A stretch of 64,000 bases of DNA from Halosimplex halophilum (GTDB taxonomy: Archaea; Halobacteriota; Halobacteria; Halobacteriales; Haloarculaceae). The notes beneath the pieces are model-generated. The model was not told where the DNA came from, made no database searches, and worked only from the letters and a program-made list of their open reading frames with translations. Shown one piece after another: positions 1-64,000 of the stretch. The stretch spans positions 682,001 to 746,000 of the forward strand of contig NZ_ML214298.1 of assembly GCF_004698125.1 (NCBI RefSeq), read 5' to 3'. The position numbers and the translations under genes are program-made. Numbering within the stretch: position 1 is the first letter of the stretch; every line of letters starts with the position of its first letter.

Positions 1-123
1 GTGACGACCGAGGCCGAGGACACCGAGACCGGGACCGGTACTGAGACGCCCACGGAAACCGGGACGCCGGACGACGCCACGGACACGCCGACCGAGACCG
101 AGACGCCGACCGACGCGTCCTGA
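1..123 (+). CDS. C-terminal tail of a Thr/Glu/Asp-rich protein (5' truncated)
   Basis: Frame 1 is open from the window edge to a TGA at 121-123. The 40 visible residues are almost all Thr, Glu, Asp, Pro and Gly, with repeated T-E-T-P and T-D-T-P units. Such tails are common at the C-terminus or in linkers of haloarchaeal secreted or surface proteins. The body of the gene lies outside the window, so no function can be given. The base at position 1 happens to form GTG, but this is unlikely to be the true start. Confidence 0.6.
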   Translation: MTTEAEDTETGTGTETPTETGTPDDATDTPTETETPTDAS

Positions 124-155
124 CGGGTCCGTCCCGGCCGCCCCCGCACGGGGGG

Positions 156-914
156 TTACCCCGGACAGCCCGTCCCCCACGTCCGGTCGTCGGGGATCAC
201 GGGCACGTCGACCGAGATATCGGCGCCGTAGTCGGCGAACCGCATGTCGACCGTCGCGCTCGCGGTGTTGCCGCCCTGGCTCACCGCGAAGCGGACCGCC
301 GACCGCAGCGGTCGATTGGTCTCGGGGTCGAGCCAGACGCGGACCTCGGCGTCGTCGACGCTCGGGCCGCCCAGCAGCGAGCGGTCCCGGCGCTCCTGGT
401 ACCTCGTGAGCGCGTCCGTCGTCGGGCGGCCGACGAGCAGGACCGCCTCCCGCCCGTCGAGCGTGCGGGTGCCGTTGTGGAACAGCGACCCCGACTCCAG
501 CAGCGCCAGCTGGCGCGCGGCGGGCGTCCCCATCCGCCAGTCGTCGGCGCTCACGTTCTCGACGCCCCACATGTCCATCCCCATCGGCCCGCCGCACTGC
601 CGGTAGGCGGTCCGGTCGACGACGTAGGCCTCGTAGGCCTCGCCCTCGCGGACGGTCGTCGAGTGCATCCGACGCTCGGCGGCGTCGACGGTGCCGTTCA
701 GGCTGGCCTCGACGCGTTCGGTCCGACCGTCGGCGGTCGCGACGACCCGCAGGTCGCCGTCGAAGCGGTAGGTGTCGGTGTCGTTGACCGCCTCGCGGGC
801 GTCGGCGAGCGCCGCGACGGCGCGCTCCTCGCGGGTGTGGTCCGGCCCGAGGACGGAACACCCGGCGAGGAGGAGACAGGCGGCGACCGCGAGGTGGAGG
901 GCGGGGCGGTCCAT
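156..914 (-). CDS. Haloarchaeal lipoprotein of unknown function
   Basis: A 252-residue exported protein. Starting at the ATG at 914 gives a short signal peptide ending in the lipobox L-L-A-G-C near residue 19, so the mature protein should be lipid-anchored on the outer face of the membrane. The rest is a soluble, acidic, beta-rich sequence with a conserved-looking region Y-R-F-D-G-D near residue 50 and W-L-D-P-E-T-N-R-P-L near residue 200. This resembles the LolA/outer-membrane-lipoprotein-sorting fold seen in many haloarchaeal lipoproteins, but that is only an impression. An in-frame ATG at 941 would add nine residues before the signal peptide, so 914 is preferred. It converges with nothing and is divergent from fumC. 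Confidence 0.8.
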   Translation of the reverse strand: MDRPALHLAVAACLLLAGCSVLGPDHTREERAVAALADAREAVNDTDTYRFDGDLRVVATADGRTERVEASLNGTVDAAERRMHSTTVREGEAYEAYVVDRTAYRQCGGPMGMDMWGVENVSADDWRMGTPAARQLALLESGSLFHNGTRTLDGREAVLLVGRPTTDALTRYQERRDRSLLGGPSVDDAEVRVWLDPETNRPLRSAVRFAVSQGGNTASATVDMRFADYGADISVDVPVIPDDRTWGTGCPG

Positions 915-1054
915 ATCGACGAGGGACAGGCCGGGCGGCAAGTGTCTTGGGGCCGCGGGCGGTCCCGCGGCTCGGGGCCTGCGTCGGGGACCGGCCGGAG
1001 TCCGGGACCGGCCGCTCGGGACAGTTCTCCCGAGTGCGTGGGAGACTTCGGTGG

Positions 1055-1061
1055 CTTTTAC
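1055..1061 (+). promoter_or_regulatory. TATA-like box of fumC
   Basis: An AT-rich heptamer (CTTTTAC) in otherwise GC-rich DNA, centred 28 nt before the fumC ATG. This is the spacing expected for a leaderless haloarchaeal transcript. Confidence 0.55.
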
Positions 1062-1085
1062 GCCTCTCGAATCGACGCTTCGACC

Positions 1086-2498
1086 ATGTCAGACGAGGAA
1101 TTCCGCACGGAGGAGGACAGCCTCGGCGAGATGCAGGTCCCGGCCGACGCCTACTGGGGCGCCCAGACCCAGCGCGCCGTCGAGAACTTCCCGATCAGCG
1201 AGGAGACGTTCGGGCGCCGCTTCGTCCGGGCGCTCGGCGTCGTCAAGAAGGCTGCGGCCCAGGCCAACGACGACCTCGGGCTGGTCGAGACCGAGAAGGC
1301 CGAGGCGATCGTGGAGGCGGCCGACGAGGTTATCGCCGGCGAACACGACGACCAGTTCCCGGTCGACGTGTTCCAGACCGGCTCGGGCACCTCCTCGAAC
1401 ATGAACGCCAACGAGGTCATCGCCAACCGCGCCACCGAGATCTACGGCGGCGAGATCGGTTCTCGTACTATTCACCCCAACGACCACGTCAACTACGGCC
1501 AGTCGTCCAACGACGTGATCCCGACCGCGATGCACGTCGCATCCCTCGAAGCGGTCGAGAACGACGTGCTCCCGGCGCTGTCGACGCTCGCCGACGCCCT
1601 CGGCGAGAAAGAGGACGAGTTCGACGACGTGGTCAAGACCGGCCGCACCCACCTCCAGGACGCCACCCCCATCACGCTCGGCCAGGAGTTCTCGGGCTAC
1701 CGCACCCAGATCGAGAAGGGGATCGACCGCGTCGAGGGCGTCCGCGACCACCTGAGCGAACTCGCGCTGGGCGGCACCGCCGTCGGCACGGGCCTGAACA
1801 CCCACCCGGAGTTCCCCGCGACGGCCGCCGAGTACATCAGCGAGGAGACGGGCATCGAGTTCCGCGAGGCCGACAACCACTTCGAGGCCCAGGCCGCCCA
1901 CGACGCCATGTCCGAGGCCCACGGCGCCCTGCGGACCGTGGCCGGCTCGCTGAACAAGATCGCCAACGACCTGCGGCTGCTGGCCTCCGGTCCGCGCAAC
2001 GGCCTCGGCGAGATCGACCAGCCCGAAAATCAGCCCGGCTCCTCGATCATGCCCGGGAAGATCAACCCCGTCGTGGCGGAGGCCGTGAATCAGGTCCACA
2101 AACAGGTCGTCGGCAACGACGCCGCGGTCTCCGCGGGCGCGGCGGAGGGCCAGATCGACCTCAACCTCTACAAGCCTATCCTGGCGAACAACTTCCTGCA
2201 GTCGGCGCGGCTGATTTCCAATGGCAGCGAGGTGTTCGCCGAGAAGTTCGTCGCGAAACTCGAAGCCGACCGCGAGCACTGCGAGGAGCGCGTCCAGCAG
2301 TCGATGGCGCTGGCGACCGCGCTGAACCCCGCCATCGGCTACGACAAGGCCAGCAAGGTCGCCAAACAGGCGATGGCCGAGGGCAAGACCATCAAGGAGG
2401 TCGTCGTCGCGGAGGGGTACCTGAGCGAGGCGGAGGCCGACGAGGTGCTCGACCCGGCGAAGATGACCGAGCGGGTCATCCTGGGCGACGAGGAGTAA
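1086..2498 (+). CDS. fumC: Fumarate hydratase, class II
   Basis: A 470-residue cytosolic enzyme of the TCA cycle that interconverts fumarate and L-malate. It is full length for the class II (iron-independent, homotetrameric) family. The signature loop G-S-S-I-M-P-G-K-I-N-P is at residues 318-328. Other conserved segments visible are G-S-G-T-S-S-N-M-N-A-N-E near residue 100, the S-S-N-D motif near 140, and the G-R-T-H-L-Q-D-A-T-P-I segment near 188. The frame is open far upstream, but homologues begin at M-S-D-E-E, and the TATA-like box at 1055 fits this ATG. The 3' end overlaps the convergent lipoprotein gene by 23 bp. Confidence 0.97.
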   Translation: MSDEEFRTEEDSLGEMQVPADAYWGAQTQRAVENFPISEETFGRRFVRALGVVKKAAAQANDDLGLVETEKAEAIVEAADEVIAGEHDDQFPVDVFQTGSGTSSNMNANEVIANRATEIYGGEIGSRTIHPNDHVNYGQSSNDVIPTAMHVASLEAVENDVLPALSTLADALGEKEDEFDDVVKTGRTHLQDATPITLGQEFSGYRTQIEKGIDRVEGVRDHLSELALGGTAVGTGLNTHPEFPATAAEYISEETGIEFREADNHFEAQAAHDAMSEAHGALRTVAGSLNKIANDLRLLASGPRNGLGEIDQPENQPGSSIMPGKINPVVAEAVNQVHKQVVGNDAAVSAGAAEGQIDLNLYKPILANNFLQSARLISNGSEVFAEKFVAKLEADREHCEERVQQSMALATALNPAIGYDKASKVAKQAMAEGKTIKEVVVAEGYLSEAEADEVLDPAKMTERVILGDEE

Positions 2499-3399
2499 CG
2501 AGCCGACCGGTCGCGGTAGTAGTCGCGGTCCCGGCGGTGGTCGTCGGGGCGGTCGCCGCGGAGCGGTTTTCCCCGCCGACGGCGGCCCGCGCCTCGGGCA
2601 GCCAGTCGGGCGGCGAGACCGAGACGTTTCCGACCCGGCGGTAGGCGTACTCGTACTCGACGCGGGTCGGGGTCCCGCGGCGCTCGGTGGTGTAGGTGAC
2701 CGAGAGCCGGCGGACGAACCCGTCGGGGGTGACGACGGCGCCGACGGAGTAGTTGGCGGCGTACTCGCCGTCGACGACGCCGGCGCCGCGGCTCTCGACC
2801 CAGTAGCGCCGCTCGCCGTCGACCCCGCCGACCGACACGGACGCGTTCCGGAGCGACAGGTACGACTGGACGCGGTTGGCGGCGACCAGCGCGAGGACCT
2901 GGCTGTCGTTCGTGGCGGGACGGGCGCGGTAGATGGGTCCGTCGGCGTCCGCCTCGCGGACGTAGCGGGTGTCGCCGTCGGCGTAGCGGTCGATCGCCGG
3001 CCGGTAAGTGAGCGTGAGCCCGGTCCAGACCACCCGCCGCGAGCGGCTCCAGCGGTAGGTGTCGCCGTCCTCCAGCCGGACCGTCCTGGTGCGGTTCCGG
3101 GCGACCGTCCAGTTACCGTCGCCGGCGGCCGTCAGCGTCCGCCGGCGCTCGGTCCAGACGTACGACCGGCCGGAGACCGCCCGGACGTGGGCGGCGGCGA
3201 GCGCGCCCGGGCTGATGGTCCCGCGTGTCATCACGCCCGGCGGGAGCGGCGAGGGCGCGGCCGTGTCCGTCGGCGCGGTCGTCGGCACCGGCGCCGGCGT
3301 CAGCGTCTCGGCGGGCCCCTCCGGGTTGCCCCCGTCGGCGACGATCGAACAGCCCGCGAGGGCGACGAGGGCGACGACGACCACCGCGCGCCCGTCCAT
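2476..3399 (-). CDS. Haloarchaeal lipoprotein of unknown function
   Basis: A 307-residue predicted lipoprotein. From the ATG at 3399 the N-terminus is a short hydrophobic signal ending in L-A-G-C near residue 16, followed by a Thr/Pro/Ala linker and a soluble domain. The domain contains Y-R-W-S-R-S, tyrosine-rich strands, and a penultimate segment with W-L-P-E. Its layout resembles the lipoprotein at 156-914 (secreted, beta-rich), so the two genes around fumC may belong to one broad family. The upstream in-frame ATG at 3426 would put nine residues before the signal. The 3' end overlaps fumC by 23 bp, tail to tail. Confidence 0.8.
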   Translation of the reverse strand: MDGRAVVVVALVALAGCSIVADGGNPEGPAETLTPAPVPTTAPTDTAAPSPLPPGVMTRGTISPGALAAAHVRAVSGRSYVWTERRRTLTAAGDGNWTVARNRTRTVRLEDGDTYRWSRSRRVVWTGLTLTYRPAIDRYADGDTRYVREADADGPIYRARPATNDSQVLALVAANRVQSYLSLRNASVSVGGVDGERRYWVESRGAGVVDGEYAANYSVGAVVTPDGFVRRLSVTYTTERRGTPTRVEYEYAYRRVGNVSVSPPDWLPEARAAVGGENRSAATAPTTTAGTATTTATGRLVTPRRPG

Positions 3400-3462
3400 G
3401 GCCGCGGCTACGGCCCGGACCGGCAAAACACCTCGGCGCGGGTGTCGGCTCCTCGGCCGGGC

Positions 3463-3642
3463 TCACCGACCGAACCGGTACACGAGACGATGCCCCACGT
3501 ACGCGGTCGCCGCCCCGATCACCGCGGCCGCGAGCAGATTCCCGGGCGTGAACGGCGTCAGGCTGGCGACGACCGTCCCGGCGACCGCACCGACCGCACC
3601 GCCGACCGCGCCGGCGGTGTCGTCGTAGTCGGTTTCGCTCAT
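3463..3642 (-). CDS. Small membrane protein, 59 aa, translationally coupled
   Basis: A 59-residue protein starting M-S-E-T-D-Y-D-D, then a Gly/Ala-rich hydrophobic stretch (about residues 10-30) and a second hydrophobic segment (about 36-52), ending R-L-V-Y-R-F-G-R. The ATG overlaps the stop of the upstream 65-aa gene in an ATGA tetranucleotide (3639-3642), which points to translational coupling. A longer open frame continues upstream, but its composition there is that of the neighbouring gene in another frame. Function unknown. Confidence 0.65.
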   Translation of the reverse strand: MSETDYDDTAGAVGGAVGAVAGTVVASLTPFTPGNLLAAAVIGAATAYVGHRLVYRFGR

Positions 3643-3836
3643 TCGAACTCCCACCCGAAGTACCGATAGACCGGGTACACGGACGCGAACTGGCAGACGA
3701 GGACGAGATTGAAGAATATCATCATCTGCGGGAACTCCGCGGGGTACCCCAGCACCACGTAGATGCTGTACGCGGTCAGTATCCCCCACACCGAGGCGAC
3801 GAACGTTATCAGCCGCTTCCTGATCGATTCCGGCAT
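3639..3836 (-). CDS. Small two-helix membrane protein, 65 aa
   Basis: A 65-residue protein with a basic N-terminus (M-P-E-S-I-R-K-R) and two hydrophobic helices at about residues 9-29 and 37-58. A short acidic C-terminus ends W-E-F-E. It shares a 4-nt overlap with the following 59-aa membrane gene, so the two are probably one operon and may form a small complex. An AT-rich segment (TTTACAC read on the minus strand) lies about 35 nt upstream of the ATG. I do not recognise the family. Confidence 0.7.
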   Translation of the reverse strand: MPESIRKRLITFVASVWGILTAYSIYVVLGYPAEFPQMMIFFNLVLVCQFASVYPVYRYFGWEFE

Positions 3837-3979
3837 CGTACGGGCACGTCGGAAGTGATTCCGTGTGTGTAAATCCTTTCCGTTGACTCGTCAGCGGTTC
3901 CGTCGCGGTCGGGCGTCCCGAACGCGGGCGTCCCGGGCGATCCGATCCCGCGACCGCGGCGAACCGTCGAGACGGAGTC

Positions 3980-3987
3980 CTTTTTGT
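3980..3987 (+). promoter_or_regulatory. TATA-like box of gatE
   Basis: A T-run (CTTTTTGT) centred about 27 nt before the gatE ATG in GC-rich DNA, consistent with a leaderless transcript. Confidence 0.45.
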
Positions 3988-4010
3988 CCACCCGGTCGCA
4001 GACACGCCCA

Positions 4011-5885
4011 ATGAGCGACGCCGACTACGACTACGAGGACCTGGGGCTGGTGGCAGGACTCGAAATCCACCAGCAGCTGGACACGGCGACCAAGCTGTTC
4101 TGCCCGTGTCCGACGGAGCTCAGGGAGCCGGAGGAGTCCGAGCGGACCTTCACCCGGTATCTCCACCCGACCAAGAGCGAACTCGGGGAGATCGACGAGG
4201 CCGCCCTGGAGGAGAGCATGGTCGACCGGGAGTTCGAGTACCTCTCCTACGACACCACCTGTCTCGTCGAGGAGGACGACGAGCCGCCGGGCCGCGTCGA
4301 CCGCGAGGCGATGGACGTGGCCATGGAGATCGCCCAGCTGCTCGACGCCAGCGTCGTCGACCAGGTCCACGTCATGCGGAAGATCGTCGTCGACGGGTCG
4401 AACACCACGGGCTTCCAGCGGACGATGCGCGTCGCCGGCGAGGGCGCCATCGAGACCGACGAGGGCCAGGTCCGCATCGAGGACCTCATGCTAGAGGAGG
4501 AGTCCGCCCAGCGCGTCGAAGAGACCGACTCGGGGGTCCGCTACTCGCTCGACCGGCTGGGCATCCCGCTGGTGGAGATCGGGACCAAGCCGGACATCCG
4601 CTCGCCCGAGCAGGCCCGCGACGCCGCCGAGCGCATCGGGATGTTGCTGCGCTCGACCGGCCAGGTCAAGCGCGGCTTAGGTACTATTCGCCAGGACGTG
4701 AACGTCTCCATCGCCGAGGGCGCCCGCGTCGAGATCAAGGGCGTCCAGAGCCTCGACGACATCGACGACATCGTCCGCAACGAGGTCCGCCGGCAGGTCG
4801 AACTGCTCGATATCGCCGCCGAACTTGACGACCGCGACGCCGCGGTCGGCGAGCCACAGGACGTGACCGAGGTCTTCGCGGACACCGACTCGGGCGTCAT
4901 CGGCGGCGCGCTCTCCGACGGCGGGAACGTCATGGCAGTCCGCCTGGCGGGGTTCGACGGGCTCGTCGGCCGGGAGATCCAGCCCGACCGGCGGCTCGGC
5001 ACGGAGTTCTCGGACCACGCCAAACGGCACGGCGCCGGCGGCATCTTCCACACCGACGAACTCCCCGCCTACGGCGTGACGGACGAGGAGGTCGAGGCCC
5101 TGCGGGAGGCGGTCGACGCGGGACCGGAGGACGCGGTCGCGCTGGTCGCCGACGACCCGGAGACGACGGCACTGGCGATCGAGGCGGTCGTCGACCGGGC
5201 CGAGGTGGCGACGGACGAGGTGCCCGAGGAGACCCGCGACGCCAACGAGGACGGGACGACCCGCTACCTGCGGCCGCTGCCGGGCGCGGCGCGGATGTAC
5301 CCCGAGACGGACGTGCCGCCGGTCGAACCGGACCCCAGTGAGGTCGACCAGCCCGAACTCCTCACGGAGAAGGTCGACCGCTACGAGAGCGAGTTTGGCC
5401 TCGACGCCGGCCTCGCCGAGCAGGTCGCCTACGGCGAGTACATGCCGCTGTTCGAGCGGGTCGTCGACGAGGGCGTCGACCCGACGCTGGCGGCGACGAC
5501 CTTCGAGTCGACCCTGACCGAGTTGCGCCGCGACGACGTGGCCGTCGGGAACCTGACCGACGACCACCTCGCCGACGCGCTCGCGCTGGTCGACGGCGGC
5601 GAGGTCCCCCAGGAGGGGCTGGACGACCTCCTGCGGGCGCTGGCGTCCGAGCCCGGTCTCACGGCCGAGGAAGCGGTCGAGCGGGAGGACCTCGGCGGCG
5701 TCGGCGAGGACGAGGTGCGCGAGGCGGTCGTGCGCGTCGTCGAGCGCAACGCCGAACAGGTCGAGGAAGAAGGGATGGGCGCGTTCTCCGGGCTGATGGG
5801 CGAGTGCATGGGTGAACTCCGCGGGAAGGCGGACGGCGACACGGTGAGCAGCGTCCTCCGCGAGGAGATCCAGGAGCGGGCATAG
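4011..5885 (+). CDS. gatE: Glu-tRNA(Gln) amidotransferase subunit E
   Basis: A 624-residue subunit of the archaeal GatDE amidotransferase. GatDE converts misacylated Glu-tRNA(Gln) to Gln-tRNA(Gln), with GatD supplying ammonia. The N-terminal GatB/E catalytic domain begins G-L-E-I-H-Q-Q-L, with the cysteines C-P-C-P at about residues 33-36 and the N-T-T-G-F-Q-R motif near 135. The length exceeds bacterial GatB (about 480 residues) by the GAD insertion (near residues 280-400) typical of GatE. The helical tail domain (YqeY-like) contains M-G-E-C-M-G-E-L-R-G-K at the end. gatD is not in the window. The ATG of the next gene directly follows the stop, so co-transcription is likely. Confidence 0.96.
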   Translation: MSDADYDYEDLGLVAGLEIHQQLDTATKLFCPCPTELREPEESERTFTRYLHPTKSELGEIDEAALEESMVDREFEYLSYDTTCLVEEDDEPPGRVDREAMDVAMEIAQLLDASVVDQVHVMRKIVVDGSNTTGFQRTMRVAGEGAIETDEGQVRIEDLMLEEESAQRVEETDSGVRYSLDRLGIPLVEIGTKPDIRSPEQARDAAERIGMLLRSTGQVKRGLGTIRQDVNVSIAEGARVEIKGVQSLDDIDDIVRNEVRRQVELLDIAAELDDRDAAVGEPQDVTEVFADTDSGVIGGALSDGGNVMAVRLAGFDGLVGREIQPDRRLGTEFSDHAKRHGAGGIFHTDELPAYGVTDEEVEALREAVDAGPEDAVALVADDPETTALAIEAVVDRAEVATDEVPEETRDANEDGTTRYLRPLPGAARMYPETDVPPVEPDPSEVDQPELLTEKVDRYESEFGLDAGLAEQVAYGEYMPLFERVVDEGVDPTLAATTFESTLTELRRDDVAVGNLTDDHLADALALVDGGEVPQEGLDDLLRALASEPGLTAEEAVEREDLGGVGEDEVREAVVRVVERNAEQVEEEGMGAFSGLMGECMGELRGKADGDTVSSVLREEIQERA

Positions 5886-6887
5886 ATGGACGCGACCCGG
5901 CGCCGCGGGCTGGCCGCGCTCGTCGCGACGGTCCTGCTGGGAGCGGCGACGCTGGCGCTGGCGTCGGTGCCGCCGCGGCCGCTCCGGAGCGTTGTCACGC
6001 TCGTCGGGTCGCTGGGGCTGCGGGTGGCGACCGACTGGCTGGCCGTCGTCGCGCTGCTCGCGCTGGCCGAGCGGGTCGCGGCCGGCGGGGAGTCGGTGAC
6101 GCGGTCGAGCGTCGCGCGGCTGACCGCGGCCGTCTTCGTCGGCGCGGTCGCCATCGAGGTGTCGCCGCTCGCGCGGCTGGTCGCCGCGCCCGACCCGGTC
6201 GCGAGCGCCGCCGTCGCCGAGGGCGCGGCGGACGCGGTCCAGAGCGGGCTGTTCGCGGCCGCCCTCGTCGCCGCGACGGCGGCGGGCGGCGCGGCGCTCC
6301 GCGAGGCGCTCGGCGACGACGCCCGGTCGGGGCTCCCCGTGGCGCCGACCGAGCGGCGGCTCCCCCGGGTCGAGCCGCGGGCGGTCGTCCGGGTCGCGCA
6401 GGTGCTCGGGGTCGCCGCGGCGCTGTGGCTGGGCGTCGAACTCGCGACGCGGCTGGCGCTGGGGGTCCCGTACTTCTGGCTGGCGGTCGCCGACGGCGCC
6501 GTGGCGGCGCTGGGCGGCGCCGTCGACTACGGCGTGCTGGCGGTCGCCGGCCTCGTCCTCGCGGTCGACGGCGCGGACGCCCGGACGGTCGTCGGCGGGA
6601 CGGCCGTCGTCTGGCTGGCGCTCGTCGTCGGCGGCATCGCGGTCGCGGTCCTGAGCGCGGGGCTCGGCGTGGTGCTCGTCGGCGCGACGGCGACGCCGAT
6701 GGGCGCCGTCGAGGCCGCCGGGATGGGGCTGTGGCCCGCGCCGGACTCGTGGACGCAACTGCTCGCGACCGGCACCTTCCTCGCCGGCGCGGCCGGGCTG
6801 TCGGTCGTCCAGCGGACCGTCTCCGCGTCCGGATCCGGGGGCCGCGGGCCCGAGTCGCCGGTCGACGAGTCCCGCTCGCCCCGATGA
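5886..6887 (+). CDS. Polytopic membrane protein of unknown function
   Basis: A 333-residue hydrophobic protein, Ala/Val/Leu-rich, with roughly eight membrane segments. The C-terminal 25 residues are hydrophilic (Gly, Ser, Arg). The ATG abuts the gatE stop codon with no gap, and its own stop overlaps the ATG of the next gene (ATGA at 6884-6887). It is therefore the middle gene of a tight three-gene unit. No motif identifies it. The function is unlikely to be related to tRNA amidation, since read-through operons of this kind are common in haloarchaea. Confidence 0.75.
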   Translation: MDATRRRGLAALVATVLLGAATLALASVPPRPLRSVVTLVGSLGLRVATDWLAVVALLALAERVAAGGESVTRSSVARLTAAVFVGAVAIEVSPLARLVAAPDPVASAAVAEGAADAVQSGLFAAALVAATAAGGAALREALGDDARSGLPVAPTERRLPRVEPRAVVRVAQVLGVAAALWLGVELATRLALGVPYFWLAVADGAVAALGGAVDYGVLAVAGLVLAVDGADARTVVGGTAVVWLALVVGGIAVAVLSAGLGVVLVGATATPMGAVEAAGMGLWPAPDSWTQLLATGTFLAGAAGLSVVQRTVSASGSGGRGPESPVDESRSPR

Positions 6888-7318
6888 AGTCCGGCGCCCA
6901 CGCCGCGATATCGCTGGTCGTCGCCGCCGGGGCGCTCGCTCTCACGACGCCGCCGATACCCGCGTGGGCGGTCGTCGCCCTCGCGCTCGCCGCCGGCGTC
7001 GGGATCGACTTCGACCACTTCCTGCTGGCGTGGTACAACACCGGGAGCCTGGCGCCGGTCCGCCGCTGTCTCCGCGACCCGCGGATCGTCGTCGCCGCGC
7101 AGGACGAGATCTTCGACGAGGGGTCGGTCGGCGCGCTGAACCGGCTGCTGAGTCACGTCGTCATCGGCGGTCTCGTCGTGCCGCCGCTGTGGCTCCGATA
7201 CCCGTACGTCGCCGGCCTGGTCGCCGCCGCCCTGTACGCCCACGTCCTCGCCGACCTCGTCTCGACGGCGCGGTGGGGCGTGGTCGTCGAGCGCTCGGCG
7301 ACCGACCGGGAGCGGTGA
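6884..7318 (+). CDS. Membrane protein with G-I-D-F-D-H motif (YdjM-like metal-dependent hydrolase family, tentative)
   Basis: A 144-residue membrane protein. The N-terminus (M-K-S-G-A-H-A-A-I-S) and the G-I-D-F-D-H-F motif near residue 43, followed by further histidines (near residues 85 and 120), recall the inner-membrane metal-dependent hydrolase family (YdjM/DUF457). Those proteins have a similar H-x(n)-D-x-D-H layout. Three hydrophobic segments are visible. The start codon lies within the ATGA overlap with the upstream gene. Family assignment is tentative and no activity is claimed. Confidence 0.7.
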   Translation: MKSGAHAAISLVVAAGALALTTPPIPAWAVVALALAAGVGIDFDHFLLAWYNTGSLAPVRRCLRDPRIVVAAQDEIFDEGSVGALNRLLSHVVIGGLVVPPLWLRYPYVAGLVAAALYAHVLADLVSTARWGVVVERSATDRER

Positions 7319-7358
7319 CGGCGGCCTCGGCCGCCATCCCTCCCCGGACACCGGTCGG

Positions 7359-8459
7359 TCACAGGTCGACCCTGGCGTCTTTGATCGCGTCGGTCTGCTC
7401 GCGGTGCCACTCGGCGTCGGCCCACATCCCCTCGAACTGCGGGCCGCAGAAGTTGCTCGTCGAGATCGCCGCCCAGCGGCCGGTCTCGGCGGCCCTGCGG
7501 GCCCCGAACGCACAGACCTCCTTGATCCACGCCCAGTCGAGGCCGGGCCAGTCCTTGTAGTGGATGAGCGCCCACGACTCCGTGGTCGCGAGCGGCAGGC
7601 CCGTCTCGCGGGACCACTCCGCGGCGGCGTTGACGGCATCGCCGAGCTGTTCCTGCCAGTAGGTCGGTTCGTTGCGGTACCGGTCCTCGGCCTCGTCGAC
7701 CACCCACTCGTAGTGGCCGTCGCTGTCGATGTCGCCCCCGTCGCGCTCCCAGTCGTAGTAGCGGGTGGCGTTCATCAGCCAGACGTGCGGTTCGAGCAGG
7801 TCCATCTCCGCGGCGGGCTCGCGGCCCCACGTGTCGGGGTCGACCGTCTCCGAGAGGCAGTACTCCTGGTCGGGGTATGCCTCGCGCACGCCGGCGATCG
7901 AGTCGTCGATCCACCGCCGGCCCGCCGGCGAGTCCCGCGGCGTCCGGTGGTCGTCGTCGGGGTCGTTGAAATAGGGCGCCCACTGCGGGAGCGGGAACTC
8001 GTTGCACAGATCGACCCAGCACAGCGCGTCGAGCAGCCCCGCGTCGGCGATCCGGTCCAGCGTGTCGACCCACACCGACGCGAGGTCCGCGGGCGTCCGG
8101 ATACCCAGGCGCGCCTCGGTTTCGTCCTCGCGGAACCACGACGAGAGCGCGACGGCGATGTCGCGGTCGGCGCAGGCGCCGACGAACTCCGTCAGGGCGG
8201 GCGTCACCTCGACGCGGCAGGTCGCGGGCGCGCCCCAGTCGCAGGCGTCGAAAGCGGGCGGGAGCGTCCACTCCCGGTCGGGGTCCGTGGCGACGAGGTG
8301 CGGGTAGGCGTCGATCCGGACGGCGTCGTACCCCCGCTCGGCGAGCTCGTCGAGCGCGCGATTCCAGTCCTCGTAGCCGCCGCCGGGGTAGCGCCGCTCC
8401 AGCCAAGAGAAGTCCCACATCGCGATCGCCAGCGGCGAGTCGCGGCCCGCGAGCGTCAT
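7359..8459 (-). CDS. Cellulase-like (GH5-type) glycoside hydrolase
   Basis: A 366-residue protein with the look of a (beta/alpha)8 clan A glycoside hydrolase. It starts with W-D-F-S-W-L-E-R-R-Y-P-G-G-G and has R-I-D-A-Y-P-H near residue 58. C-W-V-D-L-C-N-E-F-P near residue 155 (N-E being the typical acid/base pair) and A-T-T-E-S-W-A-L near residue 300 (candidate nucleophile Glu) complete the set. No signal peptide is present, so it should act in the cytoplasm. The substrate is unknown. A second, divergent protein of this type is encoded at 60818-61870. The ATG at 8459 is preferred over 8483 because the latter only adds a basic tail. Confidence 0.8.
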   Translation of the reverse strand: MTLAGRDSPLAIAMWDFSWLERRYPGGGYEDWNRALDELAERGYDAVRIDAYPHLVATDPDREWTLPPAFDACDWGAPATCRVEVTPALTEFVGACADRDIAVALSSWFREDETEARLGIRTPADLASVWVDTLDRIADAGLLDALCWVDLCNEFPLPQWAPYFNDPDDDHRTPRDSPAGRRWIDDSIAGVREAYPDQEYCLSETVDPDTWGREPAAEMDLLEPHVWLMNATRYYDWERDGGDIDSDGHYEWVVDEAEDRYRNEPTYWQEQLGDAVNAAAEWSRETGLPLATTESWALIHYKDWPGLDWAWIKEVCAFGARRAAETGRWAAISTSNFCGPQFEGMWADAEWHREQTDAIKDARVDL

Positions 8460-8586
8460 GGGATCCGGTCGACGCCGCCGCACTTAGTCGTGTCTCCGGG
8501 TCGGTCCGTCCGTCGGGCTCGGCACCGTCCGTCCACCCGGGTCGATCCGTTCGTCCACCTGGGTCGATCCGTTCGTCCGCTCGGGC

Positions 8587-9408
8587 TCAGTCCCGTCCGT
8601 CGTCGTCGGCTTCGAGCCGGTCGACCTTCTGGCCGGCGCGCCGGAAGACGCCCCGGAGCGTCTTCGCCTCGCGGCCGGTCGGGTGGGCGCGGCCGACGAA
8701 CCGCCGCCAGAGCCGCCGCGCCTTCCCCCGCTTCTCCGCGGGGTGGTCGATGGCGTCGAGGAACTCGCCGAACTGCTCGTGGAGCCCCTCGACGGCGCGC
8801 TCGTCGGCGCGCTGGTGGTTCGACTCGGGGTGCTGGGTCTCGTCGACGGTCAGCTCCCGGAGCTCGTAGCACACGACCGTGGCGGCCTGCCCGAGGTTGA
8901 GCACGGGGTACTCGCCGGAGGCGGGGATCGAACACACCTCGTCGAGGCGGGCGATCTCCTCGTTGGTGAGCCCCACGCGCTCGCGGCCGAAGACGACGCA
9001 GGTGTCGGCGTCGACGCCCCGGAGGCTGTCGGCCAGATCGGCGGGCGTCCTGAACGGGTAGCGGGTGTGGCTGCGCTCGTCCTCGTTGGTGACGGCCGTG
9101 CAGCCGACGGTGTGGAAGTTCTCGACCAGGTAGTCGAAGGAGACCTCGCGGGCGTTCGGGAGCACGTCCTCGCGGGCGTGGCCGGCGAAGCCCCACGCCT
9201 CGCTCTCGGGACCCACGTCGGGCGGGTCGACGAGGTAGAGGTCGGTGATACCGAAGTTCTTCATCGAGCGGGCGATGGTGCCGACGTTGCCCGAGGTCTC
9301 CGCGTCGACGACCGCGACCGAGACCGAGGGGCCGCCGTCGCGGTCCGTCCCGCTCCCGTCGGTCACGTCGCCGTCGGACCCGTCGTCGGTCGCCGCGTCG
9401 TCGGTCAT
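8587..9408 (-). CDS. trmJ: SpoU/TrmH-family RNA 2'-O-methyltransferase (TrmJ-like)
   Basis: A 273-residue SPOUT-class methyltransferase, probably modifying the 2'-OH of a tRNA anticodon-loop nucleotide with S-adenosylmethionine. After an acidic Asp/Gly/Thr N-terminus the SPOUT core begins S-V-A-V-V-D-A-E-T. It has the motif-1 Asn/Arg region [14 protein letters not shown] near residue 42, motif 2 [14 protein letters not shown] near 140, and motif 3 [15 protein letters not shown] near 165. These are the knot residues that bind cofactor. The start overlaps the upstream gene's stop in ATGA (9405-9408). The exact target nucleotide cannot be read from the sequence. Confidence 0.88.
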
Positions 9409-9935
9409 CCGTCGAACTCCAGGTCCGAGAGGTCCAGGTCGAGCGCGTCGAGCTCGTCGTCGTCCATCTCCTCGATCTCCTCCTCCAGGCCGGGCAGCTC
9501 CTCGTCGGGGTCGGGCGCCTCGGGCACGTCGTCGGGGTCCTCCTCGACGTGTTCGAGCTCGAACCCGTCGGGGGCGCGGCCGCCGTCGGCGAACCACTCG
9601 TGGAACCGCCCCTGGAGCTCGCGCTCGCCGGCGTAGCGCTTGCCGCCTTCCTCCTGAAACCAGTAGACGAAGTCGGCCTCGTGGTCGTCACAGAGGAGGA
9701 CCTCCCCCAGCGCCTCCCCGTAGATGGCCTGGGCGGGGTTGCACCGCTGGATGTCCTCGTCGCCGTGGATCAGGTAACAGCAGTCGCAGGGCTCGCCCAT
9801 CATCGCCGAGAGGCGGACGATCCGCTCGCGCGTGTCGGCGTCCATGTTGTCCAGCGGCCGGATCGTCCCGTCGTCGGCGAACACCGCCTCCTCGTCGAAC
9901 CGCCAGCCGCGGAGCCCGATCGAGACCTTTCCCAT
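9405..9935 (-). CDS. Conserved acidic protein with cysteine cluster, co-operonic with trmJ
   Basis: A 176-residue soluble protein starting [11 protein letters not shown]. It carries C-D-C-C near residue 52, another Cys near 67 and C-D-D-H near 84, which could bind a metal. The last 40 residues are almost all Asp, Glu, Leu and Pro. The overlap with trmJ (ATGA) suggests coupled translation and perhaps a role in the same RNA-modification step, but that is inference. I have no firm family name. The upstream ATG at 9962 only adds nine residues rich in Gly and Pro. Confidence 0.75.
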
Positions 9936-10024
9936 GTCCCCGGGTAGACGGCCGCCCGACAAAAAGCGCCCGAGTCGACGACGACACCTGTCGACGCCGG
10001 CGCGGGACCGCGACGATCCGACAA

Positions 10025-10032
10025 TTTATAAT
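10025..10032 (+). promoter_or_regulatory. TATA box of the zinc-ribbon membrane gene
   Basis: A strong AT octamer (TTTATAAT) centred 26-27 nt before the ATG at 10055. One of the best TATA elements in the window. Confidence 0.7.
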
Positions 10033-10054
10033 CACGTGGCACAGAGTGTCACGC

Positions 10055-10363
10055 ATGGTCAGTTTCGTGACCGTCATCATGTTCGCCACGCTGGCGGCGC
10101 TGGGTCTGGGACTGGTCGCGTTCCTGGGGTCGCTGCTGGTCGGGGGCGTCGGGTCGCTGTTGCCCCAGAAGGAGGCGACGATGCCCTCCCACTACGCCAG
10201 TCTGGTCAACACGACGCCGTCGAAGTACCCGGGGTACTGCCCCGAGTGCGGGACGAACAACGACCCGGACTACACCGTCTGCCGGAACTGCTCGTCGAAG
10301 CTCCCCGAGTCGCGCTACGAGCGCGAGGAGCGGACGACGAACGCTTACTTCGACGAGCAGTAG
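10055..10363 (+). CDS. Membrane-anchored zinc-ribbon protein, 102 aa
   Basis: A 102-residue protein: one N-terminal transmembrane helix (about residues 3-35, with two Gly-rich turns), then a cytoplasmic region with a zinc ribbon C-P-E-C near residue 63 and C-R-N-C near residue 77. The tail is charged and ends N-A-Y-F-D-E-Q. The frame is open upstream, but this ATG sits 26 nt after a strong TATA box. It is probably a single-gene leaderless transcript. Role unknown. Single-helix zinc-ribbon proteins of this sort are widespread in archaea. Confidence 0.8.
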   Translation: MVSFVTVIMFATLAALGLGLVAFLGSLLVGGVGSLLPQKEATMPSHYASLVNTTPSKYPGYCPECGTNNDPDYTVCRNCSSKLPESRYEREERTTNAYFDEQ

Positions 10364-10449
10364 CGGGCCGTCGCGTGCGGGGACCGATCGGAAGCCGCCG
10401 GACCGGCGGAGTCGGCGAGCCGACGGGTCTCGCCGCGGGCGCACCGCAC

Positions 10450-10458
10450 CGTTTTTGC
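10450..10458 (+). promoter_or_regulatory. TATA-like box of the DHPS-like gene
   Basis: A CGTTTTTGC element centred about 27 nt before the ATG at 10482. Confidence 0.45.
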
Positions 10459-10481
10459 ACCCATAGTCCTCAGCCCCGCGT

Positions 10482-11687
10482 ATGCAGAACGTCGACGCCG
10501 CGGGGCTGGGGATCGGTGACGACCATCCGCCGCGGGTCATGGGCGTGCTCAACGTCAGCGAGGAGTCGCCCTACGACCCGAGCGTCTTCGCCGACCCCGG
10601 CGAGGCCGCGGCGTACGTCGACGACGAGCTGATCGACGAGGGGGCCGACATCGTCGACGTGGGCCTCGAATCCGCGAACAAGAAGTTCGACGTGCTCTCG
10701 GCCCAGCAAGAGCTCGACCGGCTGGACACGGCCGTCGAGACGCTCGAATCCACGTCGGGCGACGCCGTCTGGAGCATCGAGACGCGCTACGCCGAGGTCG
10801 CGGAAGCGGCGCTGGACCGGGGGTTCGACATGGTCAACGACATCGCGGGGTTCGCCGACCCGGAGATGCCCGAGGTCTGCCGGGAATACGACGTGGCCGT
10901 CGCGAAGATGGCGAGCCCGCCCGACATCACGAAACCCGGGGCCGTGCGGGCGACGCCGTGGGCCGAACGGAAGTCCGAGTCGTGGGCCGCGGAGGCCGAC
11001 TACGTCGACCAGGTGTACGAGGCGCTGAAGCAGAACGGGCTGACGGACAAGACCATCGTCGACCCCGCCTTCGGCCGGTGGTCCGACGAGCAGACGATCG
11101 AGGACGACCGCGAGACGTTCCGCCGGCTGCGGGAGTTCCGCGGGCTCGGCGCGCCGACGCTCATCTCGATCAACCGGAAGACGTTCCTGCGGACGCTGGC
11201 CGACCGCTCGACGGAGGGGGCGCTGCCGGTCAGCCTCGCGGCCACGTCGATGGCCGTCGAGCGCGGCGCCCACGTGATCCGCACCCACGACGTGAGCGAG
11301 ACGCGCGACGCCGCAGTCGTCGGCGACGCCTTCGCGCGCGAACGGGGCCGTAGCGGTAGCCGGGGAGCCGACGGTGGCGGCGACATCACGGTCGAGGAAC
11401 TCGACGTGACCACGCCCGGGGAGGCCGCCCGGCACTTCGAACGGGCGGGTGTCGACGCCGACCCGGCGGCGGCGGTCAGCCGTCTCTACGCGGTCAGCGG
11501 CCTCGACGGGGCGGCCCGCGAGGCGCTGCGGTCGGGCGCCGCGGCGACGGACTGCCGGTTCGTCGCCGGCGACGGGGAGGGGTTTTTGTGGGGGTCGGCC
11601 GGTGCGCTCGCCGACCTGGCGGCCAGAACCGACGTGCCACGGGCGCTCGCCGGGATGCTCCCCGACGGCGGCCGGGGTGACAGGTGA
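10482..11687 (+). CDS. folP: Dihydropteroate synthase-like protein
   Basis: A 401-residue pterin-binding TIM-barrel protein. The first DHPS signature is R-V-M-G-V-L-N-V-S-E-E-S-P-Y near residue 18. The second (G-A-D-I-V-D-V-G-L-E-S-A-N) is near residue 55. D-M-V-N-D-I-A-G-F is near residue 120, and the C-terminal barrel signature H-V-I-R-T-H-D-V is near 265. Family enzymes join a hydroxymethyl-dihydropterin diphosphate to an aryl amine. In haloarchaea this could serve folate or a methanopterin-like step. About 110 extra C-terminal residues (from around residue 290) follow the barrel and have no recognised motif. mptE, which makes the pterin substrate, lies 126 bp downstream, supporting a pterin role. 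Confidence 0.88.
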   Translation: MQNVDAAGLGIGDDHPPRVMGVLNVSEESPYDPSVFADPGEAAAYVDDELIDEGADIVDVGLESANKKFDVLSAQQELDRLDTAVETLESTSGDAVWSIETRYAEVAEAALDRGFDMVNDIAGFADPEMPEVCREYDVAVAKMASPPDITKPGAVRATPWAERKSESWAAEADYVDQVYEALKQNGLTDKTIVDPAFGRWSDEQTIEDDRETFRRLREFRGLGAPTLISINRKTFLRTLADRSTEGALPVSLAATSMAVERGAHVIRTHDVSETRDAAVVGDAFARERGRSGSRGADGGGDITVEELDVTTPGEAARHFERAGVDADPAAAVSRLYAVSGLDGAAREALRSGAAATDCRFVAGDGEGFLWGSAGALADLAARTDVPRALAGMLPDGGRGDR

Positions 11688-11692
11688 GAAAA

Positions 11693-11700
11693 CTTATACC
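11693..11700 (+). promoter_or_regulatory. TATA-like box upstream of the mptE leader hairpin
   Basis: A CTTATACC element just after the DHPS stop. Predicted transcription would begin near 11720-11727, exactly where the inverted repeat 11727-11773 begins. It is separate from the second TATA-like box at 11782. Confidence 0.5.
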
Positions 11701-11726
11701 GGATGCGCCAAAACGGAATGGTGACG

Positions 11727-11773
11727 GCCGAAAGGGCACCTGGGTAGGGGTACCTTGTACGTGCCATTTCGGC
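11727..11773 (+). other. Inverted repeat (13-bp arms) between DHPS and mptE
   Basis: Arms at 11727-11739 and 11761-11773 pair at 12 of 13 positions around a 21-nt loop. The loop itself holds a small GGTA/TACC inverted repeat. A TATA-like box lies about 27 nt before the left arm and another lies 9 nt after the right arm. It could be a small RNA, an mptE leader structure or an operator between two promoters. Confidence 0.5.
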
Positions 11774-11781
11774 TAATCCGG

Positions 11782-11787
11782 TTTATT
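11782..11787 (+). promoter_or_regulatory. TATA-like box of mptE
   Basis: A TTTATT element centred about 29 nt before the mptE ATG, suited to a leaderless mptE transcript. Confidence 0.55.
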
Positions 11788-11813
11788 GGGGCGCAACGCT
11801 GGTAGTCACAGCT

Positions 11814-12617
11814 ATGGAGTTTCACGACTGGGAACCCGTCTACACCGCGATCCTGGCCGATATGGGGTTCGACCGCGGCGGCGACGAGCGGGCCCGCGAC
11901 CTGCTCGCCGACCTCGTGAGCGGCGGGGTCGGCGGGCGCGGGGGCGGCCCCGACGGATCCGCGGGCGCGTCAGACGCCGGCGGATCCGCGTCGGGCGCCG
12001 ACGGGGATCCGTCCCGGCGCGGCGACGACCGGGGCGGCCCGCTCGCGCCTTCGGACCTCGAGTTCACCGGCGAGGCGGTCGCGGTCGTCGGCGCGGGGCC
12101 GTCGCTCGGCGACGAACTGGACACCGTCCGGGCGGCCGACGCGGTCGTCGCGGCCTCCGACGCGGCCGCCGTCGTGCGGGAGGCCGGACTGGCCGTCGAC
12201 TGCATGGTCACCGACCTGGACGAGGCGGGCGACGTGGCCAGGGAGCTGACCGCCGAGGGGACGCCCGTGGCGGTCCACGCCCACGGCGACAACCGCCCGG
12301 CGCTGCGCGAGCGGGTCCCCCGCCTCGCGGTCGAGCGGGTGTTGCCGACGACCCAGGCCGCCCCCGCCGGCCCCGTCGTCAACACGGGCGGGTTCACCGA
12401 CGGCGACCGGGCGGCGTTCCTCGCGGACCACTGCGGCGCCGACGCCCTGGTCTTCGCCGGCTGGGACTTCGACGACCCCGACGTGGGCCCGCTGAAGGCG
12501 CGGAAACTCGACTGGGCCGAGCGGCTGCTCCGGTGGCTGGAACTGCGGCGCGGCGAGCGGTTCGCGGTGCTGGACGGTCGGCGGGAGGGCATCGACGAGT
12601 CCGTGCTGCCGGTGTGA
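11814..12617 (+). CDS. mptE: 6-hydroxymethyl-7,8-dihydropterin diphosphokinase (archaeal MptE)
   Basis: A 267-residue archaeal replacement for HPPK (DUF115 family). It transfers diphosphate from ATP to 6-hydroxymethyl-dihydropterin, giving the substrate for dihydropteroate synthase. The N-terminal region (M-E-F-H-D-W-E-P-V-Y) leads into a Gly/Asp-rich insertion at about residues 40-80. The core has V-V-G-A-G-P-S-L near residue 93, C-M-V-T-D-L-D near 130, H-A-H-G-D-N near 157, N-T-G-G-F-T-D-G-D-R near 187 and F-A-G-W-D-F-D near 212. The D-L-D and H-A-H-G-D-N segments probably bind metal and ATP. Position next to the DHPS-like gene fits the pathway. Confidence 0.92.
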   Translation: MEFHDWEPVYTAILADMGFDRGGDERARDLLADLVSGGVGGRGGGPDGSAGASDAGGSASGADGDPSRRGDDRGGPLAPSDLEFTGEAVAVVGAGPSLGDELDTVRAADAVVAASDAAAVVREAGLAVDCMVTDLDEAGDVARELTAEGTPVAVHAHGDNRPALRERVPRLAVERVLPTTQAAPAGPVVNTGGFTDGDRAAFLADHCGADALVFAGWDFDDPDVGPLKARKLDWAERLLRWLELRRGERFAVLDGRREGIDESVLPV

Positions 12618-12667
12618 ATCGCCCCGGGAGCGGTCGGTCGTCGAGACGGCCCGTCGGACTCCGGTTC

Positions 12668-13090
12668 CTACTCGGACCGGGGCCGTTCCACCGGACGACC
12701 GGTGTCCCCGTGACCGACGACCCGACGCGCGACGACCCAGGCCCCGAACCCGACGATGCCGAGGACGGCGGCGTCCGCGACCGCCTGCGGGAGCGCGTGC
12801 TCCACCGGCGTCCTGAACCCGACCCCGGTCGCCCGGGCCCGGACGTAGTACGCGGGAAACAGCAGCGCGAAGTCGACTGCGAGGACGGCTCCGGCCCCGA
12901 AGCGGAGCGCCAGCAGTGCGACGGAGACTGCGACCAGGAGGGCCTGCACGGCGACGCCGATGTACCACGGCCCGGGGTTCGGGAGGGTCGCTCCGAGGAG
13001 TGCGGAACACGCCGCGCCGAGGGCGACACCGGCGACCAGCCAGCGCCGTCCGTAGAGCGGGTCCGTCCCGAGGATCGCCCGCCGGTTCAT
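12668..13090 (-). CDS. Membrane protein, copy 1 of a duplicated pair
   Basis: A 140-residue protein with four hydrophobic segments (about residues 17-35, 38-62, 66-82, 98-120) and a basic C-terminus. From R-R-W-L onward it is about three-quarters identical by eye to the protein at 14375-14800. Shared blocks include G-A-A-C-S-A-L-L-G-A, L-P-N-P-G-P-W-Y and D-F-A-L-L-F-P-A-Y-Y-V-R-A. The start at 13090 matches the partner's N-terminus (M-x(5,8)-D-P-x-Y-x-R-R-W). Unknown family. The two copies lie in the same orientation on either side of the kinase gene. Confidence 0.8.
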   Translation of the reverse strand: MNRRAILGTDPLYGRRWLVAGVALGAACSALLGATLPNPGPWYIGVAVQALLVAVSVALLALRFGAGAVLAVDFALLFPAYYVRARATGVGFRTPVEHALPQAVADAAVLGIVGFGAWVVARRVVGHGDTGRPVERPRSE

Positions 13091-13238
13091 CTTCGCCGTC
13101 CCCTGCTCGTCGTCGTTCCGTAGTTCCTGGGTTCCGGTGCCCCGTGTGGTCCCTTCGACGCGCCCGGCGATCCGTGTCCCTCGTTCACACCCGTCGTGCG
13201 ACCGCAAACCTTCTGTCGGTCCCCGGGCGAGTGACGGT

Positions 13239-14330
13239 GTGACCGCCGACCCCGTCTCGCCGACCCGGGTGTCCGACGAGGCGGTCCGCGGGATGGTCGC
13301 CGCGATCCGGCCCGAGTGGGCGGTCGAGTCCATCGAGCGGAGCCCCCACGGGACGGACTTCGTGGCGACGCTCGACGTGCGGACGCCCGAGGGCCCCAGG
13401 AGCGTCGTCCTGAAGGCGACCACCGCCGACCTCGTCGACCCGCCGGTCGCCCGCTCGGAGCCGCGGCTGTTCGAGCTCGTCGGGCGGGAGACGACGATCC
13501 CGGTCCCGCGGGTCTACGGCTACTGCGACGCCCACGAGGCGTTCCCCGCGCCGTTCTACCTCGCCGAGCACGTCGAGGGCGCGAACCTGGAGGACGACCC
13601 CGGCCGTCTCGGCCCGGCGGCCCGCGAGCGGGTGGTCCGGGCGGCCGGCCGAAACCTCGCCGAACTGCACGAACTGGGTCCGCTCCCGGCGGTCGGGAGC
13701 GTCGGCGTCGCCGACGGCGAGCTGACGGTGCTCGACACCGACGACCACCCGCGGGCCGAGGACTTCCGGGAGCGCCTGCTCGAAGACTACGAGGGCACGC
13801 TCGACGCGCTCGCCGACGGCGGTTACTTCCCGGAACTGGCGGACGACCCCGAGCGGTTCGCCGACCTCGTCCCGGCTGTCCGCGAGCACCTGCGCGATGC
13901 GATCCCCGCGCTCCCCGAACCGGACCCGCCGACGTACAACCACTGGGACTACCGCTACGGCAACCTCCTGGTCGACCCCGGGACGGGGGAGACGAAGGCG
14001 GTGCTCGACTGGGCGAACCTCTCGGCAGCCGAACCCGCGTACAACCTCGCCAAGGTCGAGTTCCACCTGCTGAAGCCGGTCCGCGACGACCCCGAGCGGA
14101 CGGCCGAACTGCGCGAGGCGTTCCGGTCGGCCTACTCGGAGGACCGAGGGGACTGGTCGTTCGACGAGGCGACGCTGGAGCGGATGGCCGTCTACCGGCT
14201 GGTCGACCGGCTGGACGCGATGGCGTGTCTCCCGCTGTGGTACGAGGACGCCACGCCCGCCGAGCGCGACGAGCGGGCGGCCGAACACCGGGCGTTCCTC
14301 GCCGAGCGCGTGCCCGGTGTGGACTCCTGA
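13239..14330 (+). CDS. Aminoglycoside-phosphotransferase (APH)-family kinase
   Basis: A 363-residue small-molecule kinase of the APH/choline-kinase fold. The N-lobe has V-V-L-K-A-T near residue 50 (ATP-binding Lys). The catalytic loop N-H-W-D-Y-R-Y-G-N-L-L near residue 235 (general base Asp, Mg-binding Asn) and A-V-L-D-W-A-N near residue 258 (the D-F-G equivalent) are intact. The most likely start is the GTG at 13239 (V-T-A-D-P). An upstream in-frame start would add a Pro/Arg/Ser-rich stretch unlike the family. The substrate is unknown. The family includes sugar, choline and homoserine kinases as well as drug-resistance enzymes, so resistance should not be assumed. The gene lies between two duplicated membrane-protein genes on the opposite strand. 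Confidence 0.88.
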   Translation: MTADPVSPTRVSDEAVRGMVAAIRPEWAVESIERSPHGTDFVATLDVRTPEGPRSVVLKATTADLVDPPVARSEPRLFELVGRETTIPVPRVYGYCDAHEAFPAPFYLAEHVEGANLEDDPGRLGPAARERVVRAAGRNLAELHELGPLPAVGSVGVADGELTVLDTDDHPRAEDFRERLLEDYEGTLDALADGGYFPELADDPERFADLVPAVREHLRDAIPALPEPDPPTYNHWDYRYGNLLVDPGTGETKAVLDWANLSAAEPAYNLAKVEFHLLKPVRDDPERTAELREAFRSAYSEDRGDWSFDEATLERMAVYRLVDRLDAMACLPLWYEDATPAERDERAAEHRAFLAERVPGVDS

Positions 14331-14374
14331 GCGGTCGGCAGCGGAGCGGCGACGCGTCCCAGTGGCCCAACTTC

Positions 14375-14800
14375 CTACTCCGAGCGAAGCCGTCCGGTCA
14401 GTCGGGCCAGCGCCGCGGGACCGACGACTCGACGCGCGACGAGCCAGAGGGCGACCCCGACGAGACCGAGTAGCGCGGCGTCCACGGCCGCCTGCGGGAG
14501 CGCGTGCTCCATCGGCGTCCTGAACCCGATGCCGACCGACTGCGCGCGGACGTAGTACGCCGGGAACAGCAGCGCGAAGTCGACGAGGAGGACGACCCCG
14601 ACGCCGAAGCCCAGCGCCAGCAGTGCCACCGAGACCGCGACCAGGCCGACCTGCGCGGCACCGCCGACGTACCACGGCCCGGGGTTCGGGAGGGCCGCTC
14701 CGAGGAGGGCGGAACACGCGGCGCCGAGCGCCACGGCGACGGCTAGCCAGCGTCGCTGGTAGCGCGGATCTCGTCCGACGAGCATTCGGGCCGCGTCCAT
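14375..14800 (-). CDS. Membrane protein, copy 2 of a duplicated pair
   Basis: A 141-residue paralogue of the protein at 12668-13090, with the same four hydrophobic segments and ending in R-S-E like its partner. ATG at 14800 (M-D-A-A-R-M) gives a length equal to the partner. A second ATG at 14785 is possible. Unknown function. Likeness is highest in the central 100 residues and falls off at both ends. Confidence 0.8.
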   Translation of the reverse strand: MDAARMLVGRDPRYQRRWLAVAVALGAACSALLGAALPNPGPWYVGGAAQVGLVAVSVALLALGFGVGVVLLVDFALLFPAYYVRAQSVGIGFRTPMEHALPQAAVDAALLGLVGVALWLVARRVVGPAALARLTGRLRSE

Positions 14801-14926
14801 GGTCTCGCCCGTCCGTTCGCTCGGCCGGCCCCTAACGTTTGGGCACCTCCTCTCGGCCGTCGAGGTGCCCCGTCGCCGGGCTCCGCTGCCGACGGAGCTA
14901 AATCCCGGCGGCCCCGCACCTCGCCC

Positions 14927-16312
<1,386 letters not shown>

Positions 16313-16324
16313 GCGCGGCGGGTC

Positions 16325-16960
16325 TCAGCGGCCACCGTCGCTCCGGGTCGCGGCGTCGTACAGCGCGAGCGCACCCAGCGGGAAGGCGAGCAGGCCGAAC
16401 CCCGCGGTGGCGGCGCGTCCGAGTCGCGAGTCGCGGGGCGCGAGCCAGCCGCCGAGACCGAGCAGGACGGTCCCGACGGTGACCGCGCTCCACAGCGGCG
16501 CGTAGGTCTGACAGTAGACGTAACAGACCGCCGTAACGGCGGGCTCCCACGGCGTGGGTGTCGGCTGCGGGAAGACGAGCGCGCAGTAGGCGTGGAAGCC
16601 GAGCGCCACGAGCGCCGGGACGGCCACGAGGACCGCTCGCCGGGCCCGCTCGCTCGTCAGCGACGCCCGTTCCGCCGCCCGGAGGATCGCGAGCGGGAAC
16701 GTGAACTCCCACAGCCAGAGGCCGAGCGTGTAGCTGGCGGGATAGTGGCCGAGCGTCGGCTGGTCGGGCAGCGGCGCCGCCGGGAGCGACGCCCACGGGT
16801 AGTACGGCATCGGCACCGGATCGGTGAGGAAGGCCAGCCCGACGAGGAGGTTCGCCAGGACGAAGCCGACGGTTCCGACCCCGGCCGCGCGGCGGACCGA
16901 CGGTGGGAACGCTTCGCCCGCCCCGGTGCGGCCAGTTCGGAGTGGAACGGTCCCGGACAC
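16325..16960 (-). CDS. Polytopic membrane protein of unknown function
   Basis: A 211-residue protein with about five membrane segments (near residues 28-47, 75-92, 108-128, 145-165, 180-200). A loop rich in Pro, Tyr and Trp follows the first helix (P-M-P-Y-Y-P-W-A). The start codon is GTG at 16960. It converges on the GlcD-like gene with only 12 bp between stops. No recognised family. Confidence 0.7.
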   Translation of the reverse strand: MSGTVPLRTGRTGAGEAFPPSVRRAAGVGTVGFVLANLLVGLAFLTDPVPMPYYPWASLPAAPLPDQPTLGHYPASYTLGLWLWEFTFPLAILRAAERASLTSERARRAVLVAVPALVALGFHAYCALVFPQPTPTPWEPAVTAVCYVYCQTYAPLWSAVTVGTVLLGLGGWLAPRDSRLGRAATAGFGLLAFPLGALALYDAATRSDGGR

Positions 16961-17151
16961 GCCTGTTTCTTCGCCCCCCTGATTTTCCGCGATTTCGGTT
17001 ACGCGACGCGACGCCGAGATCGCGACTCTGCGACACCGAGACGACGTATTCGTCGTGCGCGGCGGCGGACCCGCGCCCGCCGGCTTCCCGATCCGAATCG
17101 CTGGGCGGCCGCGAGTTCGGATCGCGAACTGTCCCGTTCAAAAAAGACCCG

Positions 17152-18168
17152 TCACGCGGGAGCAAGCGCCCGCATCGTCGCGGAGATCTCGTCGGGCTCC
17201 GCGCCCCGCGGGAACGACACCGAGACGGCGTCGACGCCCTCGATCGACTCCCACGCCGCGTAGCGCTCGCGACACTCCTCTGGAGTCCCGGCGATCCCGA
17301 GGTCGTCGAGCAGTTCGTCGGAGACGGCGGCCAGCGCGGCCTCCCGGTTCCCGTTGGCCCACTCGCTGGCGATCTCGACGGCCTCCTCGTCGTAGCCCTG
17401 CCGTTCGAGCGCCTCGCGGTAGAACGTGCCCATGGCGCCAACGTAGAACGCCAGGTGGTTCCGGGCGAGCCGCCGCGCCCGCTCGCGGTCGTCCAGCGCG
17501 ATGCAGGGGAGCGAGAGGGTCACGCGCAACTCCTCGGGGTCGCGGTCGCCGAGTTCGGCCCCCCGTTTCAGGTCCGCAAGCCGGTCGCGCAATCCCCCTC
17601 TCGTCAGCATCAGCGCGTGCCAGCCGTCGGCGAACCGGCCGGCGAGTTCGACGGACTTCGGCCCCATCCCGGCGGCGTCGATCCCCGGGACCGTCTCCGG
17701 CGGATCACAGCGTAAACGCAGCCCCGAGAGCGTGAATATCTCGCCGTCGTACTCGACGGGGTCGCCCGAGAGCACGAGCCGTACGACCTCGATGGTCTCG
17801 CGGGTCCGCCGCAGCGGGCGGTCGTAGTCGACGCCGTGCCACCCCTCGACGACGGCTGGGCCGCTGGGGCCGAGGCCGACGCGCAAGCGCCCCTCCGAGA
17901 CCTCCTGCAGCGTCGCGGCGGTCTGGCCGATCAGCGCCGGCGAACGGGAGTACACGTTCGCGATAGAAGTGCCGATCCCGATCGTCTCGGTACGCTCGGC
18001 GATGGTCGTCAGCGTCGTCACGGCGTCGCGGCCCCAGGTCTCGGGGAGCCAGGCGCGCTCGTAGCCCAACTGCTCGGCCTCGCGGGCGAACTCGACGAGC
18101 TGATCGACCGACGGCTGTGCGGCGACCGGGAGGAAGGCGTCGCGGGTCGGCGCGGCTCCGTCGGTCAC
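17152..18168 (-). CDS. F420-dependent LLM-class oxidoreductase
   Basis: A 338-residue (beta/alpha)8 enzyme of the luciferase-like monooxygenase family. The N-terminus has the typical E-F-A-R-E-A-E-Q-L-G-Y-E-R-A-W-L-P-E motif near residue 27. G-I-G-T-S-I-A-N-V-Y-S-R-S-P near residue 65 and L-R-V-G-L-G-P-S-G near residue 97 also fit. The tail G-I-A-G-T-P-E-E-C-R-E-R near residue 297 is the usual signature of the F420-using branch (methylene-H4MPT reductase-like). It probably uses reduced or oxidised coenzyme F420 on an unknown substrate. The start is GTG at 18168. Confidence 0.9.
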   Translation of the reverse strand: MTDGAAPTRDAFLPVAAQPSVDQLVEFAREAEQLGYERAWLPETWGRDAVTTLTTIAERTETIGIGTSIANVYSRSPALIGQTAATLQEVSEGRLRVGLGPSGPAVVEGWHGVDYDRPLRRTRETIEVVRLVLSGDPVEYDGEIFTLSGLRLRCDPPETVPGIDAAGMGPKSVELAGRFADGWHALMLTRGGLRDRLADLKRGAELGDRDPEELRVTLSLPCIALDDRERARRLARNHLAFYVGAMGTFYREALERQGYDEEAVEIASEWANGNREAALAAVSDELLDDLGIAGTPEECRERYAAWESIEGVDAVSVSFPRGAEPDEISATMRALAPA

Positions 18169-18283
18169 CGTCGACCCTCCGTGGCAGATCGTGGCATACG
18201 CCTACTCGGACGCGAAGGCCCAAATAGACCCGTAGCACTCGCGACAACCGGCGCGGCGTTTGAAGCTGTCGGGAGAGCGGACT

Positions 18284-19732
<1,449 letters not shown>

Positions 19733-19752
19733 TTACTAGGTTATACTACCGA

Positions 19753-19761
19753 GTGATAAAC
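19753..19761 (-). promoter_or_regulatory. TATA box of thiC
   Basis: Reads GTTTATCAC on the minus strand, centred 28 nt before the thiC ATG. Confidence 0.6.
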
Positions 19762-19870
19762 GTTGCTGGTCCGACCGATCGCCGACGTGACGGCGGTCGC
19801 TACGGGACGGATCAGTCGCGAGAAGGCGGGGTCGGACGACGCGGTGCGGGTCGGTGCCGATACCGGGGCG

Positions 19871-20170
19871 CTACCAGTCCAGGATGAATCTGCTGGCCGC
19901 GTCGGAGTCGTGGTCCGGGTCTTCCGAGGGCGGGGCGGCGTCCCGGCTGGCGACGGTCCTGAAGACGAGACAGCCGACGGCGAAGGCGACGAGGCCGACC
20001 GCCCCTTTCCCGATACCGACGCCCGGCGCCCCCAGCACCGGTCCCTCCGCGATCAGGAGTTCGAAAGCGGCCTCGGCCGTTACGGCGCCGCCGACCAGGA
20101 GCAACGCGAGCGCGACGACGGTGCCCACGACGGAGACGAACCGCCCGTTCGACGCGGGTCGGGAGACCAT
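19871..20170 (-). CDS. Small membrane protein, 99 aa
   Basis: A 99-residue protein with two hydrophobic helices (about residues 10-38 and 48-72), then an Asp/Ser-rich tail ending F-I-L-D-W. The first helix region (S-V-V-G-T-V-V-A-L-A-L-L-L-V-G-G) resembles the corresponding segment of the 99-aa protein at 22163-22462, so the two may be distant paralogues on either side of the UspA/TauE pair. Unknown function. Confidence 0.65.
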   Translation of the reverse strand: MVSRPASNGRFVSVVGTVVALALLLVGGAVTAEAAFELLIAEGPVLGAPGVGIGKGAVGLVAFAVGCLVFRTVASRDAAPPSEDPDHDSDAASRFILDW

Positions 20171-20272
20171 ATCGACGGTTCGACTCGCCGACGTATCAAC
20201 CTTGTCACGCGAACGGGTGGGCGTCGGGTCGAGAGCGGAGCGGACGGCGGGAGCCGCCGGTTCCGCGGGTCG

Positions 20273-20707
20273 TCACTCGTCGACGCGGACGGTCGTGACG
20301 GGGACGGGCGACTCGCGGACGACGTTCTCGGCGACGCTGCCGATGAGGTAGTGGTCGAGGCCCGTCCGGCCGTGCGTGCCCATGACGACCAGATCGGGGT
20401 CGCGCTCCGCGACGTATTCGAGGATCGCGGACTTCGGGACGCCTTCCTCGACGACGCGCTCGGCGGGCACGTCCTCGGGGAGGGCGGTGACGGCCTCGTC
20501 GACCGCCTGGCGGGCGCGCTCGCGCTCGGCGGCGAGCCACGCGTCGGGGGCGATGCCGGCCGACGGGCTCTCGAAGCGGTTGCGCGTGTCCACGACCGAG
20601 AGGACGTGGACGGTCGCGCCGTGGACCTCGGCCAGGCGGCCCGCGTGGTCGACGGCGGCGGCCGTCGCCTCGCTGCCGTCCGTGGGGAGGAGGACGTCGT
20701 CGTACAT
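20273..20707 (-). CDS. Universal stress protein (UspA family)
   Basis: A 144-residue single-domain Usp protein. It begins M-Y-D-D-V-L-L-P-T-D-G-S, and the ATP-binding motif G-T-H-G-R-T-G-L-D-H-Y-L-I-G-S-V (G-x2-G-x9-G-S) is at about residues 110-125, followed by V-P-V-T-T-V. It therefore belongs to the nucleotide-binding branch. The ATG shares one base with the stop of the TauE/SafE permease gene upstream (TGATG), so the two are co-translated. This pairing may link the Usp protein to regulation of the permease. Confidence 0.93.
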   Translation of the reverse strand: MYDDVLLPTDGSEATAAAVDHAGRLAEVHGATVHVLSVVDTRNRFESPSAGIAPDAWLAAERERARQAVDEAVTALPEDVPAERVVEEGVPKSAILEYVAERDPDLVVMGTHGRTGLDHYLIGSVAENVVRESPVPVTTVRVDE

Positions 20708-21804
20708 CAGACACCCACCGCCATGCCGAACAGCGCGACGGCGATGACGGCGAACAGGCCGCCGACGAAGGTCTTGATCGTGTCGGTCTCCAGGGCGTTC
20801 GAGACGTAGGGGGCGATCTGGCCGCCGGTCGCCGCCGCGGGCGCGGTGAACACGACCATGTTCCACGGCGTGGTCGCCAGGGACAGCGAGTGGACGCCGG
20901 GGACGTGGATCCCGAGCGCGTCCAGCACGGTCCCGCCGAAGACGTGGACGACCGAGGCCAGGATGGCCGTCGAGGCGACCACGATGTGGTTCGAGCCGAT
21001 GGCGACGCGGACGGGGACGTTCGTCCGGAGCATCGAGATGATGCCCAGTTCGCCGGCGCCGAAGCCGGCCAGCCCCTGGAAAGTACCGCCGATACTGTAG
21101 TTGGCGAACCGTTCGAGATACCCGCCGCGCGTGTACGAGTAGTCGTCGCCCTCGCGGTCGACCCGCGTGACGGTGCCGTCCGCGGCGGTGTCGACGCCGG
21201 CGGGACCGAGCTTGTCGGCGTCGTCGGGCAGGTCCGCGGTGCCGCCGTCGGTCGCGGCCCTGAGTTCGCCGTCGGTCGCTCCCTCGGGCTCTTCGTGGTC
21301 CAGATCGGCCCTGAACAGGAGCACGGAGGCGGCGAGCAGCGCCAGCCCCAGCAGCCCGTGGAACACCGGCTCCGGGACGACGAACGAGAGGATCGCCCCG
21401 GCGATCACGAACGGGACGGCGCCGGCGACGATGCTCAGCGCGAGCCGCCGGTCGACCAGCCCGTACTGGACGAACGCGACCGACGAACTCGACAGCCCGA
21501 ACGCCTCGCTGATCAGCCCCACCTTGACGATCGTCTGGGGCGTGAGCGGCTGTGCGAACAGGGGATAGACGAAGATCAGGAACGGGACGAACAGCGCCGA
21601 CCCGCTGATCCCGACCGTGTTGACGATGGTGGCGCCGGTCAGGAACGCCGGGAACAGCCACCAGTACTCCAGCCAGTAGCCCGGACCGCCGGCGCCGTCC
21701 GTCGGCGCGAACAGGAACACGCTCGCGACGAAGACCACCGGCGCCGCGAACACGAAGACGTGCTGGTACTTCAGGAACGACTTCTGGACGGAACTGAAAC
21801 TCAC
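20707..21804 (-). CDS. Sulfite exporter TauE/SafE-family permease with soluble insertion
   Basis: A 365-residue membrane protein with two sets of about four helices, as usual for the TauE/SafE family of anion or organosulfonate transporters. The motifs N-T-V-G-I-S-G-S-A-L-F-V-P near residue 63 and Q-G-L-A-G-F-G-A-G-E-L-G near residue 245 are the pseudo-symmetric pair typical of the fold. Between the halves lies a hydrophilic Asp/Gly/Thr-rich insertion (about residues 168-235) that probably faces the cytoplasm. The start is GTG (21804). The overlapping downstream uspA gene suggests a two-component transport unit. The substrate is not known. Confidence 0.88.
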   Translation of the reverse strand: MSFSSVQKSFLKYQHVFVFAAPVVFVASVFLFAPTDGAGGPGYWLEYWWLFPAFLTGATIVNTVGISGSALFVPFLIFVYPLFAQPLTPQTIVKVGLISEAFGLSSSSVAFVQYGLVDRRLALSIVAGAVPFVIAGAILSFVVPEPVFHGLLGLALLAASVLLFRADLDHEEPEGATDGELRAATDGGTADLPDDADKLGPAGVDTAADGTVTRVDREGDDYSYTRGGYLERFANYSIGGTFQGLAGFGAGELGIISMLRTNVPVRVAIGSNHIVVASTAILASVVHVFGGTVLDALGIHVPGVHSLSLATTPWNMVVFTAPAAATGGQIAPYVSNALETDTIKTFVGGLFAVIAVALFGMAVGV

Positions 21805-22162
21805 GCGCGAACACCCCGGGAAACCGCACGGGTCGGCGCCTGTGCGACCGGGTCGGGGGATCGGGCGAGAGGGTCCCGCATTCAGGTGATACCCCCGGTT
21901 GTCGGGTCGGCGCGGACCTGACTGGCGGGGCGATCGACAGACGGTGAACGGGTCATGGCGCCCGGCACCTTGCGAGTAGCGTTTGAAGGGGCTTGGGGTT
22001 CGGAGGACGTTTGGGGACGGGACACACAGCGTGGCTGTGTCCAGTTTCCGCCGTTTCCGCTCGAAATCCGTCGGGATCTATTCGGGGGTCCGGCGGGGTG
22101 AAGACGACACCCGGCGGACGGCGGTCTCTGGAGGCTGTGGAGCGAGGCGAAGGGAAGAGCCC
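21805..22162. other. Intergenic region, 358 bp
   Basis: No convincing gene. The only visible structure is an imperfect inverted repeat near 22018-22044 (GGACACA-CAGC facing GCTGTGTCC). The region is less GC-rich in its centre and may hold the divergent or terminal signals of the flanking minus-strand genes. Confidence 0.4.
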
Positions 22163-22462
22163 TCAGGTGTCGAACTCGTAGGCGTCGGCCTTGCGGGCCT
22201 CCGAGGGCTCGACGTCCGGCTCGTCGGGGTCGGCGTCCCTGTCGAGGGTCCGCCTGAGGAGGAGATAGCCCGCGGCGCCGGCAGCCAGGCCGGCGACGGC
22301 CCGAGGACCGACGGCGACGGGCGTCTCGAGCGCCCGCCCGGAGGCGAACAGCAGCTGGTACGCCGTGAAACTGACCATGGCGACGCCCAGCGCCAGCAGC
22401 GCGTAGCCGAGGAGCGTGCCGCCGACCGATGCGAGTCGCTCGCGTTCGATGGAGCGCTCCAT
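22163..22462 (-). CDS. Small membrane protein, 99 aa
   Basis: A 99-residue protein with a charged N-terminus (M-E-R-S-I-E-R-E-R), two hydrophobic helices (about 12-38 and 48-67) and an acidic tail ending E-F-D-T. The first helix block (S-V-G-G-T-L-L-G-Y-A-L-L-A-L-G) parallels the small protein at 19871-20170. Unknown function. Confidence 0.7.
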   Translation of the reverse strand: MERSIERERLASVGGTLLGYALLALGVAMVSFTAYQLLFASGRALETPVAVGPRAVAGLAAGAAGYLLLRRTLDRDADPDEPDVEPSEARKADAYEFDT

Positions 22463-22598
22463 ACTGTCGCTTCGGACGGGTCACATATTAGACTTGTTGT
22501 CGGGCGGACCGCTTCGGGCCGCTCGGCCTCCCGGGAGCGGCGACGGGCGGTCGGCGCCGCCGCGAAAACCCTAACCGTGCCGGCGACAACGACCCGAT

Positions 22599-22703
22599 AT
22601 GAACCCCCTCGAACTGGACCGCCAGCAGGTCCTGGCGCTCATCATGGTGTTCCTGATGATCGGGTCGGCGGTCGTCTACGTGCTCGCGTACGCGCTCGGG
22701 TGA
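22599..22703 (+). CDS. Single-helix microprotein, 34 aa
   Basis: ATG at 22599 opens a 34-codon frame ending TGA at 22701. The peptide has a polar start (M-N-P-L-E-L-D-R-Q-Q) and then one continuous hydrophobic helix rich in Met, Leu and Val (residues 11-33). The composition fits a genuine membrane microprotein, and I recall similar short proteins in other haloarchaea. It lies on its own between two minus-strand genes. Not verified by alignment. Confidence 0.55.
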   Translation: MNPLELDRQQVLALIMVFLMIGSAVVYVLAYALG

Positions 22704-22730
22704 CCGGCCCGACCGCGGGGCGACACCGGG

Positions 22731-24965
22731 TCAGTGGTCGTCGGTCCCGCCGTCACCGTCGCCGTCGTCGCCGTCAGCTCCGTCCTCACCGCCTGCGCCG
22801 GTAGTTTCGTCGCCGTTTTCGTCGCCTTCCCGCCCGGGGTCGAAGCGGGCGACCCAGTCGTCGAGGGTCTCCAGCCGGTGGATCTCGCGGTCGGGGTCGC
22901 CGACGTTGTGGTGCTCGTCGGGGTAGACGACGAGTTTCGACTCGACGCCGCGTTTCCGCAGGGTGCGGTAGAGCTGCTCGGACTGGGTGGGCGGACACCG
23001 CCAGTCGTTCCCGCCGGCGGTCAGCAGGAGCGGCGTGTCGATCCGGTCGGCGTCGGTGATCGACGACGCCGCGTCGTACGCCTCGGGGTTCTCCCACGGG
23101 AGGCCGAAGTCGTTCTCGATCCACCGGTGGGAGTCGTCGGTGCCGAACGCCGAGCGCATGTCGTAGACGCCGTGTTCGGCGAGACCCGCAGCGAAGCGGT
23201 CGGTTCGGGTCAGCACGTACGCGGTGTTGACCCCGCCCTGGGAGAAGCCGCCGACGAACAGCCGGTCGGGGTCGGCCCACTCCCGGTCGACGAGGTCCTC
23301 GGTCCCCGCGAGCAGGTCCTCGACCTCGACGGTGTTCCAGGCGCCCTTCAGCGCCTCGCAGAACGCCCGGCCGTAGGAGGTCGACCCGCGGTAGTTGACG
23401 CGGTGGACGAGGTACCCCCGCGTCGTCCAGAACGAGGTCAGGAGCGCGAACTGCGGCTGGTCGTAGGCCATCGGGCCGCCGTGGATCCACAGCAGCGCCG
23501 GCCGCGGGTCGGGGTCGTCGGGGTCGAAGTCGGGCGGGTAGTGCGTGATCGCCTCGACGGCGGTGCCGTCGTCGCTCTCGAAGCGCGACCGTGCGGTCCC
23601 GGGGTGGTCGTAGTCGGCGACGAGGTCGGGGTTCAGGTCGGTCAGCCGCCGGCGCGGGTCCGCGTCGTCGGGGCCGGCGTCGATGTCCGCAGCGTCCATC
23701 GCGTGCACGTCGTACCCCTCCGCGGGGTGGCTGCGGATCGCGGCCACGGTCCCGGCGTCGGCGTCGAACCCGAGGTGGGTCTCCGTCCGCGACTGTCGGT
23801 CGAAGACGCGATCGTGGCGGGGGTCCGGCCCCTCGGGCACGCCGGTCTCGCCCGCGTCGAGGCGGACGAAGCGGGTCCACCCCTCGTCGCCGATCCCCGC
23901 GAGGATCCGCCGGTCGTCGAGCCACTGCGGCCCCCCGCCCCACCCCAGCGTCCGGTCGAGGTCGCCGGTGAGGACGCGGTACTCGCCGGTATCGGGGGCG
24001 GCGACCGCCACGTCGGCCGGGACGTACCAGTTCGTCGGGTTCCGGGCGGCGAACGCGAGCCGGTTCCCGCCGGGGCTCCAGACGGGACCGGACGCGGTGT
24101 ACTCCCCGTCGGTGAGGCGTTCGACCGACCCGTCCGCGGCGTCGACGACGTGGAGGTCGTAGACGTAGGTGTCGTCGGGGTCGTCGCCGTGGTACGCGCA
24201 GAACGCGATCCGTTCGTCCTCGGGGTGCCAGGCCGGCTGGAGGCCGCCGAGCGCCTCGAAGATCCCGCCGCCGCGGGCGTCGTCGAGCCGGCGCTCCTCG
24301 CGGGTCTCGACGTCGACGACGAACAGGTAGGTCGTGACGGTGTCGAGCCACCCCTGGCCGTCCATCTTGTGCTGGAGGCGCTCGGTCTCGACGGGGCCGT
24401 CCTCGCGGCGCTGTTCGAGGTACTCCGCCTCCTCGTCGGTCGGGTCCCGGGCCGAGACGACGACCCGCTCGCCCTCGGGCCCCCAGTCGAAGTCCCGGAC
24501 GCCCTCCTCGCGGTCGGTCACCTGCCGGGCGTCCCCGCCGAGTTCGAGGTCGTACACCCAGACCTGGGGCTTGGGTTCGTCGTCGCCGTTCGCGCCGTTC
24601 TCCTCGCCGTCCTCGTCGGCAGCGTCTTCGGCGTCGTCGCCGTCGGTCTCGCCGTCAGCGTCGGCTCCGTTTTCGCCCTCGTCGTCGCGGCCGACGCGCA
24701 TGTCCACGTCCTCGTCGCGGACCATGACGACGCCGAGCTTCGAGCCGTCCGGCGACCACTCGACGTTCCACGCGCCGCTGGCGCGAGTGAGTCGGTGGGG
24801 GTCGCGGCTCCCGTCGGCGGGGACGACGAACACGGATTGCAGGGTCTCGTCCTCGTCGGGGTCGGCCTCGCTGGCGGCGAACGCGACCCGGTCGCCGTCC
24901 GGCGAGACCGCGAGTTCGGTCGGGCGCGTCCGGTCGTAGACCGCGTCGGCGGGGAGTTCGTCCAT
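22731..24965 (-). CDS. S9-family prolyl oligopeptidase / acylaminoacyl peptidase
   Basis: A 744-residue serine peptidase, presumably cytosolic (no signal peptide). The N-terminal half is a WD40-like beta-propeller with repeated S-P-D-G-x-R/K and W-S-P-G-G motifs. An Asp/Glu/Gly-rich acidic insert lies at about residues 95-145. The C-terminal alpha/beta-hydrolase domain starts near residue 500 (W-I-H-G-G-P). The catalytic triad can be read: nucleophile Ser575 in G-G-F-S-Q-G-G, Asp654 in G-N-D-W-R-C-P-P and His685 or 686 in D-E-H-H-N. The tail is again Asp/Gly-rich. Family members cleave short peptides. ATG at 24965 was chosen over 24989. Confidence 0.94.
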   Translation of the reverse strand: MDELPADAVYDRTRPTELAVSPDGDRVAFAASEADPDEDETLQSVFVVPADGSRDPHRLTRASGAWNVEWSPDGSKLGVVMVRDEDVDMRVGRDDEGENGADADGETDGDDAEDAADEDGEENGANGDDEPKPQVWVYDLELGGDARQVTDREEGVRDFDWGPEGERVVVSARDPTDEEAEYLEQRREDGPVETERLQHKMDGQGWLDTVTTYLFVVDVETREERRLDDARGGGIFEALGGLQPAWHPEDERIAFCAYHGDDPDDTYVYDLHVVDAADGSVERLTDGEYTASGPVWSPGGNRLAFAARNPTNWYVPADVAVAAPDTGEYRVLTGDLDRTLGWGGGPQWLDDRRILAGIGDEGWTRFVRLDAGETGVPEGPDPRHDRVFDRQSRTETHLGFDADAGTVAAIRSHPAEGYDVHAMDAADIDAGPDDADPRRRLTDLNPDLVADYDHPGTARSRFESDDGTAVEAITHYPPDFDPDDPDPRPALLWIHGGPMAYDQPQFALLTSFWTTRGYLVHRVNYRGSTSYGRAFCEALKGAWNTVEVEDLLAGTEDLVDREWADPDRLFVGGFSQGGVNTAYVLTRTDRFAAGLAEHGVYDMRSAFGTDDSHRWIENDFGLPWENPEAYDAASSITDADRIDTPLLLTAGGNDWRCPPTQSEQLYRTLRKRGVESKLVVYPDEHHNVGDPDREIHRLETLDDWVARFDPGREGDENGDETTGAGGEDGADGDDGDGDGGTDDH

Positions 24966-25031
24966 GCCCCCGGGTCGCCCGGCAGTCACTTACCGGTTCG
25001 GTCGCCGTGCGAGGCCGTGACGGGGGTCGGT

Positions 25032-25748
25032 TCACGCCGCCCGCCGGATCGCGGCCAGCGAGACGGCGAGGGCGAGCGCCACGAACGCGACGAGCGCGGC
25101 GACGGCGACGTGGAACTCGCCCGGGGTCCGCCGGTCGAGGACGACGTACTCCATCGCCCGGATCAGGTAGGTGATCGGCATCGCGCGGGCGGGCCACGCC
25201 AGGTAGACCGGGAGCTCCTCGACCGGGAGGAAGGTCCCGCCGAGGATCACCTGGGGAGTGATCACGACGGGGATGAACTGGACGGCCTGGAACTCGTTCT
25301 CGGCGAACAGCGACAGCGAGACGCCGACGCCGAGCGCGGTGAACGCACCGAGGAGCTCGACGGCGACGAACAGGGCGACGCCGTTGGCGAACGTCACGTC
25401 GAGGAAGGCGACGGCCGCGGCGAGCAGGACGACCGACTGGACCGCGGCGAGGGCGCCGTAGCCGAGGACGTACCCGGCGACGACCCCGCTCCGGGCGACC
25501 GGCGCGACGAGCACCCGTTCGAGCGTTCCCGCCGTTCGCTCCCGCAGGAAGCCGACCGCCGTGAGCAGGTACGTCAGGAAGAACACGAACACGCCGAGGA
25601 TGACCGGGGCCACGGGCTCGGGCCGCGGGAACACCTCGCTCAGCAGGTAGACGACGAACGCGGGGACGGCGACGACCAGCGCGAGCGTCCGCCGGTCCCC
25701 TCTGAGCGTCCGCAGGATGCGTCCCGCGACGGGGACCGCTCCCCTCAC
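25032..25748 (-). CDS. ABC-2 type exporter permease (module 1)
   Basis: A 238-residue membrane protein with six hydrophobic segments and the ABC-2 layout. It has a G-T-L-E-R-V-L-V-A-P-V motif near residue 74 (the usual cytosolic loop) and G-G-T-F-L-P-V-E-E-L-P near residue 170. It begins with GTG inside a GTGA overlap (25745-25748) with the stop of the upstream ATPase gene, so the two are co-translated. The exported substrate is unknown. Drug or heme-like exporters are typical of the family. Confidence 0.88.
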   Translation of the reverse strand: MRGAVPVAGRILRTLRGDRRTLALVVAVPAFVVYLLSEVFPRPEPVAPVILGVFVFFLTYLLTAVGFLRERTAGTLERVLVAPVARSGVVAGYVLGYGALAAVQSVVLLAAAVAFLDVTFANGVALFVAVELLGAFTALGVGVSLSLFAENEFQAVQFIPVVITPQVILGGTFLPVEELPVYLAWPARAMPITYLIRAMEYVVLDRRTPGEFHVAVAALVAFVALALAVSLAAIRRAA

Positions 25749-26581
25749 GGCTCGCGCCCTCCCGTCGGGACCCCGGTCGCCGCCGGTTGTTTGTCCGCCT
25801 CGTCGCGTTCATCGAGCAGGGCGAGGAACGCCTCCTCCATCTCGTCCGCGCCGGTGGCCTCGAGGAACCCGTCCGGCGAGTCGAGCGCCAGGACGCGGCC
25901 GTTCCGCAGGAAACAGACCCGGTCGCAGTTCGTCGCCTCGCCGAGGTAGTGCGTCGAGACGACGACCAGCGCGCCCTCGTCGCGACGCCGGCGGAACTCG
26001 GTCCACATCGCCGACCGGAGCCGCGGGTCGAGCCCCACGGTCGGCTCGTCCAGGAAGAGCACGTCCGGGTCGTGGACGAGCGCGCACGCGAGACTCGCAC
26101 GGCGCACCATCCCGCCCGAGAGCTCGCCGATCCGGGCGTCGGCCCGGTCGGTCAGGTCCACGACATCGAGGGCGCGTTCGACCGCCGCGTCGAGGGTTTC
26201 CTCGCTCCGGTCGCCGCTCCGCGACTCGCCCGCCCGTCGCGCCCCGCGGCCGGCCACGCCGTAGAGGCGCGCGAAGAACGCGACGTTCTCGCGGACGGTG
26301 AGGTCGTCGTACACCGCCGCGTGCTGGGGCATGTACCCCAGGCGCTCGCGGTCGGCCGCCTCGAACGACCCGGAGGGCGTCCCGCCCACACGCGTCTCGC
26401 CCGCCGTCGGCCGCTCCAGGCCGAGCAGACAGCGGATGAACGTCGTCTTCCCCGACCCGTTCGGGCCGGCCAGCCCCAGTATCTCCGGCCCGTCGACCGC
26501 GAGGTCGACGCCGGAGAGCGCCGTCACGCCCCCGTACTCCTTGCGAACGTCCCGGGCCGCCAGCGATGGCGCCTCGTTCAT
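25745..26581 (-). CDS. ABC transporter ATP-binding protein (module 1)
   Basis: A 278-residue nucleotide-binding subunit. Walker A is G-P-N-G-S-G-K-T near residue 40. The signature is L-S-G-G-M-V-R-R near residue 150, and Walker B is V-L-F-L-D-E-P-T near residue 170. The H-loop S-T-H-Y is near 203. A Gly/Arg/Ser-rich insertion lies at about residues 105-125. The C-terminal 30 residues are polar. It precedes and overlaps its permease and is divergently arranged with the Bat-type regulator at 26667, 85 bp away. Confidence 0.92.
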   Translation of the reverse strand: MNEAPSLAARDVRKEYGGVTALSGVDLAVDGPEILGLAGPNGSGKTTFIRCLLGLERPTAGETRVGGTPSGSFEAADRERLGYMPQHAAVYDDLTVRENVAFFARLYGVAGRGARRAGESRSGDRSEETLDAAVERALDVVDLTDRADARIGELSGGMVRRASLACALVHDPDVLFLDEPTVGLDPRLRSAMWTEFRRRRDEGALVVVSTHYLGEATNCDRVCFLRNGRVLALDSPDGFLEATGADEMEEAFLALLDERDEADKQPAATGVPTGGREP

Positions 26582-26666
26582 GTCCGATCGGTGGGCGGCG
26601 GCCGTGGAACGGGTTCTCCCGAGCATAGCCGGGAGATTCAAGTGTCGGCGCGCCGACGGTCCACGG

Positions 26667-27341
26667 GTGAAGCGCCTCCGCGTCTCGGCCGCGCCCGACC
26701 TCGAGGCGGCCCCCGAGTTCTTCCGGCTGCTCGCCGCGTCGGACCGCGCGAGCGAGGCCCGCCTGCTCGACTGGAACCTCGGGCCCGCGGAGGCGGGGAC
26801 GCTCCTGTACGCGGTCCGGGGCGACCCGGACGGGTTCCGCGCGTCGGCGACGGACACGCCCGGTATCGACGCGGTCGACGTCGCCGAGACCGGGAGCGGC
26901 GAGTTCTACATGCTCGTCGACGCCCGCCCGGACGCGGTCCCGCTCTTTCGCCGGATGGTCGGGGCCATGACGCGGGCGGGCCTCGTCGTGGTCACGCCGG
27001 TCGTCTACCGCGACGAGCGCGTCGAGGGGACCATCGTCGGCGACCCGGCGGCGCTGCAGGCGACGCTCGATTCGGTCCCCGACGCCGTGGACGTGACCGT
27101 CAGTGAGGTCGGCCCGTTTCGGGGGCCGCCGGAGTCACCGGGGGCCCGCCTCAGCGACCGCCAGCGCGAGGCCGTCGAGGCGGCGCTCGACCTGGGGTAC
27201 TACGACCACCCGAGCGGCGCCACGCACGAGGACATCGCGACCGAACTGGGCTGCGCCCCGAGCACGGCCAGCGAACACCTGAAACGCGCCGAGGCGAAAC
27301 TCGCCCGGGCCGCGCTGGACGAGTTCGGCCCCGCGGTCTGA
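26667..27341 (+). CDS. Bat-type HTH_10 transcriptional regulator (module 1)
   Basis: A 224-residue regulator starting at GTG (V-K-R-L-R-V-S-A). The N-terminal 150 residues form a sensor-like domain with R-L-L-D-W-N-L near residue 32. The C-terminal HTH of the bacterio-opsin activator type (HTH_10) reads L-S-D-R-Q-R-E-A-V-E-A-A near residue 162, with Y-Y-D-H-P-S-G-A-T-H-E-D-I-A near 180 and S-T-A-S-E-H-L-K-R-A-E-A-K-L. It is transcribed away from the ABC operon and probably controls it. It is clearly paralogous to the protein at 29536-30231. Confidence 0.9.
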   Translation: MKRLRVSAAPDLEAAPEFFRLLAASDRASEARLLDWNLGPAEAGTLLYAVRGDPDGFRASATDTPGIDAVDVAETGSGEFYMLVDARPDAVPLFRRMVGAMTRAGLVVVTPVVYRDERVEGTIVGDPAALQATLDSVPDAVDVTVSEVGPFRGPPESPGARLSDRQREAVEAALDLGYYDHPSGATHEDIATELGCAPSTASEHLKRAEAKLARAALDEFGPAV

Positions 27342-27382
27342 GTTCGGTCACGAGCGCCGGGTCATCGCCCCCGCTCGACCGT

Positions 27383-28273
27383 TCAGACCACTTCGGCGCT
27401 GCTGGCGCGTGCGAGCAGCCGAACGGCCACGGCGCCGACGACGAGGTTCAGCGCGACGAGGACGGCGACGGCGGGGACGACCGTGTCGGCGACCCCGCCG
27501 AACCGCGAAATCGACAGCACCGTCGACGCGTCCCGGCCGAGGACCAGCGCCCGGACCGCGTCGACGCCGTAGGTGACGGGGTTGAACGCCGCGACGAACT
27601 CGATGTCGTCGGACAGCGGGACGAACGCCGGCGAGAGGAAGAGGAGGGGGAACATGAACAGCATCGAGGCGGCGTTGACCACCTCGTCGTCGCGGGCCAG
27701 CAGGCCGACGACGTTCGAGACGGCCATAAAGAGCAGGCCGACGAGCAGACAGACCGCGACGACCCCCGCGACGCCGGCTGCGCCGGTCTCGATCCCGGCG
27801 CCCAGCGCGACGGCGAGCCCGAGGACGACGAGCAGCTGGACGACGATACGGGCGAGTTCGGCGGCGGCCTTCCCCGCGAAGACCGCGGTCCACGACATCG
27901 GCGTGACGACCGTCTTCTCGAACATCCCGCTCTCCAGGTCGCTCACGAGCCCCATCCCCGAGGAGAACGCCGACCCCATCGTCGCCTGCACGAGGACGGC
28001 TGGCAGGAGGTAGGTGACGTAGTCCACGTCGGCGAAGCCCGCCCGCGTCAGCGCGACGCTCCCCACGTCGCCGAACACGGCCGCGAAGAGGACCAGCGAG
28101 AGCGTCGCGACGACGATCTCCAGCAGGAACGCGGTCGGGTTGTGGACCGCCTTGCGCGTCCACCGCTTCGCGTTGACCCAGGCGTCCCCGAGGAACGTGT
28201 TGCCCGTCTCCGGCGTCGCCGGTGCCGGCCCGTCGGTCCCCGGCGCGTCCGCGGCCGAGTCCGGAGCGCTCAC
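27383..28273 (-). CDS. ABC-2 type exporter permease (module 2)
   Basis: A 296-residue permease. About 25 polar residues rich in Pro, Ala and Gly lead into six membrane helices with motifs D-L-E-S-G-M-F-E-K-T-V-V-T-P near residue 112 and L-F-L-S-P-A-F-V-P-L near residue 210. This layout resembles the DrrB/daunorubicin-resistance permease branch. The GTG start overlaps the ATPase stop (GTGA, 28270-28273). It differs from the module 1 permease in length, so the two exporters may have different substrates. Confidence 0.9.
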   Translation of the reverse strand: MSAPDSAADAPGTDGPAPATPETGNTFLGDAWVNAKRWTRKAVHNPTAFLLEIVVATLSLVLFAAVFGDVGSVALTRAGFADVDYVTYLLPAVLVQATMGSAFSSGMGLVSDLESGMFEKTVVTPMSWTAVFAGKAAAELARIVVQLLVVLGLAVALGAGIETGAAGVAGVVAVCLLVGLLFMAVSNVVGLLARDDEVVNAASMLFMFPLLFLSPAFVPLSDDIEFVAAFNPVTYGVDAVRALVLGRDASTVLSISRFGGVADTVVPAVAVLVALNLVVGAVAVRLLARASSAEVV

Positions 28274-29448
28274 GCGTCCACCTCCAGTCGCTCCGCCGAT
28301 TCGGGAGCGTTCTCGCTCGTCCGACCGCTCTCCCGGTCGAACGGGTCGTCGGCCGACTCCTCGGCGATGGCGAGGAACACGTCGTCCAGCGTCGGTTCCT
28401 CGACGGCGAACCCCGTCACCGACAGGCCGGCGTCGCGGAGCGCGACCAGCAGGTCCGGCCCGAGGTCGCCGGCGTCGGGGGCGCTGACGCGAACAGTGTC
28501 CCCGGCCGTCTCGACGCTGGGTTCGACCGCGGTCGGGTGCCCCGTGTCCCCGTCCGGGCCGTCGACGCCCGCCGATTCGCGGACGGCCTCGGCTGTCGAC
28601 TCGCGGCGAACCTCGGCCGCCGACTCGCGGACGACCGCCGCGGCCGATTCGACGGCGCCGGGGCCGCCGTCGATTTCGAGGTCCAGTCGCTCGCCGCCGA
28701 CCCGGCGTTTGAGGTCGGCCGGCGACCCGTCGGCCACGACGCGGCCGTCGCGGAGCACCGCGAGGCGGTCGCAGAGGCGGTCAGCCTCTTCGAGGTACTG
28801 GGTGGTCAGGAAGACCGTCGTCCCGCGGTCGTTGATCCGCCGGAAGTAGTCCCACAGGCGGTTGCGCGCCTTCGGGTCCAGCCCCGTCGTCGGCTCGTCG
28901 AGGAAGACCAGCGAGGGGTCGTGGACCAGCGCCGTCGCCGCGTCCAGTCGCTTCTTCATCCCGCCGGAGAAGTTCCCCGCCGGCGTGTCGGCCACGTCGG
29001 ACAGCTCGACCAGGTCCAGCAACTCGGCGATGCGGTCGGCCCGCTCGCCGCGGGGAACGCCGTAGGCGTCGCAGGCGAACGCGAGGTTCTCCCGGGCGGT
29101 GAGTTCCTCGTCGACGCTCGTCTCCTGGGCCATGTAGCCGACCGAGGCCCGCACCCGCGTGCGCTCGCCGGTCACGTCGTACCCGTTGACCCGAACTCCC
29201 CCCGCCGTGGGCTCCAGCAGCGTAGCGAGCACCTTGATCGTCGTCGTCTTCCCGGCGCCGTTGGCCCCGAGGAAGCCGAAACACTCCCCCCGCGGGACCG
29301 AGAGCGTCAGCCCGTCGACGGCCCGGGTGCCGTCGGCGTACGCGAGTTCGAGCCCCTCGGCGTCGACGGCGAGCGGTCGGTCGTCGGCGCCGGGAGCGTC
29401 CGCGCCGTTCTCGACTCGATGCGTCCGTCGCGATGTCTCGTCGGACAT
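28270..29448 (-). CDS. ABC transporter ATP-binding protein (module 2, DrrA-like)
   Basis: A 392-residue ATPase. Walker A G-A-N-G-A-G-K-T-T is near residue 60. The signature F-S-G-G-M-K-K-R is near residue 160 and Walker B V-F-L-D-E-P-T-T-G-L-D is near 180. The H-loop T-T-Q-Y-L-E-E-A (Gln in place of His, as is common in DrrA-type ATPases) is near residue 215. A C-terminal extension of about 130 residues contains repeated A-A-x-V-R-E-S-A and similar Ala/Glu/Ser units before the usual C-terminal domain (E-P-T-L-D-D-V-F). The repeats look like a short expansion absent from most relatives. The start is ATG at 29448. The divergent regulator gene starts 88 bp upstream. Confidence 0.92.
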   Translation of the reverse strand: MSDETSRRTHRVENGADAPGADDRPLAVDAEGLELAYADGTRAVDGLTLSVPRGECFGFLGANGAGKTTTIKVLATLLEPTAGGVRVNGYDVTGERTRVRASVGYMAQETSVDEELTARENLAFACDAYGVPRGERADRIAELLDLVELSDVADTPAGNFSGGMKKRLDAATALVHDPSLVFLDEPTTGLDPKARNRLWDYFRRINDRGTTVFLTTQYLEEADRLCDRLAVLRDGRVVADGSPADLKRRVGGERLDLEIDGGPGAVESAAAVVRESAAEVRRESTAEAVRESAGVDGPDGDTGHPTAVEPSVETAGDTVRVSAPDAGDLGPDLLVALRDAGLSVTGFAVEEPTLDDVFLAIAEESADDPFDRESGRTSENAPESAERLEVDA

Positions 29449-29505
29449 GTACTCCGGCGGTGTGGCGCCCGCCCGGAGGGCGTTCCGGGCGGCATAGAAC
29501 CGGGA

Positions 29506-29512
29506 TTTATTA
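29506..29512 (+). promoter_or_regulatory. TATA box of the module 2 regulator
   Basis: A TTTATTA element centred about 27 nt before the GTG at 29536, in the 87-bp divergent space between the ATPase and regulator genes. Confidence 0.6.
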
Positions 29513-29535
29513 CCCCCTCGCCGGACCCTTCGGGT

Positions 29536-30231
29536 GTGAAACACGTCCGCGTCACCGCCGGGGTGGACGGCTCGCGGGCGCCGCCGCTGCTCGACCGGCT
29601 GGCGACGGCGGCGGCCGTCGACCGCGCCCGGGTCATCGACTGGAATCTCGTCGCGGACGACGCGACCCTCCTGCTGGCCGTCGACGGCGACCCCGCCCCG
29701 CTGGTCGACGCCGCGGGCGAGACCCCCGGCGTCGAGCGCTGCGAGGTCGTCGGGTCGGAGAGCGGGCGTTCCAGCGGGGCCCGCGACTCGCCGGCCCGCC
29801 TCGTCCTCCACGTCGATCGGTCGACGGTGCCGGTCTTTAGCTGTCTCGCAGCCGCGCTCGAATCCGGTGGCCTCGTCGTCCGGACGCCGGTCGTGTTCCG
29901 CGACGGCGAGGTCCACGCGACGGTCGTCGGCGACCCCGACCCGCTCCAGGCCGCCTTCGAGCGCCGGGGCGACGACATCGACGTGCGGATCGACGGGATA
30001 TCCCCGACGCCGGCCGCCCCCGAGTCGACGGGCGGATCGCTGACCGAACGCCAGCGCGAGGCCGTCGCGGCGGCGAACCGGCTGGGCTACTACGAGACGC
30101 CGCGGGCGGCCACCCACGCCGACGTGGCCGCCGAACTCGGCTGTTCCCCACAGACCGCGGGCGAGCACCTGCGGCGTGCGGAGGCGAAACTGGCCGACGC
30201 CGCGCTCGACGAGGTCGGCCCCGAGCGGTGA
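29536..30231 (+). CDS. Bat-type HTH_10 transcriptional regulator (module 2)
   Basis: A 231-residue paralogue of the regulator at 26667-27341, starting at GTG (V-K-H-V-R-V-T-A-G). Shared features are V-I-D-W-N-L near residue 35, V-V-R-T-P-V-V-F-R-D near 118, and the HTH_10 module L-T-E-R-Q-R-E-A-V-A-A-A followed by Y-Y-E-T-P-R-A-A-T-H-A-D-V-A and G-E-H-L-R-R-A-E-A-K-L. A strong TATA-like box 27 nt upstream indicates a leaderless transcript. It probably controls the divergent ABC operon. Confidence 0.9.
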   Translation: MKHVRVTAGVDGSRAPPLLDRLATAAAVDRARVIDWNLVADDATLLLAVDGDPAPLVDAAGETPGVERCEVVGSESGRSSGARDSPARLVLHVDRSTVPVFSCLAAALESGGLVVRTPVVFRDGEVHATVVGDPDPLQAAFERRGDDIDVRIDGISPTPAAPESTGGSLTERQREAVAAANRLGYYETPRAATHADVAAELGCSPQTAGEHLRRAEAKLADAALDEVGPER

Positions 30232-30232
30232 G

Positions 30233-31234
30233 TCAGACCCACTCGACGGCGGCGTCGAGGTCGAGCGGCACGTCGCCGTGGCGGTAGCCCTCGCAGCGGC
30301 CGTCGGGGCGGTAGCGGAAGACGACGGTGGGCTGGTAGCCGACCGAAGGGCGCTCGGCGCGGATGGGGTTCCACTCGTCGTCGCGGAAGGAGGTGCAGTC
30401 GACCAGCAGGACGGCGTCGTCGTGGATGGCGAGCTGGTCGCGGGTCTTCGAGTCGACGGTGCGCCGCAGCGCGGCGATGGGGGTGCCGGCGGGGCGATTG
30501 CGAGGGGCCATCGGGCGGGTGACCTCGACGAGCCGCTCCCCGCCGGGCGTCTCGACGGCGAAATCGAGCGCGTGCCCGGAGTCCTGTTCGGACTCGGGGA
30601 CGAACGGAATCGCTGCGTCGGCCAGCAGTTTCGCGGCGTCGAACTCGCCCATGGTGGCCCGCATGCGGCTGAACTCGTCGCGCTCGCTGGTGCCGAGCTT
30701 GGCGGCCATGGTGTAGCGGTGGTCGTCGAGGACGCCCGTCTTCAGGAACCGCTCGTAGAACTCTAACCCCTCCTCGCGGGTGGCGTCGGGGAAGCCCGCG
30801 GCGTCGCGGTCGAAGAACGCGCGGGTGGTCTCGCGGCCGTCCTTCGAGAACAGGACCGGGAGGAAGAACCACGAGACGTACTCGTGGGCGGCCAGCCAGG
30901 GGGCCTGCCGCTGGAGGTCGTAGGTGAGTTCGCGCTGGGCCCACCGCGAGACCTCGTAGGGGGCCTCGTCGAATGTCTCCTTCTCGGTGCGCCACAGCGC
31001 CTCGGGCGTCTCGGTGTTGCCCAGCCAGTAGGCGCCGTCGTCGTTCCAGGCGAACAGGGCCAGGTCGCCGTTGTCCATCTCGAACCGGCGGGCGCGGTAC
31101 CCGCGCGGGCCGTCGATCTTCGGCGTCGTCAGTCGCGCGCCGAAGCGGTCGTCGAGCGGGGCGAACAGGTCCTGTCTGACCCGCTGCTCGTCCCAGCGCC
31201 CGGTCGACCGCCGAAAGCGAACCGGTCCGGCCAT
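30233..31234 (-). CDS. Conserved haloarchaeal protein (DUF5784-like)
   Basis: A 333-residue soluble protein that I match from memory to the haloarchaeal DUF5784 family. It begins M-A-G-P-V-R-F-R-R-S-T, with D-L-F-A-P-L-D-D near residue 24 and N-T-E-T-P near residue 70. The C-terminal third has A-L-D-F-A-V-E near 245 and R-L-V-E-V-T-R-P near 257, followed by D-D-A-V-L-L-V-D-C. The spacing of Asp, Glu and the following beta-strand recalls PD-(D/E)xK nuclease cores, although the Lys is replaced by Thr. The function is unknown. ATG at 31234 fits relatives. The stop lies one base from the regulator's stop on the other strand. Confidence 0.82.
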   Translation of the reverse strand: MAGPVRFRRSTGRWDEQRVRQDLFAPLDDRFGARLTTPKIDGPRGYRARRFEMDNGDLALFAWNDDGAYWLGNTETPEALWRTEKETFDEAPYEVSRWAQRELTYDLQRQAPWLAAHEYVSWFFLPVLFSKDGRETTRAFFDRDAAGFPDATREEGLEFYERFLKTGVLDDHRYTMAAKLGTSERDEFSRMRATMGEFDAAKLLADAAIPFVPESEQDSGHALDFAVETPGGERLVEVTRPMAPRNRPAGTPIAALRRTVDSKTRDQLAIHDDAVLLVDCTSFRDDEWNPIRAERPSVGYQPTVVFRYRPDGRCEGYRHGDVPLDLDAAVEWV

Positions 31235-31401
31235 ACCGGAGAAACCGGGGGCCAGCGGTATACACTGTTCGGACTCGTCGCACCGCCGGCGCCGCCGCCC
31301 GTCCAGACCCCGCCGGCGGGCGCGCCGGTGACGCTCGACGCGAAATTTCACCGACCGTTACATTGATAGTCGTTAGCTCACTAGTGTGGGTGTGATACAC
31401 A

Positions 31402-31572
31402 ATGTCGATGGGTGCATACGACGAAGTGGAGCATGAGCGCCGCGAGCGCAAGAACGGCGAGGTCGACATGAGCGACGAGGACCGCCGCACGGAGTACCGC
31501 GGCGAGGTCGAGTACGACAGCGACGAGTCGACGGAGGAGCTGCTCGACCAGTTCAAGGAGATAAATTCGTAA
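31402..31572 (+). CDS. Small acidic haloarchaeal protein, 56 aa (DUF5786-like)
   Basis: ATG at 31402 opens a 56-codon frame ending in TAA at 31570. The protein is highly charged: M-S-M-G-A-Y-D-E-V-E-H, E-R-R-E-R-K-N near residue 14, E-Y-R-G-E-V-E-Y-D-S near residue 34, and an end of L-D-Q-F-K-E-I-N-S. This matches my memory of the DUF5786 family of small haloarchaeal proteins. Its 3' end overlaps the convergent membrane gene by 20 bp. Confidence 0.8.
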   Translation: MSMGAYDEVEHERRERKNGEVDMSDEDRRTEYRGEVEYDSDESTEELLDQFKEINS

Positions 31573-32365
31573 TCGCTCCGGTCCCTTCTGTGCGCCGGTG
31601 GAGGACGACCAGCGACAGCGTCGTCACGGTCGCGACCGCCAGGACGTGCCCGACGACGGCGACCAGCAGGACCGTGTGGTCCAGCAGGAACGGGACCAAA
31701 AGCAGCTGGAGCAGGCCGAAACCCATCGTCTCCAGGTCGGCGCGGGCGAGGATGCGGGTCTGCTCGGGGGAAAAACGGAAGCGGGCCGACCGCCACAGCG
31801 CGGCGACGCTGGCCCACCAGCCGGTGCCGATGCGGTAGCACACGTCCCACAGCACCAGGAGCGTGAGATACGTCGCGGCCAGCGGCGGCTCCGGCCCCAG
31901 CAGTTCGGTCACCAGCGGGCTGGCCGACCGCGGGTCGAGGACGAACAGGTAGGTCAGCAGGGCGACGAAGGCCAGCACGCCGAGGACGACCTCGATGCTG
32001 GAGCCGAAGACGAGCCGGCGGTACGGCTCGGGCAGGTCCGCCCGGCGGACGAGCTTGCTGATCCGCAGCATCTCCAGGCTGCCGGCGGTCGCCACGAGGA
32101 CGGCGACGGTCCCGGCGACGGCCCCCTCCGGGAGCCCGTAGATCGCGGCCAGCACCAGCACGCCCGCCTCGAACAGCGAGAACTGGATGACCAGCGCGAG
32201 CCGCTCGGAGATGTGGACGCCCGGGAGCGCGCCGACGATGCTCTCGTAGACCCACGTCTCGCCGTACTCCGGGACGGGGTGGTCGGTCGCGGCGTCGTCG
32301 GGGGCAGCGCCGTCCGGCGACGGGTCGCGGGTGGCGGCGTCGTCGGGCGGCGGGTCGGTCCCCAT
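31553..32365 (-). CDS. Polytopic membrane protein (unknown function)
   Basis: A 270-residue membrane protein. An Asp/Pro/Ala-rich N-terminus (about 40 residues) leads to five or six helices, with V-H-I-S-E-R-L-A-L-V near residue 55 and E-M-L-R-I-S-K-L-V-R-R near residue 110. The ATG shares one base with the stop of the epimerase-like gene (TGATG), pointing to a two-gene operon. No family recognised with confidence. Confidence 0.75.
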   Translation of the reverse strand: MGTDPPPDDAATRDPSPDGAAPDDAATDHPVPEYGETWVYESIVGALPGVHISERLALVIQFSLFEAGVLVLAAIYGLPEGAVAGTVAVLVATAGSLEMLRISKLVRRADLPEPYRRLVFGSSIEVVLGVLAFVALLTYLFVLDPRSASPLVTELLGPEPPLAATYLTLLVLWDVCYRIGTGWWASVAALWRSARFRFSPEQTRILARADLETMGFGLLQLLLVPFLLDHTVLLVAVVGHVLAVATVTTLSLVVLHRRTEGTGAITNLSP

Positions 32366-33315
32366 CAGGTCCGCCCCCCGCGCTCGCCGGTCGTCGGACT
32401 CCCGCCGGGGGCGGCCGCGGCCGTCCCCGTCTCGGGGGCGAGCGCCTTCCGGACGGCGTCGTCGAACGACGTGAGATCGACATCGACGTGGTCGCGGATG
32501 GCGTCGTCGGTGACGACCACGGGATTTCTCAGCCCGAGCACGAGCGGCCGGGCGACCGCCGTCGGCACGTCGGTGACGAGCCCGATCCAGTACGAGGAGA
32601 GCTTCGGCGTGAGGACCGGCACGGAGAGGATCAGCGGCCGGCGCCGCCCCATCGCCTCGGCGGTCCGGGCGAGCATCTCGCGGTAGGTCAGCACGTCCGG
32701 GCCGCCGATCCCGTAGGTCTCGCCGGCCGTCGCCGGCGCGTCGAGCACGCCCACGAGGTACGCGATCACGTCGTCGACGGCGATGGGCTGGCACTCGTTT
32801 CTCACCCACCGAGGGGTGACCATCACCGGCAGCCGCCGGACGAGCTGGCGGACCATCCGAAAGCTGGCGCTGCCGTCGCCGACGATGACCGCCGCCCGCA
32901 GCGTCGTGAGTTCGTAGTCGGCGTCGGCGAGGACCGTCTCGACTTCACGGCGCGACCGGAGGTGCGGCGAGAGGTCGTCGCCGTCCTCGCCGAGCCCGCC
33001 GAGGTAGACGACCCGCTCGACCCCCGCGTCGTCCGCGACCGCGGCGAAGTTGCTCGCCGCCTTCCGGTCCCGTTCCTCGAAGTCGTCGCCGGCCCGCATC
33101 GAGTGGACGAGGTAGTACGCCGCGTCGATCCCCTCGAAGGCGGGCGCGAGCGTCCCCGGTTCGAGCAGGTCGCCCTGGACCACCTCGACGCCCGGCGGCG
33201 GGTCGTAGGCCGACGGGTCCCGGACCAGCGCCCGCACGTCGTGGCCGGCGCCGGTCAGCGCGGGGACGAGCCGCCCCCCGACGAACCCCGTCGCCCCCGT
33301 GACGAGCACGTGCAT
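32365..33315 (-). CDS. NAD(P)-binding epimerase-like protein (NmrA / NDUFA9-like)
   Basis: A 316-residue atypical short-chain dehydrogenase. The N-terminal Rossmann motif G-A-T-G-F-V-G-G-R-L is at residues 7-16, with A-L-V-R-D near 29 and Y-L-V-H-S-M near 67. The usual Y-x3-K catalytic pair is not evident. The sequence Y-L-G-G-L-G follows the fourth strand. This is typical of NmrA- and complex-I-NDUFA9-like proteins that bind but may not turn over NAD(P). The C-terminal 25 residues are Gly/Ala/Thr-rich. Co-operonic with the overlapping membrane protein gene downstream. Confidence 0.88.
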   Translation of the reverse strand: MHVLVTGATGFVGGRLVPALTGAGHDVRALVRDPSAYDPPPGVEVVQGDLLEPGTLAPAFEGIDAAYYLVHSMRAGDDFEERDRKAASNFAAVADDAGVERVVYLGGLGEDGDDLSPHLRSRREVETVLADADYELTTLRAAVIVGDGSASFRMVRQLVRRLPVMVTPRWVRNECQPIAVDDVIAYLVGVLDAPATAGETYGIGGPDVLTYREMLARTAEAMGRRRPLILSVPVLTPKLSSYWIGLVTDVPTAVARPLVLGLRNPVVVTDDAIRDHVDVDLTSFDDAVRKALAPETGTAAAAPGGSPTTGERGGRT

Positions 33316-33417
33316 ACCCGCACCAGGGACTCTATCCCCTTAACGATCGGAGCCGGTGTCGTCGCCCGTCGGACGGGGTCGCCCGGCCGTGCCCTCGGTC
33401 GGGCGACGCCGGCCGGA

Positions 33418-34281
33418 TCAGTCCTCCCAGCCCGGCGTCCCCGGCGCGCCGCGGTCGCCCTCGACGGCCGCGGCGGTCGCGGGGTCGGGCGGCTCCTCGT
33501 CGGCGCGGTCGGTCCACTCGGCGATGGCGCCGTCGACCCACGAGTCTGCGTCGAGCGCCCGTTCGCGCGCTCGCTCGTAGCGCTCGTCGCTGACGGCGAG
33601 CGTCCCCGGCGCCGAGGCGGCGGCGACGGCCACGAACTCCGCGTGGTCGGCCCGCGTCGCCTCGTCCGCGGCGAGCCGCTCGACCGCCCCCTCGATCCGG
33701 TCGGCGTCGGGGTGGCCGAACACCCGTGCGCCCACCGCCCCCGGCCCCAGCACCGGCCCGGCGCCGTCGGGCGGTTCGTCGTCGAGCAGCCGGTCGCCGC
33801 CGTGGGCGCGCTCGACCCGCTCGCACTCCGTCTCGGCGTCGAGCGCGAGGTTGTCGCCCGGGTAGGTCGCACAGGTCCCGGGGTACACGTCGTCCCCGTG
33901 GATGCGACACTGGAGCGTCTCCGGGTCGAGGAAGGCGCAGGTCGGGAGCCAGCGCGGCTCGGCGTCGAAGGGCGCGACGGGTTTGGGGACCTTCCGCAGG
34001 CCGACGAGGAAGGCGGGGCGGCCACGGACGGCGGCGACCTCGACGCCGCCGACGGTCACGCTCGGGCCGTCCTCGATCCGGAACAGCCGGGCGACCAGCG
34101 CGCCGGCCAGGCCCGCGTCGAGGAACGCGCGCACCTCGTCGCTCGACAGCGGCGCGAGGTTGGCCACGTCGTCGAGCGGCCGGTAGCTGCCGCGGCGCTC
34201 GTGGCCGTGGTCGGTCCCCTGGGGCGCCAGCGCGCGCCAGTCGAGACAGCAGCCGGCGCACCCCTCGCAGTTCACCTCCAT
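33418..34281 (-). CDS. YkgJ-family cysteine-cluster protein
   Basis: A 287-residue protein with a cysteine cluster. C-E-G-C-A-G-C-C is at residues 5-12 and further Cys residues lie at C-A-F near 115, C-R-I-H near 124 and C-A-T-Y-P near 136. These are the conserved positions of the YkgJ (UPF0153) metal-binding fold, probably zinc or Fe-S. The C-terminal half is Asp/Ala-rich and less conserved. The role of the family is unclear. Start at ATG 34281. Confidence 0.85.
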   Translation of the reverse strand: MEVNCEGCAGCCLDWRALAPQGTDHGHERRGSYRPLDDVANLAPLSSDEVRAFLDAGLAGALVARLFRIEDGPSVTVGGVEVAAVRGRPAFLVGLRKVPKPVAPFDAEPRWLPTCAFLDPETLQCRIHGDDVYPGTCATYPGDNLALDAETECERVERAHGGDRLLDDEPPDGAGPVLGPGAVGARVFGHPDADRIEGAVERLAADEATRADHAEFVAVAAASAPGTLAVSDERYERARERALDADSWVDGAIAEWTDRADEEPPDPATAAAVEGDRGAPGTPGWED

Positions 34282-34364
34282 GGTCGCGTTTGGGCGGCGG
34301 CGGCCAAAAGGTCGGGCCCCGAGAGACCGTGACGGTCACTTCGATATGCATAGTGAGCGATAGT

Positions 34365-34661
34365 TCAGTTCTCGAAGTCGGTCGAACGGTAGCGACCATA
34401 GGCGTATGCGACCCACATGAGCGCGGCAGGCAACGCGACGAATTTGAGGAAGTCGAAGAAAAGCAGATAGTACATGTACGTTTTCCCAAGTGTTCCGAAG
34501 TGCGGAAGCCACAGCGGGAAACCACCTCTCCCATCAATCACCCTATCGAGGGTATTCACTACGAGAGGTTCGCCCACCAGGATGGCCGCGAGTAGCGCCG
34601 CAACAACGAATACCGGACGGCGAAGTAATGGTTCGGTTCGGAGGGAACCGATCAGGGACAT
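34365..34661 (-). CDS. Small membrane protein with atypical base composition, 98 aa
   Basis: A 98-residue protein starting M-S-L-I-G-S-L-R-T-E, with two or three hydrophobic segments (about residues 18-32, 55-70 and 72-88). It has aromatic stretches such as Y-M-Y-Y-L-L-F-F-D-F, and its end is Y-R-S-T-D-F-E-N. The base composition is clearly lower in GC than all neighbours and codons ending in A or T are frequent, suggesting recent transfer. A TTTATC element (34684-34691 on the minus strand) lies 26 nt before this ATG. A TTG start six bases upstream is less likely. Confidence 0.65.
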   Translation of the reverse strand: MSLIGSLRTEPLLRRPVFVVAALLAAILVGEPLVVNTLDRVIDGRGGFPLWLPHFGTLGKTYMYYLLFFDFLKFVALPAALMWVAYAYGRYRSTDFEN

Positions 34662-34780
34662 AAGCAAGAAAACACGACTTCGTGATAAATTTCTTGGGGG
34701 TATTCATCTGTTTCCGAGAGCATCTGACGTTACGTCGCTCGCCTGTATCGAACACACCGAACCGGTCGACGGGCGCCGGG

Positions 34781-36307
34781 TCAGTCGTCGCCGGCGCCGG
34801 TCCGTTCGTCGGTCGCCCCGTCGTCGGCGTGAGGGCTCGCGAGCCCGTCGCCGCTCACGTCGCCGAACTCGAAGCGCGCGCCGCCGGCCTCGCTCTCGGT
34901 CACGTCCGTCTCCCACCCGTGGGCCTCCGCGATGGTCCGGACGATGCTCAGTCCCAGGCCGGTCCCGTCGTCGGTCGAGTAGCCCGGGTCGAAGACGCTG
35001 TCCCGGTGGGACTCGGGGATGCCGGGGCCGTCATCGGCGACGTAGAAGCCCTGGCGCTCGCCGAGGTCGCCGACCGTGACGGTCACGTCGTCGCGGCCGT
35101 GTTCGACAGCGTCCTCAGGAGCCTGCGACTGAGGGCTCGTGGAACCGTGTTCCACGGCGTTCCTGAAGACGTTCTCGAGCAGCTGCTGGAGGCGGCTCCC
35201 GTCGGCCAGCAGCGTCGCGTCCGTCTCGACGGTCAGGGCCGCTTCGTCGGTGGCGACGACCGTCCACGCCCGGCGGGCCACCTCCGCCAGTTCGACGGGT
35301 TCGGGGTCGCTGACGGCCTCGCCCTCGCGGGCGAGCGTCAGCACGTCGTCGATCAGGTCGTCGATCCGGCGGAGCGACCGCTCGACGGCGTCGAAGTGCT
35401 CCTCGTCGCCGTCCTCGCGGGCGAACTCCAGCCGGCCCAGCGCCACCTCCAGCGGGTTGCGCAGGTCGTGGGAGACGACGCTCGCGAACCGTTCCAGGCG
35501 TTCGTTCTGGCGTTCGAGCTGGTTCTCGTAGCGCTTGCGCTCGGTGATGTCCCGTGTCACGCCGACGACGCCGAGGATCCGCCCGTCCTCGTCGCGCCAG
35601 GGCGCCTTCGAGGTGGTGACGTAGGTCTCCTCGAGGTCGTCGCCGTAGGCGTGTTCGATCCGGTCGTCGATGGACTCGCCGGTCTCGACCACGGTGCGGT
35701 CGTCGGCGACCGCCTCCTCGGACAGCACCGGCGGGTACAGGTCGAAGTCCGTCTTCCCGACGACGTCCGCCGGCGTGTGGTGGCGCTTGCCCTCGGGGTT
35801 CTCCAGGTGCGCGGGCCCGGTCAGCCGCGGCATCTCGTCGCTGACCCGGACGTGGCGGCTCCGGCGGTCCTTGAAGTACACCGACAGCGGGAGGTTCTCC
35901 AGAAGCGAGTCGAGCATCGTCGACTCGCGGCGCGCCGCCCGGCGGCGCTCGACCAGCGGGCGCAGGTCTGCCAGCCGCCCGACGCGGTCGGCGTCCGCCT
36001 CGACCTGCAGGTAGCTCTCGACGCCCAGGTCGGCCACGGCCGCCAGCGACACGGCGTCGCCGACCGAGAGCACGACGACCGGCAGCGACGCCGAGTGGTC
36101 GCGGACCGCCTCGACCGTCGCCCGGGCGTCGAACGACCCGTCGCAGTCGCAGACGACGGCGTCGAATCCCCCGTCGGCGAGCCGGTCGGCTACGTCGGCC
36201 TCGGGGGCCGCCCCCCGGACGACGAGCCCGTCGCCGGACTCGGCCCAGGCGTCGGCGACCGCCGCCGCGTCGGACCCGACGTACAGCACGACCGGTGGTC
36301 CGTACAT
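34781..36307 (-). CDS. Histidine kinase with N-terminal receiver-like and PAS domains
   Basis: A 508-residue soluble sensor kinase. Residues 1-115 form a receiver-like domain (V-V-L-Y-V-G-S-D at the start, D-A-V-V-C-D-C-D near residue 58). A PAS domain follows at about 130-255 (V-G-K-T-D-F-D-L-Y-P and V-G-V-T-R-D-I-T-E-R-K at its end). The HisKA box F-A-S-V-V-S-H-D-L-R-N-P near residue 275 has the phospho-accepting His. The ATPase domain has N-A-V-E-H-G (N box), D-D-G-P-G-I-P (G1) and G-T-G-L-G-L-S-I-V (G2). There are no membrane segments. No partner regulator is adjacent. The first domain's phospho-Asp position is uncertain. Confidence 0.93.
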   Translation of the reverse strand: MYGPPVVLYVGSDAAAVADAWAESGDGLVVRGAAPEADVADRLADGGFDAVVCDCDGSFDARATVEAVRDHSASLPVVVLSVGDAVSLAAVADLGVESYLQVEADADRVGRLADLRPLVERRRAARRESTMLDSLLENLPLSVYFKDRRSRHVRVSDEMPRLTGPAHLENPEGKRHHTPADVVGKTDFDLYPPVLSEEAVADDRTVVETGESIDDRIEHAYGDDLEETYVTTSKAPWRDEDGRILGVVGVTRDITERKRYENQLERQNERLERFASVVSHDLRNPLEVALGRLEFAREDGDEEHFDAVERSLRRIDDLIDDVLTLAREGEAVSDPEPVELAEVARRAWTVVATDEAALTVETDATLLADGSRLQQLLENVFRNAVEHGSTSPQSQAPEDAVEHGRDDVTVTVGDLGERQGFYVADDGPGIPESHRDSVFDPGYSTDDGTGLGLSIVRTIAEAHGWETDVTESEAGGARFEFGDVSGDGLASPHADDGATDERTGAGDD

Positions 36308-36472
36308 GTGGGATCTCGGTTCGATGTACCTGTTACTCGTTCCCCGTGATAAGTTGACGGGGTCGTGACACGCGGTGGCGGGTGTCCCGCCCGCGCCGCT
36401 GGGGCGCCTCGCCCCATCGGGAGCGGGCGCGCCGCCCGCGTCGCTTTTCCCGGTGCCCGCCGTACGGCGGGT

Positions 36473-36676
36473 ATGACCACCCGGCCGTGCGACGGCTGCG
36501 GCGACGACGTGAGCATCGCCGGCGGTATCGCGAACATCTGGACGCTGGAGAAGCGGACGACCGACGGGCTGTCGCTGGAGCTGGCCGACGGCTCCGAGCA
36601 CTTCCTCTGCTACGACTGCATCGAACGGCTCCCCGACGACCGCGAGCCGACGGCAGAGGACGTGGCCGACCTGTAG
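36473..36676 (+). CDS. Small zinc-binding protein, 67 aa
   Basis: A 67-residue protein: C-D-G-C near residue 6, then I-A-G-G-I-A-N-I-W, and C-Y-D-C near residue 46. The four cysteines form an evident zinc site. I recall it as a small haloarchaeal zinc-finger family (DUF7561-like). A CTTTTCC element about 27 nt upstream fits a leaderless start. The longer frames opening before 36473 are not supported. Confidence 0.78.
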   Translation: MTTRPCDGCGDDVSIAGGIANIWTLEKRTTDGLSLELADGSEHFLCYDCIERLPDDREPTAEDVADL

Positions 36677-36743
36677 CGACGCCCCCGTCGCAACCCGGCG
36701 GTCCCGGACTCGGGTGTCCGGCCGACTCGGGCGTCCGGCCGGC

Positions 36744-38132
36744 TCAGGCGTCCGGCCCCTCGTGGGTCGCCAGCGTCGTCGACTCCTCCGAGTCGGGCGG
36801 GCGCCAGACGACGGCTATCTCGTAGTCGCTGGCGACGCCGACCGTGACCGAGTCGCCGGCGACGACCGATCCGCCCTCCCCGCCGACCGACCCCTGCCAG
36901 ACGCCGGGACCCCGCTGGTCGACGCCGTCGACCTCGGCGAACCCCTCTCCGCGGATCTGGACCGCCTCTCGGGGCACCGCGTCGCCGGCCTCGTGGGTGA
37001 CCGTGAGGGTGCCGACGCCGTCGCCGGCGTGCTCGTACGAGAAGCCGAACGAGACGGTCGGCGGACCGCCGGTGCCGGGGTCTCGCTCGATGTCCGGCCC
37101 GGGGAACTCGCCCGGGAACCCGGTCACGTCGCCGCTCGGGACCGTCGCCGTCGCGGTGACCGCCTGCCCGTCGGCCCGGAGCGTCGGGTCGCCGCCGAGG
37201 AAGGCCTCGGAGTTGCCCGCCCACTCGGCCATCGCCGGGCGGTCGGCCTCCCCCTCGAACAGCGCGGCGGCGCGGACGCGCGTCCGGTCCTCGGCCACGT
37301 GGTAGCCCATCCCCTCGCCGACCCCTCCCTCGAAGGTCTCCCCGGTCGCGTGCGTGCGACCCTGGAGGACGTGCGCGCTCCCGACCGAGTCGAGGAGCCG
37401 CCGGCACTCGGGGACGGCGTCGACGTAGCGGTCGGCGTTGCCCGTTCGCGCGTCGACGATGGCCTCGACGACCGGCCGCTTGTCGACCGTGTCCTCGCTG
37501 GAGACGGTCCCGACGGTGACGAGCATCCCGTCGCGGACCGCCGCCGCTCGCGGGTCGGCGGGGCTGAAAAGGCGGAACCCGCGGTAGGCCTCCCCCGCCT
37601 CGAAGCCGTACTCCCGCAGGCCGTCCTCGACGGCCGTCCGGTCGAACTCGCCCAGGAGGACCGACGCCGACCGGGCGAACCGGAACAGCGCCCGCTGGTC
37701 CCCGAACCGGCCGACGCCCGGGATCGGGTACCGCCCCTGGAACTGCTGCAGGGCGCCCGAGCCGAGCGCGCCCTCGAACTCGCCGAGCGCCCGCGGCGCC
37801 ATCCCGAGAAAGGCGTACCCCGACTCCCCGGTCTGGTCGAGCAGCGACGGGTCCGGCATCCACCGCGTCAGCGTGGCTGTCGGCGTCTCGGGCCGGACCG
37901 GCGCCGGCGTCGCCGTCGGCGTCCCGGTGGGCGTCGACTCGCTGTCGTCGTCACCGGCTCCGTCGCCGCCGCTGTCCCCACCGTCACCGCCGCCGTCCCC
38001 CTCGGACCCGTCGCCGGGCGCCTCGGTCGGCGTCCCGCCGCCGAGGACGCCGCCGAGACAGCCCGACAGCGCCGACAGGGCCGCGATCGTCGCTCCCCCT
38101 CGCTTCAGTGCGTTCCGTCGCGTCTCCGGCAT
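36744..38132 (-). CDS. Tat-type lipoprotein with C-terminal pilin-like domain (copy 2 of tandem pair)
   Basis: A 462-residue secreted protein. The N-terminus R-R-N-A-L-K-R-G-G is a twin-arginine-like motif, followed by a lipobox L-S-G-C near residue 24, so it should be exported folded and lipid-anchored. A Gly/Asp/Thr-rich linker (about residues 30-80) precedes the main domain. The last 100 residues contain F-S-Y-E-H-A-G-D-G, L-T-V-T-H-E-A-G-D and V-A-G-D-S-V-T-V-G-V-A. This resembles the C-terminal beta-domain of archaeal pilins of the DUF1628 type, as far as I can judge. Paralogue of 38202-39545. Confidence 0.82.
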   Translation of the reverse strand: MPETRRNALKRGGATIAALSALSGCLGGVLGGGTPTEAPGDGSEGDGGGDGGDSGGDGAGDDDSESTPTGTPTATPAPVRPETPTATLTRWMPDPSLLDQTGESGYAFLGMAPRALGEFEGALGSGALQQFQGRYPIPGVGRFGDQRALFRFARSASVLLGEFDRTAVEDGLREYGFEAGEAYRGFRLFSPADPRAAAVRDGMLVTVGTVSSEDTVDKRPVVEAIVDARTGNADRYVDAVPECRRLLDSVGSAHVLQGRTHATGETFEGGVGEGMGYHVAEDRTRVRAAALFEGEADRPAMAEWAGNSEAFLGGDPTLRADGQAVTATATVPSGDVTGFPGEFPGPDIERDPGTGGPPTVSFGFSYEHAGDGVGTLTVTHEAGDAVPREAVQIRGEGFAEVDGVDQRGPGVWQGSVGGEGGSVVAGDSVTVGVASDYEIAVVWRPPDSEESTTLATHEGPDA

Positions 38133-38201
38133 CGCTCCCCGTGTTTCCGGACTGCCAGCAAAACAGTTGCGGAGTCGATCAGTCGCCGGCCGCGACAGGA
38201 T

Positions 38202-39545
38202 TCAGGCGTCGGGACCGCGGTACGCGTCGAGCGTCGCGGCCGTGTCCCCGTCCGCGCTCTCCCAGGCGACGTTGATCTCGCAGTCGCTGGCGACGCCGAC
38301 CGCGACCGAGTCGCCGGCGACGACCGTCTCGCCGTCGCCGCTGGCCGTGCCCCGCCACTCGCCGGCCGCGGTCTGGTCGGCGCCGTCGACCGCGGCGAAG
38401 CCCGTCCCGCGGAGGGACAGTTCCGCCGCGGGGACCGAGTCGCCGCCGTCGTGGGTGACCGTCAGGAGGCCGGCGCCGTCGCCGGTCGACTCGTAGTCGA
38501 ACTCGAAGACGACCTGCGGCGTCCGCGTCTCGCCGGGCGGCGACTCCCCCGGCATCCCCTGCCGGAACTGCTCGATGTCGGCGCTGTCGACCGTCGCCCG
38601 CGCCGTGACGACCCGGCCGTCGACGGCCGTCTCGGGCTCCCGCCCGTAGAACGCCTCGGCGTCGGCCGCCCAGTCGGCCAGCGCCGCCTCGTCGGCCCGC
38701 CCCTCGCGGAAGACCGCCGGGGTCCTGACCGCCGTCTCCGACCCCTCGACCTCGTAGGCGATGCCGCCGGCGACGGCGCCGTCGAGGGTCGCGCCGGCCC
38801 GGTAGGTCCGCCCGGCGAGGACGTGCCCGCTCCCGAGCGCGTCGACGAGACGAGCGCAGTCGGCCGACGCGTCGACGTAGCGCTCGCCGTCGCCGGCTCG
38901 CGCCGCGAGGATCGCCTCGACGGTGGCGGTCGCGCGGTCGCCGTCGTTGAACGCCGGCGCGGTGACCAGCGTCGACTCGCCCAGCGCCGCCGCGCCGCCG
39001 CCCTCCTGTGCGAAGACGGCGAAGCCGTGGGCGGTCTCCCGCTCGCTGTACCCCTGGCTCCGCAGGTCCTCGGCGGCGGCGCCGCGGTCGACGCCGCCCT
39101 CGAAGATCAGCACGCCGAGCCCGAGCTGGACGAACGACCCCGTGTCGGCGTACGACTCGACGCCCGGGACCCCGGAGCCGCCCCGGAAAGTCTCGACCGC
39201 GCCGTCGCCGAGGTCGGACTCGTAGTCGAGCAGTGCCGCTGGCGCGGCCGACGTGAACGCGTAGTGCTCGCGGTCGAGCGCCGCCGGCTCGGGGAGCCAC
39301 GTCGCGTAGTCGGCGTTCGGGGGGCCCGCAGGGGTCGGCGTGGCCGTCTCGGTCGGTGTCGCCGTCTCCGTCGGCGTGGGGGTCTCGGCCGTCGTCGGCG
39401 TCGCAGTGCTCGTCGCGGTGTCGGTCGGCGCGCCGGCCGGTTCGTCCGTCGCGGTACCCGTATCGTCGCTCAGACAGCCGGCCGTCGCGCCGGCGAGGAG
39501 GGCGGCCGCGCTGCGTCGGAGGAAGGTCCGTCGCGGGGATGTCAT
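38202..39545 (-). CDS. Tat-type lipoprotein with C-terminal pilin-like domain (copy 1 of tandem pair)
   Basis: A 447-residue paralogue of the preceding protein. It has R-R-T-F-L-R-R-S near residue 5 (twin-arginine), lipobox A-T-A-G-C near residue 23, and a Thr/Pro/Glu linker with repeated T-P-T-E-T-A-T. The central domain has L-G-S-G-H-V-L-A-G-R-T near residue 240, matching V-G-S-A-H-V-L-Q-G-R-T in the partner. The C-terminal domain has L-T-V-T-H-D-G-G-D-S-V and V-A-G-D-S-V-A-V-G-V-A, and both proteins end G-P-D-A. The genes are 69 bp apart in the same direction, a tandem duplication that has diverged. Confidence 0.82.
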   Translation of the reverse strand: MTSPRRTFLRRSAAALLAGATAGCLSDDTGTATDEPAGAPTDTATSTATPTTAETPTPTETATPTETATPTPAGPPNADYATWLPEPAALDREHYAFTSAAPAALLDYESDLGDGAVETFRGGSGVPGVESYADTGSFVQLGLGVLIFEGGVDRGAAAEDLRSQGYSERETAHGFAVFAQEGGGAAALGESTLVTAPAFNDGDRATATVEAILAARAGDGERYVDASADCARLVDALGSGHVLAGRTYRAGATLDGAVAGGIAYEVEGSETAVRTPAVFREGRADEAALADWAADAEAFYGREPETAVDGRVVTARATVDSADIEQFRQGMPGESPPGETRTPQVVFEFDYESTGDGAGLLTVTHDGGDSVPAAELSLRGTGFAAVDGADQTAAGEWRGTASGDGETVVAGDSVAVGVASDCEINVAWESADGDTAATLDAYRGPDA

Positions 39546-39628
39546 CGTCCGCGGGTTTCCCGTCGCGATGGTAAATACTTGCTGTCCGACACGGACGACC
39601 GGTTGCGAGTGCCGTGCCTTCCGGCAGG

Positions 39629-39634
39629 TTTACC
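39629..39634 (+). promoter_or_regulatory. TATA-like box of the helicase gene
   Basis: A TTTACC element centred about 27 nt before the GTG at 39659, supporting that start over the GTG at 39614. Confidence 0.5.
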
Positions 39635-39658
39635 CTCCCCGCAGCAGTGTCCCCTGAC

Positions 39659-41500
39659 GTGCAACCGGGTCGGATCTTCGAGGAGTTCCCGGCGCCCTCC
39701 TACCGCGGCGCCCAGGAGCAGGCCCTGGCCGACATCCGCGACGCCTTCGCGGCCGGCAACGACGTGGTCCTCGTGCGCGCGCCGACCGGCAGCGGCAAGT
39801 CCCTGCTCGCCCGCGCCATCGCCGGCTGTGCTCGCACCGCCGGCGAGAGCGAGGCGGGCGAACCCATCGACGCCTACTACACCACCCCGCAGGTGTCCCA
39901 GCTCGACGACGTGGCGGGCGACGACCTCCTCCAGGACCTCAAGGTCATCCGCGGGAAGAACAACTACGACTGCATCCTCCCCGGCGAGACGGATACCCCC
40001 GTCGACCAGGCGCCCTGCGCCCGCGAGCGGATGTTCGACTGCCAGGTCCAGCATCGCTGTCCCTACTTCTCCGACCGCGCCATCGCCGCGAACAACCGCA
40101 TCGCCGCGATGACCCTGGCCTACTTCATGCAGACCGCCGGCTCCGACGTGTTCGGCCAGCGCGACGTGCTCGTGATCGACGAGGCCCACGGGCTGGGCAA
40201 CTGGGCCGAGATGTACGCGACCATCGACCTCGGGCCGGACACCGTCCCGGTCTGGGACGCCTGCGAACCGCCCGAGATCGACGGCCTCGACGACGCAGTC
40301 AGCTACGCCGACACGCTCCACACCATGGCCGGCCGCCGGCTGACGGAGGTGCGCCAGCAGGCGGAACTCGACCCGGAGGAGGCCGCCGAGCGCGACAAGC
40401 TCGTCAAACTCCAGTCGGACCTGTCGTGGTTCGCGGAGGACTACCGCGACGAGGACAGCGCCACCACCTGGGTCGTCGACCAGGCCGACGGCGCGGGGAC
40501 CAGGGTAACGATCAAGCCGATGGCGCCCGAGAAGTACCTCAAACACACCGTCTGGGACCGCGCCAGCAACTTCGCGCTGCTGTCGGCGACCATCCTCAAC
40601 AAGGACGCCTTCTGCGCCAACGTCGGCCTCGCGCCGGACCGCGTGGCCCTCGTCGAGGTGCCCCACACCTTCCCCGTCGAGAACCGGCCGCTGTACGACG
40701 TGACCCAGGGGAAGATGACCTACGAGGCCCGCGACGAGACGATCCCCCGGGTCGCCGAGACGCTCGTGCGGATCATGCAAGCCCACCCGTCGGAGAAGGG
40801 GCTGGTCCACTGCCACTCCTACGCCATCCAGGACCAGCTGCGGGAACACCTCCGGGAGTTCGGCGTCGACTCGCGCGTCCGCACGCACGACTCGGCGGAC
40901 CGGGACGCTCAGCTGTCCACGTGGAAGCGCGTCGACGACCCCGACGTGTTCCTCTCCGTCAAGATGGAGGAGGCGCTGGACCTGGAGGGCGACCTCTGTC
41001 GCTGGCAACTGCTGTGCAAGGCGCCGTATCCGAACACCCGCGACTCCCGCGTCGCCGCGCGGCTGGAGGACGACCAGTGGGGCTGGTACTACCGGACCGC
41101 TCTCAGAACCGTGATCCAGGCCTGCGGCCGCGTCGTCCGCGCGCCCGACGACTACGGCGCGACCTACCTCGCCGACTCGTCGCTACTGGACCTCTTCGAA
41201 CGCGCCCGCGTCGACATGCCCGACTGGTTCGCCGAACAGGTCGACCGCATGAGCGAGCCCGACCTGCCCGCCGTCGACACCGGGGCCGCCACCGGGTCGA
41301 GTTCCAGCACGTCGAATCGCTCCCGGTCGACGGGGTCGAACGCGGGCGGGTCCGACGGTACCTCGTCGGCGTCCTCGGGCGCCTCGGCGTCGGGGTCCGG
41401 GTCGAGCGGCGACGACGACAGTTCTCGCGGCGGTCGCCGCCGCTCCCGCCGCTCGAAGTCCAGCTCCAACCCCATCGCCGACGTGTGGGACACCGAGTGA
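39659..41500 (+). CDS. XPD/DinG-type Fe-S superfamily 2 helicase
   Basis: A 613-residue DNA helicase. Walker A A-P-T-G-S-G-K-S is at residues 41-48. The Fe-S cluster cysteines are Cys105, Cys120, Cys128 and Cys134 (C-x14-C-x7-C-x5-C). The D-E-A-H box (V-I-D-E-A-H) is near residue 173, and the C-terminal helicase half has S-A-T-I near 306 and Q-A-C-G-R-V-V-R near 487. Such proteins unwind DNA 5' to 3' in repair. The last 75 residues are unusual: a Ser/Gly/Asp-rich tract followed by a basic R-R-R-S-R-R-S-K stretch, absent from typical XPD. The start is GTG, fixed by the TATA-like box. Confidence 0.93.
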   Translation: MQPGRIFEEFPAPSYRGAQEQALADIRDAFAAGNDVVLVRAPTGSGKSLLARAIAGCARTAGESEAGEPIDAYYTTPQVSQLDDVAGDDLLQDLKVIRGKNNYDCILPGETDTPVDQAPCARERMFDCQVQHRCPYFSDRAIAANNRIAAMTLAYFMQTAGSDVFGQRDVLVIDEAHGLGNWAEMYATIDLGPDTVPVWDACEPPEIDGLDDAVSYADTLHTMAGRRLTEVRQQAELDPEEAAERDKLVKLQSDLSWFAEDYRDEDSATTWVVDQADGAGTRVTIKPMAPEKYLKHTVWDRASNFALLSATILNKDAFCANVGLAPDRVALVEVPHTFPVENRPLYDVTQGKMTYEARDETIPRVAETLVRIMQAHPSEKGLVHCHSYAIQDQLREHLREFGVDSRVRTHDSADRDAQLSTWKRVDDPDVFLSVKMEEALDLEGDLCRWQLLCKAPYPNTRDSRVAARLEDDQWGWYYRTALRTVIQACGRVVRAPDDYGATYLADSSLLDLFERARVDMPDWFAEQVDRMSEPDLPAVDTGAATGSSSSTSNRSRSTGSNAGGSDGTSSASSGASASGSGSSGDDDSSRGGRRRSRRSKSSSNPIADVWDTE

Positions 41501-41527
41501 CCGCCGTGGCGCGCGCTGTCGCGCGAG

Positions 41528-41681
41528 GGATTCGCGACTCGCGGGTTGCGAATCAGCTGGGGAGGATCGTGGCCGTCTGCGGTGCTGTGCGGGGCGGTTG
41601 CTGTTGCAGTCACGGAGCGGTGCTGTCCCGGCGGACTGAACGGACGAGGCGCGCTCGCGCCGACAGTCGCCTGAGCGGGCA
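41528..41681 (+). repeat. Dispersed hairpin-rich repeat, copy X
   Basis: Begins 27 bp after the helicase stop. Shares with the minus strand of 52951-53116 a palindromic block (GATTCGCGA ... GCGAATC, 41529-41554) followed by G-CTGGGGAGG-TCGTGGCCGTCTGCGGTG. A second shared block is CCCGGCGGACTGAACGG-CGAGGCGCGC, with CAGTCGCCTGAGCG at the end. A hairpin GGCGCG-CT-CGCGCC is at 41648-41661. Non-coding, function unknown. Confidence 0.75.
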
Positions 41682-41695
41682 CTATCCGCGCGGTG

Positions 41696-41733
41696 CGAGG
41701 CGCTGTGCGCCTCGAAGCGAACGGCTGTGCCGT
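41696..41733. other. Two adjacent perfect hairpins with TGT loops
   Basis: An 8-bp stem (41696-41703 with 41707-41714) and a 5-bp stem (41721-41725 with 41729-41733), each around the loop TGT. They follow the dispersed repeat directly and may be part of it or act as a transcription terminator. Confidence 0.5.
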
Positions 41734-41975
41734 GAGCGGGCGGTGCCGAGAGCGCGGATATCCCGTCTCAGCGACCGCGAGCGCGCCGAGGGCTTTCAGC
41801 GCCCGCCGTCTAATGCGGTCGATTCAACTCAGAGCGAGCGCACCGAGGACGTTCGCCGCTCGCTGTCGCCCCCGATGGTCGCGACTCGCGGCGATCAGGG
41901 GACGAGAGATCCCACTCTCACTATCGGTCGTGGATGCCGACGAACGGGCTTGATGTGGGAGAATACGGAAGTGGG

Positions 41976-42023
41976 ACTCCGCGTCGGTGAAATCGGAGAA
42001 GCGCCCGAGGCGGGATTTGAACC
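41976..42023 (-). repeat. 48-bp direct repeat of the tRNA-Asp 3' end (copy A), att-like
   Basis: Identical over 48 bp to 42418-42465, which covers the last 22 nt of the tRNA-Asp gene and 26 nt downstream of it. The two copies lie 442 bp apart in the same orientation. This is the arrangement left by site-specific integration at a tRNA 3' end. Confidence 0.8.
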
Positions 42024-42077
42024 ACGCCCGAGAACCTGCGCCGAAGGCGCAGAACCTCGGTCTATTTCAAATCCCGC
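42010..42077. repeat. Nested palindrome capped by tRNA T-arm sequence
   Basis: Outer arms GCGGGATTTGAA (42010-42021) and TTCAAATCCCGC (42066-42077) are perfect inverted repeats derived from the tRNA T-arm. Inside, CCGAG-AAC-CTGCGCC-GAA-GGCGCAG-AAC-CTCGG forms a perfect symmetric hairpin with a 7-bp inner and a 5-bp outer stem. Confidence 0.75.
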
Positions 42078-42145
42078 ATGAGGTCGTTTCGCTGCTCACG
42101 GTGGCGAGCACACGAGGTGCTCGCCGTGTTGTTCACAGCAGAAGA

Positions 42146-42225
42146 CGCCCGAGGCGGGATTTGAACCGGAATCAGACGTGCTCGCTCGTTGCACTCGCTG
42201 CGCGCGACTGATAGGGTTCAGATCC
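42146..42225. repeat. 80-bp T-arm-capped repeat unit, copy B
   Basis: Begins with the tRNA-Asp acceptor/T-arm sequence (minus-strand sense) and ends with the T-arm in the opposite sense. It differs from copy C (42296-42375) at two positions. Confidence 0.8.
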
Positions 42226-42295
42226 CGGACGACGCACACTGAATCCGGAACGCGGCGCGATGAAACGCGCCGCTTGCCAGTTGGATTCAGAGAAG

Positions 42296-42375
42296 CGCCC
42301 GAAGCGGGATTTGAACCGGAATCAGACGTGCTCGCTCGTTGCACTCGCTGCGCGCGACTGATAGGGTTCAAATCC
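42296..42375. repeat. 80-bp T-arm-capped repeat unit, copy C
   Basis: Near-identical to copy B, exactly 150 bp further on. The 11-nt termini GGATTTGAACC and GGTTCAAATCC are perfect inverted repeats, and an inner ATCAG/CTGAT pair lies just inside them. Confidence 0.8.
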
Positions 42376-42417
42376 AGTACTGCCGCTCTCCGATTTCGAG
42401 AGGGACGCGGAGATGAA

Positions 42418-42465
42418 ACTCCGCGTCGGTGAAATCGGAGAAGCGCCCGAGGCGGGATTTGAACC
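42418..42465 (-). repeat. 48-bp direct repeat including the tRNA-Asp 3' end (copy D, true tRNA)
   Basis: The partner of 41976-42023. It covers the 3' end of the functional tRNA gene plus 26 nt downstream, so it would be the attachment site next to the intact tRNA. Confidence 0.8.
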
Positions 42466-42516
42466 CGCGTCACGACCGTGACAGGGTCGTATGATGGGCC
42501 ACTACACCACCCGGGC
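42444..42516 (-). tRNA. tRNA-Asp (GTC)
   Basis: A 73-nt cloverleaf on the minus strand. The acceptor GCCCGGG pairs with CTCGGGC (last pair G-C first, one mismatch-free stem allowing G-T), with discriminator G and no encoded CCA. The anticodon stem CGACC/GGTCG carries the loop CTGTCAC with anticodon GTC. The T-arm GCGGG-TTCAAAT-CCCGC is intact and the D-arm contains GTAGTGG. A TATA-like box (42541-42550 on the minus strand) lies about 30 nt upstream. No intron is visible. Three further partial copies of its 3' end lie downstream. Confidence 0.97.
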
Positions 42517-42540
42517 ACGCATTCACGGGTTCGCCGGAGA

Positions 42541-42550
42541 TGAATTTAAG
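42541..42550 (-). promoter_or_regulatory. TATA-like box of tRNA-Asp
   Basis: Reads CTTAAATTCA on the minus strand, about 25-34 nt before the tRNA 5' end. Confidence 0.55.
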
Positions 42551-42645
42551 ACTTTCCAAACGAGGTCCCCGTGCCACGGGGAGTCACGCTGAACCCCCTC
42601 GCGGCCGTTCTCGGGTCTGTTAACCGTCGTCGGATCCGAGACGCC

Positions 42646-42660
42646 GACGCTGCGAGCGTC
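42646..42660. other. Short hairpin upstream of the KaiC-like gene
   Basis: GACGCT-GCG-AGCGTC, a perfect 6-bp stem with a 3-nt loop. Another small hairpin (CCCCGT-GCC-ACGGGG) is at 42567-42581. No known role. Confidence 0.35.
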
Positions 42661-42801
42661 ACGGGCCAAAATTCAATGATATGATACTACACAGACGAAC
42701 GACATCTCACGACTGATAACACCGACGGAACTTACTTGCGTGCCGAACACAGTTACGTCAGGTAGCGGAGTTACGTGGACGGCAACTCCGGGGACATCGC
42801 C

Positions 42802-43404
42802 ATGAGTACGACATCGGACGACAGTGGGAGTACAGAGATGCCGCTGAACGTGTTGTTGCTGGCGCCGTCGGTCGGCGGCCACGAGGACGAGGTCTGCGGC
42901 GAGTTGCTGCACGGCCCCGGCGAGCGCGAACACGCGCTGCTGGTCACCTGCATGGAGTCGCCGGCCGAGCGACTCGACGTCTGGACCGACCACGAGGGCG
43001 GGCGACCGGAGAACGCGACGGTCGTCGACGTGGAGCCCGTCGCGCGGTCGACGGCCGCGACCGCGGCCGGGACCGACGGCGCGCCGAACGCCGTCGTCGA
43101 GTCGGTCGACGCCGAGACCGACCTGGCCGGACTGGGCGAGGTGATCGACCGCCACCTCTCGGACCTCGCCGCGACCGGCGAGGCGACCGTCTGCGTCCAC
43201 TCGGTGTCGGACCTGCTCCAGCGCGCCGAGGAGCCCGCCGTGTTCAAGTTCCTCGAGGTGCTGACGCGGACGGTCGACCGCGCCGGTGCGGTGGCCCACT
43301 ACCACATGAACCCGGACGTGCACGACCCCGAGACGGTCGAGACGTTCGAGGTGTTGTTCGACAGTGTCGTCGACCTCCGGACGGCAGACGTCGGCGGCGA
43401 GTGA
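42802..43404 (+). CDS. KaiC/RecA-like haloarchaeal protein (DUF7504-like)
   Basis: A 200-residue protein with P-L-N-V-L-L-L-A-P-S near residue 13, where a KaiC-like fold would have its P-loop, but no clear G-K-S/T is present. Further motifs are A-L-L-V-T-C-M-E-S-P near 45, C-V-H-S-V-S-D-L near 132 and A-V-A-H-Y-H-M-N-P near 167. It looks like the degenerate RecA/KaiC-type domain that in haloarchaea often accompanies signalling proteins. ATG at 42802 (M-S-T-T-S-D-D) is chosen; a GTG nine codons upstream is possible. The stop overlaps the start of the response regulator gene (GTGA). Confidence 0.78.
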   Translation: MSTTSDDSGSTEMPLNVLLLAPSVGGHEDEVCGELLHGPGEREHALLVTCMESPAERLDVWTDHEGGRPENATVVDVEPVARSTAATAAGTDGAPNAVVESVDAETDLAGLGEVIDRHLSDLAATGEATVCVHSVSDLLQRAEEPAVFKFLEVLTRTVDRAGAVAHYHMNPDVHDPETVETFEVLFDSVVDLRTADVGGE

Positions 43405-44045
43405 CCCAGCTAGAACCGATGAACCAGGACGAACGGCCCGACTCCGAGTCCGCGACCGACGAACACGCGCGCGACCGTCCGGCCCGGCGGGACCGCTCGC
43501 CCGACGGTGGCCCCTCCGCGCAGGTCGTCCTCGTCGCGGACCGCGACCCGGCCGTCACCGACGGGCTGGCCGACGTGCTCAGGCAGCGGTTCACCGTTCG
43601 GGCGGCCTACGACAGCGCCGACGCGCTGGCCAGCCTCGACGCCGACGTGAGCGTCGCCCTGCTCGACCCGACGATCCCGGGCCTGTCGGTCCGGCGGGTC
43701 GTCGACCGCGTCAGGGCGGACGGGACCGACTGCCAGGTCGCCGCGCTGACCGACGACCCCCTCGACGTCGAGTCGACGGCGTTCGACGACTACCTCGTCA
43801 AGCCCGTCGACGGCGACCGCCTCACGGAGACCGTCGAGCGGCTCGGCCGACGGGCGACCTACCGCACGACCCTCGAATCGTACTACAGAATCGCCAGCGA
43901 GCGCGCGGACGCGAGCGGCGAGGAGCGCGAGCGCCTCGACAGCCGACTCGCCGAGCTCGACGACCGACTCGACGACGTCTTCGACTCGCTCGACGGCGCC
44001 GAAGCCTACGACGCCGCCCTCCGCGAACTCGACACCGACCCCTGA
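43401..44045 (+). CDS. Response regulator with HalX domain
   Basis: A 214-residue regulator. The receiver domain (about residues 40-155) has V-L-V-A-D-R-D-P near 43, the phospho-accepting position in A-L-L-D-P-T near 90, and Y-L-V-K-P-V-D near 133 (conserved Lys). The C-terminal coiled-coil HalX domain (about 150-205) reads R-R-A-T-Y-R-T-T-L-E-S-Y-Y and is rich in Glu, Arg and Leu. There is no DNA-binding domain. A GTG at 43401 overlaps the upstream stop by 4 bases; an ATG at 43419 is the alternative. Coupled to the KaiC-like gene, so they probably act in one signalling module. Confidence 0.88.
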   Translation: MTQLEPMNQDERPDSESATDEHARDRPARRDRSPDGGPSAQVVLVADRDPAVTDGLADVLRQRFTVRAAYDSADALASLDADVSVALLDPTIPGLSVRRVVDRVRADGTDCQVAALTDDPLDVESTAFDDYLVKPVDGDRLTETVERLGRRATYRTTLESYYRIASERADASGEERERLDSRLAELDDRLDDVFDSLDGAEAYDAALRELDTDP

Positions 44046-44169
44046 CGGCCCCGTCCCCGGCGGGGTCCGGTCGCGTCGGGCCTGCGAGCGCTCCCTTCGA
44101 GCGCAAGCCCGACCGCTATTCACCGTCCGCCCCTACCGCCGTTACGGCACGACCAGTGCCGGACGACCC

Positions 44170-44445
44170 ATGAGCGTCCTACAACTCACCGAGGAGACCT
44201 GGCTCGACCTGACGGTCAACTTCATCCCGATCGGGATCCTCGCCGTCCTCGATATCATGTTCTGGGTGTACAACCCGTGGGGCTGGGACCTGTGGTTCGT
44301 CTTCTGGGCGCACGTGCTCACGCTCGTCCCGCTGGTCCTCCTGACGATCCTCACCTACGTCAGCGGCCGCGTCATCCAGCGCGACGAGCGCGCCGGGCCC
44401 GCGGACGAATCGACCGAGTCCCACTCGGAGGTCGGCGATGCCTGA
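44170..44445 (+). CDS. Small membrane protein (DUF6684-like)
   Basis: A 91-residue protein with two helices: about residues 14-35 (D-L-T-V-N-F-I-P-I-G-I) and 42-66 (W-D-L-W-F-V-F-W-A-H-V). A short polar tail ends in E-V-G-D-A. The motif V-N-F-I-P-I-G resembles the DUF6684 family found near respiratory oxidase genes in haloarchaea, but no oxidase genes are visible here. Confidence 0.72.
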   Translation: MSVLQLTEETWLDLTVNFIPIGILAVLDIMFWVYNPWGWDLWFVFWAHVLTLVPLVLLTILTYVSGRVIQRDERAGPADESTESHSEVGDA

Positions 44446-44540
44446 GCGCGACGCGATGCCGATGCCCGGGTGTCGCCCGCCCTCGCGGAGACTCAAATCC
44501 CGGTTTGAGCGTTCGTCGACTTTTGGGGGCTGTCCGTCGA

Positions 44541-44547
44541 AGGAGGT
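44541..44547 (+). promoter_or_regulatory. Shine-Dalgarno sequence of the 79-aa gene
   Basis: GGAGGTG, six bases before the ATG at 44554. Unusual here because most genes in the window look leaderless. Confidence 0.6.
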
Positions 44548-44553
44548 GTACGG

Positions 44554-44793
44554 ATGAGCGCACCGCCCGCTACCCTCGCCCTCCGCCGGCGCCTCGGCCG
44601 CCTGTTCGCCGACGCCGCGGCCGTCGCCGAGCGCCTGGCCTTCTGGGCCGGCGTCGCCCTTCCCTGTGTCCACCTCCCGGTCCTCGCGGTCTTCGGGGTC
44701 ACGGCCGAGACGACCCCTGTTCTCCTCGCGCTGTGGTCTGTCCACGCCGCGGCGCTGCTCGCCGGCCGCCGCTACCGCCCGGCCGACTCGTAG
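44554..44793 (+). CDS. Small membrane protein, 79 aa, with strong Shine-Dalgarno
   Basis: A 79-residue protein with a basic/Ala-rich amphipathic N-terminus and two hydrophobic segments (about residues 28-46 and 52-68), ending R-P-A-D-S. It has one of the few clear ribosome-binding sites in the window, GGAGGTG, six bases before the ATG. A small hairpin (CTCAAA/TTTGAG) lies upstream near 44493-44510. Unknown function. Confidence 0.68.
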   Translation: MSAPPATLALRRRLGRLFADAAAVAERLAFWAGVALPCVHLPVLAVFGVTAETTPVLLALWSVHAAALLAGRRYRPADS

Positions 44794-44862
44794 CCGCTTC
44801 CCCCGGCCGGACGCGGCCGTCCCTCGCCCGTTCCCCGGTGTGCGCCGTCGCGGAGCGGTCGA

Positions 44863-44868
44863 TTTATC
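44863..44868 (+). promoter_or_regulatory. TATA box of the PUA-domain gene
   Basis: A TTTATC element centred about 27 nt before the ATG at 44893. Confidence 0.6.
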
Positions 44869-44892
44869 CCGGCTCCCGGCCCACGTCGAGGT

Positions 44893-45387
44893 ATGAACGT
44901 CAAGTCCCGCCACCACCTCCGGGCGGACGCCATCGCCGACATCGAGGACGCCGTCGCCGACACCCTCGGGGTCGAGATCGACGCCGACAGCTACGAGAAA
45001 GTCGAGTTCGAGGACAGCGACTGGAACGTCGTCCTCGTCGACGGCGACCCCCTCGTGCTCTATATCGAGGACGAGGCCGGCGAGGACGAGCCCTTCCTCA
45101 CCGTCCAGGGCGCCAACGCCTACCCGCCCCAGCGCAACGTCGTCACCGTCGACGCCGGCGCCGTATCCTTCGTCTCCGACGGCGCCGACGTGATGCGGCC
45201 CGGCATCACCGAGGCCGACGACTCCATCGACGCCGGCGACCTGGTGGCCATCAACGAGGAGAGCCACGGCAAGTTCCTCGCCGTCGGCCGCGCGAAGACC
45301 GACGGCGCCGACATGGTCGGCGACTCCGGCAAGGTCGTCGAATCGATCCACCACGTGGGCGACGACCTCTTCGAGTTCACCGTCTGA
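44893..45387 (+). CDS. PUA-domain RNA-binding protein
   Basis: A 164-residue protein. Residues 1-75 form an alpha/beta domain (M-N-V-K-S-R-H-H-L-R). The C-terminal 80 residues are a PUA domain: V-T-V-D-A-G-A-V-S-F-V near 78, with G-A-D-V-M-R-P-G-I near 92, G-D-L-V-A-I near 107 and K-F-L-A-V-G-R-A near 122. This matches the archaeal PUA protein of the MCT-1/ribosome-associated type. It probably binds tRNA, rRNA or an initiation complex. Leaderless start supported by the TATA box. Confidence 0.9.
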   Translation: MNVKSRHHLRADAIADIEDAVADTLGVEIDADSYEKVEFEDSDWNVVLVDGDPLVLYIEDEAGEDEPFLTVQGANAYPPQRNVVTVDAGAVSFVSDGADVMRPGITEADDSIDAGDLVAINEESHGKFLAVGRAKTDGADMVGDSGKVVESIHHVGDDLFEFTV

Positions 45388-45420
45388 GAGCGCCAGCGGT
45401 CGGCCGGGACCCCCGACGGC

Positions 45421-46155
45421 TCACTCCCCGGCGTCCTCGTCGTCGGCGTACTCCTCCTCGTAGCGCTCGACCGCCATCTCGTACCCTTCCGCCGCGAGTT
45501 CGTACGTCTCGCGCAGGTCCTCGATCGGCGTCTCGGTCGCGTCGACGCGCAGGTCGTCGTAGTAGGGCGCCATCTCGCGGTCCTCGGTCGAGCGGACCAG
45601 CAGCGCCGCGCTCTGGACGTGCAGATCCTCGCGCTTGTCGCCGCCGAGCTCGTGGCCGGCAGCCAGCGCCTCGACCAGCCGCTTGGCCAGCGGCGTCTCC
45701 GGGTCGCTCCCGGGGTCGTCCGGCTCCGCTGGGGCGGTCGCCTCGTAGGCCGTCGCGACCGCCTCGACCACGTCGCCGCCGGTCAGCAGGTTGCCGGCGA
45801 CGGTGTAGTTGTCGCCCACGACGTCCCCGAACCAGGGGCGACACTCCTCGCCGGAGAAGGCGAACTCGCCGTCGGCGCCGACGCCGTGGAGCTGGCGCTG
45901 GGGCCGCCCGTCGTCGGCGGCGAGGAGCGCTTCGAGCGCGTCCTCGACGGCGAGACCGTCCGCGAGATACTCGGCTCCCTTGCGGCCGAGGTCGACGTTG
46001 ACCAGGCTCTGGGTGGCGACGGCCCCGTGTTCGTTGGCGAACGGGCACAGCGTCCCCACGCCGGCCAGCCGCGTCGTCACCGCGACCCCGTAGCGGGTCT
46101 GTTCGTCGCCCGCCTCGTCCGTGTAGGCCTCCCGAACGCAGATGCTGAACGTCAC
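45421..46155 (-). CDS. DUF1028 family protein (Ntn-hydrolase-like)
   Basis: A 244-residue protein of the DUF1028 family. It begins V-T-F-S-I-C-V-R-E, with R-Y-G-V-A-V-T-T-R near 23, A-T-Q-S-L-V-N near 50, G-V-G-A-D-G near 93 and A-G-N-L-L-T near 123. The last third is acidic with many Glu and Tyr. GTG at 46155 is preferred because relatives begin directly before T-F-S-I. A longer form from 46197 is possible. The family resembles N-terminal-nucleophile hydrolases, but activity is unproven. Confidence 0.88.
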   Translation of the reverse strand: MTFSICVREAYTDEAGDEQTRYGVAVTTRLAGVGTLCPFANEHGAVATQSLVNVDLGRKGAEYLADGLAVEDALEALLAADDGRPQRQLHGVGADGEFAFSGEECRPWFGDVVGDNYTVAGNLLTGGDVVEAVATAYEATAPAEPDDPGSDPETPLAKRLVEALAAGHELGGDKREDLHVQSAALLVRSTEDREMAPYYDDLRVDATETPIEDLRETYELAAEGYEMAVERYEEEYADDEDAGE

Positions 46156-46496
46156 GCTCGCGACGTAGGGGGCGGCGACCGTCAGTGTTTGGCCCACTGT
46201 AGTATGGGTTCTTTGAGTAGAATCGGAAACAGATCGTTTCGATGACTGGTGCGTTTCTGAGGGTAGTACCGAAACGTCCTTCCGCTACCGGGGAGTCGCC
46301 GGCGCCGGCGACGGACCGATTCGGGGACCGTTCGACCGCCCGTCGCCCGATCCGGGGAGCCGAACCGCCCGGTCTGACCTCTCTGGGTCGATTATCCGGG
46401 CGCGCGACCGGAGTCAGCGAAATAGGATTTGTAGAAGACATCAAACGTTAATAGGTTCCGCCGTATCGACACGGGTGGCTGCACGGGGGGTTACGC
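46156..46496. other. Divergent intergenic region, 341 bp
   Basis: No convincing gene. Holds TATA-like elements at both ends: ATACTAC on the minus strand near 46198-46209 and GTTAATAGG on the plus strand near 46447-46455. An inverted repeat CGTTTCG/CGAAACG lies at 46234-46240 and 46269-46275 and may be an operator. Confidence 0.4.
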
Positions 46497-47414
46497 TTGA
46501 GGGACCGAACGGAGCGTCAGCGGAGTGGTATCGACGCCCGAGCGGACGCGGACGCCGACTCGGTGTGCACGGAGTGCGGGGGACGAGTTCGCGAATCGGA
46601 GACGGAGACGGTCTGCGAGGACTGCGGGCTGGTCGCCGCGGAGGACGCCGTCGAGCGGGGTCCGGAGTGGCGGTCGCCCGACGAGGACGCCGACCGCCGC
46701 CGGACCGGCGCGCCGCTGACGGCGTCCCGGCACGACCGCGGGCTCTCGACGGAGATCGGCTACGGGACCGGGTCGGAGGTCTCCGGGACGCGCCAGCGAC
46801 AGCTGGTGCGGATGCGCCGCCAGCACAACCGCGCCCGGGTCGACTCGAAGGCCGAGCGCAACAAGCTCTACGCGTACACGGAGATCCGGCGGCTGGTCTC
46901 GGCGATGTCGCTGCCAACGTCGGTGCGCGACCAGTCCTGTTCGCTCTTTTCCTCGGCGCAGTCCGAGGACCTGCTGCCGGGCCGGTCGCTGGAAGGGTTC
47001 GCCGCCGCGGTCGTCTACGCCACCTGCCGGACCCAGTCCATCGCGCGGACGATGGAGGAGGTCGTCGACGTGGCCCGCGCCGAGCGGAGCGAGCTCAAGA
47101 CGGCCTACGACGCGCTGAACCGGGAGCTTGGGCTGCCGGTCGGGCCGGTCAGCCCGACGGAGTACCTCCCGCGGTACGCCTCGGACCTGGACGTGCCCAC
47201 CGAGGTCGAACGCCGGGCCCGCGAGTACGCCGTCACCCTCGTCGAGTCCGGCCGGATGGGCGGGAAAAACCCCAGCGGCGTCGCGGCGGCCTGCCTCTAC
47301 AGGGCCGGCGACGAGCTGGGGGCGACAGTCACGCAGCGGGACGCGGCCGACCTGGCCGGCGTCGTGCGCCCGACGATCCGGTCGACGCTCGACGAACTCG
47401 ACTCGCTCGTCTGA
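46497..47414 (+). CDS. tfb: Transcription initiation factor TFB paralogue
   Basis: A 305-residue TFIIB-like general transcription factor. The N-terminal zinc ribbon is C-T-E-C near residue 23 and C-E-D-C near 39. Two cyclin-fold repeats follow, each ending in a conserved Y-R/V-A-x-C-x-Y type motif. A-A-V-V-Y-A-T-C near residue 167 and A-A-A-C-L-Y near residue 262 are the repeat landmarks. The B-finger region holds E-R-G-P-E-W-R near 51. The only plausible start is TTG at 46497, preceded by GGGGGGTTA, a weak Shine-Dalgarno. Haloarchaea carry several TFBs, so this is one paralogue. Confidence 0.92.
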   Translation: MRDRTERQRSGIDARADADADSVCTECGGRVRESETETVCEDCGLVAAEDAVERGPEWRSPDEDADRRRTGAPLTASRHDRGLSTEIGYGTGSEVSGTRQRQLVRMRRQHNRARVDSKAERNKLYAYTEIRRLVSAMSLPTSVRDQSCSLFSSAQSEDLLPGRSLEGFAAAVVYATCRTQSIARTMEEVVDVARAERSELKTAYDALNRELGLPVGPVSPTEYLPRYASDLDVPTEVERRAREYAVTLVESGRMGGKNPSGVAAACLYRAGDELGATVTQRDAADLAGVVRPTIRSTLDELDSLV

Positions 47415-47449
47415 CGAGGGCCGCGCCCTCGGCCGAGCGAGGCGAGGGT

Positions 47450-47457
47450 CTAAGTAC
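47450..47457 (+). promoter_or_regulatory. TATA-like box of the HerA-like ATPase gene
   Basis: A TCTAAGTA element centred about 26 nt before the GTG at 47480. Confidence 0.5.
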
Positions 47458-47479
47458 GGAAACCGGGCAAGCGGAACCC

Positions 47480-48550
47480 GTGACGTTCGTCATCGGACGG
47501 GGGAAGGTGGTGCAGGCCGACGACGACGCGCCCGCGGGTCGCCTGGGGACCTACCGGGCCCGCGACGGCTCCAGCGGCGCGCCGCTGCACGTCGACCTCG
47601 ACGGGCCGCACGCGACGCTGGTCGTCGGGAAGCGCGGCTACGGGAAGTCCTACACGCTGGGCGTCCTCGCGGAGGCGCTCGCGCGCGCTCGCGGCGTCGC
47701 GCCCGTCGTCGCCGACCCGATGGGCGTGTTCCCGACGCTGGGCGAACCCGCGGAGGGCGACCCCGTCCCCGCCGAAGTGATCGACGACCCGGCGATCACG
47801 GCGACGACGCTGGACCCGCGGTCGTGGTGCGCGTTGCTGGATCTCTCCCCCGAGAGCGGCGCGGGCGGCCTCGTCTGGCGGGCCGCCCAGGACGAGTCGA
47901 CGCTCGCCGACATGCGCGCGAACGTCAAAGCGACCGACGCGCCCGGCGTCGACAGACGCGCCGCGGTCAACCACCTCGATCTGGCCGACTCGTGGGGTAT
48001 CTTCGACCCCGGGGGGATGGACGCCGCGGAACTGGGCAGCGGGGCGGCGACGGTCGTCGACGTGTCGGGGCTGGACGCGGCGCCGATGAACGCCGTGGTC
48101 CGGGGCATCGGCGAGGCGCTGTACCGCGCCCGCGTGAACGGGGAGATCGCGCGGCTCCCGTGGTACCTGGTCGACGAGGCCCACACCTTCTTCCAGGGGG
48201 TCGGCGAGGCCGCCCTCGAAACTATCCTCACACGCGGGCGCGCACCCGGCGTCAGCCTCGTGCTCGCGACCCAGCGCCCCAGCGCCGTCTCGGAGGTCGC
48301 CGTCTCGCAGTCGGACATCGTGGTCTCCCACCGGCTCACCTCGGAGGCCGACCTCGAAGCGCTGGAGGCCGCCCAGCCGACCTACATGTCGGGCTCGCTG
48401 GCCGAGCGGCTGCCCACGAGCCCCGGCGAGGTGGTCGTCATCGACGACGCGACGGAGACGGTCCACTCGGCGAAGGTCCGCCGTCGCGAGACGCCACACG
48501 GCGGGGACAGTCCCAGCGCCAGCGACGTGGCGGTCGACGCCGACGACTAA
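47480..48550 (+). CDS. HerA/VirB4-type ATPase (DUF87)
   Basis: A 356-residue P-loop ATPase. Walker A V-V-G-K-R-G-Y-G-K-S-Y is near residue 55. Walker B W-Y-L-V-D-E-A-H is near residue 232, followed by the sensor region L-V-L-A-T-Q-R-P-S-A-V near residue 260, typical of the HerA/FtsK superfamily. The final 20 residues are acidic. It lacks the HAS-barrel of full HerA, so it is a compact relative and need not act in resection. GTG start, leaderless. No nuclease partner (NurA) is adjacent. Confidence 0.88.
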   Translation: MTFVIGRGKVVQADDDAPAGRLGTYRARDGSSGAPLHVDLDGPHATLVVGKRGYGKSYTLGVLAEALARARGVAPVVADPMGVFPTLGEPAEGDPVPAEVIDDPAITATTLDPRSWCALLDLSPESGAGGLVWRAAQDESTLADMRANVKATDAPGVDRRAAVNHLDLADSWGIFDPGGMDAAELGSGAATVVDVSGLDAAPMNAVVRGIGEALYRARVNGEIARLPWYLVDEAHTFFQGVGEAALETILTRGRAPGVSLVLATQRPSAVSEVAVSQSDIVVSHRLTSEADLEALEAAQPTYMSGSLAERLPTSPGEVVVIDDATETVHSAKVRRRETPHGGDSPSASDVAVDADD

Positions 48551-48606
48551 CCCCTCGTCCGCGAGTCGCGTCCGACGAGTGTCCGGGCGGCGAGGGATGT
48601 CTGACG

Positions 48607-48614
48607 TAAAATAC
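48607..48614 (+). promoter_or_regulatory. TATA-like box of sepF
   Basis: A TAAAATAC element about 31 nt before the sepF ATG at 48642. Confidence 0.6.
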
Positions 48615-48641
48615 AAACCGACAGCGACCGGGAGAGAGTGT

Positions 48642-49001
48642 ATGGGACTTATGAGCAAGATCCTCGGGGAATCCGGGGGCAGCCGGCAGAAAGAGGACTA
48701 CGTCGAGATCGAGAGCGACGGGGTCGACGCGGGGGCGGCGGCGGCCTCGCGGGAGGTCCGCATCGCCAAGATCGGGGACAAACAGGACGTCATCGACATC
48801 AAGGACGCCGTCTACGACGGCGACGTGGTGATCGCCGACATCACGCGTCACACGACCCAGGACCGGACGATGGAGCACATCACCGACGAGCTCAAGCAGG
48901 TCGCCAACGAGGTCGGCGGCGACATCGCCCAGAAGGGCGACGACCAGCTCATCATCACGCCCCACGGCGTCGCGATCAACCGCGACCCGCTCGGGCAGTA
49001 A
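48642..49001 (+). CDS. sepF: Cell division protein SepF (archaeal)
   Basis: A 119-residue protein. The N-terminal amphipathic membrane-anchor helix is M-G-L-M-S-K-I-L-G. The SepF core follows with V-R-I-A-K-I-G-D-K near residue 40, V-V-I-A-D-I-T-R near 62 and the Gly-Gly motif E-V-G-G-D-I-A near 88. It ends in the beta-strand region L-I-I-T-P-H-G-V-A-I. Archaeal SepF tethers FtsZ to the membrane in division. No ftsZ is adjacent. The upstream frame extension (from 48579) is not supported. Confidence 0.94.
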   Translation: MGLMSKILGESGGSRQKEDYVEIESDGVDAGAAAASREVRIAKIGDKQDVIDIKDAVYDGDVVIADITRHTTQDRTMEHITDELKQVANEVGGDIAQKGDDQLIITPHGVAINRDPLGQ

Positions 49002-49439
49002 GTCGCCGCGGGTCCCCCGGGGGGACAGCCACCGGACCGCCCGGCCGGATCCCGGTCCGGCCCGGGCGCACGGACGGCGCTCACGTGTCCGCGCTCGTCG
49101 CGTCCACCTGTTCGCGCCCGTCCCGTTCGAGCCTTTGCGCTCGTCGCGTCCGTGACCGGAGGGTCGATGGGGGCGACCCGCCGGTCGGGGCGGATTTCTC
49201 TCGTAGCGCTGTCAGGTGACAGAAAGCATTTACCGGAACCGCCGGATGCCGAGTGTGACCGCCTCCGTCGAGGTGGTTCGGACAGGAACTGTGGCGTGGC
49301 CCTACCCATGGCCACAGCTCCGGCGGTTCAGGCCGGGATACTTTGCAGTCGCCTCCGGGCGGGCGATGTGTGACAGTACGTCACAGCCGTATTTAGGTCT
49401 GCCGCGGCGTCCCCCGCGCAGGCGGCAGGGAGAAGGAGT
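49002..49439. other. Intergenic region, 438 bp, containing a structured segment
   Basis: No convincing protein gene. Positions 49236-49329 can fold into a three-way junction. The right end holds a TATTTAG element near 49390. The left part (49002-49200) is GC-rich and unstructured to the eye. Confidence 0.5.
49236..49329 (+). ncRNA. Candidate three-way-junction RNA
   Basis: Closing stem P1 is a perfect 11-bp inverted repeat (49236-49246 with 49319-49329). Arm P2 pairs 49257-49265 with 49270-49279, with one G-T wobble and one bulge. Arm P3 pairs 49289-49295 with 49311-49317. The wobble pairs only in the plus-strand RNA, so that sense is favoured. No known family is recognised. It may be an orphan RNA or part of the sepF 3' region. 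Confidence 0.45.
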
Positions 49440-49832
49440 TCAGACCTCGTCGGCCTCGTCGGGGCTGTCCTCGACGGCGCGTTTCATCGAGTCGCGGCGG
49501 CTCTTGGCGTCGCGGCCGGTGGCCTCGAGCAGGAAGTCGTTTTTCGCGTCGACCGCGTCCGCGGCGGCGTCGGCGTTGCCCTCGGCGATGACGTCCTCGG
49601 CGTCGCGCTCGACGAAGTCGACCGCGAGTTTGTCTTTCTTGCCGCTGTACTCGACCGCGCCGGCGATGATGCGCTCGAACACCGGGTTGTCCGGGTCTTC
49701 GACCACGTAGAGGTCGCTCCCCTTGTACTCCTCGGTGGTCGAGATGGTTCCGAAGTAGTCCTCGATCGTCGCCTCCATGTCTTCGATACGCTCGTCGAGG
49801 TGCTCTCCCCGGCGCATCTTGTACTCCCGCAT
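49440..49832 (-). CDS. DUF5611 family protein
   Basis: A 130-residue soluble acidic protein that I match from memory to the haloarchaeal DUF5611 family. It begins M-R-E-Y-K-M-R-R-G-E-H-L and contains D-L-Y-V-V-E-D-P-D-N-P near 42, A-V-E-Y-S-G-K-K-D near 62 and L-L-E-A-T-G-R-D-A-K near 100. No enzymatic motif. Start at ATG 49832. Confidence 0.85.
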   Translation of the reverse strand: MREYKMRRGEHLDERIEDMEATIEDYFGTISTTEEYKGSDLYVVEDPDNPVFERIIAGAVEYSGKKDKLAVDFVERDAEDVIAEGNADAAADAVDAKNDFLLEATGRDAKSRRDSMKRAVEDSPDEADEV

Positions 49833-50031
49833 GGGCGACCCTTTGCAAGCACCGTTCATACCTTTTTCGAGCGCGCCGGACCGCGCCGCGGGACCGCGGT
49901 CCGGGGCCGAACGGAACCCCGTCCGACCGCGGGTCACGACGACCGGTCGGCGGCCGGGAGGGGGGCGCTCGCGGGGTCCGTTCGTAGGGCCCGCTCGCGA
50001 GATGGTCGGCCTGCCCGTCCCGCCGGCGATA

Positions 50032-51231
50032 TCACTCCTCGGGGACGGTGTCGGCGTGTTCGAGCAGCGTCCCGCGGCGACACTCCGGGCAGAAGTCGCC
50101 GGCGCGTAGCGAGGTGGCGTCGGCCTCCGTCGAGAAGTCGCACTCGGAGCACTTGAACGTCCCCTCGGGGATAGTGATCGACGGCGTCTCGTCGCCGCCG
50201 AGCGACGGCCCGGCCGCCCCCGGGTCCGTCGGCCCGTCCCGCTTGGTCTCCTCGGGCCAGTCGCCCATCGACTCGGCGCCGGTCGAGGGCGACTCCTCCT
50301 CCGGCCAGGCGCCGACGGCGTCGTCGGTCACGTCGGTCTCGTCCCCGGCGTCGGCCGGCCCCGCCGCCGCGGCGTCGGCGGGACCGGCGCCCGACCCGCT
50401 CGCCGGCTCGACGGGGTCGGCGGGTTCGTCGCTCGCGCCGGCGTCCCCGCCCTCGCCGTCGCCGCCGAGGATCTCGACCTCGGCGGTCTCGCCGGCGCGT
50501 TCGGCCGGGTCTGAGGGCTCCTCGGGCCACTCGCCGGGGTCGCGGTCGTCGCCGTCGGCGTCCGACTCGGATCCCTCGTCGACTGCAGTGTCGTCCCGGT
50601 CATCGTCGCCCTCGTCGCCGGGACCTTCCGCGTCGGCGGTCCCGTCGGGCTCGTCGTCCTCGTCGGGCCACTCGCCGGGGTCGCGGTCGTCGTCGCCGAT
50701 GATGACCGCGTCGTCCTCGTCGGCGTCGACGGCGGGCTGGCCGTCCCCCTCGGCGTCCGGGATGGCCGTCTCCGCGCCGCGGGCCTCGGCCTGGGCCGAG
50801 GACTCGTCGCCGCCGTCGTCGTCGAGGATGACCGCGTCGGTGCCGTCGCTCCCGGCGGTCCCGGCGCTCTCCTCGCCCGCGACCGACCCCCCCGCGTCGG
50901 CCGCCGCGCCCGCGCCGCTCGCGTCGGCGCCGTCGGTCGTTCCGCTCACGTCGGCGTCGTCGCCCGCGGCCACGTCGTCGGCCGGCGTGTCCCCCTCGGC
51001 GGCGTCGTCGGGTTCCGAACCCGGCGTGGCCTCGAACTCGTCGGCGCCCCCCTCGGGCGTCTCGATGGAGGTCACCTCCTTGTTCTCGGAGACCACGCGG
51101 GTCTCGCCGCAGCGGGAACACGTCTCCATCTCGGTGATCGTGATGACGACTTCCGTCCCCTCCTCCTCGCGCTCCCGCTCGACGGTCGTCTCGCCGAAGC
51201 TGTGTCCCAGGAGCGAACACTTGATACTCAT
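50032..51231 (-). CDS. Long acidic linker protein with zinc sites at both ends
   Basis: A 399-residue protein. The N-terminal zinc module is C-S-L-L-G-H near residue 5 and C-S-R-C near residue 38. The C-terminal zinc ribbon is C-S-E-C near 362 and C-P-E-C near 383. Between them lie about 300 residues of Asp, Glu, Ala, Gly, Thr and Pro with no fold. Within this linker D-R-D-P-G-E-W-P occurs twice, and shorter G-A-W-P-E-E and G-D-W-P-E-E also appear. A short-linear-motif tether is likely. I recall it as DUF7093-like, tentatively. ATG at 51231. Confidence 0.78.
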   Translation of the reverse strand: MSIKCSLLGHSFGETTVEREREEEGTEVVITITEMETCSRCGETRVVSENKEVTSIETPEGGADEFEATPGSEPDDAAEGDTPADDVAAGDDADVSGTTDGADASGAGAAADAGGSVAGEESAGTAGSDGTDAVILDDDGGDESSAQAEARGAETAIPDAEGDGQPAVDADEDDAVIIGDDDRDPGEWPDEDDEPDGTADAEGPGDEGDDDRDDTAVDEGSESDADGDDRDPGEWPEEPSDPAERAGETAEVEILGGDGEGGDAGASDEPADPVEPASGSGAGPADAAAAGPADAGDETDVTDDAVGAWPEEESPSTGAESMGDWPEETKRDGPTDPGAAGPSLGGDETPSITIPEGTFKCSECDFSTEADATSLRAGDFCPECRRGTLLEHADTVPEE

Positions 51232-51371
51232 TACCACGTGTTCGACCCGTCCGAACCATAAGCGTGCTGTTTGTCCGAACGTCGAGCAGTCGTGCGGTCC
51301 GACACGCTCGCGGGGCCCGGTCGCCCCCGTCGGGGGATACACGTAAGACCCGGCCAGCCGAACAGTGGGGT

Positions 51372-51662
51372 ATGCAGGCGAAACCGGAGTATCGCGACCG
51401 CGACGAGGTCGAGGTCGCGGTCCTGGACGCGCTGGCCGACCGGCGCGAGGAGGGGATGACCGTCTTCGAACTCCGGTCGCGGGTGGAAGTCGACATCGAC
51501 ACGCTGGAGGACGCGCTGGCCGACCTGAAGGAGGACGGCCTCATCGAGGCCCACCAGGAGGACCACCGCACCGTCATCGTCCCCGAGGACGGCGTCGTCG
51601 GCCCCGTCGACCCCGACGACGACTCGCTCGTCGACCAGATCCGCGAGCGCCTCCCGTTCTGA
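51372..51662 (+). CDS. Small winged-helix-like protein (DUF6432-like), 96 aa
   Basis: A 96-residue protein with an N-terminal helix and a winged-helix-like arrangement. The order is M-Q-A-K-P-E-Y-R-D-R-D-E, then V-A-V-L-D-A-L-A-D near residue 15 and L-R-S-R-V-E-V-D-I near residue 33. L-K-E-D-G-L-I-E follows near residue 51, and the end is I-R-E-R-L-P-F. The family is tentatively DUF6432. Start at ATG 51372. Confidence 0.8.
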   Translation: MQAKPEYRDRDEVEVAVLDALADRREEGMTVFELRSRVEVDIDTLEDALADLKEDGLIEAHQEDHRTVIVPEDGVVGPVDPDDDSLVDQIRERLPF

Positions 51663-51727
51663 CGCCCCTCTGACACCCGCACCCACAGTCGCGCCGGCCC
51701 GTTCCCGTCCTCCCTCCTCCGCCCGAC

Positions 51728-52897
51728 TCAGTCGTCGGCCGGCGCCGCCGCGCAGTTGTTCGGTCCGAGTTCGAGTTCGAACGCCGCCCCGTCGTCGGCC
51801 GACTCGCGACCGAGGTTGATATCGACGATCTCCGCGTGGTTGGCCGGCCGCGGCGGCGTCCGCCCGGTCACCCGGTCGACGAACGCGGCCTCGCTCAGCT
51901 CGAAGACGGGCAGCTCGCGGCACTCGCCCAGCCGCGCCGTGACGGCCCCGTCCTCGCCGGGCGGGGCGCCCTCGCCGTGGTGGCCCGGCGCGACGAGCGT
52001 CCCGTCGGGGAAGCGGGCGAACCGCTCGGTGAGCGTCCGGTAGAGCGCCCGCGCGAACGCGGGCGCCTCGTCGGACCCCTCCTCCAGGTCCGGCCGGGCC
52101 ACCCCGTCGACGAACAGGCTGTCGCCGGTCAGCAGCGCGTCGCCGACGGCGAAGGCGGTCATCCCCGTTGTGTGACCCGGCGCGTGGACGGCTTCGAGCG
52201 TCAGGTCGCCGACTCCGACGGTGTCGCCGTCGCCGACCGTCTCCACGTCGTAGGTCACGCCCCGCTCGACGGCCGGCGCGGGCATCACCGGCGTCGCCCC
52301 CGTCCGCTCGGCCAGCGCGCGCAGGCCGCTGACGTGGTCGGCGTGGACGTGCGTGTCGACGGCGGTCGTGATCTCGACATCGCGCTCGGCCGCGTCGGCG
52401 ACGTACCGGTCGGCGAACGCCCGCAGCGGGTCGACGACCGCCGCCTCGTCGCCCGAGACGACCATGTATCCCAGACAGCCGCTGGAGGGGCGGCGGTACT
52501 GGACGAGCGTCGACCCGGGTGCGTCGGGGAGCGCCCCGTCGATCTCGGTCGCGAGCAGCAGTCGCGCCCACGCCTCCATCCCGCCGGTGAGGTTGCGCGC
52601 GTCGATCCCGGCGCCGGCCAGTTCCCGCGCGACCTCACCGCTGGCCTCGCCGCGCGCGCAGACGACCGTGATCGGCCCCTCGCCCTCGACGTCGTCGGCG
52701 AACCCCCCCAGGTCGTCGGTCACCGTGGCCTGGACGAAGCGGTTGTACGGCTTCTGTGTCAGCGCCACGCCCGGCCCGGAGAGCGACCACTCCTCGACCT
52801 CGTCGCGGTCCCGCAGGTCGAGCACGCGGACCGGCTCCCCCGCGTCGATGCGCCGCTGGAGCGCCTCGGGCGTGACCCCCGGCGTGTCGTCGGTCAT
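51728..52897 (-). CDS. Rhodanese-metallo-beta-lactamase fusion (ETHE1-like)
   Basis: A 389-residue two-domain protein. The N-terminal rhodanese domain (residues 1-115) has V-L-D-L-R-D near 25 and the active-site loop V-C-A-R-G-E-A-S near 79. The metallo-beta-lactamase domain has T-H-V-H-A-D-H near residue 182 and A-P-G-H-T-T-G-M near 241. L-L-T-G-D-S-L-F-V near residue 260 and V-A-P-G-H-H-G near 304 complete the metal ligands. This order, rhodanese before the lactamase domain, is the reverse of human-type ETHE1 fusions. It probably oxidises persulfides, though the substrate is uncertain. Confidence 0.92.
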   Translation of the reverse strand: MTDDTPGVTPEALQRRIDAGEPVRVLDLRDRDEVEEWSLSGPGVALTQKPYNRFVQATVTDDLGGFADDVEGEGPITVVCARGEASGEVARELAGAGIDARNLTGGMEAWARLLLATEIDGALPDAPGSTLVQYRRPSSGCLGYMVVSGDEAAVVDPLRAFADRYVADAAERDVEITTAVDTHVHADHVSGLRALAERTGATPVMPAPAVERGVTYDVETVGDGDTVGVGDLTLEAVHAPGHTTGMTAFAVGDALLTGDSLFVDGVARPDLEEGSDEAPAFARALYRTLTERFARFPDGTLVAPGHHGEGAPPGEDGAVTARLGECRELPVFELSEAAFVDRVTGRTPPRPANHAEIVDINLGRESADDGAAFELELGPNNCAAAPADD

Positions 52898-52950
52898 GCT
52901 CCCGTGTAGCGGCCCCGGCGAGATAAGCCCGCGGCCGCTTCGGGTAGGAG

Positions 52951-53116
52951 TCGCTCAGGCGACTGAACTGCACGCGCGCGCGCCTCGCCCGTTCAGTCCG
53001 CCGGGAGAGCAAGCTCTCCCGAGCCCGCGCTCACACGTTCGCGCGGACGCCAGGGACCGCACCGCAGACGGCCACGAGCCTCCCCAGCCGATTCGCGACA
53101 CGCGAGTCGCGAATCC
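52951..53116 (-). repeat. Dispersed hairpin-rich repeat, copy Y
   Basis: The minus-strand counterpart of 41528-41681. It holds the perfect palindrome GATTCGCGA ... TCGCGAATC at 53090-53115, the same CTGGGGAGG-CTCGTGGCCGTC block, and CGGCGGACTGAACGG. An extra GGGAGAGC/GCTCTCCC hairpin is at 53003-53020. It lies downstream of the MFS gene in the MFS gene's own direction, as copy X lies downstream of the helicase gene. Confidence 0.75.
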
Positions 53117-53165
53117 ACCGTCAGAGCAAGCGCTGACGAGCCTTCGTTCACACGTTCACGAAGAC
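53003..53165. repeat. Two tandem hairpin units near the dispersed repeat
   Basis: Unit 1 (53003-53048) and unit 2 (53119-53165) share the layout AGAGCAAGC, then CGAGCC, then TTCACACGTTC or CTCACACGTTC. Each contains two small stems, for example GGGAGAGC/GCTCTCCC and CCGCGC/GCGCGG in unit 1. The likeness suggests a duplication. Confidence 0.5.
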
Positions 53166-53266
53166 CTCGCGCGGCTACGGTCGCGCGCACGAGAGCGCGC
53201 GACAGCGCGCGCCGACCGCACCGCGACAACTCTCACTCGTGCCCAACGCAGTCGGACGCCGCCCGT

Positions 53267-54481
53267 TCACTGGCCGGTCGGGAGCCGGCCGGCGCGGGCG
53301 AGGGCGGCCATTCCGACGGCGATGACGGCGACGAGGGCGGCGTAGGCGCGGAAGACGCCCGAATAGGAGAGGCCGAACTGGTAGAACGTCCCGACGGCGA
53401 CGCCGCCGGGGGCCTGCATGAGCATCATGACGGCGCTGTAGCCCGAGTAGGCGCTGGCGCGGTTCTCGTCGGGCAGCGAGTCCAGCAGGTAGGCGTCGGC
53501 GACGGGGAACAGGCCGTGGACGACCAGGCTCATGACGACGGAGACGGCGGCGACCGCGACCCACGAGGAGACGAGCGTGAGCGCGAACAGGGTGACGACG
53601 AACCCGCCGAGGATGGCCAGCAGGACCGGGAGGTAGTCGAAGCGGTCGGCCAGCCGGCCGGCGACGACGAACGACGGGACGCCGGCGGCGAAGGTGATCG
53701 TCAGCAGGGTGTTGGCGGGGCCGGCCTGGATGCCCTTCGCGCCGAGGTAGGTGACGTAGAAGTTGAACACGCCCTGCCAGACGAAACCGGTGAAGCCGAC
53801 GAAGACGACGCCGGCGGCGACCAGTCGCCACTGGGCGCGGATCGCACCCAGCAGGTCGCGGTCGTCGACGCCCGCCTCGGGCAGCTCGGCCCGCCGGACC
53901 GCGAGGACGAAGACGAGGGTGACGACGACTGCGAGGGCGGCCAGCGCGCGGAAGGAGAGCTGCCACGACCCGCGGGCGATGGCGACCGAGACGAGGAAGG
54001 GGGCGGTGACGGCGGCGATCTGCGAGGCCATCCCGCGGAGGCCGACCGCCAGACCCACCCGCTCGGGGTAGAGCTCGCTGACCAGCGGGTTGGCGGCGAT
54101 GAAGAAGACGCCGGAGGCGAGGCCGACGAACAGCGCGCCGGCGACGGTGACGCGGACGTTCGGGGAGTAGGCGGTGAACGCAGCCGCTGCGGCGAGGAAG
54201 GCGCCCATCCCGGTGATGACGCGGTGGCGCGAGACGAGAGTGAGCAGATACCCCGTCGGCAGGCGCGGGAGCGCGCTGCCGACCCAGACGGCGGTGGCGG
54301 CCAGCCCCGCGGTGGCTGGGCTGACCCCGGTTCGGATGAAGTAGTCGACCAGCGGGGCGAACGCGATGCGGCCGAAGTTCACGAGGAAGGAGAACGCGCA
54401 GATGGAGACGAACACGCCGGCGCGGCCGCGGGGCTTCGCTGCGGCCGCGGCGGTCGAACCGGACGCGTCGCTCGTGGTCAC
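53267..54481 (-). CDS. MFS transporter
   Basis: A 404-residue major facilitator with about twelve transmembrane helices. A loop motif typical of the family, G-R-I-A-F-A-P-L-V-D-Y, is near residue 36, with further loops G-S-A-L-P-R-L-P-T-G-Y near 68 and G-R-L-A-D-R-F-D near 260. Probably a drug or metabolite exporter or uptake carrier; the substrate is not visible. GTG start at 54481. The dispersed repeat lies just downstream. Confidence 0.9.
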   Translation of the reverse strand: MTTSDASGSTAAAAAKPRGRAGVFVSICAFSFLVNFGRIAFAPLVDYFIRTGVSPATAGLAATAVWVGSALPRLPTGYLLTLVSRHRVITGMGAFLAAAAAFTAYSPNVRVTVAGALFVGLASGVFFIAANPLVSELYPERVGLAVGLRGMASQIAAVTAPFLVSVAIARGSWQLSFRALAALAVVVTLVFVLAVRRAELPEAGVDDRDLLGAIRAQWRLVAAGVVFVGFTGFVWQGVFNFYVTYLGAKGIQAGPANTLLTITFAAGVPSFVVAGRLADRFDYLPVLLAILGGFVVTLFALTLVSSWVAVAAVSVVMSLVVHGLFPVADAYLLDSLPDENRASAYSGYSAVMMLMQAPGGVAVGTFYQFGLSYSGVFRAYAALVAVIAVGMAALARAGRLPTGQ

Positions 54482-54616
54482 GGCTCACCGTCGCGGCCGC
54501 GGTCGGTTTAACCCCGCGCTCGCGGCCGATACTTCCCGTTTGCGGTGCGGTCACAGTGGACGACGGGGTCCCGCGGGAGGCGCGGCCGTGCCGGGGCGGC
54601 ACCGACGCGGCTGCGC

Positions 54617-55423
54617 TCACCGGAGACAGCGTGTCCGGAGGTCGCGCACCCGTTCGAGGCAGTCGGCGACGGCGGCCAGCGCGGGACAGCGCCGCTCGCG
54701 GTCGCCGTAGAGGAAGGTGACCAGGCTCACGCCGTCGACGCCGGAGAGCGGGACCGCGGGGCAGCCGTGGACGAGCCGCTGGCGCTCGTCGGCCAGGTCC
54801 GCACAGGTCGCCTCCGCGTCGGCCAGCCGCTCGTCGAGGCGGCCCGGCCGCTCGGCGTCGGCGCCGTCGAGTTCGGCCGCGACCTCGTCGAGGCGCCGCT
54901 CGCAGGCGGCGAGCCCGTCGCGGACCGCCGCCAGGGAGTCGCGCTCGCGTTCGAGGGTGCGGCGGAACCGCTGCCGTTCGTCGACGGCCCGGTCGACCGC
55001 GGCGCCGAGCGCGCGGTACAGCGGCGGCGTCAGGCGAGCGCCGTCGACGACCTGTGCGGCCACGTCCGCCCCGAACTCGGCGGCGAGGCTCTCCCGGAGC
55101 GTCTCGTCGTACTCGGCCTCGAAGTGGGGGACCGCCATCACGGTCTCGCGGTAGGCCGTCCGGACGGTCCGGAGCCCGGCGCCGGCCCGTGGTTCCGAGC
55201 GCGTCGCGGCGAGTGTCGGGGCGGACCCGGCGGCTCCCGGGCCCGTGCCGGCGTTCGCGGCGTCGATCGCGTTCCCGTCGGCGGTCGCGGGGGTCCACGG
55301 CTCGACCTTCGAGAGACGGGCGCGGAAGCGGTCGAACGCCGCCCGCTCGTCGGCGGTGTACTCGATCTCGGTGTCTACGACCCCGATGGCGTCGGCGACG
55401 CGGTCCTGTGGTGTGTCCGTCAT
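54617..55423 (-). CDS. DUF7260-like coiled-coil protein
   Basis: A 268-residue soluble protein, Arg/Ala/Glu-rich. It begins M-T-D-T-P-Q-D-R-V-A-D-A-I. The central part (about residues 135-215) is a long coiled-coil with heptad-like L/A positions (R-R-F-R-R-T-L-E-R-E-R-D-S-L-A-A). A cysteine-bearing C-terminus follows (H-G-C-P-A-V-P-L, R-R-C-P-A-L, R-T-R-C-L-R). I match it tentatively to DUF7260. Unknown function. Confidence 0.75.
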   Translation of the reverse strand: MTDTPQDRVADAIGVVDTEIEYTADERAAFDRFRARLSKVEPWTPATADGNAIDAANAGTGPGAAGSAPTLAATRSEPRAGAGLRTVRTAYRETVMAVPHFEAEYDETLRESLAAEFGADVAAQVVDGARLTPPLYRALGAAVDRAVDERQRFRRTLERERDSLAAVRDGLAACERRLDEVAAELDGADAERPGRLDERLADAEATCADLADERQRLVHGCPAVPLSGVDGVSLVTFLYGDRERRCPALAAVADCLERVRDLRTRCLR

Positions 55424-55575
55424 GTGTCCCGGATCGGGTGGGACCTCGATGTCGAGCCGTGTAACCGGTGCTATGAGGGGAACGTAGCGCTCCCGACGGC
55501 TACGTAGCCGGCGGCGGCCCGACGAGACGAGGGATGACCTGTCCGCGTCGCTACCAAAACGGTGTTCAGCGAACC

Positions 55576-55581
55576 TTTATC
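55576..55581 (+). promoter_or_regulatory. TATA box of the FMN reductase gene
   Basis: A TTTATC element centred about 27 nt before the ATG at 55606. Confidence 0.6.
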
Positions 55582-55605
55582 CGCTCAGTCCCCCGATCCG
55601 GGTAC

Positions 55606-56187
55606 ATGACCCGCCCCGACGTGGTCGCCGTCTGCGGCAGTCGCCGCGAGGGCAGTTACACCCGCCGGGCCCTCCGGATCGCGCTCGACGCGGCCGCGGA
55701 GGCCGGCGCCACCGCCGAGTTGCTCGACCTGCGGACGGTCGACCTGCCGCCGTTCGACCCCGACGCCGAGGAGGGCGAGGCGGTGACCGAGTTCAAACGG
55801 CGCGTCCGCGAGGCCGACGCCGTGATCCTGGGTTCGCCGGTCTACCACGGCTCGTACTCGGCGACGCTGAAGGACGCGCTGGACTACTGCGGCAAGGACG
55901 AGTTCGCCGACACGACGGTCGGCCTGCTCGCGACGGCCGGCGGCGGCAGCTACGCGAGCACGTTCGACCACCTGCGGACCGTCGTCCGGTCGGTCCACGG
56001 CTGGACGGTCCCCACCCAGGTCGGCATCCGCGGCGCCTCCGGCAAGTTCGACGGCGACGAGATCACCGAGCCCGGCCTCGAAGACCGGATCCGGCAGCTC
56101 GGCCGCGAGGTCGCCGCCAACGCGGACGTGAACCCGGCGGCTCGCCGCGAGCGCGGCGTCGAAGCCCCCGCCGAGTGCGACGACTGA
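55606..56187 (+). CDS. NADPH-dependent FMN reductase
   Basis: A 193-residue flavodoxin-like reductase. The N-terminal FMN-phosphate loop is C-G-S-R-R-E-G-S-Y-T-R near residue 9. The middle loop V-I-L-G-S-P-V-Y-H-G-S-Y-S near residue 71 and L-A-T-A-G-G-G-S-Y near residue 106 follow. It should reduce FMN or related electron acceptors with NADPH. Leaderless start supported by the TATA box. Confidence 0.9.
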   Translation: MTRPDVVAVCGSRREGSYTRRALRIALDAAAEAGATAELLDLRTVDLPPFDPDAEEGEAVTEFKRRVREADAVILGSPVYHGSYSATLKDALDYCGKDEFADTTVGLLATAGGGSYASTFDHLRTVVRSVHGWTVPTQVGIRGASGKFDGDEITEPGLEDRIRQLGREVAANADVNPAARRERGVEAPAECDD

Positions 56188-56206
56188 GGGCAAGCGACGA
56201 CGGAGT

Positions 56207-57118
56207 CTAGATCAGGTCGAGCGTCCGCAGCGTCCGCTCCAGTTGCACTTCCTCCTCCTCGCTCATCCGCTGGAGCGGCCGCCGCATCGGGCCGGGGTCG
56301 AAGTCGACCTCGGGATGCAGGTCCAGCGCGGACTTGACGCCGCCCAGATAGGGACCCTGGTCGATGGCCTTCCACACGTCGAACACGCGGCTCTGCAGCT
56401 CGCGGGCGCGGGTCTCGTCGCCGTCGACGTACGACTCGTACAGTTCGACGGTCATCTCCGGGAAGACGTTCGAGACGGCGCTGACGAGGCCGGTACAGCC
56501 GATCTCCAGCTCGGCAAAGAGCAGCGAGTCGAGGCCGGCGAGGTAGGTGAGTTCGGGGTGGCGGTCGATGGCCTGGCCGAGCCACGCCACGTCGCCGCTG
56601 GAGTCCTTGACGCCGACGATCCCCTCGATGGCCGCCAGCCGGTCCAGCGTGTCCAGGTCGAGCTTGTTGCCCATCCGGGCGGGGAAGTGGTAGATGTACA
56701 CCGGGATGTCGACGGCGTCGGTCACCTCCTCGTAGTGCTCGACGACGGCGTCGTTGTCGATCGGGTAGTAGTAGGGGATGCCGACGACGACGGCGTCGGC
56801 GCCCGCCCCCTCGGCGTCGAGCGCGTAGGAGACGGTGTTGCGGGTGCTGGGCGCGCTGACGCCGGCGATCACGGGGACCTCCTCGCCCACCTCGTCGACG
56901 ACGGCCTCGATGACCGCCTCGCGCTCGTCGGGCTTGAGCATCGGGAACTCCCCGTTGGTCCCCAGCGGGAAGACGCCGTGGACCCCCCGGTCCACCACGA
57001 ACCGCGCGTGGGCGGCCGTCGCGTCGGGCGCCAGCTCCTCCTCGTCGGTGAAGGCGGTGATCGTCGGCGGGATCACCCCGTGTATCGATACGTCGTGCGT
57101 CGGGCCAGTATTCGCCAT
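56207..57118 (-). CDS. Dihydrodipicolinate synthase-family aldolase/lyase
   Basis: A 303-residue TIM-barrel class I lyase. It has G-T-N-G-E-F-P near residue 52, the catalytic Tyr region V-Y-I-Y-H-F-P-A-R near residue 140 and the Schiff-base Lys in G-V-K-D-S-S-G-D near residue 167. Whether it makes dihydrodipicolinate or cleaves a 2-keto-3-deoxy sugar acid cannot be decided from the sequence. The neighbouring carbohydrate-type genes (binding protein, SDR, Gfo/Idh) favour a sugar-acid role. ATG at 57118. Confidence 0.88.
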   Translation of the reverse strand: MANTGPTHDVSIHGVIPPTITAFTDEEELAPDATAAHARFVVDRGVHGVFPLGTNGEFPMLKPDEREAVIEAVVDEVGEEVPVIAGVSAPSTRNTVSYALDAEGAGADAVVVGIPYYYPIDNDAVVEHYEEVTDAVDIPVYIYHFPARMGNKLDLDTLDRLAAIEGIVGVKDSSGDVAWLGQAIDRHPELTYLAGLDSLLFAELEIGCTGLVSAVSNVFPEMTVELYESYVDGDETRARELQSRVFDVWKAIDQGPYLGGVKSALDLHPEVDFDPGPMRRPLQRMSEEEEVQLERTLRTLDLI

Positions 57119-57302
57119 CTGTCGATCACTGCACGACCCGCGAGTATGAACCTGTCGCCACAGGACAGTATTCGAAGCGTTCGAGAGCTGCGAACGGCGG
57201 TTCGGACGACGGGTCTGGAAGGGCGGCTAACCCGTCCGTATGGGGTTGCGGGTCAGCGCCGTCGCGGTTCGGCGGGGCGAGACACGGCCGGACCCGGGCG
57301 GC

Positions 57303-59444
57303 TCACTCGGGCGGTTCGAACTCAGTGTCGGTGCTGGCCTGGGTGAGCCCGGTCATGATGGTGCCGGTCGCGACGCTGGTGTTGCGGGCGTAGTCCAGCG
57401 CTTGCTGGTCCGGACCGGGCCAGTCGAAGTCGCGGACGTTGCCCCAGACGCCGGTCAGCGACTGGGCGAACACGAAGTCGGGGAGATAGAAGTTGTAGTA
57501 CTGCGCGCAGGTGCGGTACAGCTCCAGCACCCGCTCCTCGGAGTTGCCCGGCTGGCGGATCTCCTGGACGACCTCGAACATGTCGACCTCGCGGCCGTTC
57601 TCCAGGTCGGGGTTGATGCCGGCCTCGTCGGGCGCCTCGATGGAGCCGACCTCCTCGGGCAGCTCGACGTGGACGGGCTTGTTCTGGGTGTCGCGGTCGT
57701 CGTCTTCGGTGAGCCGGAAGACGCTGCCGGCGGTGGGGCTGCCGCCCAGCAGCGCCTCGCCCCACCAGGCGCCCCGGTCGTTGTACTTGCCGAAGATCGT
57801 GTCGGTGTCCGACCAGAACAGCGACGTGTCGAAGTTCAGCCCGTCGCCCTCGGGGTTGAGGTTGTTCGACCACGTCGAGAACCCCTGTGTCGAGAGGTTG
57901 ACGCCGAAGCCCCAGTTGGCGAGGTTCGCCCGGATGGTCTGGGAGCCCTGGACGTAGCTCGTGTTGCCCGACTGGGCCATCAGGTCGATGCTCGCGGTGT
58001 TCCCGTTGGGGTCGACCCACTGGCCGCCCTGCTTGCTGTAGCCCGCGTTGCGCATGTACTGGTTGGCGTTCTCGAGGTTCTGCTCGCGCGAGTAGGTGTG
58101 CAGGCTGTCGAGGAACTCCTCGGAGAACGTCGACTCGTTCTCCGAGTCCATCAGGAACGTGTCGTAGGAGGTCGTGATGCCCGTCTCCGGGCCCCAGCCG
58201 TTGGCGACGACGGCGTTCCAGTCGACCGCCTCGATGAGCGCGCGGCGGACCCACAGCCGCTGGAGGTGCTCGTTGTGCCAGTTCATCAGCCACTGGGTCC
58301 CGAGCGTGGCGTTGAGCCACCGCGACAGCTCCTGTGCGTGGTCGGGGAGCATCTCCCGACTGAAATCGGAGTTCGGCGTGACGGCGCCGCTGTTCATGTC
58401 GAGCGAGCCGTTCGACGCGAGCGTCTGCCGCCGGCTCGTGTCCGCCCAGTAGACCTCCAGCTTCTCGACGTTCGTGTGGCCGGCGTTGGGGTGGTCGTCG
58501 TCCTTGCGGAGGACCATCGACTCCGACCCCACGTCGTCCATGGATTCGAGGACGTACATCCCCGAGCCCCAGCCGTTCTCCTGGAGCCGCTGGAGGGAGA
58601 TGCGGTCGCTCCCCACGTCGTCGCTGACCTGCGAGACCTGGTCCGAGGAGCTGGCGTCCTGGTAGCGCTCGAGGTACGGCTCCGTGAAGTCGGGGTGCAT
58701 CGGGTAGTTGAACAGGAGGCCGGTCGCCGTGTCCTCGAGGATGGGCCTGGCGACGGGGTTCGGTTCCTGATCCGGTACCGACCCCTTGTCGTACCAGCCG
58801 TGGCGGACCCACTGCTCCTCGGCCTCCTCGTTGAACGTCGAGCCCTCGGTGTACTTGTTGCCGTTGAAGAACCAGGCGGTGTGGTTGTGCTGGACCAGCG
58901 TCGGCGCGTCGTAGGGGTCGCCGTTCCAGAAGGACGCCCGGTCGTCGTACGTCTGGCGCCAGTCGTAGGGCTCCTCGACCGACCAGTCCTCGATCCACGT
59001 CATCACTTCGACCTCCTCGTGGTCGGGCTTGTGTGGCGTCGGCACCGTCGTCCCGCTGTAGCCGTTGTCGGGGATGTGGACGTTGTTGAGCCCGTTGAGT
59101 TCGAAGATGAACCTGTCCCCGGTGGTGTTGTCCTGCGGGGTCCACGGGTTCAAGTCGAACACGTCCGGCGAGTTGTTGGCCGCCACCCGGATCGTGTCGG
59201 TGACGGCCTGCCGGTCCGTCGCGGTCTCGCTCCCGCCGCTCTCGGTGTCCGTCGGCGTGCTCCCGCCGTCTCCGCCGTCCCCGGAGTCGGTATCGGTCGG
59301 GTCGCCACCGCCGCCGTCGGTCGGTGTGTCCCCGCCGCTGCCGCTCGGGCACCCGGCCAGGCCGGCCGCACCCAGGCCGGCGAGTACCTGCGCGTACTGT
59401 CTCCGTGACAGATCCGAACCACTGCCAGTGTGATCGCGTGGCAT
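57303..59444 (-). CDS. ABC transporter solute-binding lipoprotein (SBP_bac_5 family)
   Basis: A 713-residue extracellular binding protein. The N-terminal Tat/lipobox signal S-R-R-Q-Y-A-Q-V-L leads to L-A-G-C near residue 30, then a Gly/Thr/Asp linker (residues 35-75). The mature domain begins R-V-A-A-N-N-S-P-D-V-F-D-L-N-P-W, as in family 5 peptide/oligosaccharide-binding proteins. Asn and Gln content is high. Permease and ATPase genes are not in the window. ATG at 59444 is 26 nt after a strong TATA box. Confidence 0.9.
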   Translation of the reverse strand: MPRDHTGSGSDLSRRQYAQVLAGLGAAGLAGCPSGSGGDTPTDGGGGDPTDTDSGDGGDGGSTPTDTESGGSETATDRQAVTDTIRVAANNSPDVFDLNPWTPQDNTTGDRFIFELNGLNNVHIPDNGYSGTTVPTPHKPDHEEVEVMTWIEDWSVEEPYDWRQTYDDRASFWNGDPYDAPTLVQHNHTAWFFNGNKYTEGSTFNEEAEEQWVRHGWYDKGSVPDQEPNPVARPILEDTATGLLFNYPMHPDFTEPYLERYQDASSSDQVSQVSDDVGSDRISLQRLQENGWGSGMYVLESMDDVGSESMVLRKDDDHPNAGHTNVEKLEVYWADTSRRQTLASNGSLDMNSGAVTPNSDFSREMLPDHAQELSRWLNATLGTQWLMNWHNEHLQRLWVRRALIEAVDWNAVVANGWGPETGITTSYDTFLMDSENESTFSEEFLDSLHTYSREQNLENANQYMRNAGYSKQGGQWVDPNGNTASIDLMAQSGNTSYVQGSQTIRANLANWGFGVNLSTQGFSTWSNNLNPEGDGLNFDTSLFWSDTDTIFGKYNDRGAWWGEALLGGSPTAGSVFRLTEDDDRDTQNKPVHVELPEEVGSIEAPDEAGINPDLENGREVDMFEVVQEIRQPGNSEERVLELYRTCAQYYNFYLPDFVFAQSLTGVWGNVRDFDWPGPDQQALDYARNTSVATGTIMTGLTQASTDTEFEPPE

Positions 59445-59969
59445 ACCACACTCGACCAGCGTCGGGTATATAATGATTTCCCACGTTATCGTAACGGAAT
59501 CCGGCGTTGCAAATCCGAACGCGCCAGAATACGGCATAAACGGCCTATCGAAACTGAATCGTCCCGTACTTATATCACAGTTTCACCGATGATTCTGTTT
59601 GTTAATGGGGAACACACTCCTGGCGCCACACTGGCGGTCGCGGGAACCGGGGAGTATTGCTGGTTCCCGGCGAGGCCGGCGCTGCGGCCCGACCCGCTCT
59701 CGGCGACAGGATCCCGCGGCGCGAGTCGACTCGCTGGGCCGTCTCCGGCGGTCCGGACACTGGTTCAACTCATCGGAACGGAAATCGGGTTTTCCAACAT
59801 GGCTGGATCGTGTGACGGAGCTTCAGAAGGGGATCGTCGCCAGAACGCCCCGAATCGGCGCCTTCGAGCCCGCTCGGCACGGATTCAACAGGAGTGGATC
59901 GCAGCGGCGAGGCACTGAGTCGACAGGTGGACGGACACGCCCATGTCGGTCCGGGTGGTACCGGCGTCC
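59445..59969. other. Divergent intergenic region, 525 bp
   Basis: The left end carries the TATA box of the binding protein. A second AT-rich element, ACTTATATC, at 59568-59576 points to the plus strand. A 7-bp hairpin GGGAACC/GGTTCCC lies near 59641-59667. Open frames (for example 59589-59918) lack recognisable content. The region could hold a regulator relic or an untranslated leader of the SDR gene. Confidence 0.4.
59467..59474 (-). promoter_or_regulatory. TATA box of the solute-binding protein gene
   Basis: Reads ATTATATA on the minus strand, centred 26 nt before the ATG at 59444. The strongest TATA element in the window. Confidence 0.75.
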
Positions 59970-60755
59970 ATGGGAACGACCGAGTTCGACTTCGCGGGCG
60001 AGACGGCCCTGGTCACCGGCGGGAGCTCCGGCATCGGCCGGGCGCTGGCGCTTTCGTTCGCCGACGCCGGCGCGGCGGTCGTCGTCGCCGACAGGCGGGA
60101 GGCCCCACGGGGCGACGACGCGGCGGTCCCGACCCACGAGGCGGTCGAGCGCGACGGCGGCCGCGCCGCGTTCGTCGAGACGGACGTGTCCGACCCGGCG
60201 CAGGTGGAGACGGCCGTCGAGGCGACCCGCGAGTTCGGCGGTGTCGACGTGATGGTCAACAACGCCGGCGTCCACCTGACCGAGTCGGTGCTCGACATCG
60301 GCCCCGAGCAGTTCGACCGACTGCACGCCGTCAACGTCCGCGGCTGTCTGTTCGGCTGCCAGGCCGCCGCCCGCGACATGCGCGAGCGGGGCGTCGACGG
60401 CTGCATCCTGAACATGTCCTCCATCTCGGCGACGATGGCCAAGCCCGAGCAGATCGGCTACGAGTCGACCAAGGGCGCGATCCGGATGATCACCCGCAGC
60501 GCCGCGCTGGAACTGGCGCCCGACATCAGGGTCAACGCGGTCGCGCCCGGGCGGACGGCCACCGCGTTCGGGGACAGTTCGGCCGCCGAGAAGCACCGCT
60601 CGGTCGAGTCCGGCGACCTGCTGAAACCGATCCCGATGGGACGGGCCGGGACCGTCGACGACGTGACCGGCGCCGCGCTGTTCCTCGCCAGCGACGCCGC
60701 CGGCTACGTCACCGGCGAGACCGTCCACGTCGACGGCGGCTACCAGGTGGTCTGA
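59970..60755 (+). CDS. Short-chain dehydrogenase/reductase (SDR)
   Basis: A 261-residue classical SDR. The cofactor motif T-G-G-S-S-G-I-G-R-A is near residue 16, with D-R near 39 suggesting NAD preference over NADP (tentative). N-N-A-G is near residue 92. The catalytic Ser region M-S-S-I-S and Y-E-S-T-K (Tyr-x3-Lys) are near 148 and 164. The C-terminus has V-D-G-G-Y. ATG at 59970 is preferred over 59943. Probably oxidises a sugar or alcohol in the adjacent cluster. Confidence 0.92.
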   Translation: MGTTEFDFAGETALVTGGSSGIGRALALSFADAGAAVVVADRREAPRGDDAAVPTHEAVERDGGRAAFVETDVSDPAQVETAVEATREFGGVDVMVNNAGVHLTESVLDIGPEQFDRLHAVNVRGCLFGCQAAARDMRERGVDGCILNMSSISATMAKPEQIGYESTKGAIRMITRSAALELAPDIRVNAVAPGRTATAFGDSSAAEKHRSVESGDLLKPIPMGRAGTVDDVTGAALFLASDAAGYVTGETVHVDGGYQVV

Positions 60756-60817
60756 GCGCCCCGGGGACGCCGCCGGTCGGCGGGCACCTCCCGGCCGTGA
60801 GTCATCGGCCGGCGCGG

Positions 60818-61870
60818 CTACGAGCCGTCCCCGGCGGGCGCGTCCTCGGGGCCGGTGACGCCGTCGAGGTACGCGAAGAAGGCCTTCTTGCGGGGCGTGT
60901 TGGCGTCCCAGCGGACCGGCGGCGACTGGTAGCCGTGCCAGTAGTCGTTTGCGCCGGGGTCGAAGTAGCCCCACGAGGCGCCGGCCTCGACCGCCGCGTC
61001 GAGGTTCGACTCCGAGCCGAACGCGAAGTGGTCGTCCTCGTTGAAGACGACCGGCATCGGCTCGTAGGAGGGGCGCTCGCGGACCTCGGCGACCATCTCG
61101 CGGACCCGCTCGGGGTCGTCGACGCCGTTGCCGTGCAGGAGCACGAAGTCCGAGGCCGCGACCACGTCGTCCGGCGGGACGACGCCCCCACTGCAACTAA
61201 CGCTGACGGGGTAGCGGAAACCGTCGCGCTCGATCCCCTTCACGCGCTCGACCAGCTCGGTCACCCGCTCGACGTCGATGATGTCGTGGTCGTAGTTGAT
61301 GTCGCACTCGTTGGCCACCTCGACCAGGACGTTCGTGTACTCCCGGTCGAGCAGCCACTCGACGGCCTCGTCCACGGCCCGTTTCACCGCCGCCTCGTCT
61401 TCGAGCACGCCGTCCTGGCCGAAGTAGAACAGGCCGAGGATGACGACCAGGCCCAGGTCGTCGGCGCGGTCGAGGACGCGCTCGACGCGGTCCATCCACT
61501 CGGGCTTCAGCGACCCGTCGGGCCGGAACGCCGAGACGGTCCACGGCTGGGTCTCCGAGTAGCCCTCCGGGCTGCCACACTGGAGGTTCGCGGCGACCGC
61601 TCGCAGGCCGTGGTCGCGGTAGTCGGGCAGCGCCGCGCAGAACTCGGCGACGTTGCGCTCGGGGTCCCAGCGCCCGGTGTCGGGGTAGGCCCACTGGTCG
61701 CGGGTCTCGGGGTTCTCGTCGTCGAACCACGCGTGGACGAGGCGGGCGTTGAACAGCCGCCCCTCGATGGAAGTCCCCTCGTGGCTGCGCCCCTCGTAGG
61801 TCGGCCGGCCGTCGATCGTGAACCGCTCGCCGTCGATGCCGACGCGGGTCGCGCTGGATTCGCCGAACAC
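60818..61870 (-). CDS. Cellulase-like (GH5-type) glycoside hydrolase
   Basis: A 350-residue (beta/alpha)8 hydrolase-like protein. L-V-E-V-A-N-E-C-D near residue 180 (acid/base Asn-Glu) and P-V-V-F-N-E-D-D-H near residue 272 (candidate nucleophile Glu) are the key positions. R-P-T-Y-E-G is near residue 20 and L-V-V-I-L-G-L-F-Y-F near residue 135. The GTG at 61870 starts the conserved region; the longer upstream frame is Arg/Gly-rich and not family-like. No signal peptide. A distant relative lies at 7359-8459. Probably part of the carbohydrate cluster. Confidence 0.82.
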   Translation of the reverse strand: MFGESSATRVGIDGERFTIDGRPTYEGRSHEGTSIEGRLFNARLVHAWFDDENPETRDQWAYPDTGRWDPERNVAEFCAALPDYRDHGLRAVAANLQCGSPEGYSETQPWTVSAFRPDGSLKPEWMDRVERVLDRADDLGLVVILGLFYFGQDGVLEDEAAVKRAVDEAVEWLLDREYTNVLVEVANECDINYDHDIIDVERVTELVERVKGIERDGFRYPVSVSCSGGVVPPDDVVAASDFVLLHGNGVDDPERVREMVAEVRERPSYEPMPVVFNEDDHFAFGSESNLDAAVEAGASWGYFDPGANDYWHGYQSPPVRWDANTPRKKAFFAYLDGVTGPEDAPAGDGS

Positions 61871-61969
61871 GTCTCCCCTGTCACCAACCGCCCGTAAGAC
61901 GGTTTCGGCCGCCCCGGTCCCCGCTTTGACGGGACCCGACTCGGCCCGCGGGCGGAGACGGCCGCCGCG

Positions 61970-61975
61970 TTTACC
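61970..61975 (+). promoter_or_regulatory. TATA-like box of the Gfo/Idh/MocA gene
   Basis: A TTTACC element centred 28 nt before the ATG at 62001. Confidence 0.5.
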
Positions 61976-62000
61976 CGTCTCCGGGCAGTCGGTGGCGACC

Positions 62001-62975
62001 ATGAGCATCGCGGTCGGGCTCGTCGGCGCGGGCGGCGTCGGCGAGACGCACGCCGAGAACCTGGTCGGATCGGAGCGGGCGGCGCTCGAGGCGGTCTGCG
62101 ACCTCGACGGCGAGACGGCGCGCGCGGTGGCCGAGGCCGCCGACGCGCGCGCCTACACCGACGCCGCAGAGCTGTTCGCGGACGCGGACCTCGACGCGGT
62201 GTATATCGCGACGCCGCCGCGGACCCACGCGGCCCTCGTCCGCGAGGCGACGGCCCGCGGACTCGCGGTCTTCTGCGAGAAACCGCTGGCCGCGTCCGTC
62301 GAGGACGGGCGCGAGATCGTCCGCGCCGTCGACGAGGCCGGCGTCCCCTTCATGACGGGCTTTTGCCTCCGGTTCGCGGAGCCGTGCCTGCGGCTGCGCG
62401 ACCTCGTCGCCGGCGGGGCCCTGGGGGAGCCGGTGACGCTGTTCAGCGCGCGGAGCGGCAGCGGCGTCCCGTCCGCGGGGAACTGGCGGGTCGACCCCGA
62501 GCAGGCCTGCGGCGTCACCGTCGAGTCGGCGTCGCACAACCTCGACCTGCTCCGGTGGCTCGGCGGCGCGGTCGCCGGCGCCGGCGGCGCGACGGCCAAC
62601 GTGAGCCACCCCGAGATCGACGGGTTCGACGACAACGTGGTGGCGACCCTCTCCTTCGAGTCCGGCGCCGTCGGTTGCGTCCGCAACAGCTGGACCTCGC
62701 CGGTCGAGACCCTCCGCCACGGCGTGATCGGCACCGAGGGCGCCGCCGTCCTCGAGGGCGACGGCTGGTGGCGCCACGACCGGCTCACCTACCGGACGGA
62801 CGGCGACCGCCACGCGACGACCGTCGCGTTCGACGACGGGACGGCGACCGACACCGGGTACCGCGGCGAGACGCGGGCCTTCCTCGACGCGGTTGCGGCC
62901 GACGCGGACCCGCCCGTCGACGCCCGCGACGGACTGCGCGCGCTCGAACTCTCCCACCAGATCCTGTCGGGGTAG
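62001..62975 (+). CDS. Gfo/Idh/MocA-family oxidoreductase
   Basis: A 324-residue dehydrogenase. The N-terminal Rossmann motif V-G-L-V-G-A-G-G-V-G is at residues 5-14. D-A-V-Y-I-A-T-P-P near 65 and F-C-E-K-P-L near 91 (the conserved Lys) complete the dinucleotide domain. The C-terminal domain has W-R-V-D-P-E-Q-A-C-G near residue 160 and a conserved H near residue 176 in S-A-S-H-N-L-D. It probably oxidises a sugar or inositol derivative. Leaderless ATG at 62001. Confidence 0.92.
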   Translation: MSIAVGLVGAGGVGETHAENLVGSERAALEAVCDLDGETARAVAEAADARAYTDAAELFADADLDAVYIATPPRTHAALVREATARGLAVFCEKPLAASVEDGREIVRAVDEAGVPFMTGFCLRFAEPCLRLRDLVAGGALGEPVTLFSARSGSGVPSAGNWRVDPEQACGVTVESASHNLDLLRWLGGAVAGAGGATANVSHPEIDGFDDNVVATLSFESGAVGCVRNSWTSPVETLRHGVIGTEGAAVLEGDGWWRHDRLTYRTDGDRHATTVAFDDGTATDTGYRGETRAFLDAVAADADPPVDARDGLRALELSHQILSG

Positions 62976-63017
62976 GAGCGGCCCCGCCCCGAATCGGCAC
63001 AGCCCCGAATCGGCCCG

Positions 63018-63707
63018 TCAGTCCCCGTCGGCGCGTTCGGTCAGGTACGCCGGCGGGACGCGTTCGGTCGTGTACGTCGCGCGGCCCCGACGGGTGATCT
63101 CGTGGCCGTCGTCGATCATCGCGGCCGCGTCGACCGCGAAGACGACCGGGTCCGCGGCGTGGCGGGCGCCGACGCGCCGGGCCTCCTCGACGCCCCCCGA
63201 CAGGTGGACCAGCTGGCGCGACATCGGCCTGAGTCCGTCCGCGCGGATCGCGTCGACGTTGTCGGGCGCGGTGCCGTGGTACAGGGTGTCCGGGACCGGG
63301 CCGTCGCCCGATTCGAGGTCCACGTCGACCGAGTGGCCGTAGGCCGCCCGGACGCGGTCGTCCGACCCGTCCGGGTCGTCCGCCCGTGCGGCGTCGCCCG
63401 CCCGGGAGCCGCCGGTGCGCTCGAAGCGGCCGTTCGGGTCGGTAGCGACGACGGCGGCGACCCGCTCGCGGTCGGCCCACTCGTAGCGCCGTTCGGCTGC
63501 CGCGACCAGCGCCGCGAAGGAAGTCCAGCCCGCGTCTTCCAGCGTCAGGCCGGCGTCGCCGGGGAAGTGCCTGAGCGCCCCCGAGCAGAACTTCGAGAGC
63601 CGGCGCCGGCGCTCGCCGTCGAGGACCGCGCGGCCGGGGTCGTCGCAGACGGGGCAGGTCTCCCCCTCGAAGTAGCCGTGGTCGTCGCAGGCGCGCACGT
63701 CGCTCAT
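63018..63707 (-). CDS. kptA: RNA 2'-phosphotransferase KptA (Tpt1-like)
   Basis: A 229-residue protein with a Cys-His-rich N-terminus (C-D-D-H near residue 7 and C-P-V-C near 18). The conserved L-S-K-F-C-S-G-A-L-R-H is near residue 37. The NAD-binding core reads L-Y-H-G-T near residue 140, then G-L-R-P-M-S-R-Q-L-V-H near 155. Tpt1 removes the 2'-phosphate from tRNA splice junctions, transferring it to NAD. Haloarchaea splice tRNA introns, which fits. Whether the N-terminal Cys/His bind zinc is uncertain. Confidence 0.92.
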   Translation of the reverse strand: MSDVRACDDHGYFEGETCPVCDDPGRAVLDGERRRRLSKFCSGALRHFPGDAGLTLEDAGWTSFAALVAAAERRYEWADRERVAAVVATDPNGRFERTGGSRAGDAARADDPDGSDDRVRAAYGHSVDVDLESGDGPVPDTLYHGTAPDNVDAIRADGLRPMSRQLVHLSGGVEEARRVGARHAADPVVFAVDAAAMIDDGHEITRRGRATYTTERVPPAYLTERADGD

Positions 63708-63780
63708 CGTCGCCGGATCGGCGCCCGCGGCCGAAAAATCGCACGGGTGTCGCCGCCCCGGCGCGGTCGCGGGACCGCCC

Positions 63781-64000
63781 TCAGCTCGTCTGCTCGCGCT
63801 GGCCGCTCGGGACCGGCGTCCGGACCGAGGCCCAGACGAGATAGGCCAGCGCGACCAGCAACAGGACCTCGACGAACTTGTCGACCGTCCCGAGGTTCAC
63901 CAGCGCGGGCGCGGCCGCCAGCGCCCACCCGCCGTCGGGCATCCCCGCGGCGACCCAGCCCGCGATGTGGACGAGGACGAACGGGATCCCGACCGCGTAG
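63781..64000 (-). CDS. C-terminal part of a membrane protein (5' truncated by window)
   Basis: The minus strand is open from the window edge to a TGA at 63781-63783. The 72 visible residues have two hydrophobic segments (F-V-L-V-H-I-A-G-W-V and V-L-L-L-V-A-L-A-Y-L-V-W). Polar residues ending P-S-G-Q-R-E-Q-T-S follow. The gene begins beyond the window. Confidence 0.65.
   Translation of the reverse strand, partial: YAVGIPFVLVHIAGWVAAGMPDGGWALAAAPALVNLGTVDKFVEVLLLVALAYLVWASVRTPVPSGQREQTS

Follow-up and report, generated by a model that had tools for sequence, protein, structure and literature searches.

Described repeats at tRNA genes and the tRNA-Asp array

The closest described systems are the tRNA-linked repeats (TLRs) of E. 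coli, which, as set out in PMC8144298, lie in tandem immediately 3' of a tRNA or rRNA gene and are defined by a 3' end of 18-19 bp identical to the 3' end of that upstream tRNA or rRNA. The E. coli TLRs have been on record since 1978, their sRNAs are transcribed, and an explanation of their origin, as well as a function for the tRNA-linked ones, is still lacking (PMC8144298). For example, the tyrTV locus of K-12 (178-bp repeats/rttR; NC_000913.3:1286200-1287500, L250) holds three repeats that each end in an exact 19-nt copy of the tRNA tail, with an inverted tail arm (GGGGAAGGAT) that lies ~100 nt before the copy and folds onto it. No mention of this arm was found in the accessible portion of PMC8144298. 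The rrnB TLR of E. coli showed no inverted arm in our scan. Integrons hold tandem cassettes beside a fixed primary site, where new cassettes are gained proximally and imperfect inverted repeats fold as single strands. Integrases classically use as their attachment block a stretch of identity extending from T-loop to tRNA end. Archaeal integrases target tRNA genes (PMC8371274). No report of TLR-type repeats in archaea was found in the open-access literature.

The window, a stretch of 64,000 nucleotides from Halosimplex halophilum, contains three units in tandem downstream of tRNA-Asp(GTC) and on the same strand, with the following features:

42443..42516, minus strand: tRNA-Asp(GTC), the anchor of the array (ARAGORN; Rfam RF00005 at 42444-42516, 59.3 bits)
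42444-42465, minus strand: the 3' tail of tRNA-Asp itself (G52-N73)
42386..42442, minus strand: hairpin H1 of unit 1, outer stem CTCCGATTTC/GAAATCGG, inner GCGGAG-TTTCAT-CTCCGC (RNAfold of the array)
42365..42375, minus strand: inverted T-arm of unit 1, GGATTTGAACC on the tRNA strand
42318..42364, minus strand: type I core of unit 1, CTATCAGTCGCGCGCAGCGA..GAGCGAGCACGTCTGATTCC (covariation; covariance model R1)
42296..42317, minus strand: unit 1 copy of the tRNA-Asp 3' tail, one mismatch to the tRNA
42239..42290, minus strand: hairpin H1 of unit 2, CTGAATCCAACTGG..CCGGATTCAG, TTTCAT loop (RNAfold)
42215..42225, minus strand: inverted T-arm of unit 2, GGATCTGAACC
42168..42214, minus strand: type I core of unit 2, without differences from the unit 1 core
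42146..42167, minus strand: unit 2 copy of the tRNA-Asp 3' tail, exact
42024..42077, minus strand: inverted T-arm GCGGGATTTGAAAT (42064-42077) and type II core AGACCGAGGTTCTGCGCC..GGCGCAGGTTCTCGGGCGT of unit 3
42002..42023, minus strand: unit 3 copy of the tRNA-Asp 3' tail, exact, then a near-repeat of the tRNA trailer

Units 1 and 2 run, on the tRNA-Asp strand, from hairpin H1 through the inverted T-arm and the core to the tail copy. An initial annotation of this DNA had correctly described two 80-bp units (B and C, at 42146-42225 and 42296-42375) with starts exactly 150 bp from one another, two differences over the 80 positions and an ATCAG/CTGAT pair. The 11-nt perfect inverted T-arm termini that it gave to both are found in unit C, whereas unit B has one mismatch (GGTTCAGATCC). 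It had also read the units antisense, their order on the tRNA-Asp strand being inverted T-arm, core, then T-arm with acceptor 3' end, and both of its units stand but belong to a larger array, in which a third unit with another core spans 42002-42081 and carries at its end one more copy of the tRNA 3' end (42002-42023). The type II core of this third unit also occurs at tRNA-Arg(CCT) in the same genome (L022) and at tRNA-Asp of genome G007 (L026), and hairpins with a TTTCAT loop resembling H1 lie downstream of other haloarchaeal tRNAs. A 140-aa ORF (42096-42518, minus strand) that crosses both tRNA-Asp and the array is almost certainly spurious, but ORFs of this kind could be annotated as genes in haloarchaeal genomes. 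In an Rfam search of 41900-42600, tRNA alone scored above the gathering score, other matches were weak and no match to the RtT family was found. A known RNA family was rejected as an identity for the units because Rfam gives none for them.

A unit family at haloarchaeal tRNA genes

Many haloarchaeal tRNA genes carry one or more short folding units after their 3' end. BLASTN with the unit gave matches in 49 of 60 relatives, at up to 13 places per genome, and 39 of the 40 loci examined had an adjoining tRNA gene, with eleven amino-acid types represented. An independent scan with the exact core pattern, which held no T-arm letters, returned matches in named haloarchaea from many genera, and 68 of 83 followed a tRNA of the same strand at a distance of 46-413 bp. 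Among the remaining 15, several lay <300 bp from the start of the stretch read, with the tRNA tail visible at the edge in some, and two (L125 and L156) had a larger integrated element between tRNA and unit. Of 247 genomes of the phylum searched with a covariance model, 41 had the family, all of them from the order Halobacteriales, and an adjoining tRNA gene was present at 19 of 20 fetched loci from three genomes of distant families. In H. halophilum itself the model gave 10 matches, and 7/7 among the matches listed were at known tRNAs. Of 40 tRNA loci fetched from this genome, 37 were analysable; nine of these 37 had same-strand downstream copies of their own 21-nt tail, with 0 copies upstream and 0 on the opposite strand. 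Loci held 1-4 units, and at least four unrelated cores (type I and at least three others) were built on one common plan.

These units share the defining anatomy of TLRs, since they lie downstream of a tRNA, end in the 3' end of that upstream gene and number one to several per locus; similarly to the tyrTV repeats, they have both a tail copy and an inverted tail arm. In contrast, no sequence relation to E. coli TLRs was seen and the cores differ, and the haloarchaeal units are shorter (~100-150 bp), occur at many isotypes, have recurrent cores and carry arms that track the local T-loop. The haloarchaeal array very probably consists of TLR-type repeats of the E. coli kind. The initial annotation had known of no named class of this sort, a view overturned by the tRNA-linked repeats of E. 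coli, whose defining anatomy, as given in PMC8144298 and checked in sequence, is the same. Its proposal of a discrete repeat family with tRNA sequence at its ends is borne out by recurrence at the tRNAs of many haloarchaea and by a clean empty site (below), and the BLASTN comparison that it suggested yielded many matches at tRNA 3' ends, with T-arm ends in agreement with the local tRNA.

Tail copies, inverted arms and their fold

The end of each unit is a 22-nt copy of the local tRNA 3' end, from G52 to the discriminator base N73, and the tRNA gene beside the units remains intact. At most one mismatch to the local tail in 20 nt was found in 133 of 176 units; the mean over all 176 was 1.3 mismatches to the local tail versus 6.4 to other tails, and the local tail was strictly the best match in 142. 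When each tRNA was compared with its first copy at 123 loci, the block of identity extended from -2 to +19 relative to the T-loop, with identity of 0.94-1.00 within it, 0.30 just before and 0.55 just after; positions 0-18 had served for selection, but the edges had not. The copied block stops exactly at the mature tRNA end, where RNase Z cuts. At tRNA-Leu(TAG), an A/G difference between species in the T-loop is common to tRNA and copy, while the arm in L240 retains the other base; this agreement between tRNA and copy would resemble concerted evolution.

The inverted arm pairs with the tail copy and the conserved core closes the hairpin, the right arm in the aligned sequences being GTTCRAN. At loci with a T-loop other than TTCAAAT, the arm was the exact complement of the local loop in 25/33 and of TTCAAAT in 1/33 (p ~1e-14), and on the acceptor side its match to the local tail was weak (median rank 0.38 among other tails). 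The pairing of the arm, best through the T-loop and weak at the acceptor side, is the opposite of what a tRNA-minihelix mimic, selected for likeness to the top half of the tRNA, would need, and disfavours that reading. In a second class of small hairpins (L233, L234, L236, L237, L031 and L035), the copy begins at the T-stem (TCCCG...) and the inverted arm complements the acceptor end, for example GGGCGTGGCG..TCCCGCCACGCCCG at tRNA-Arg(CCT).

A local DNA accident, by slippage or by a templated strand switch at the hairpin of the tRNA, could also leave inverted and direct copies of tail and trailer. Within the window a near-repeat of tail and trailer flanks the array, and the inverted arm and H1 resemble reverse complements of the local tail and trailer, as this account would predict. 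However, the weak acceptor-side match of the arm and the decay polarity among copies (below) both speak against it, and the conserved core recurs across many species and isotypes. Chance does not explain the units, given the downstream tail copies at 9/37 tRNAs of this genome and the recurrence of the core beside tRNAs in many haloarchaea. Local accident, which the initial annotation had named as the reading to follow from matches at this locus only, is largely refuted by the common cores; it is a very improbable source of the family, although new arms may originate in this way.

Across 63 aligned type I hairpins, 94.9% of stem positions paired, compared with 16-40% in slid controls, and eight pairs of the type I stem had changes on both sides (76 cells versus 21 +/- 6 in shuffles). 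Counts of G.U versus A.C were 3:4 in the variable stem and 19:1 in the tRNA acceptor stems of the same loci (p=0.009), with only 7 stem cells; that G.U is not favoured over A.C hints, on these small numbers, at pairing that is read or selected as DNA. A tandem G.A motif was conserved on the sense strand only.

Such compensatory changes would also be expected of a structured non-coding RNA made from the tRNA primary transcript, in which RNase Z would cut the trailer RNA at its tRNA-like 3' end to leave a stable small RNA, conserved through RNA function and vertical inheritance. For E. coli rrA/rrB/rrF, a processed small RNA cut at the copied 5S end has reportedly been proposed. Consistent with an RNA, the units are always on the tRNA strand and near the tRNA, the copy terminates at the mature tRNA end, the G.A motif is conserved on the sense strand only, cores group by isotype (below), and TLR sRNAs are transcribed in E. 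coli (PMC8144298). However, RNA function would require the stem and not exact identity to the local tRNA, at least four unrelated cores follow the same plan, wobble pairs are no commoner than A.C in the variable stem, presence is patchy within the genus (below), and Rfam offered no family beyond the tRNA itself and weak matches. On balance, an RNA origin of these features is possible but doubtful.

Turnover of units at the tRNA tail

Comparison within the genus revealed an empty site. In genome G003, tRNA-Arg(CCT) directly abuts a flank that is found 237 bp further on in H. halophilum, where two units precede it; the junction in G003 is exact at the tail and the insertion consists of the units alone. 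This site could represent a loss and not an original absence. At other orthologous loci in the genus, the numbers and types of units vary and presence is patchy. Decay has a polarity, the last copy being worse than the first in 19 loci and better in 5 (p=0.007). In genome G006 (L222), tRNA-Val(GAC) has a CRISPR-like array (repeat CTTCAACCCCACAAGGGTTCGTCTGGAAC) a short distance downstream, at the place where sister species have a unit.

Cores clustered by isotype across genomes (p=0.005) but not by genome across isotypes (p=0.94), a pattern partly confounded by related species, suggesting that units are mostly resident and that movement between isotypes is rare. Frequent hopping between isotypes within a genome is rejected as a rule by this clustering; exceptions, in which different isotypes have a core in common, are Asp/Arg in H. 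halophilum and Val/Ser in Halorubellus salinus. Neither the core pattern nor blastn of the units found any copy in viral contigs, phages or plasmids. No integrase gene lies between the repeats, where units of ~100-150 bp leave no room for one, no recombinase was linked to the units and no transposase or integrase accompanies them; we know of no transposase family for them. The mobile element envisaged at the outset is only partly supported, given this lack of carriers and enzymes and the grouping of cores by isotype.

Larger elements occur beside units at two loci. In Salinigranum salinum (L156:3818-4885), an element with a tyrosine-integrase-like ORF lies just upstream, in the tRNA sense, of a unit array at ~2900-3000 whose tail copy is that of a tRNA-Ala, and several shorter acceptor-end copies (CCCGGCGAGTCC) lie between element and unit. 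In Halorubrum rubrum (L125, minus strand, 3721-4994), a partial tRNA-Gly (attR-like, from the anticodon stem onward) stands ahead of the unit, so that an integrated element separates tRNA from array.

The units might be scars of larger tRNA-targeting integrative elements with a tyrosine integrase and a T-loop crossover, each unit being an attR end left over after decay or deletion. They share with such elements the target, the block from T-loop to 3' end and the restored tRNA (PMC8371274, with general knowledge), and the integrase-like ORF of L156 and the elements at both loci fit this origin, as does the block itself in its resemblance to a classic integrase attachment block. However, the units are gene-free and only ~100-150 bp long, the integrase gene is absent from every array, tandem units are spaced at 100-150 bp, the empty-site insertion has the length of the units alone, and random remnants would not be expected to yield one and the same hairpin of 60-80 nt, its arms covarying, across many isotypes and families; an origin as scars is improbable. 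MITEs and REP/REPIN sequences are likewise small and gene-free with inverted ends, but the units lie strictly at tRNA 3' ends in one orientation and, unlike in MITEs, their 22-bp 'duplication' is always a tRNA tail. Integron attC sites offer a further parallel, with tandem units beside a fixed site and a folding, imperfect inverted repeat at the end of each; in contrast, the haloarchaeal right arm is GTTCRAN and not GTTRRRY, there are no cassette genes and the primary site is a tRNA gene.

The reading that we prefer, with a probability of roughly 55%, is that recombination at the tail of the tRNA moves archaeal TLR cassettes in and out. It is supported by the location downstream of the tRNA on the same strand, the local tail match and the sharp block edges; by the empty site and the polarity of decay; and by the arm that tracks the local T-loop, the stem covariation, the G.U and A.C counts and the Leu(TAG) agreement between tRNA and copy. 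It is weakened by the missing linked recombinase, the lack of viral, phage or plasmid copies and the cores grouped by isotype, and an RNA role could also account for the constant orientation and for a block that stops exactly where the mature tRNA does. Gain and loss would occur by recombination at the block of T-loop and tail, which may be site-specific, through a recombinase of the host or of an element, or homologous, with tail copies as partners. Entry would mostly adjoin the tRNA, with older copies displaced outward and decaying, and recombination between tail copies would preserve their identity with the local tRNA. As with integron attC sites, a putative recombinase would read the folded strand; the units would also be transcribed with the tRNA, and this account would require no RNA function. 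A wider view, in which bacterial and haloarchaeal TLRs form one mechanistic class of self-folding, gene-free DNA cassettes on an integron-like platform at tRNA 3' ends, moved by a putative recombinase that reads the hairpin of tail and complement, is speculative and on present evidence unlikely.

Together, these observations suggest that tRNA ends gain and shed tiny cassettes. The family is large, recurrent and covarying, and in one archaeal genome it accompanies roughly one in four of the tRNA genes analysed. With such a family and with empty sites in sister species, the origin of TLRs becomes testable, as nature supplies numerous replicates, the exchange block is defined to 22 bp, and hosts can be cultured and studied by genetics. 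Should a recombinase read the fold, the units would represent a new type of cassette platform, with tRNA genes as its base; if they act as RNA, they would constitute a widespread unannotated RNA family tied to tRNA expression.
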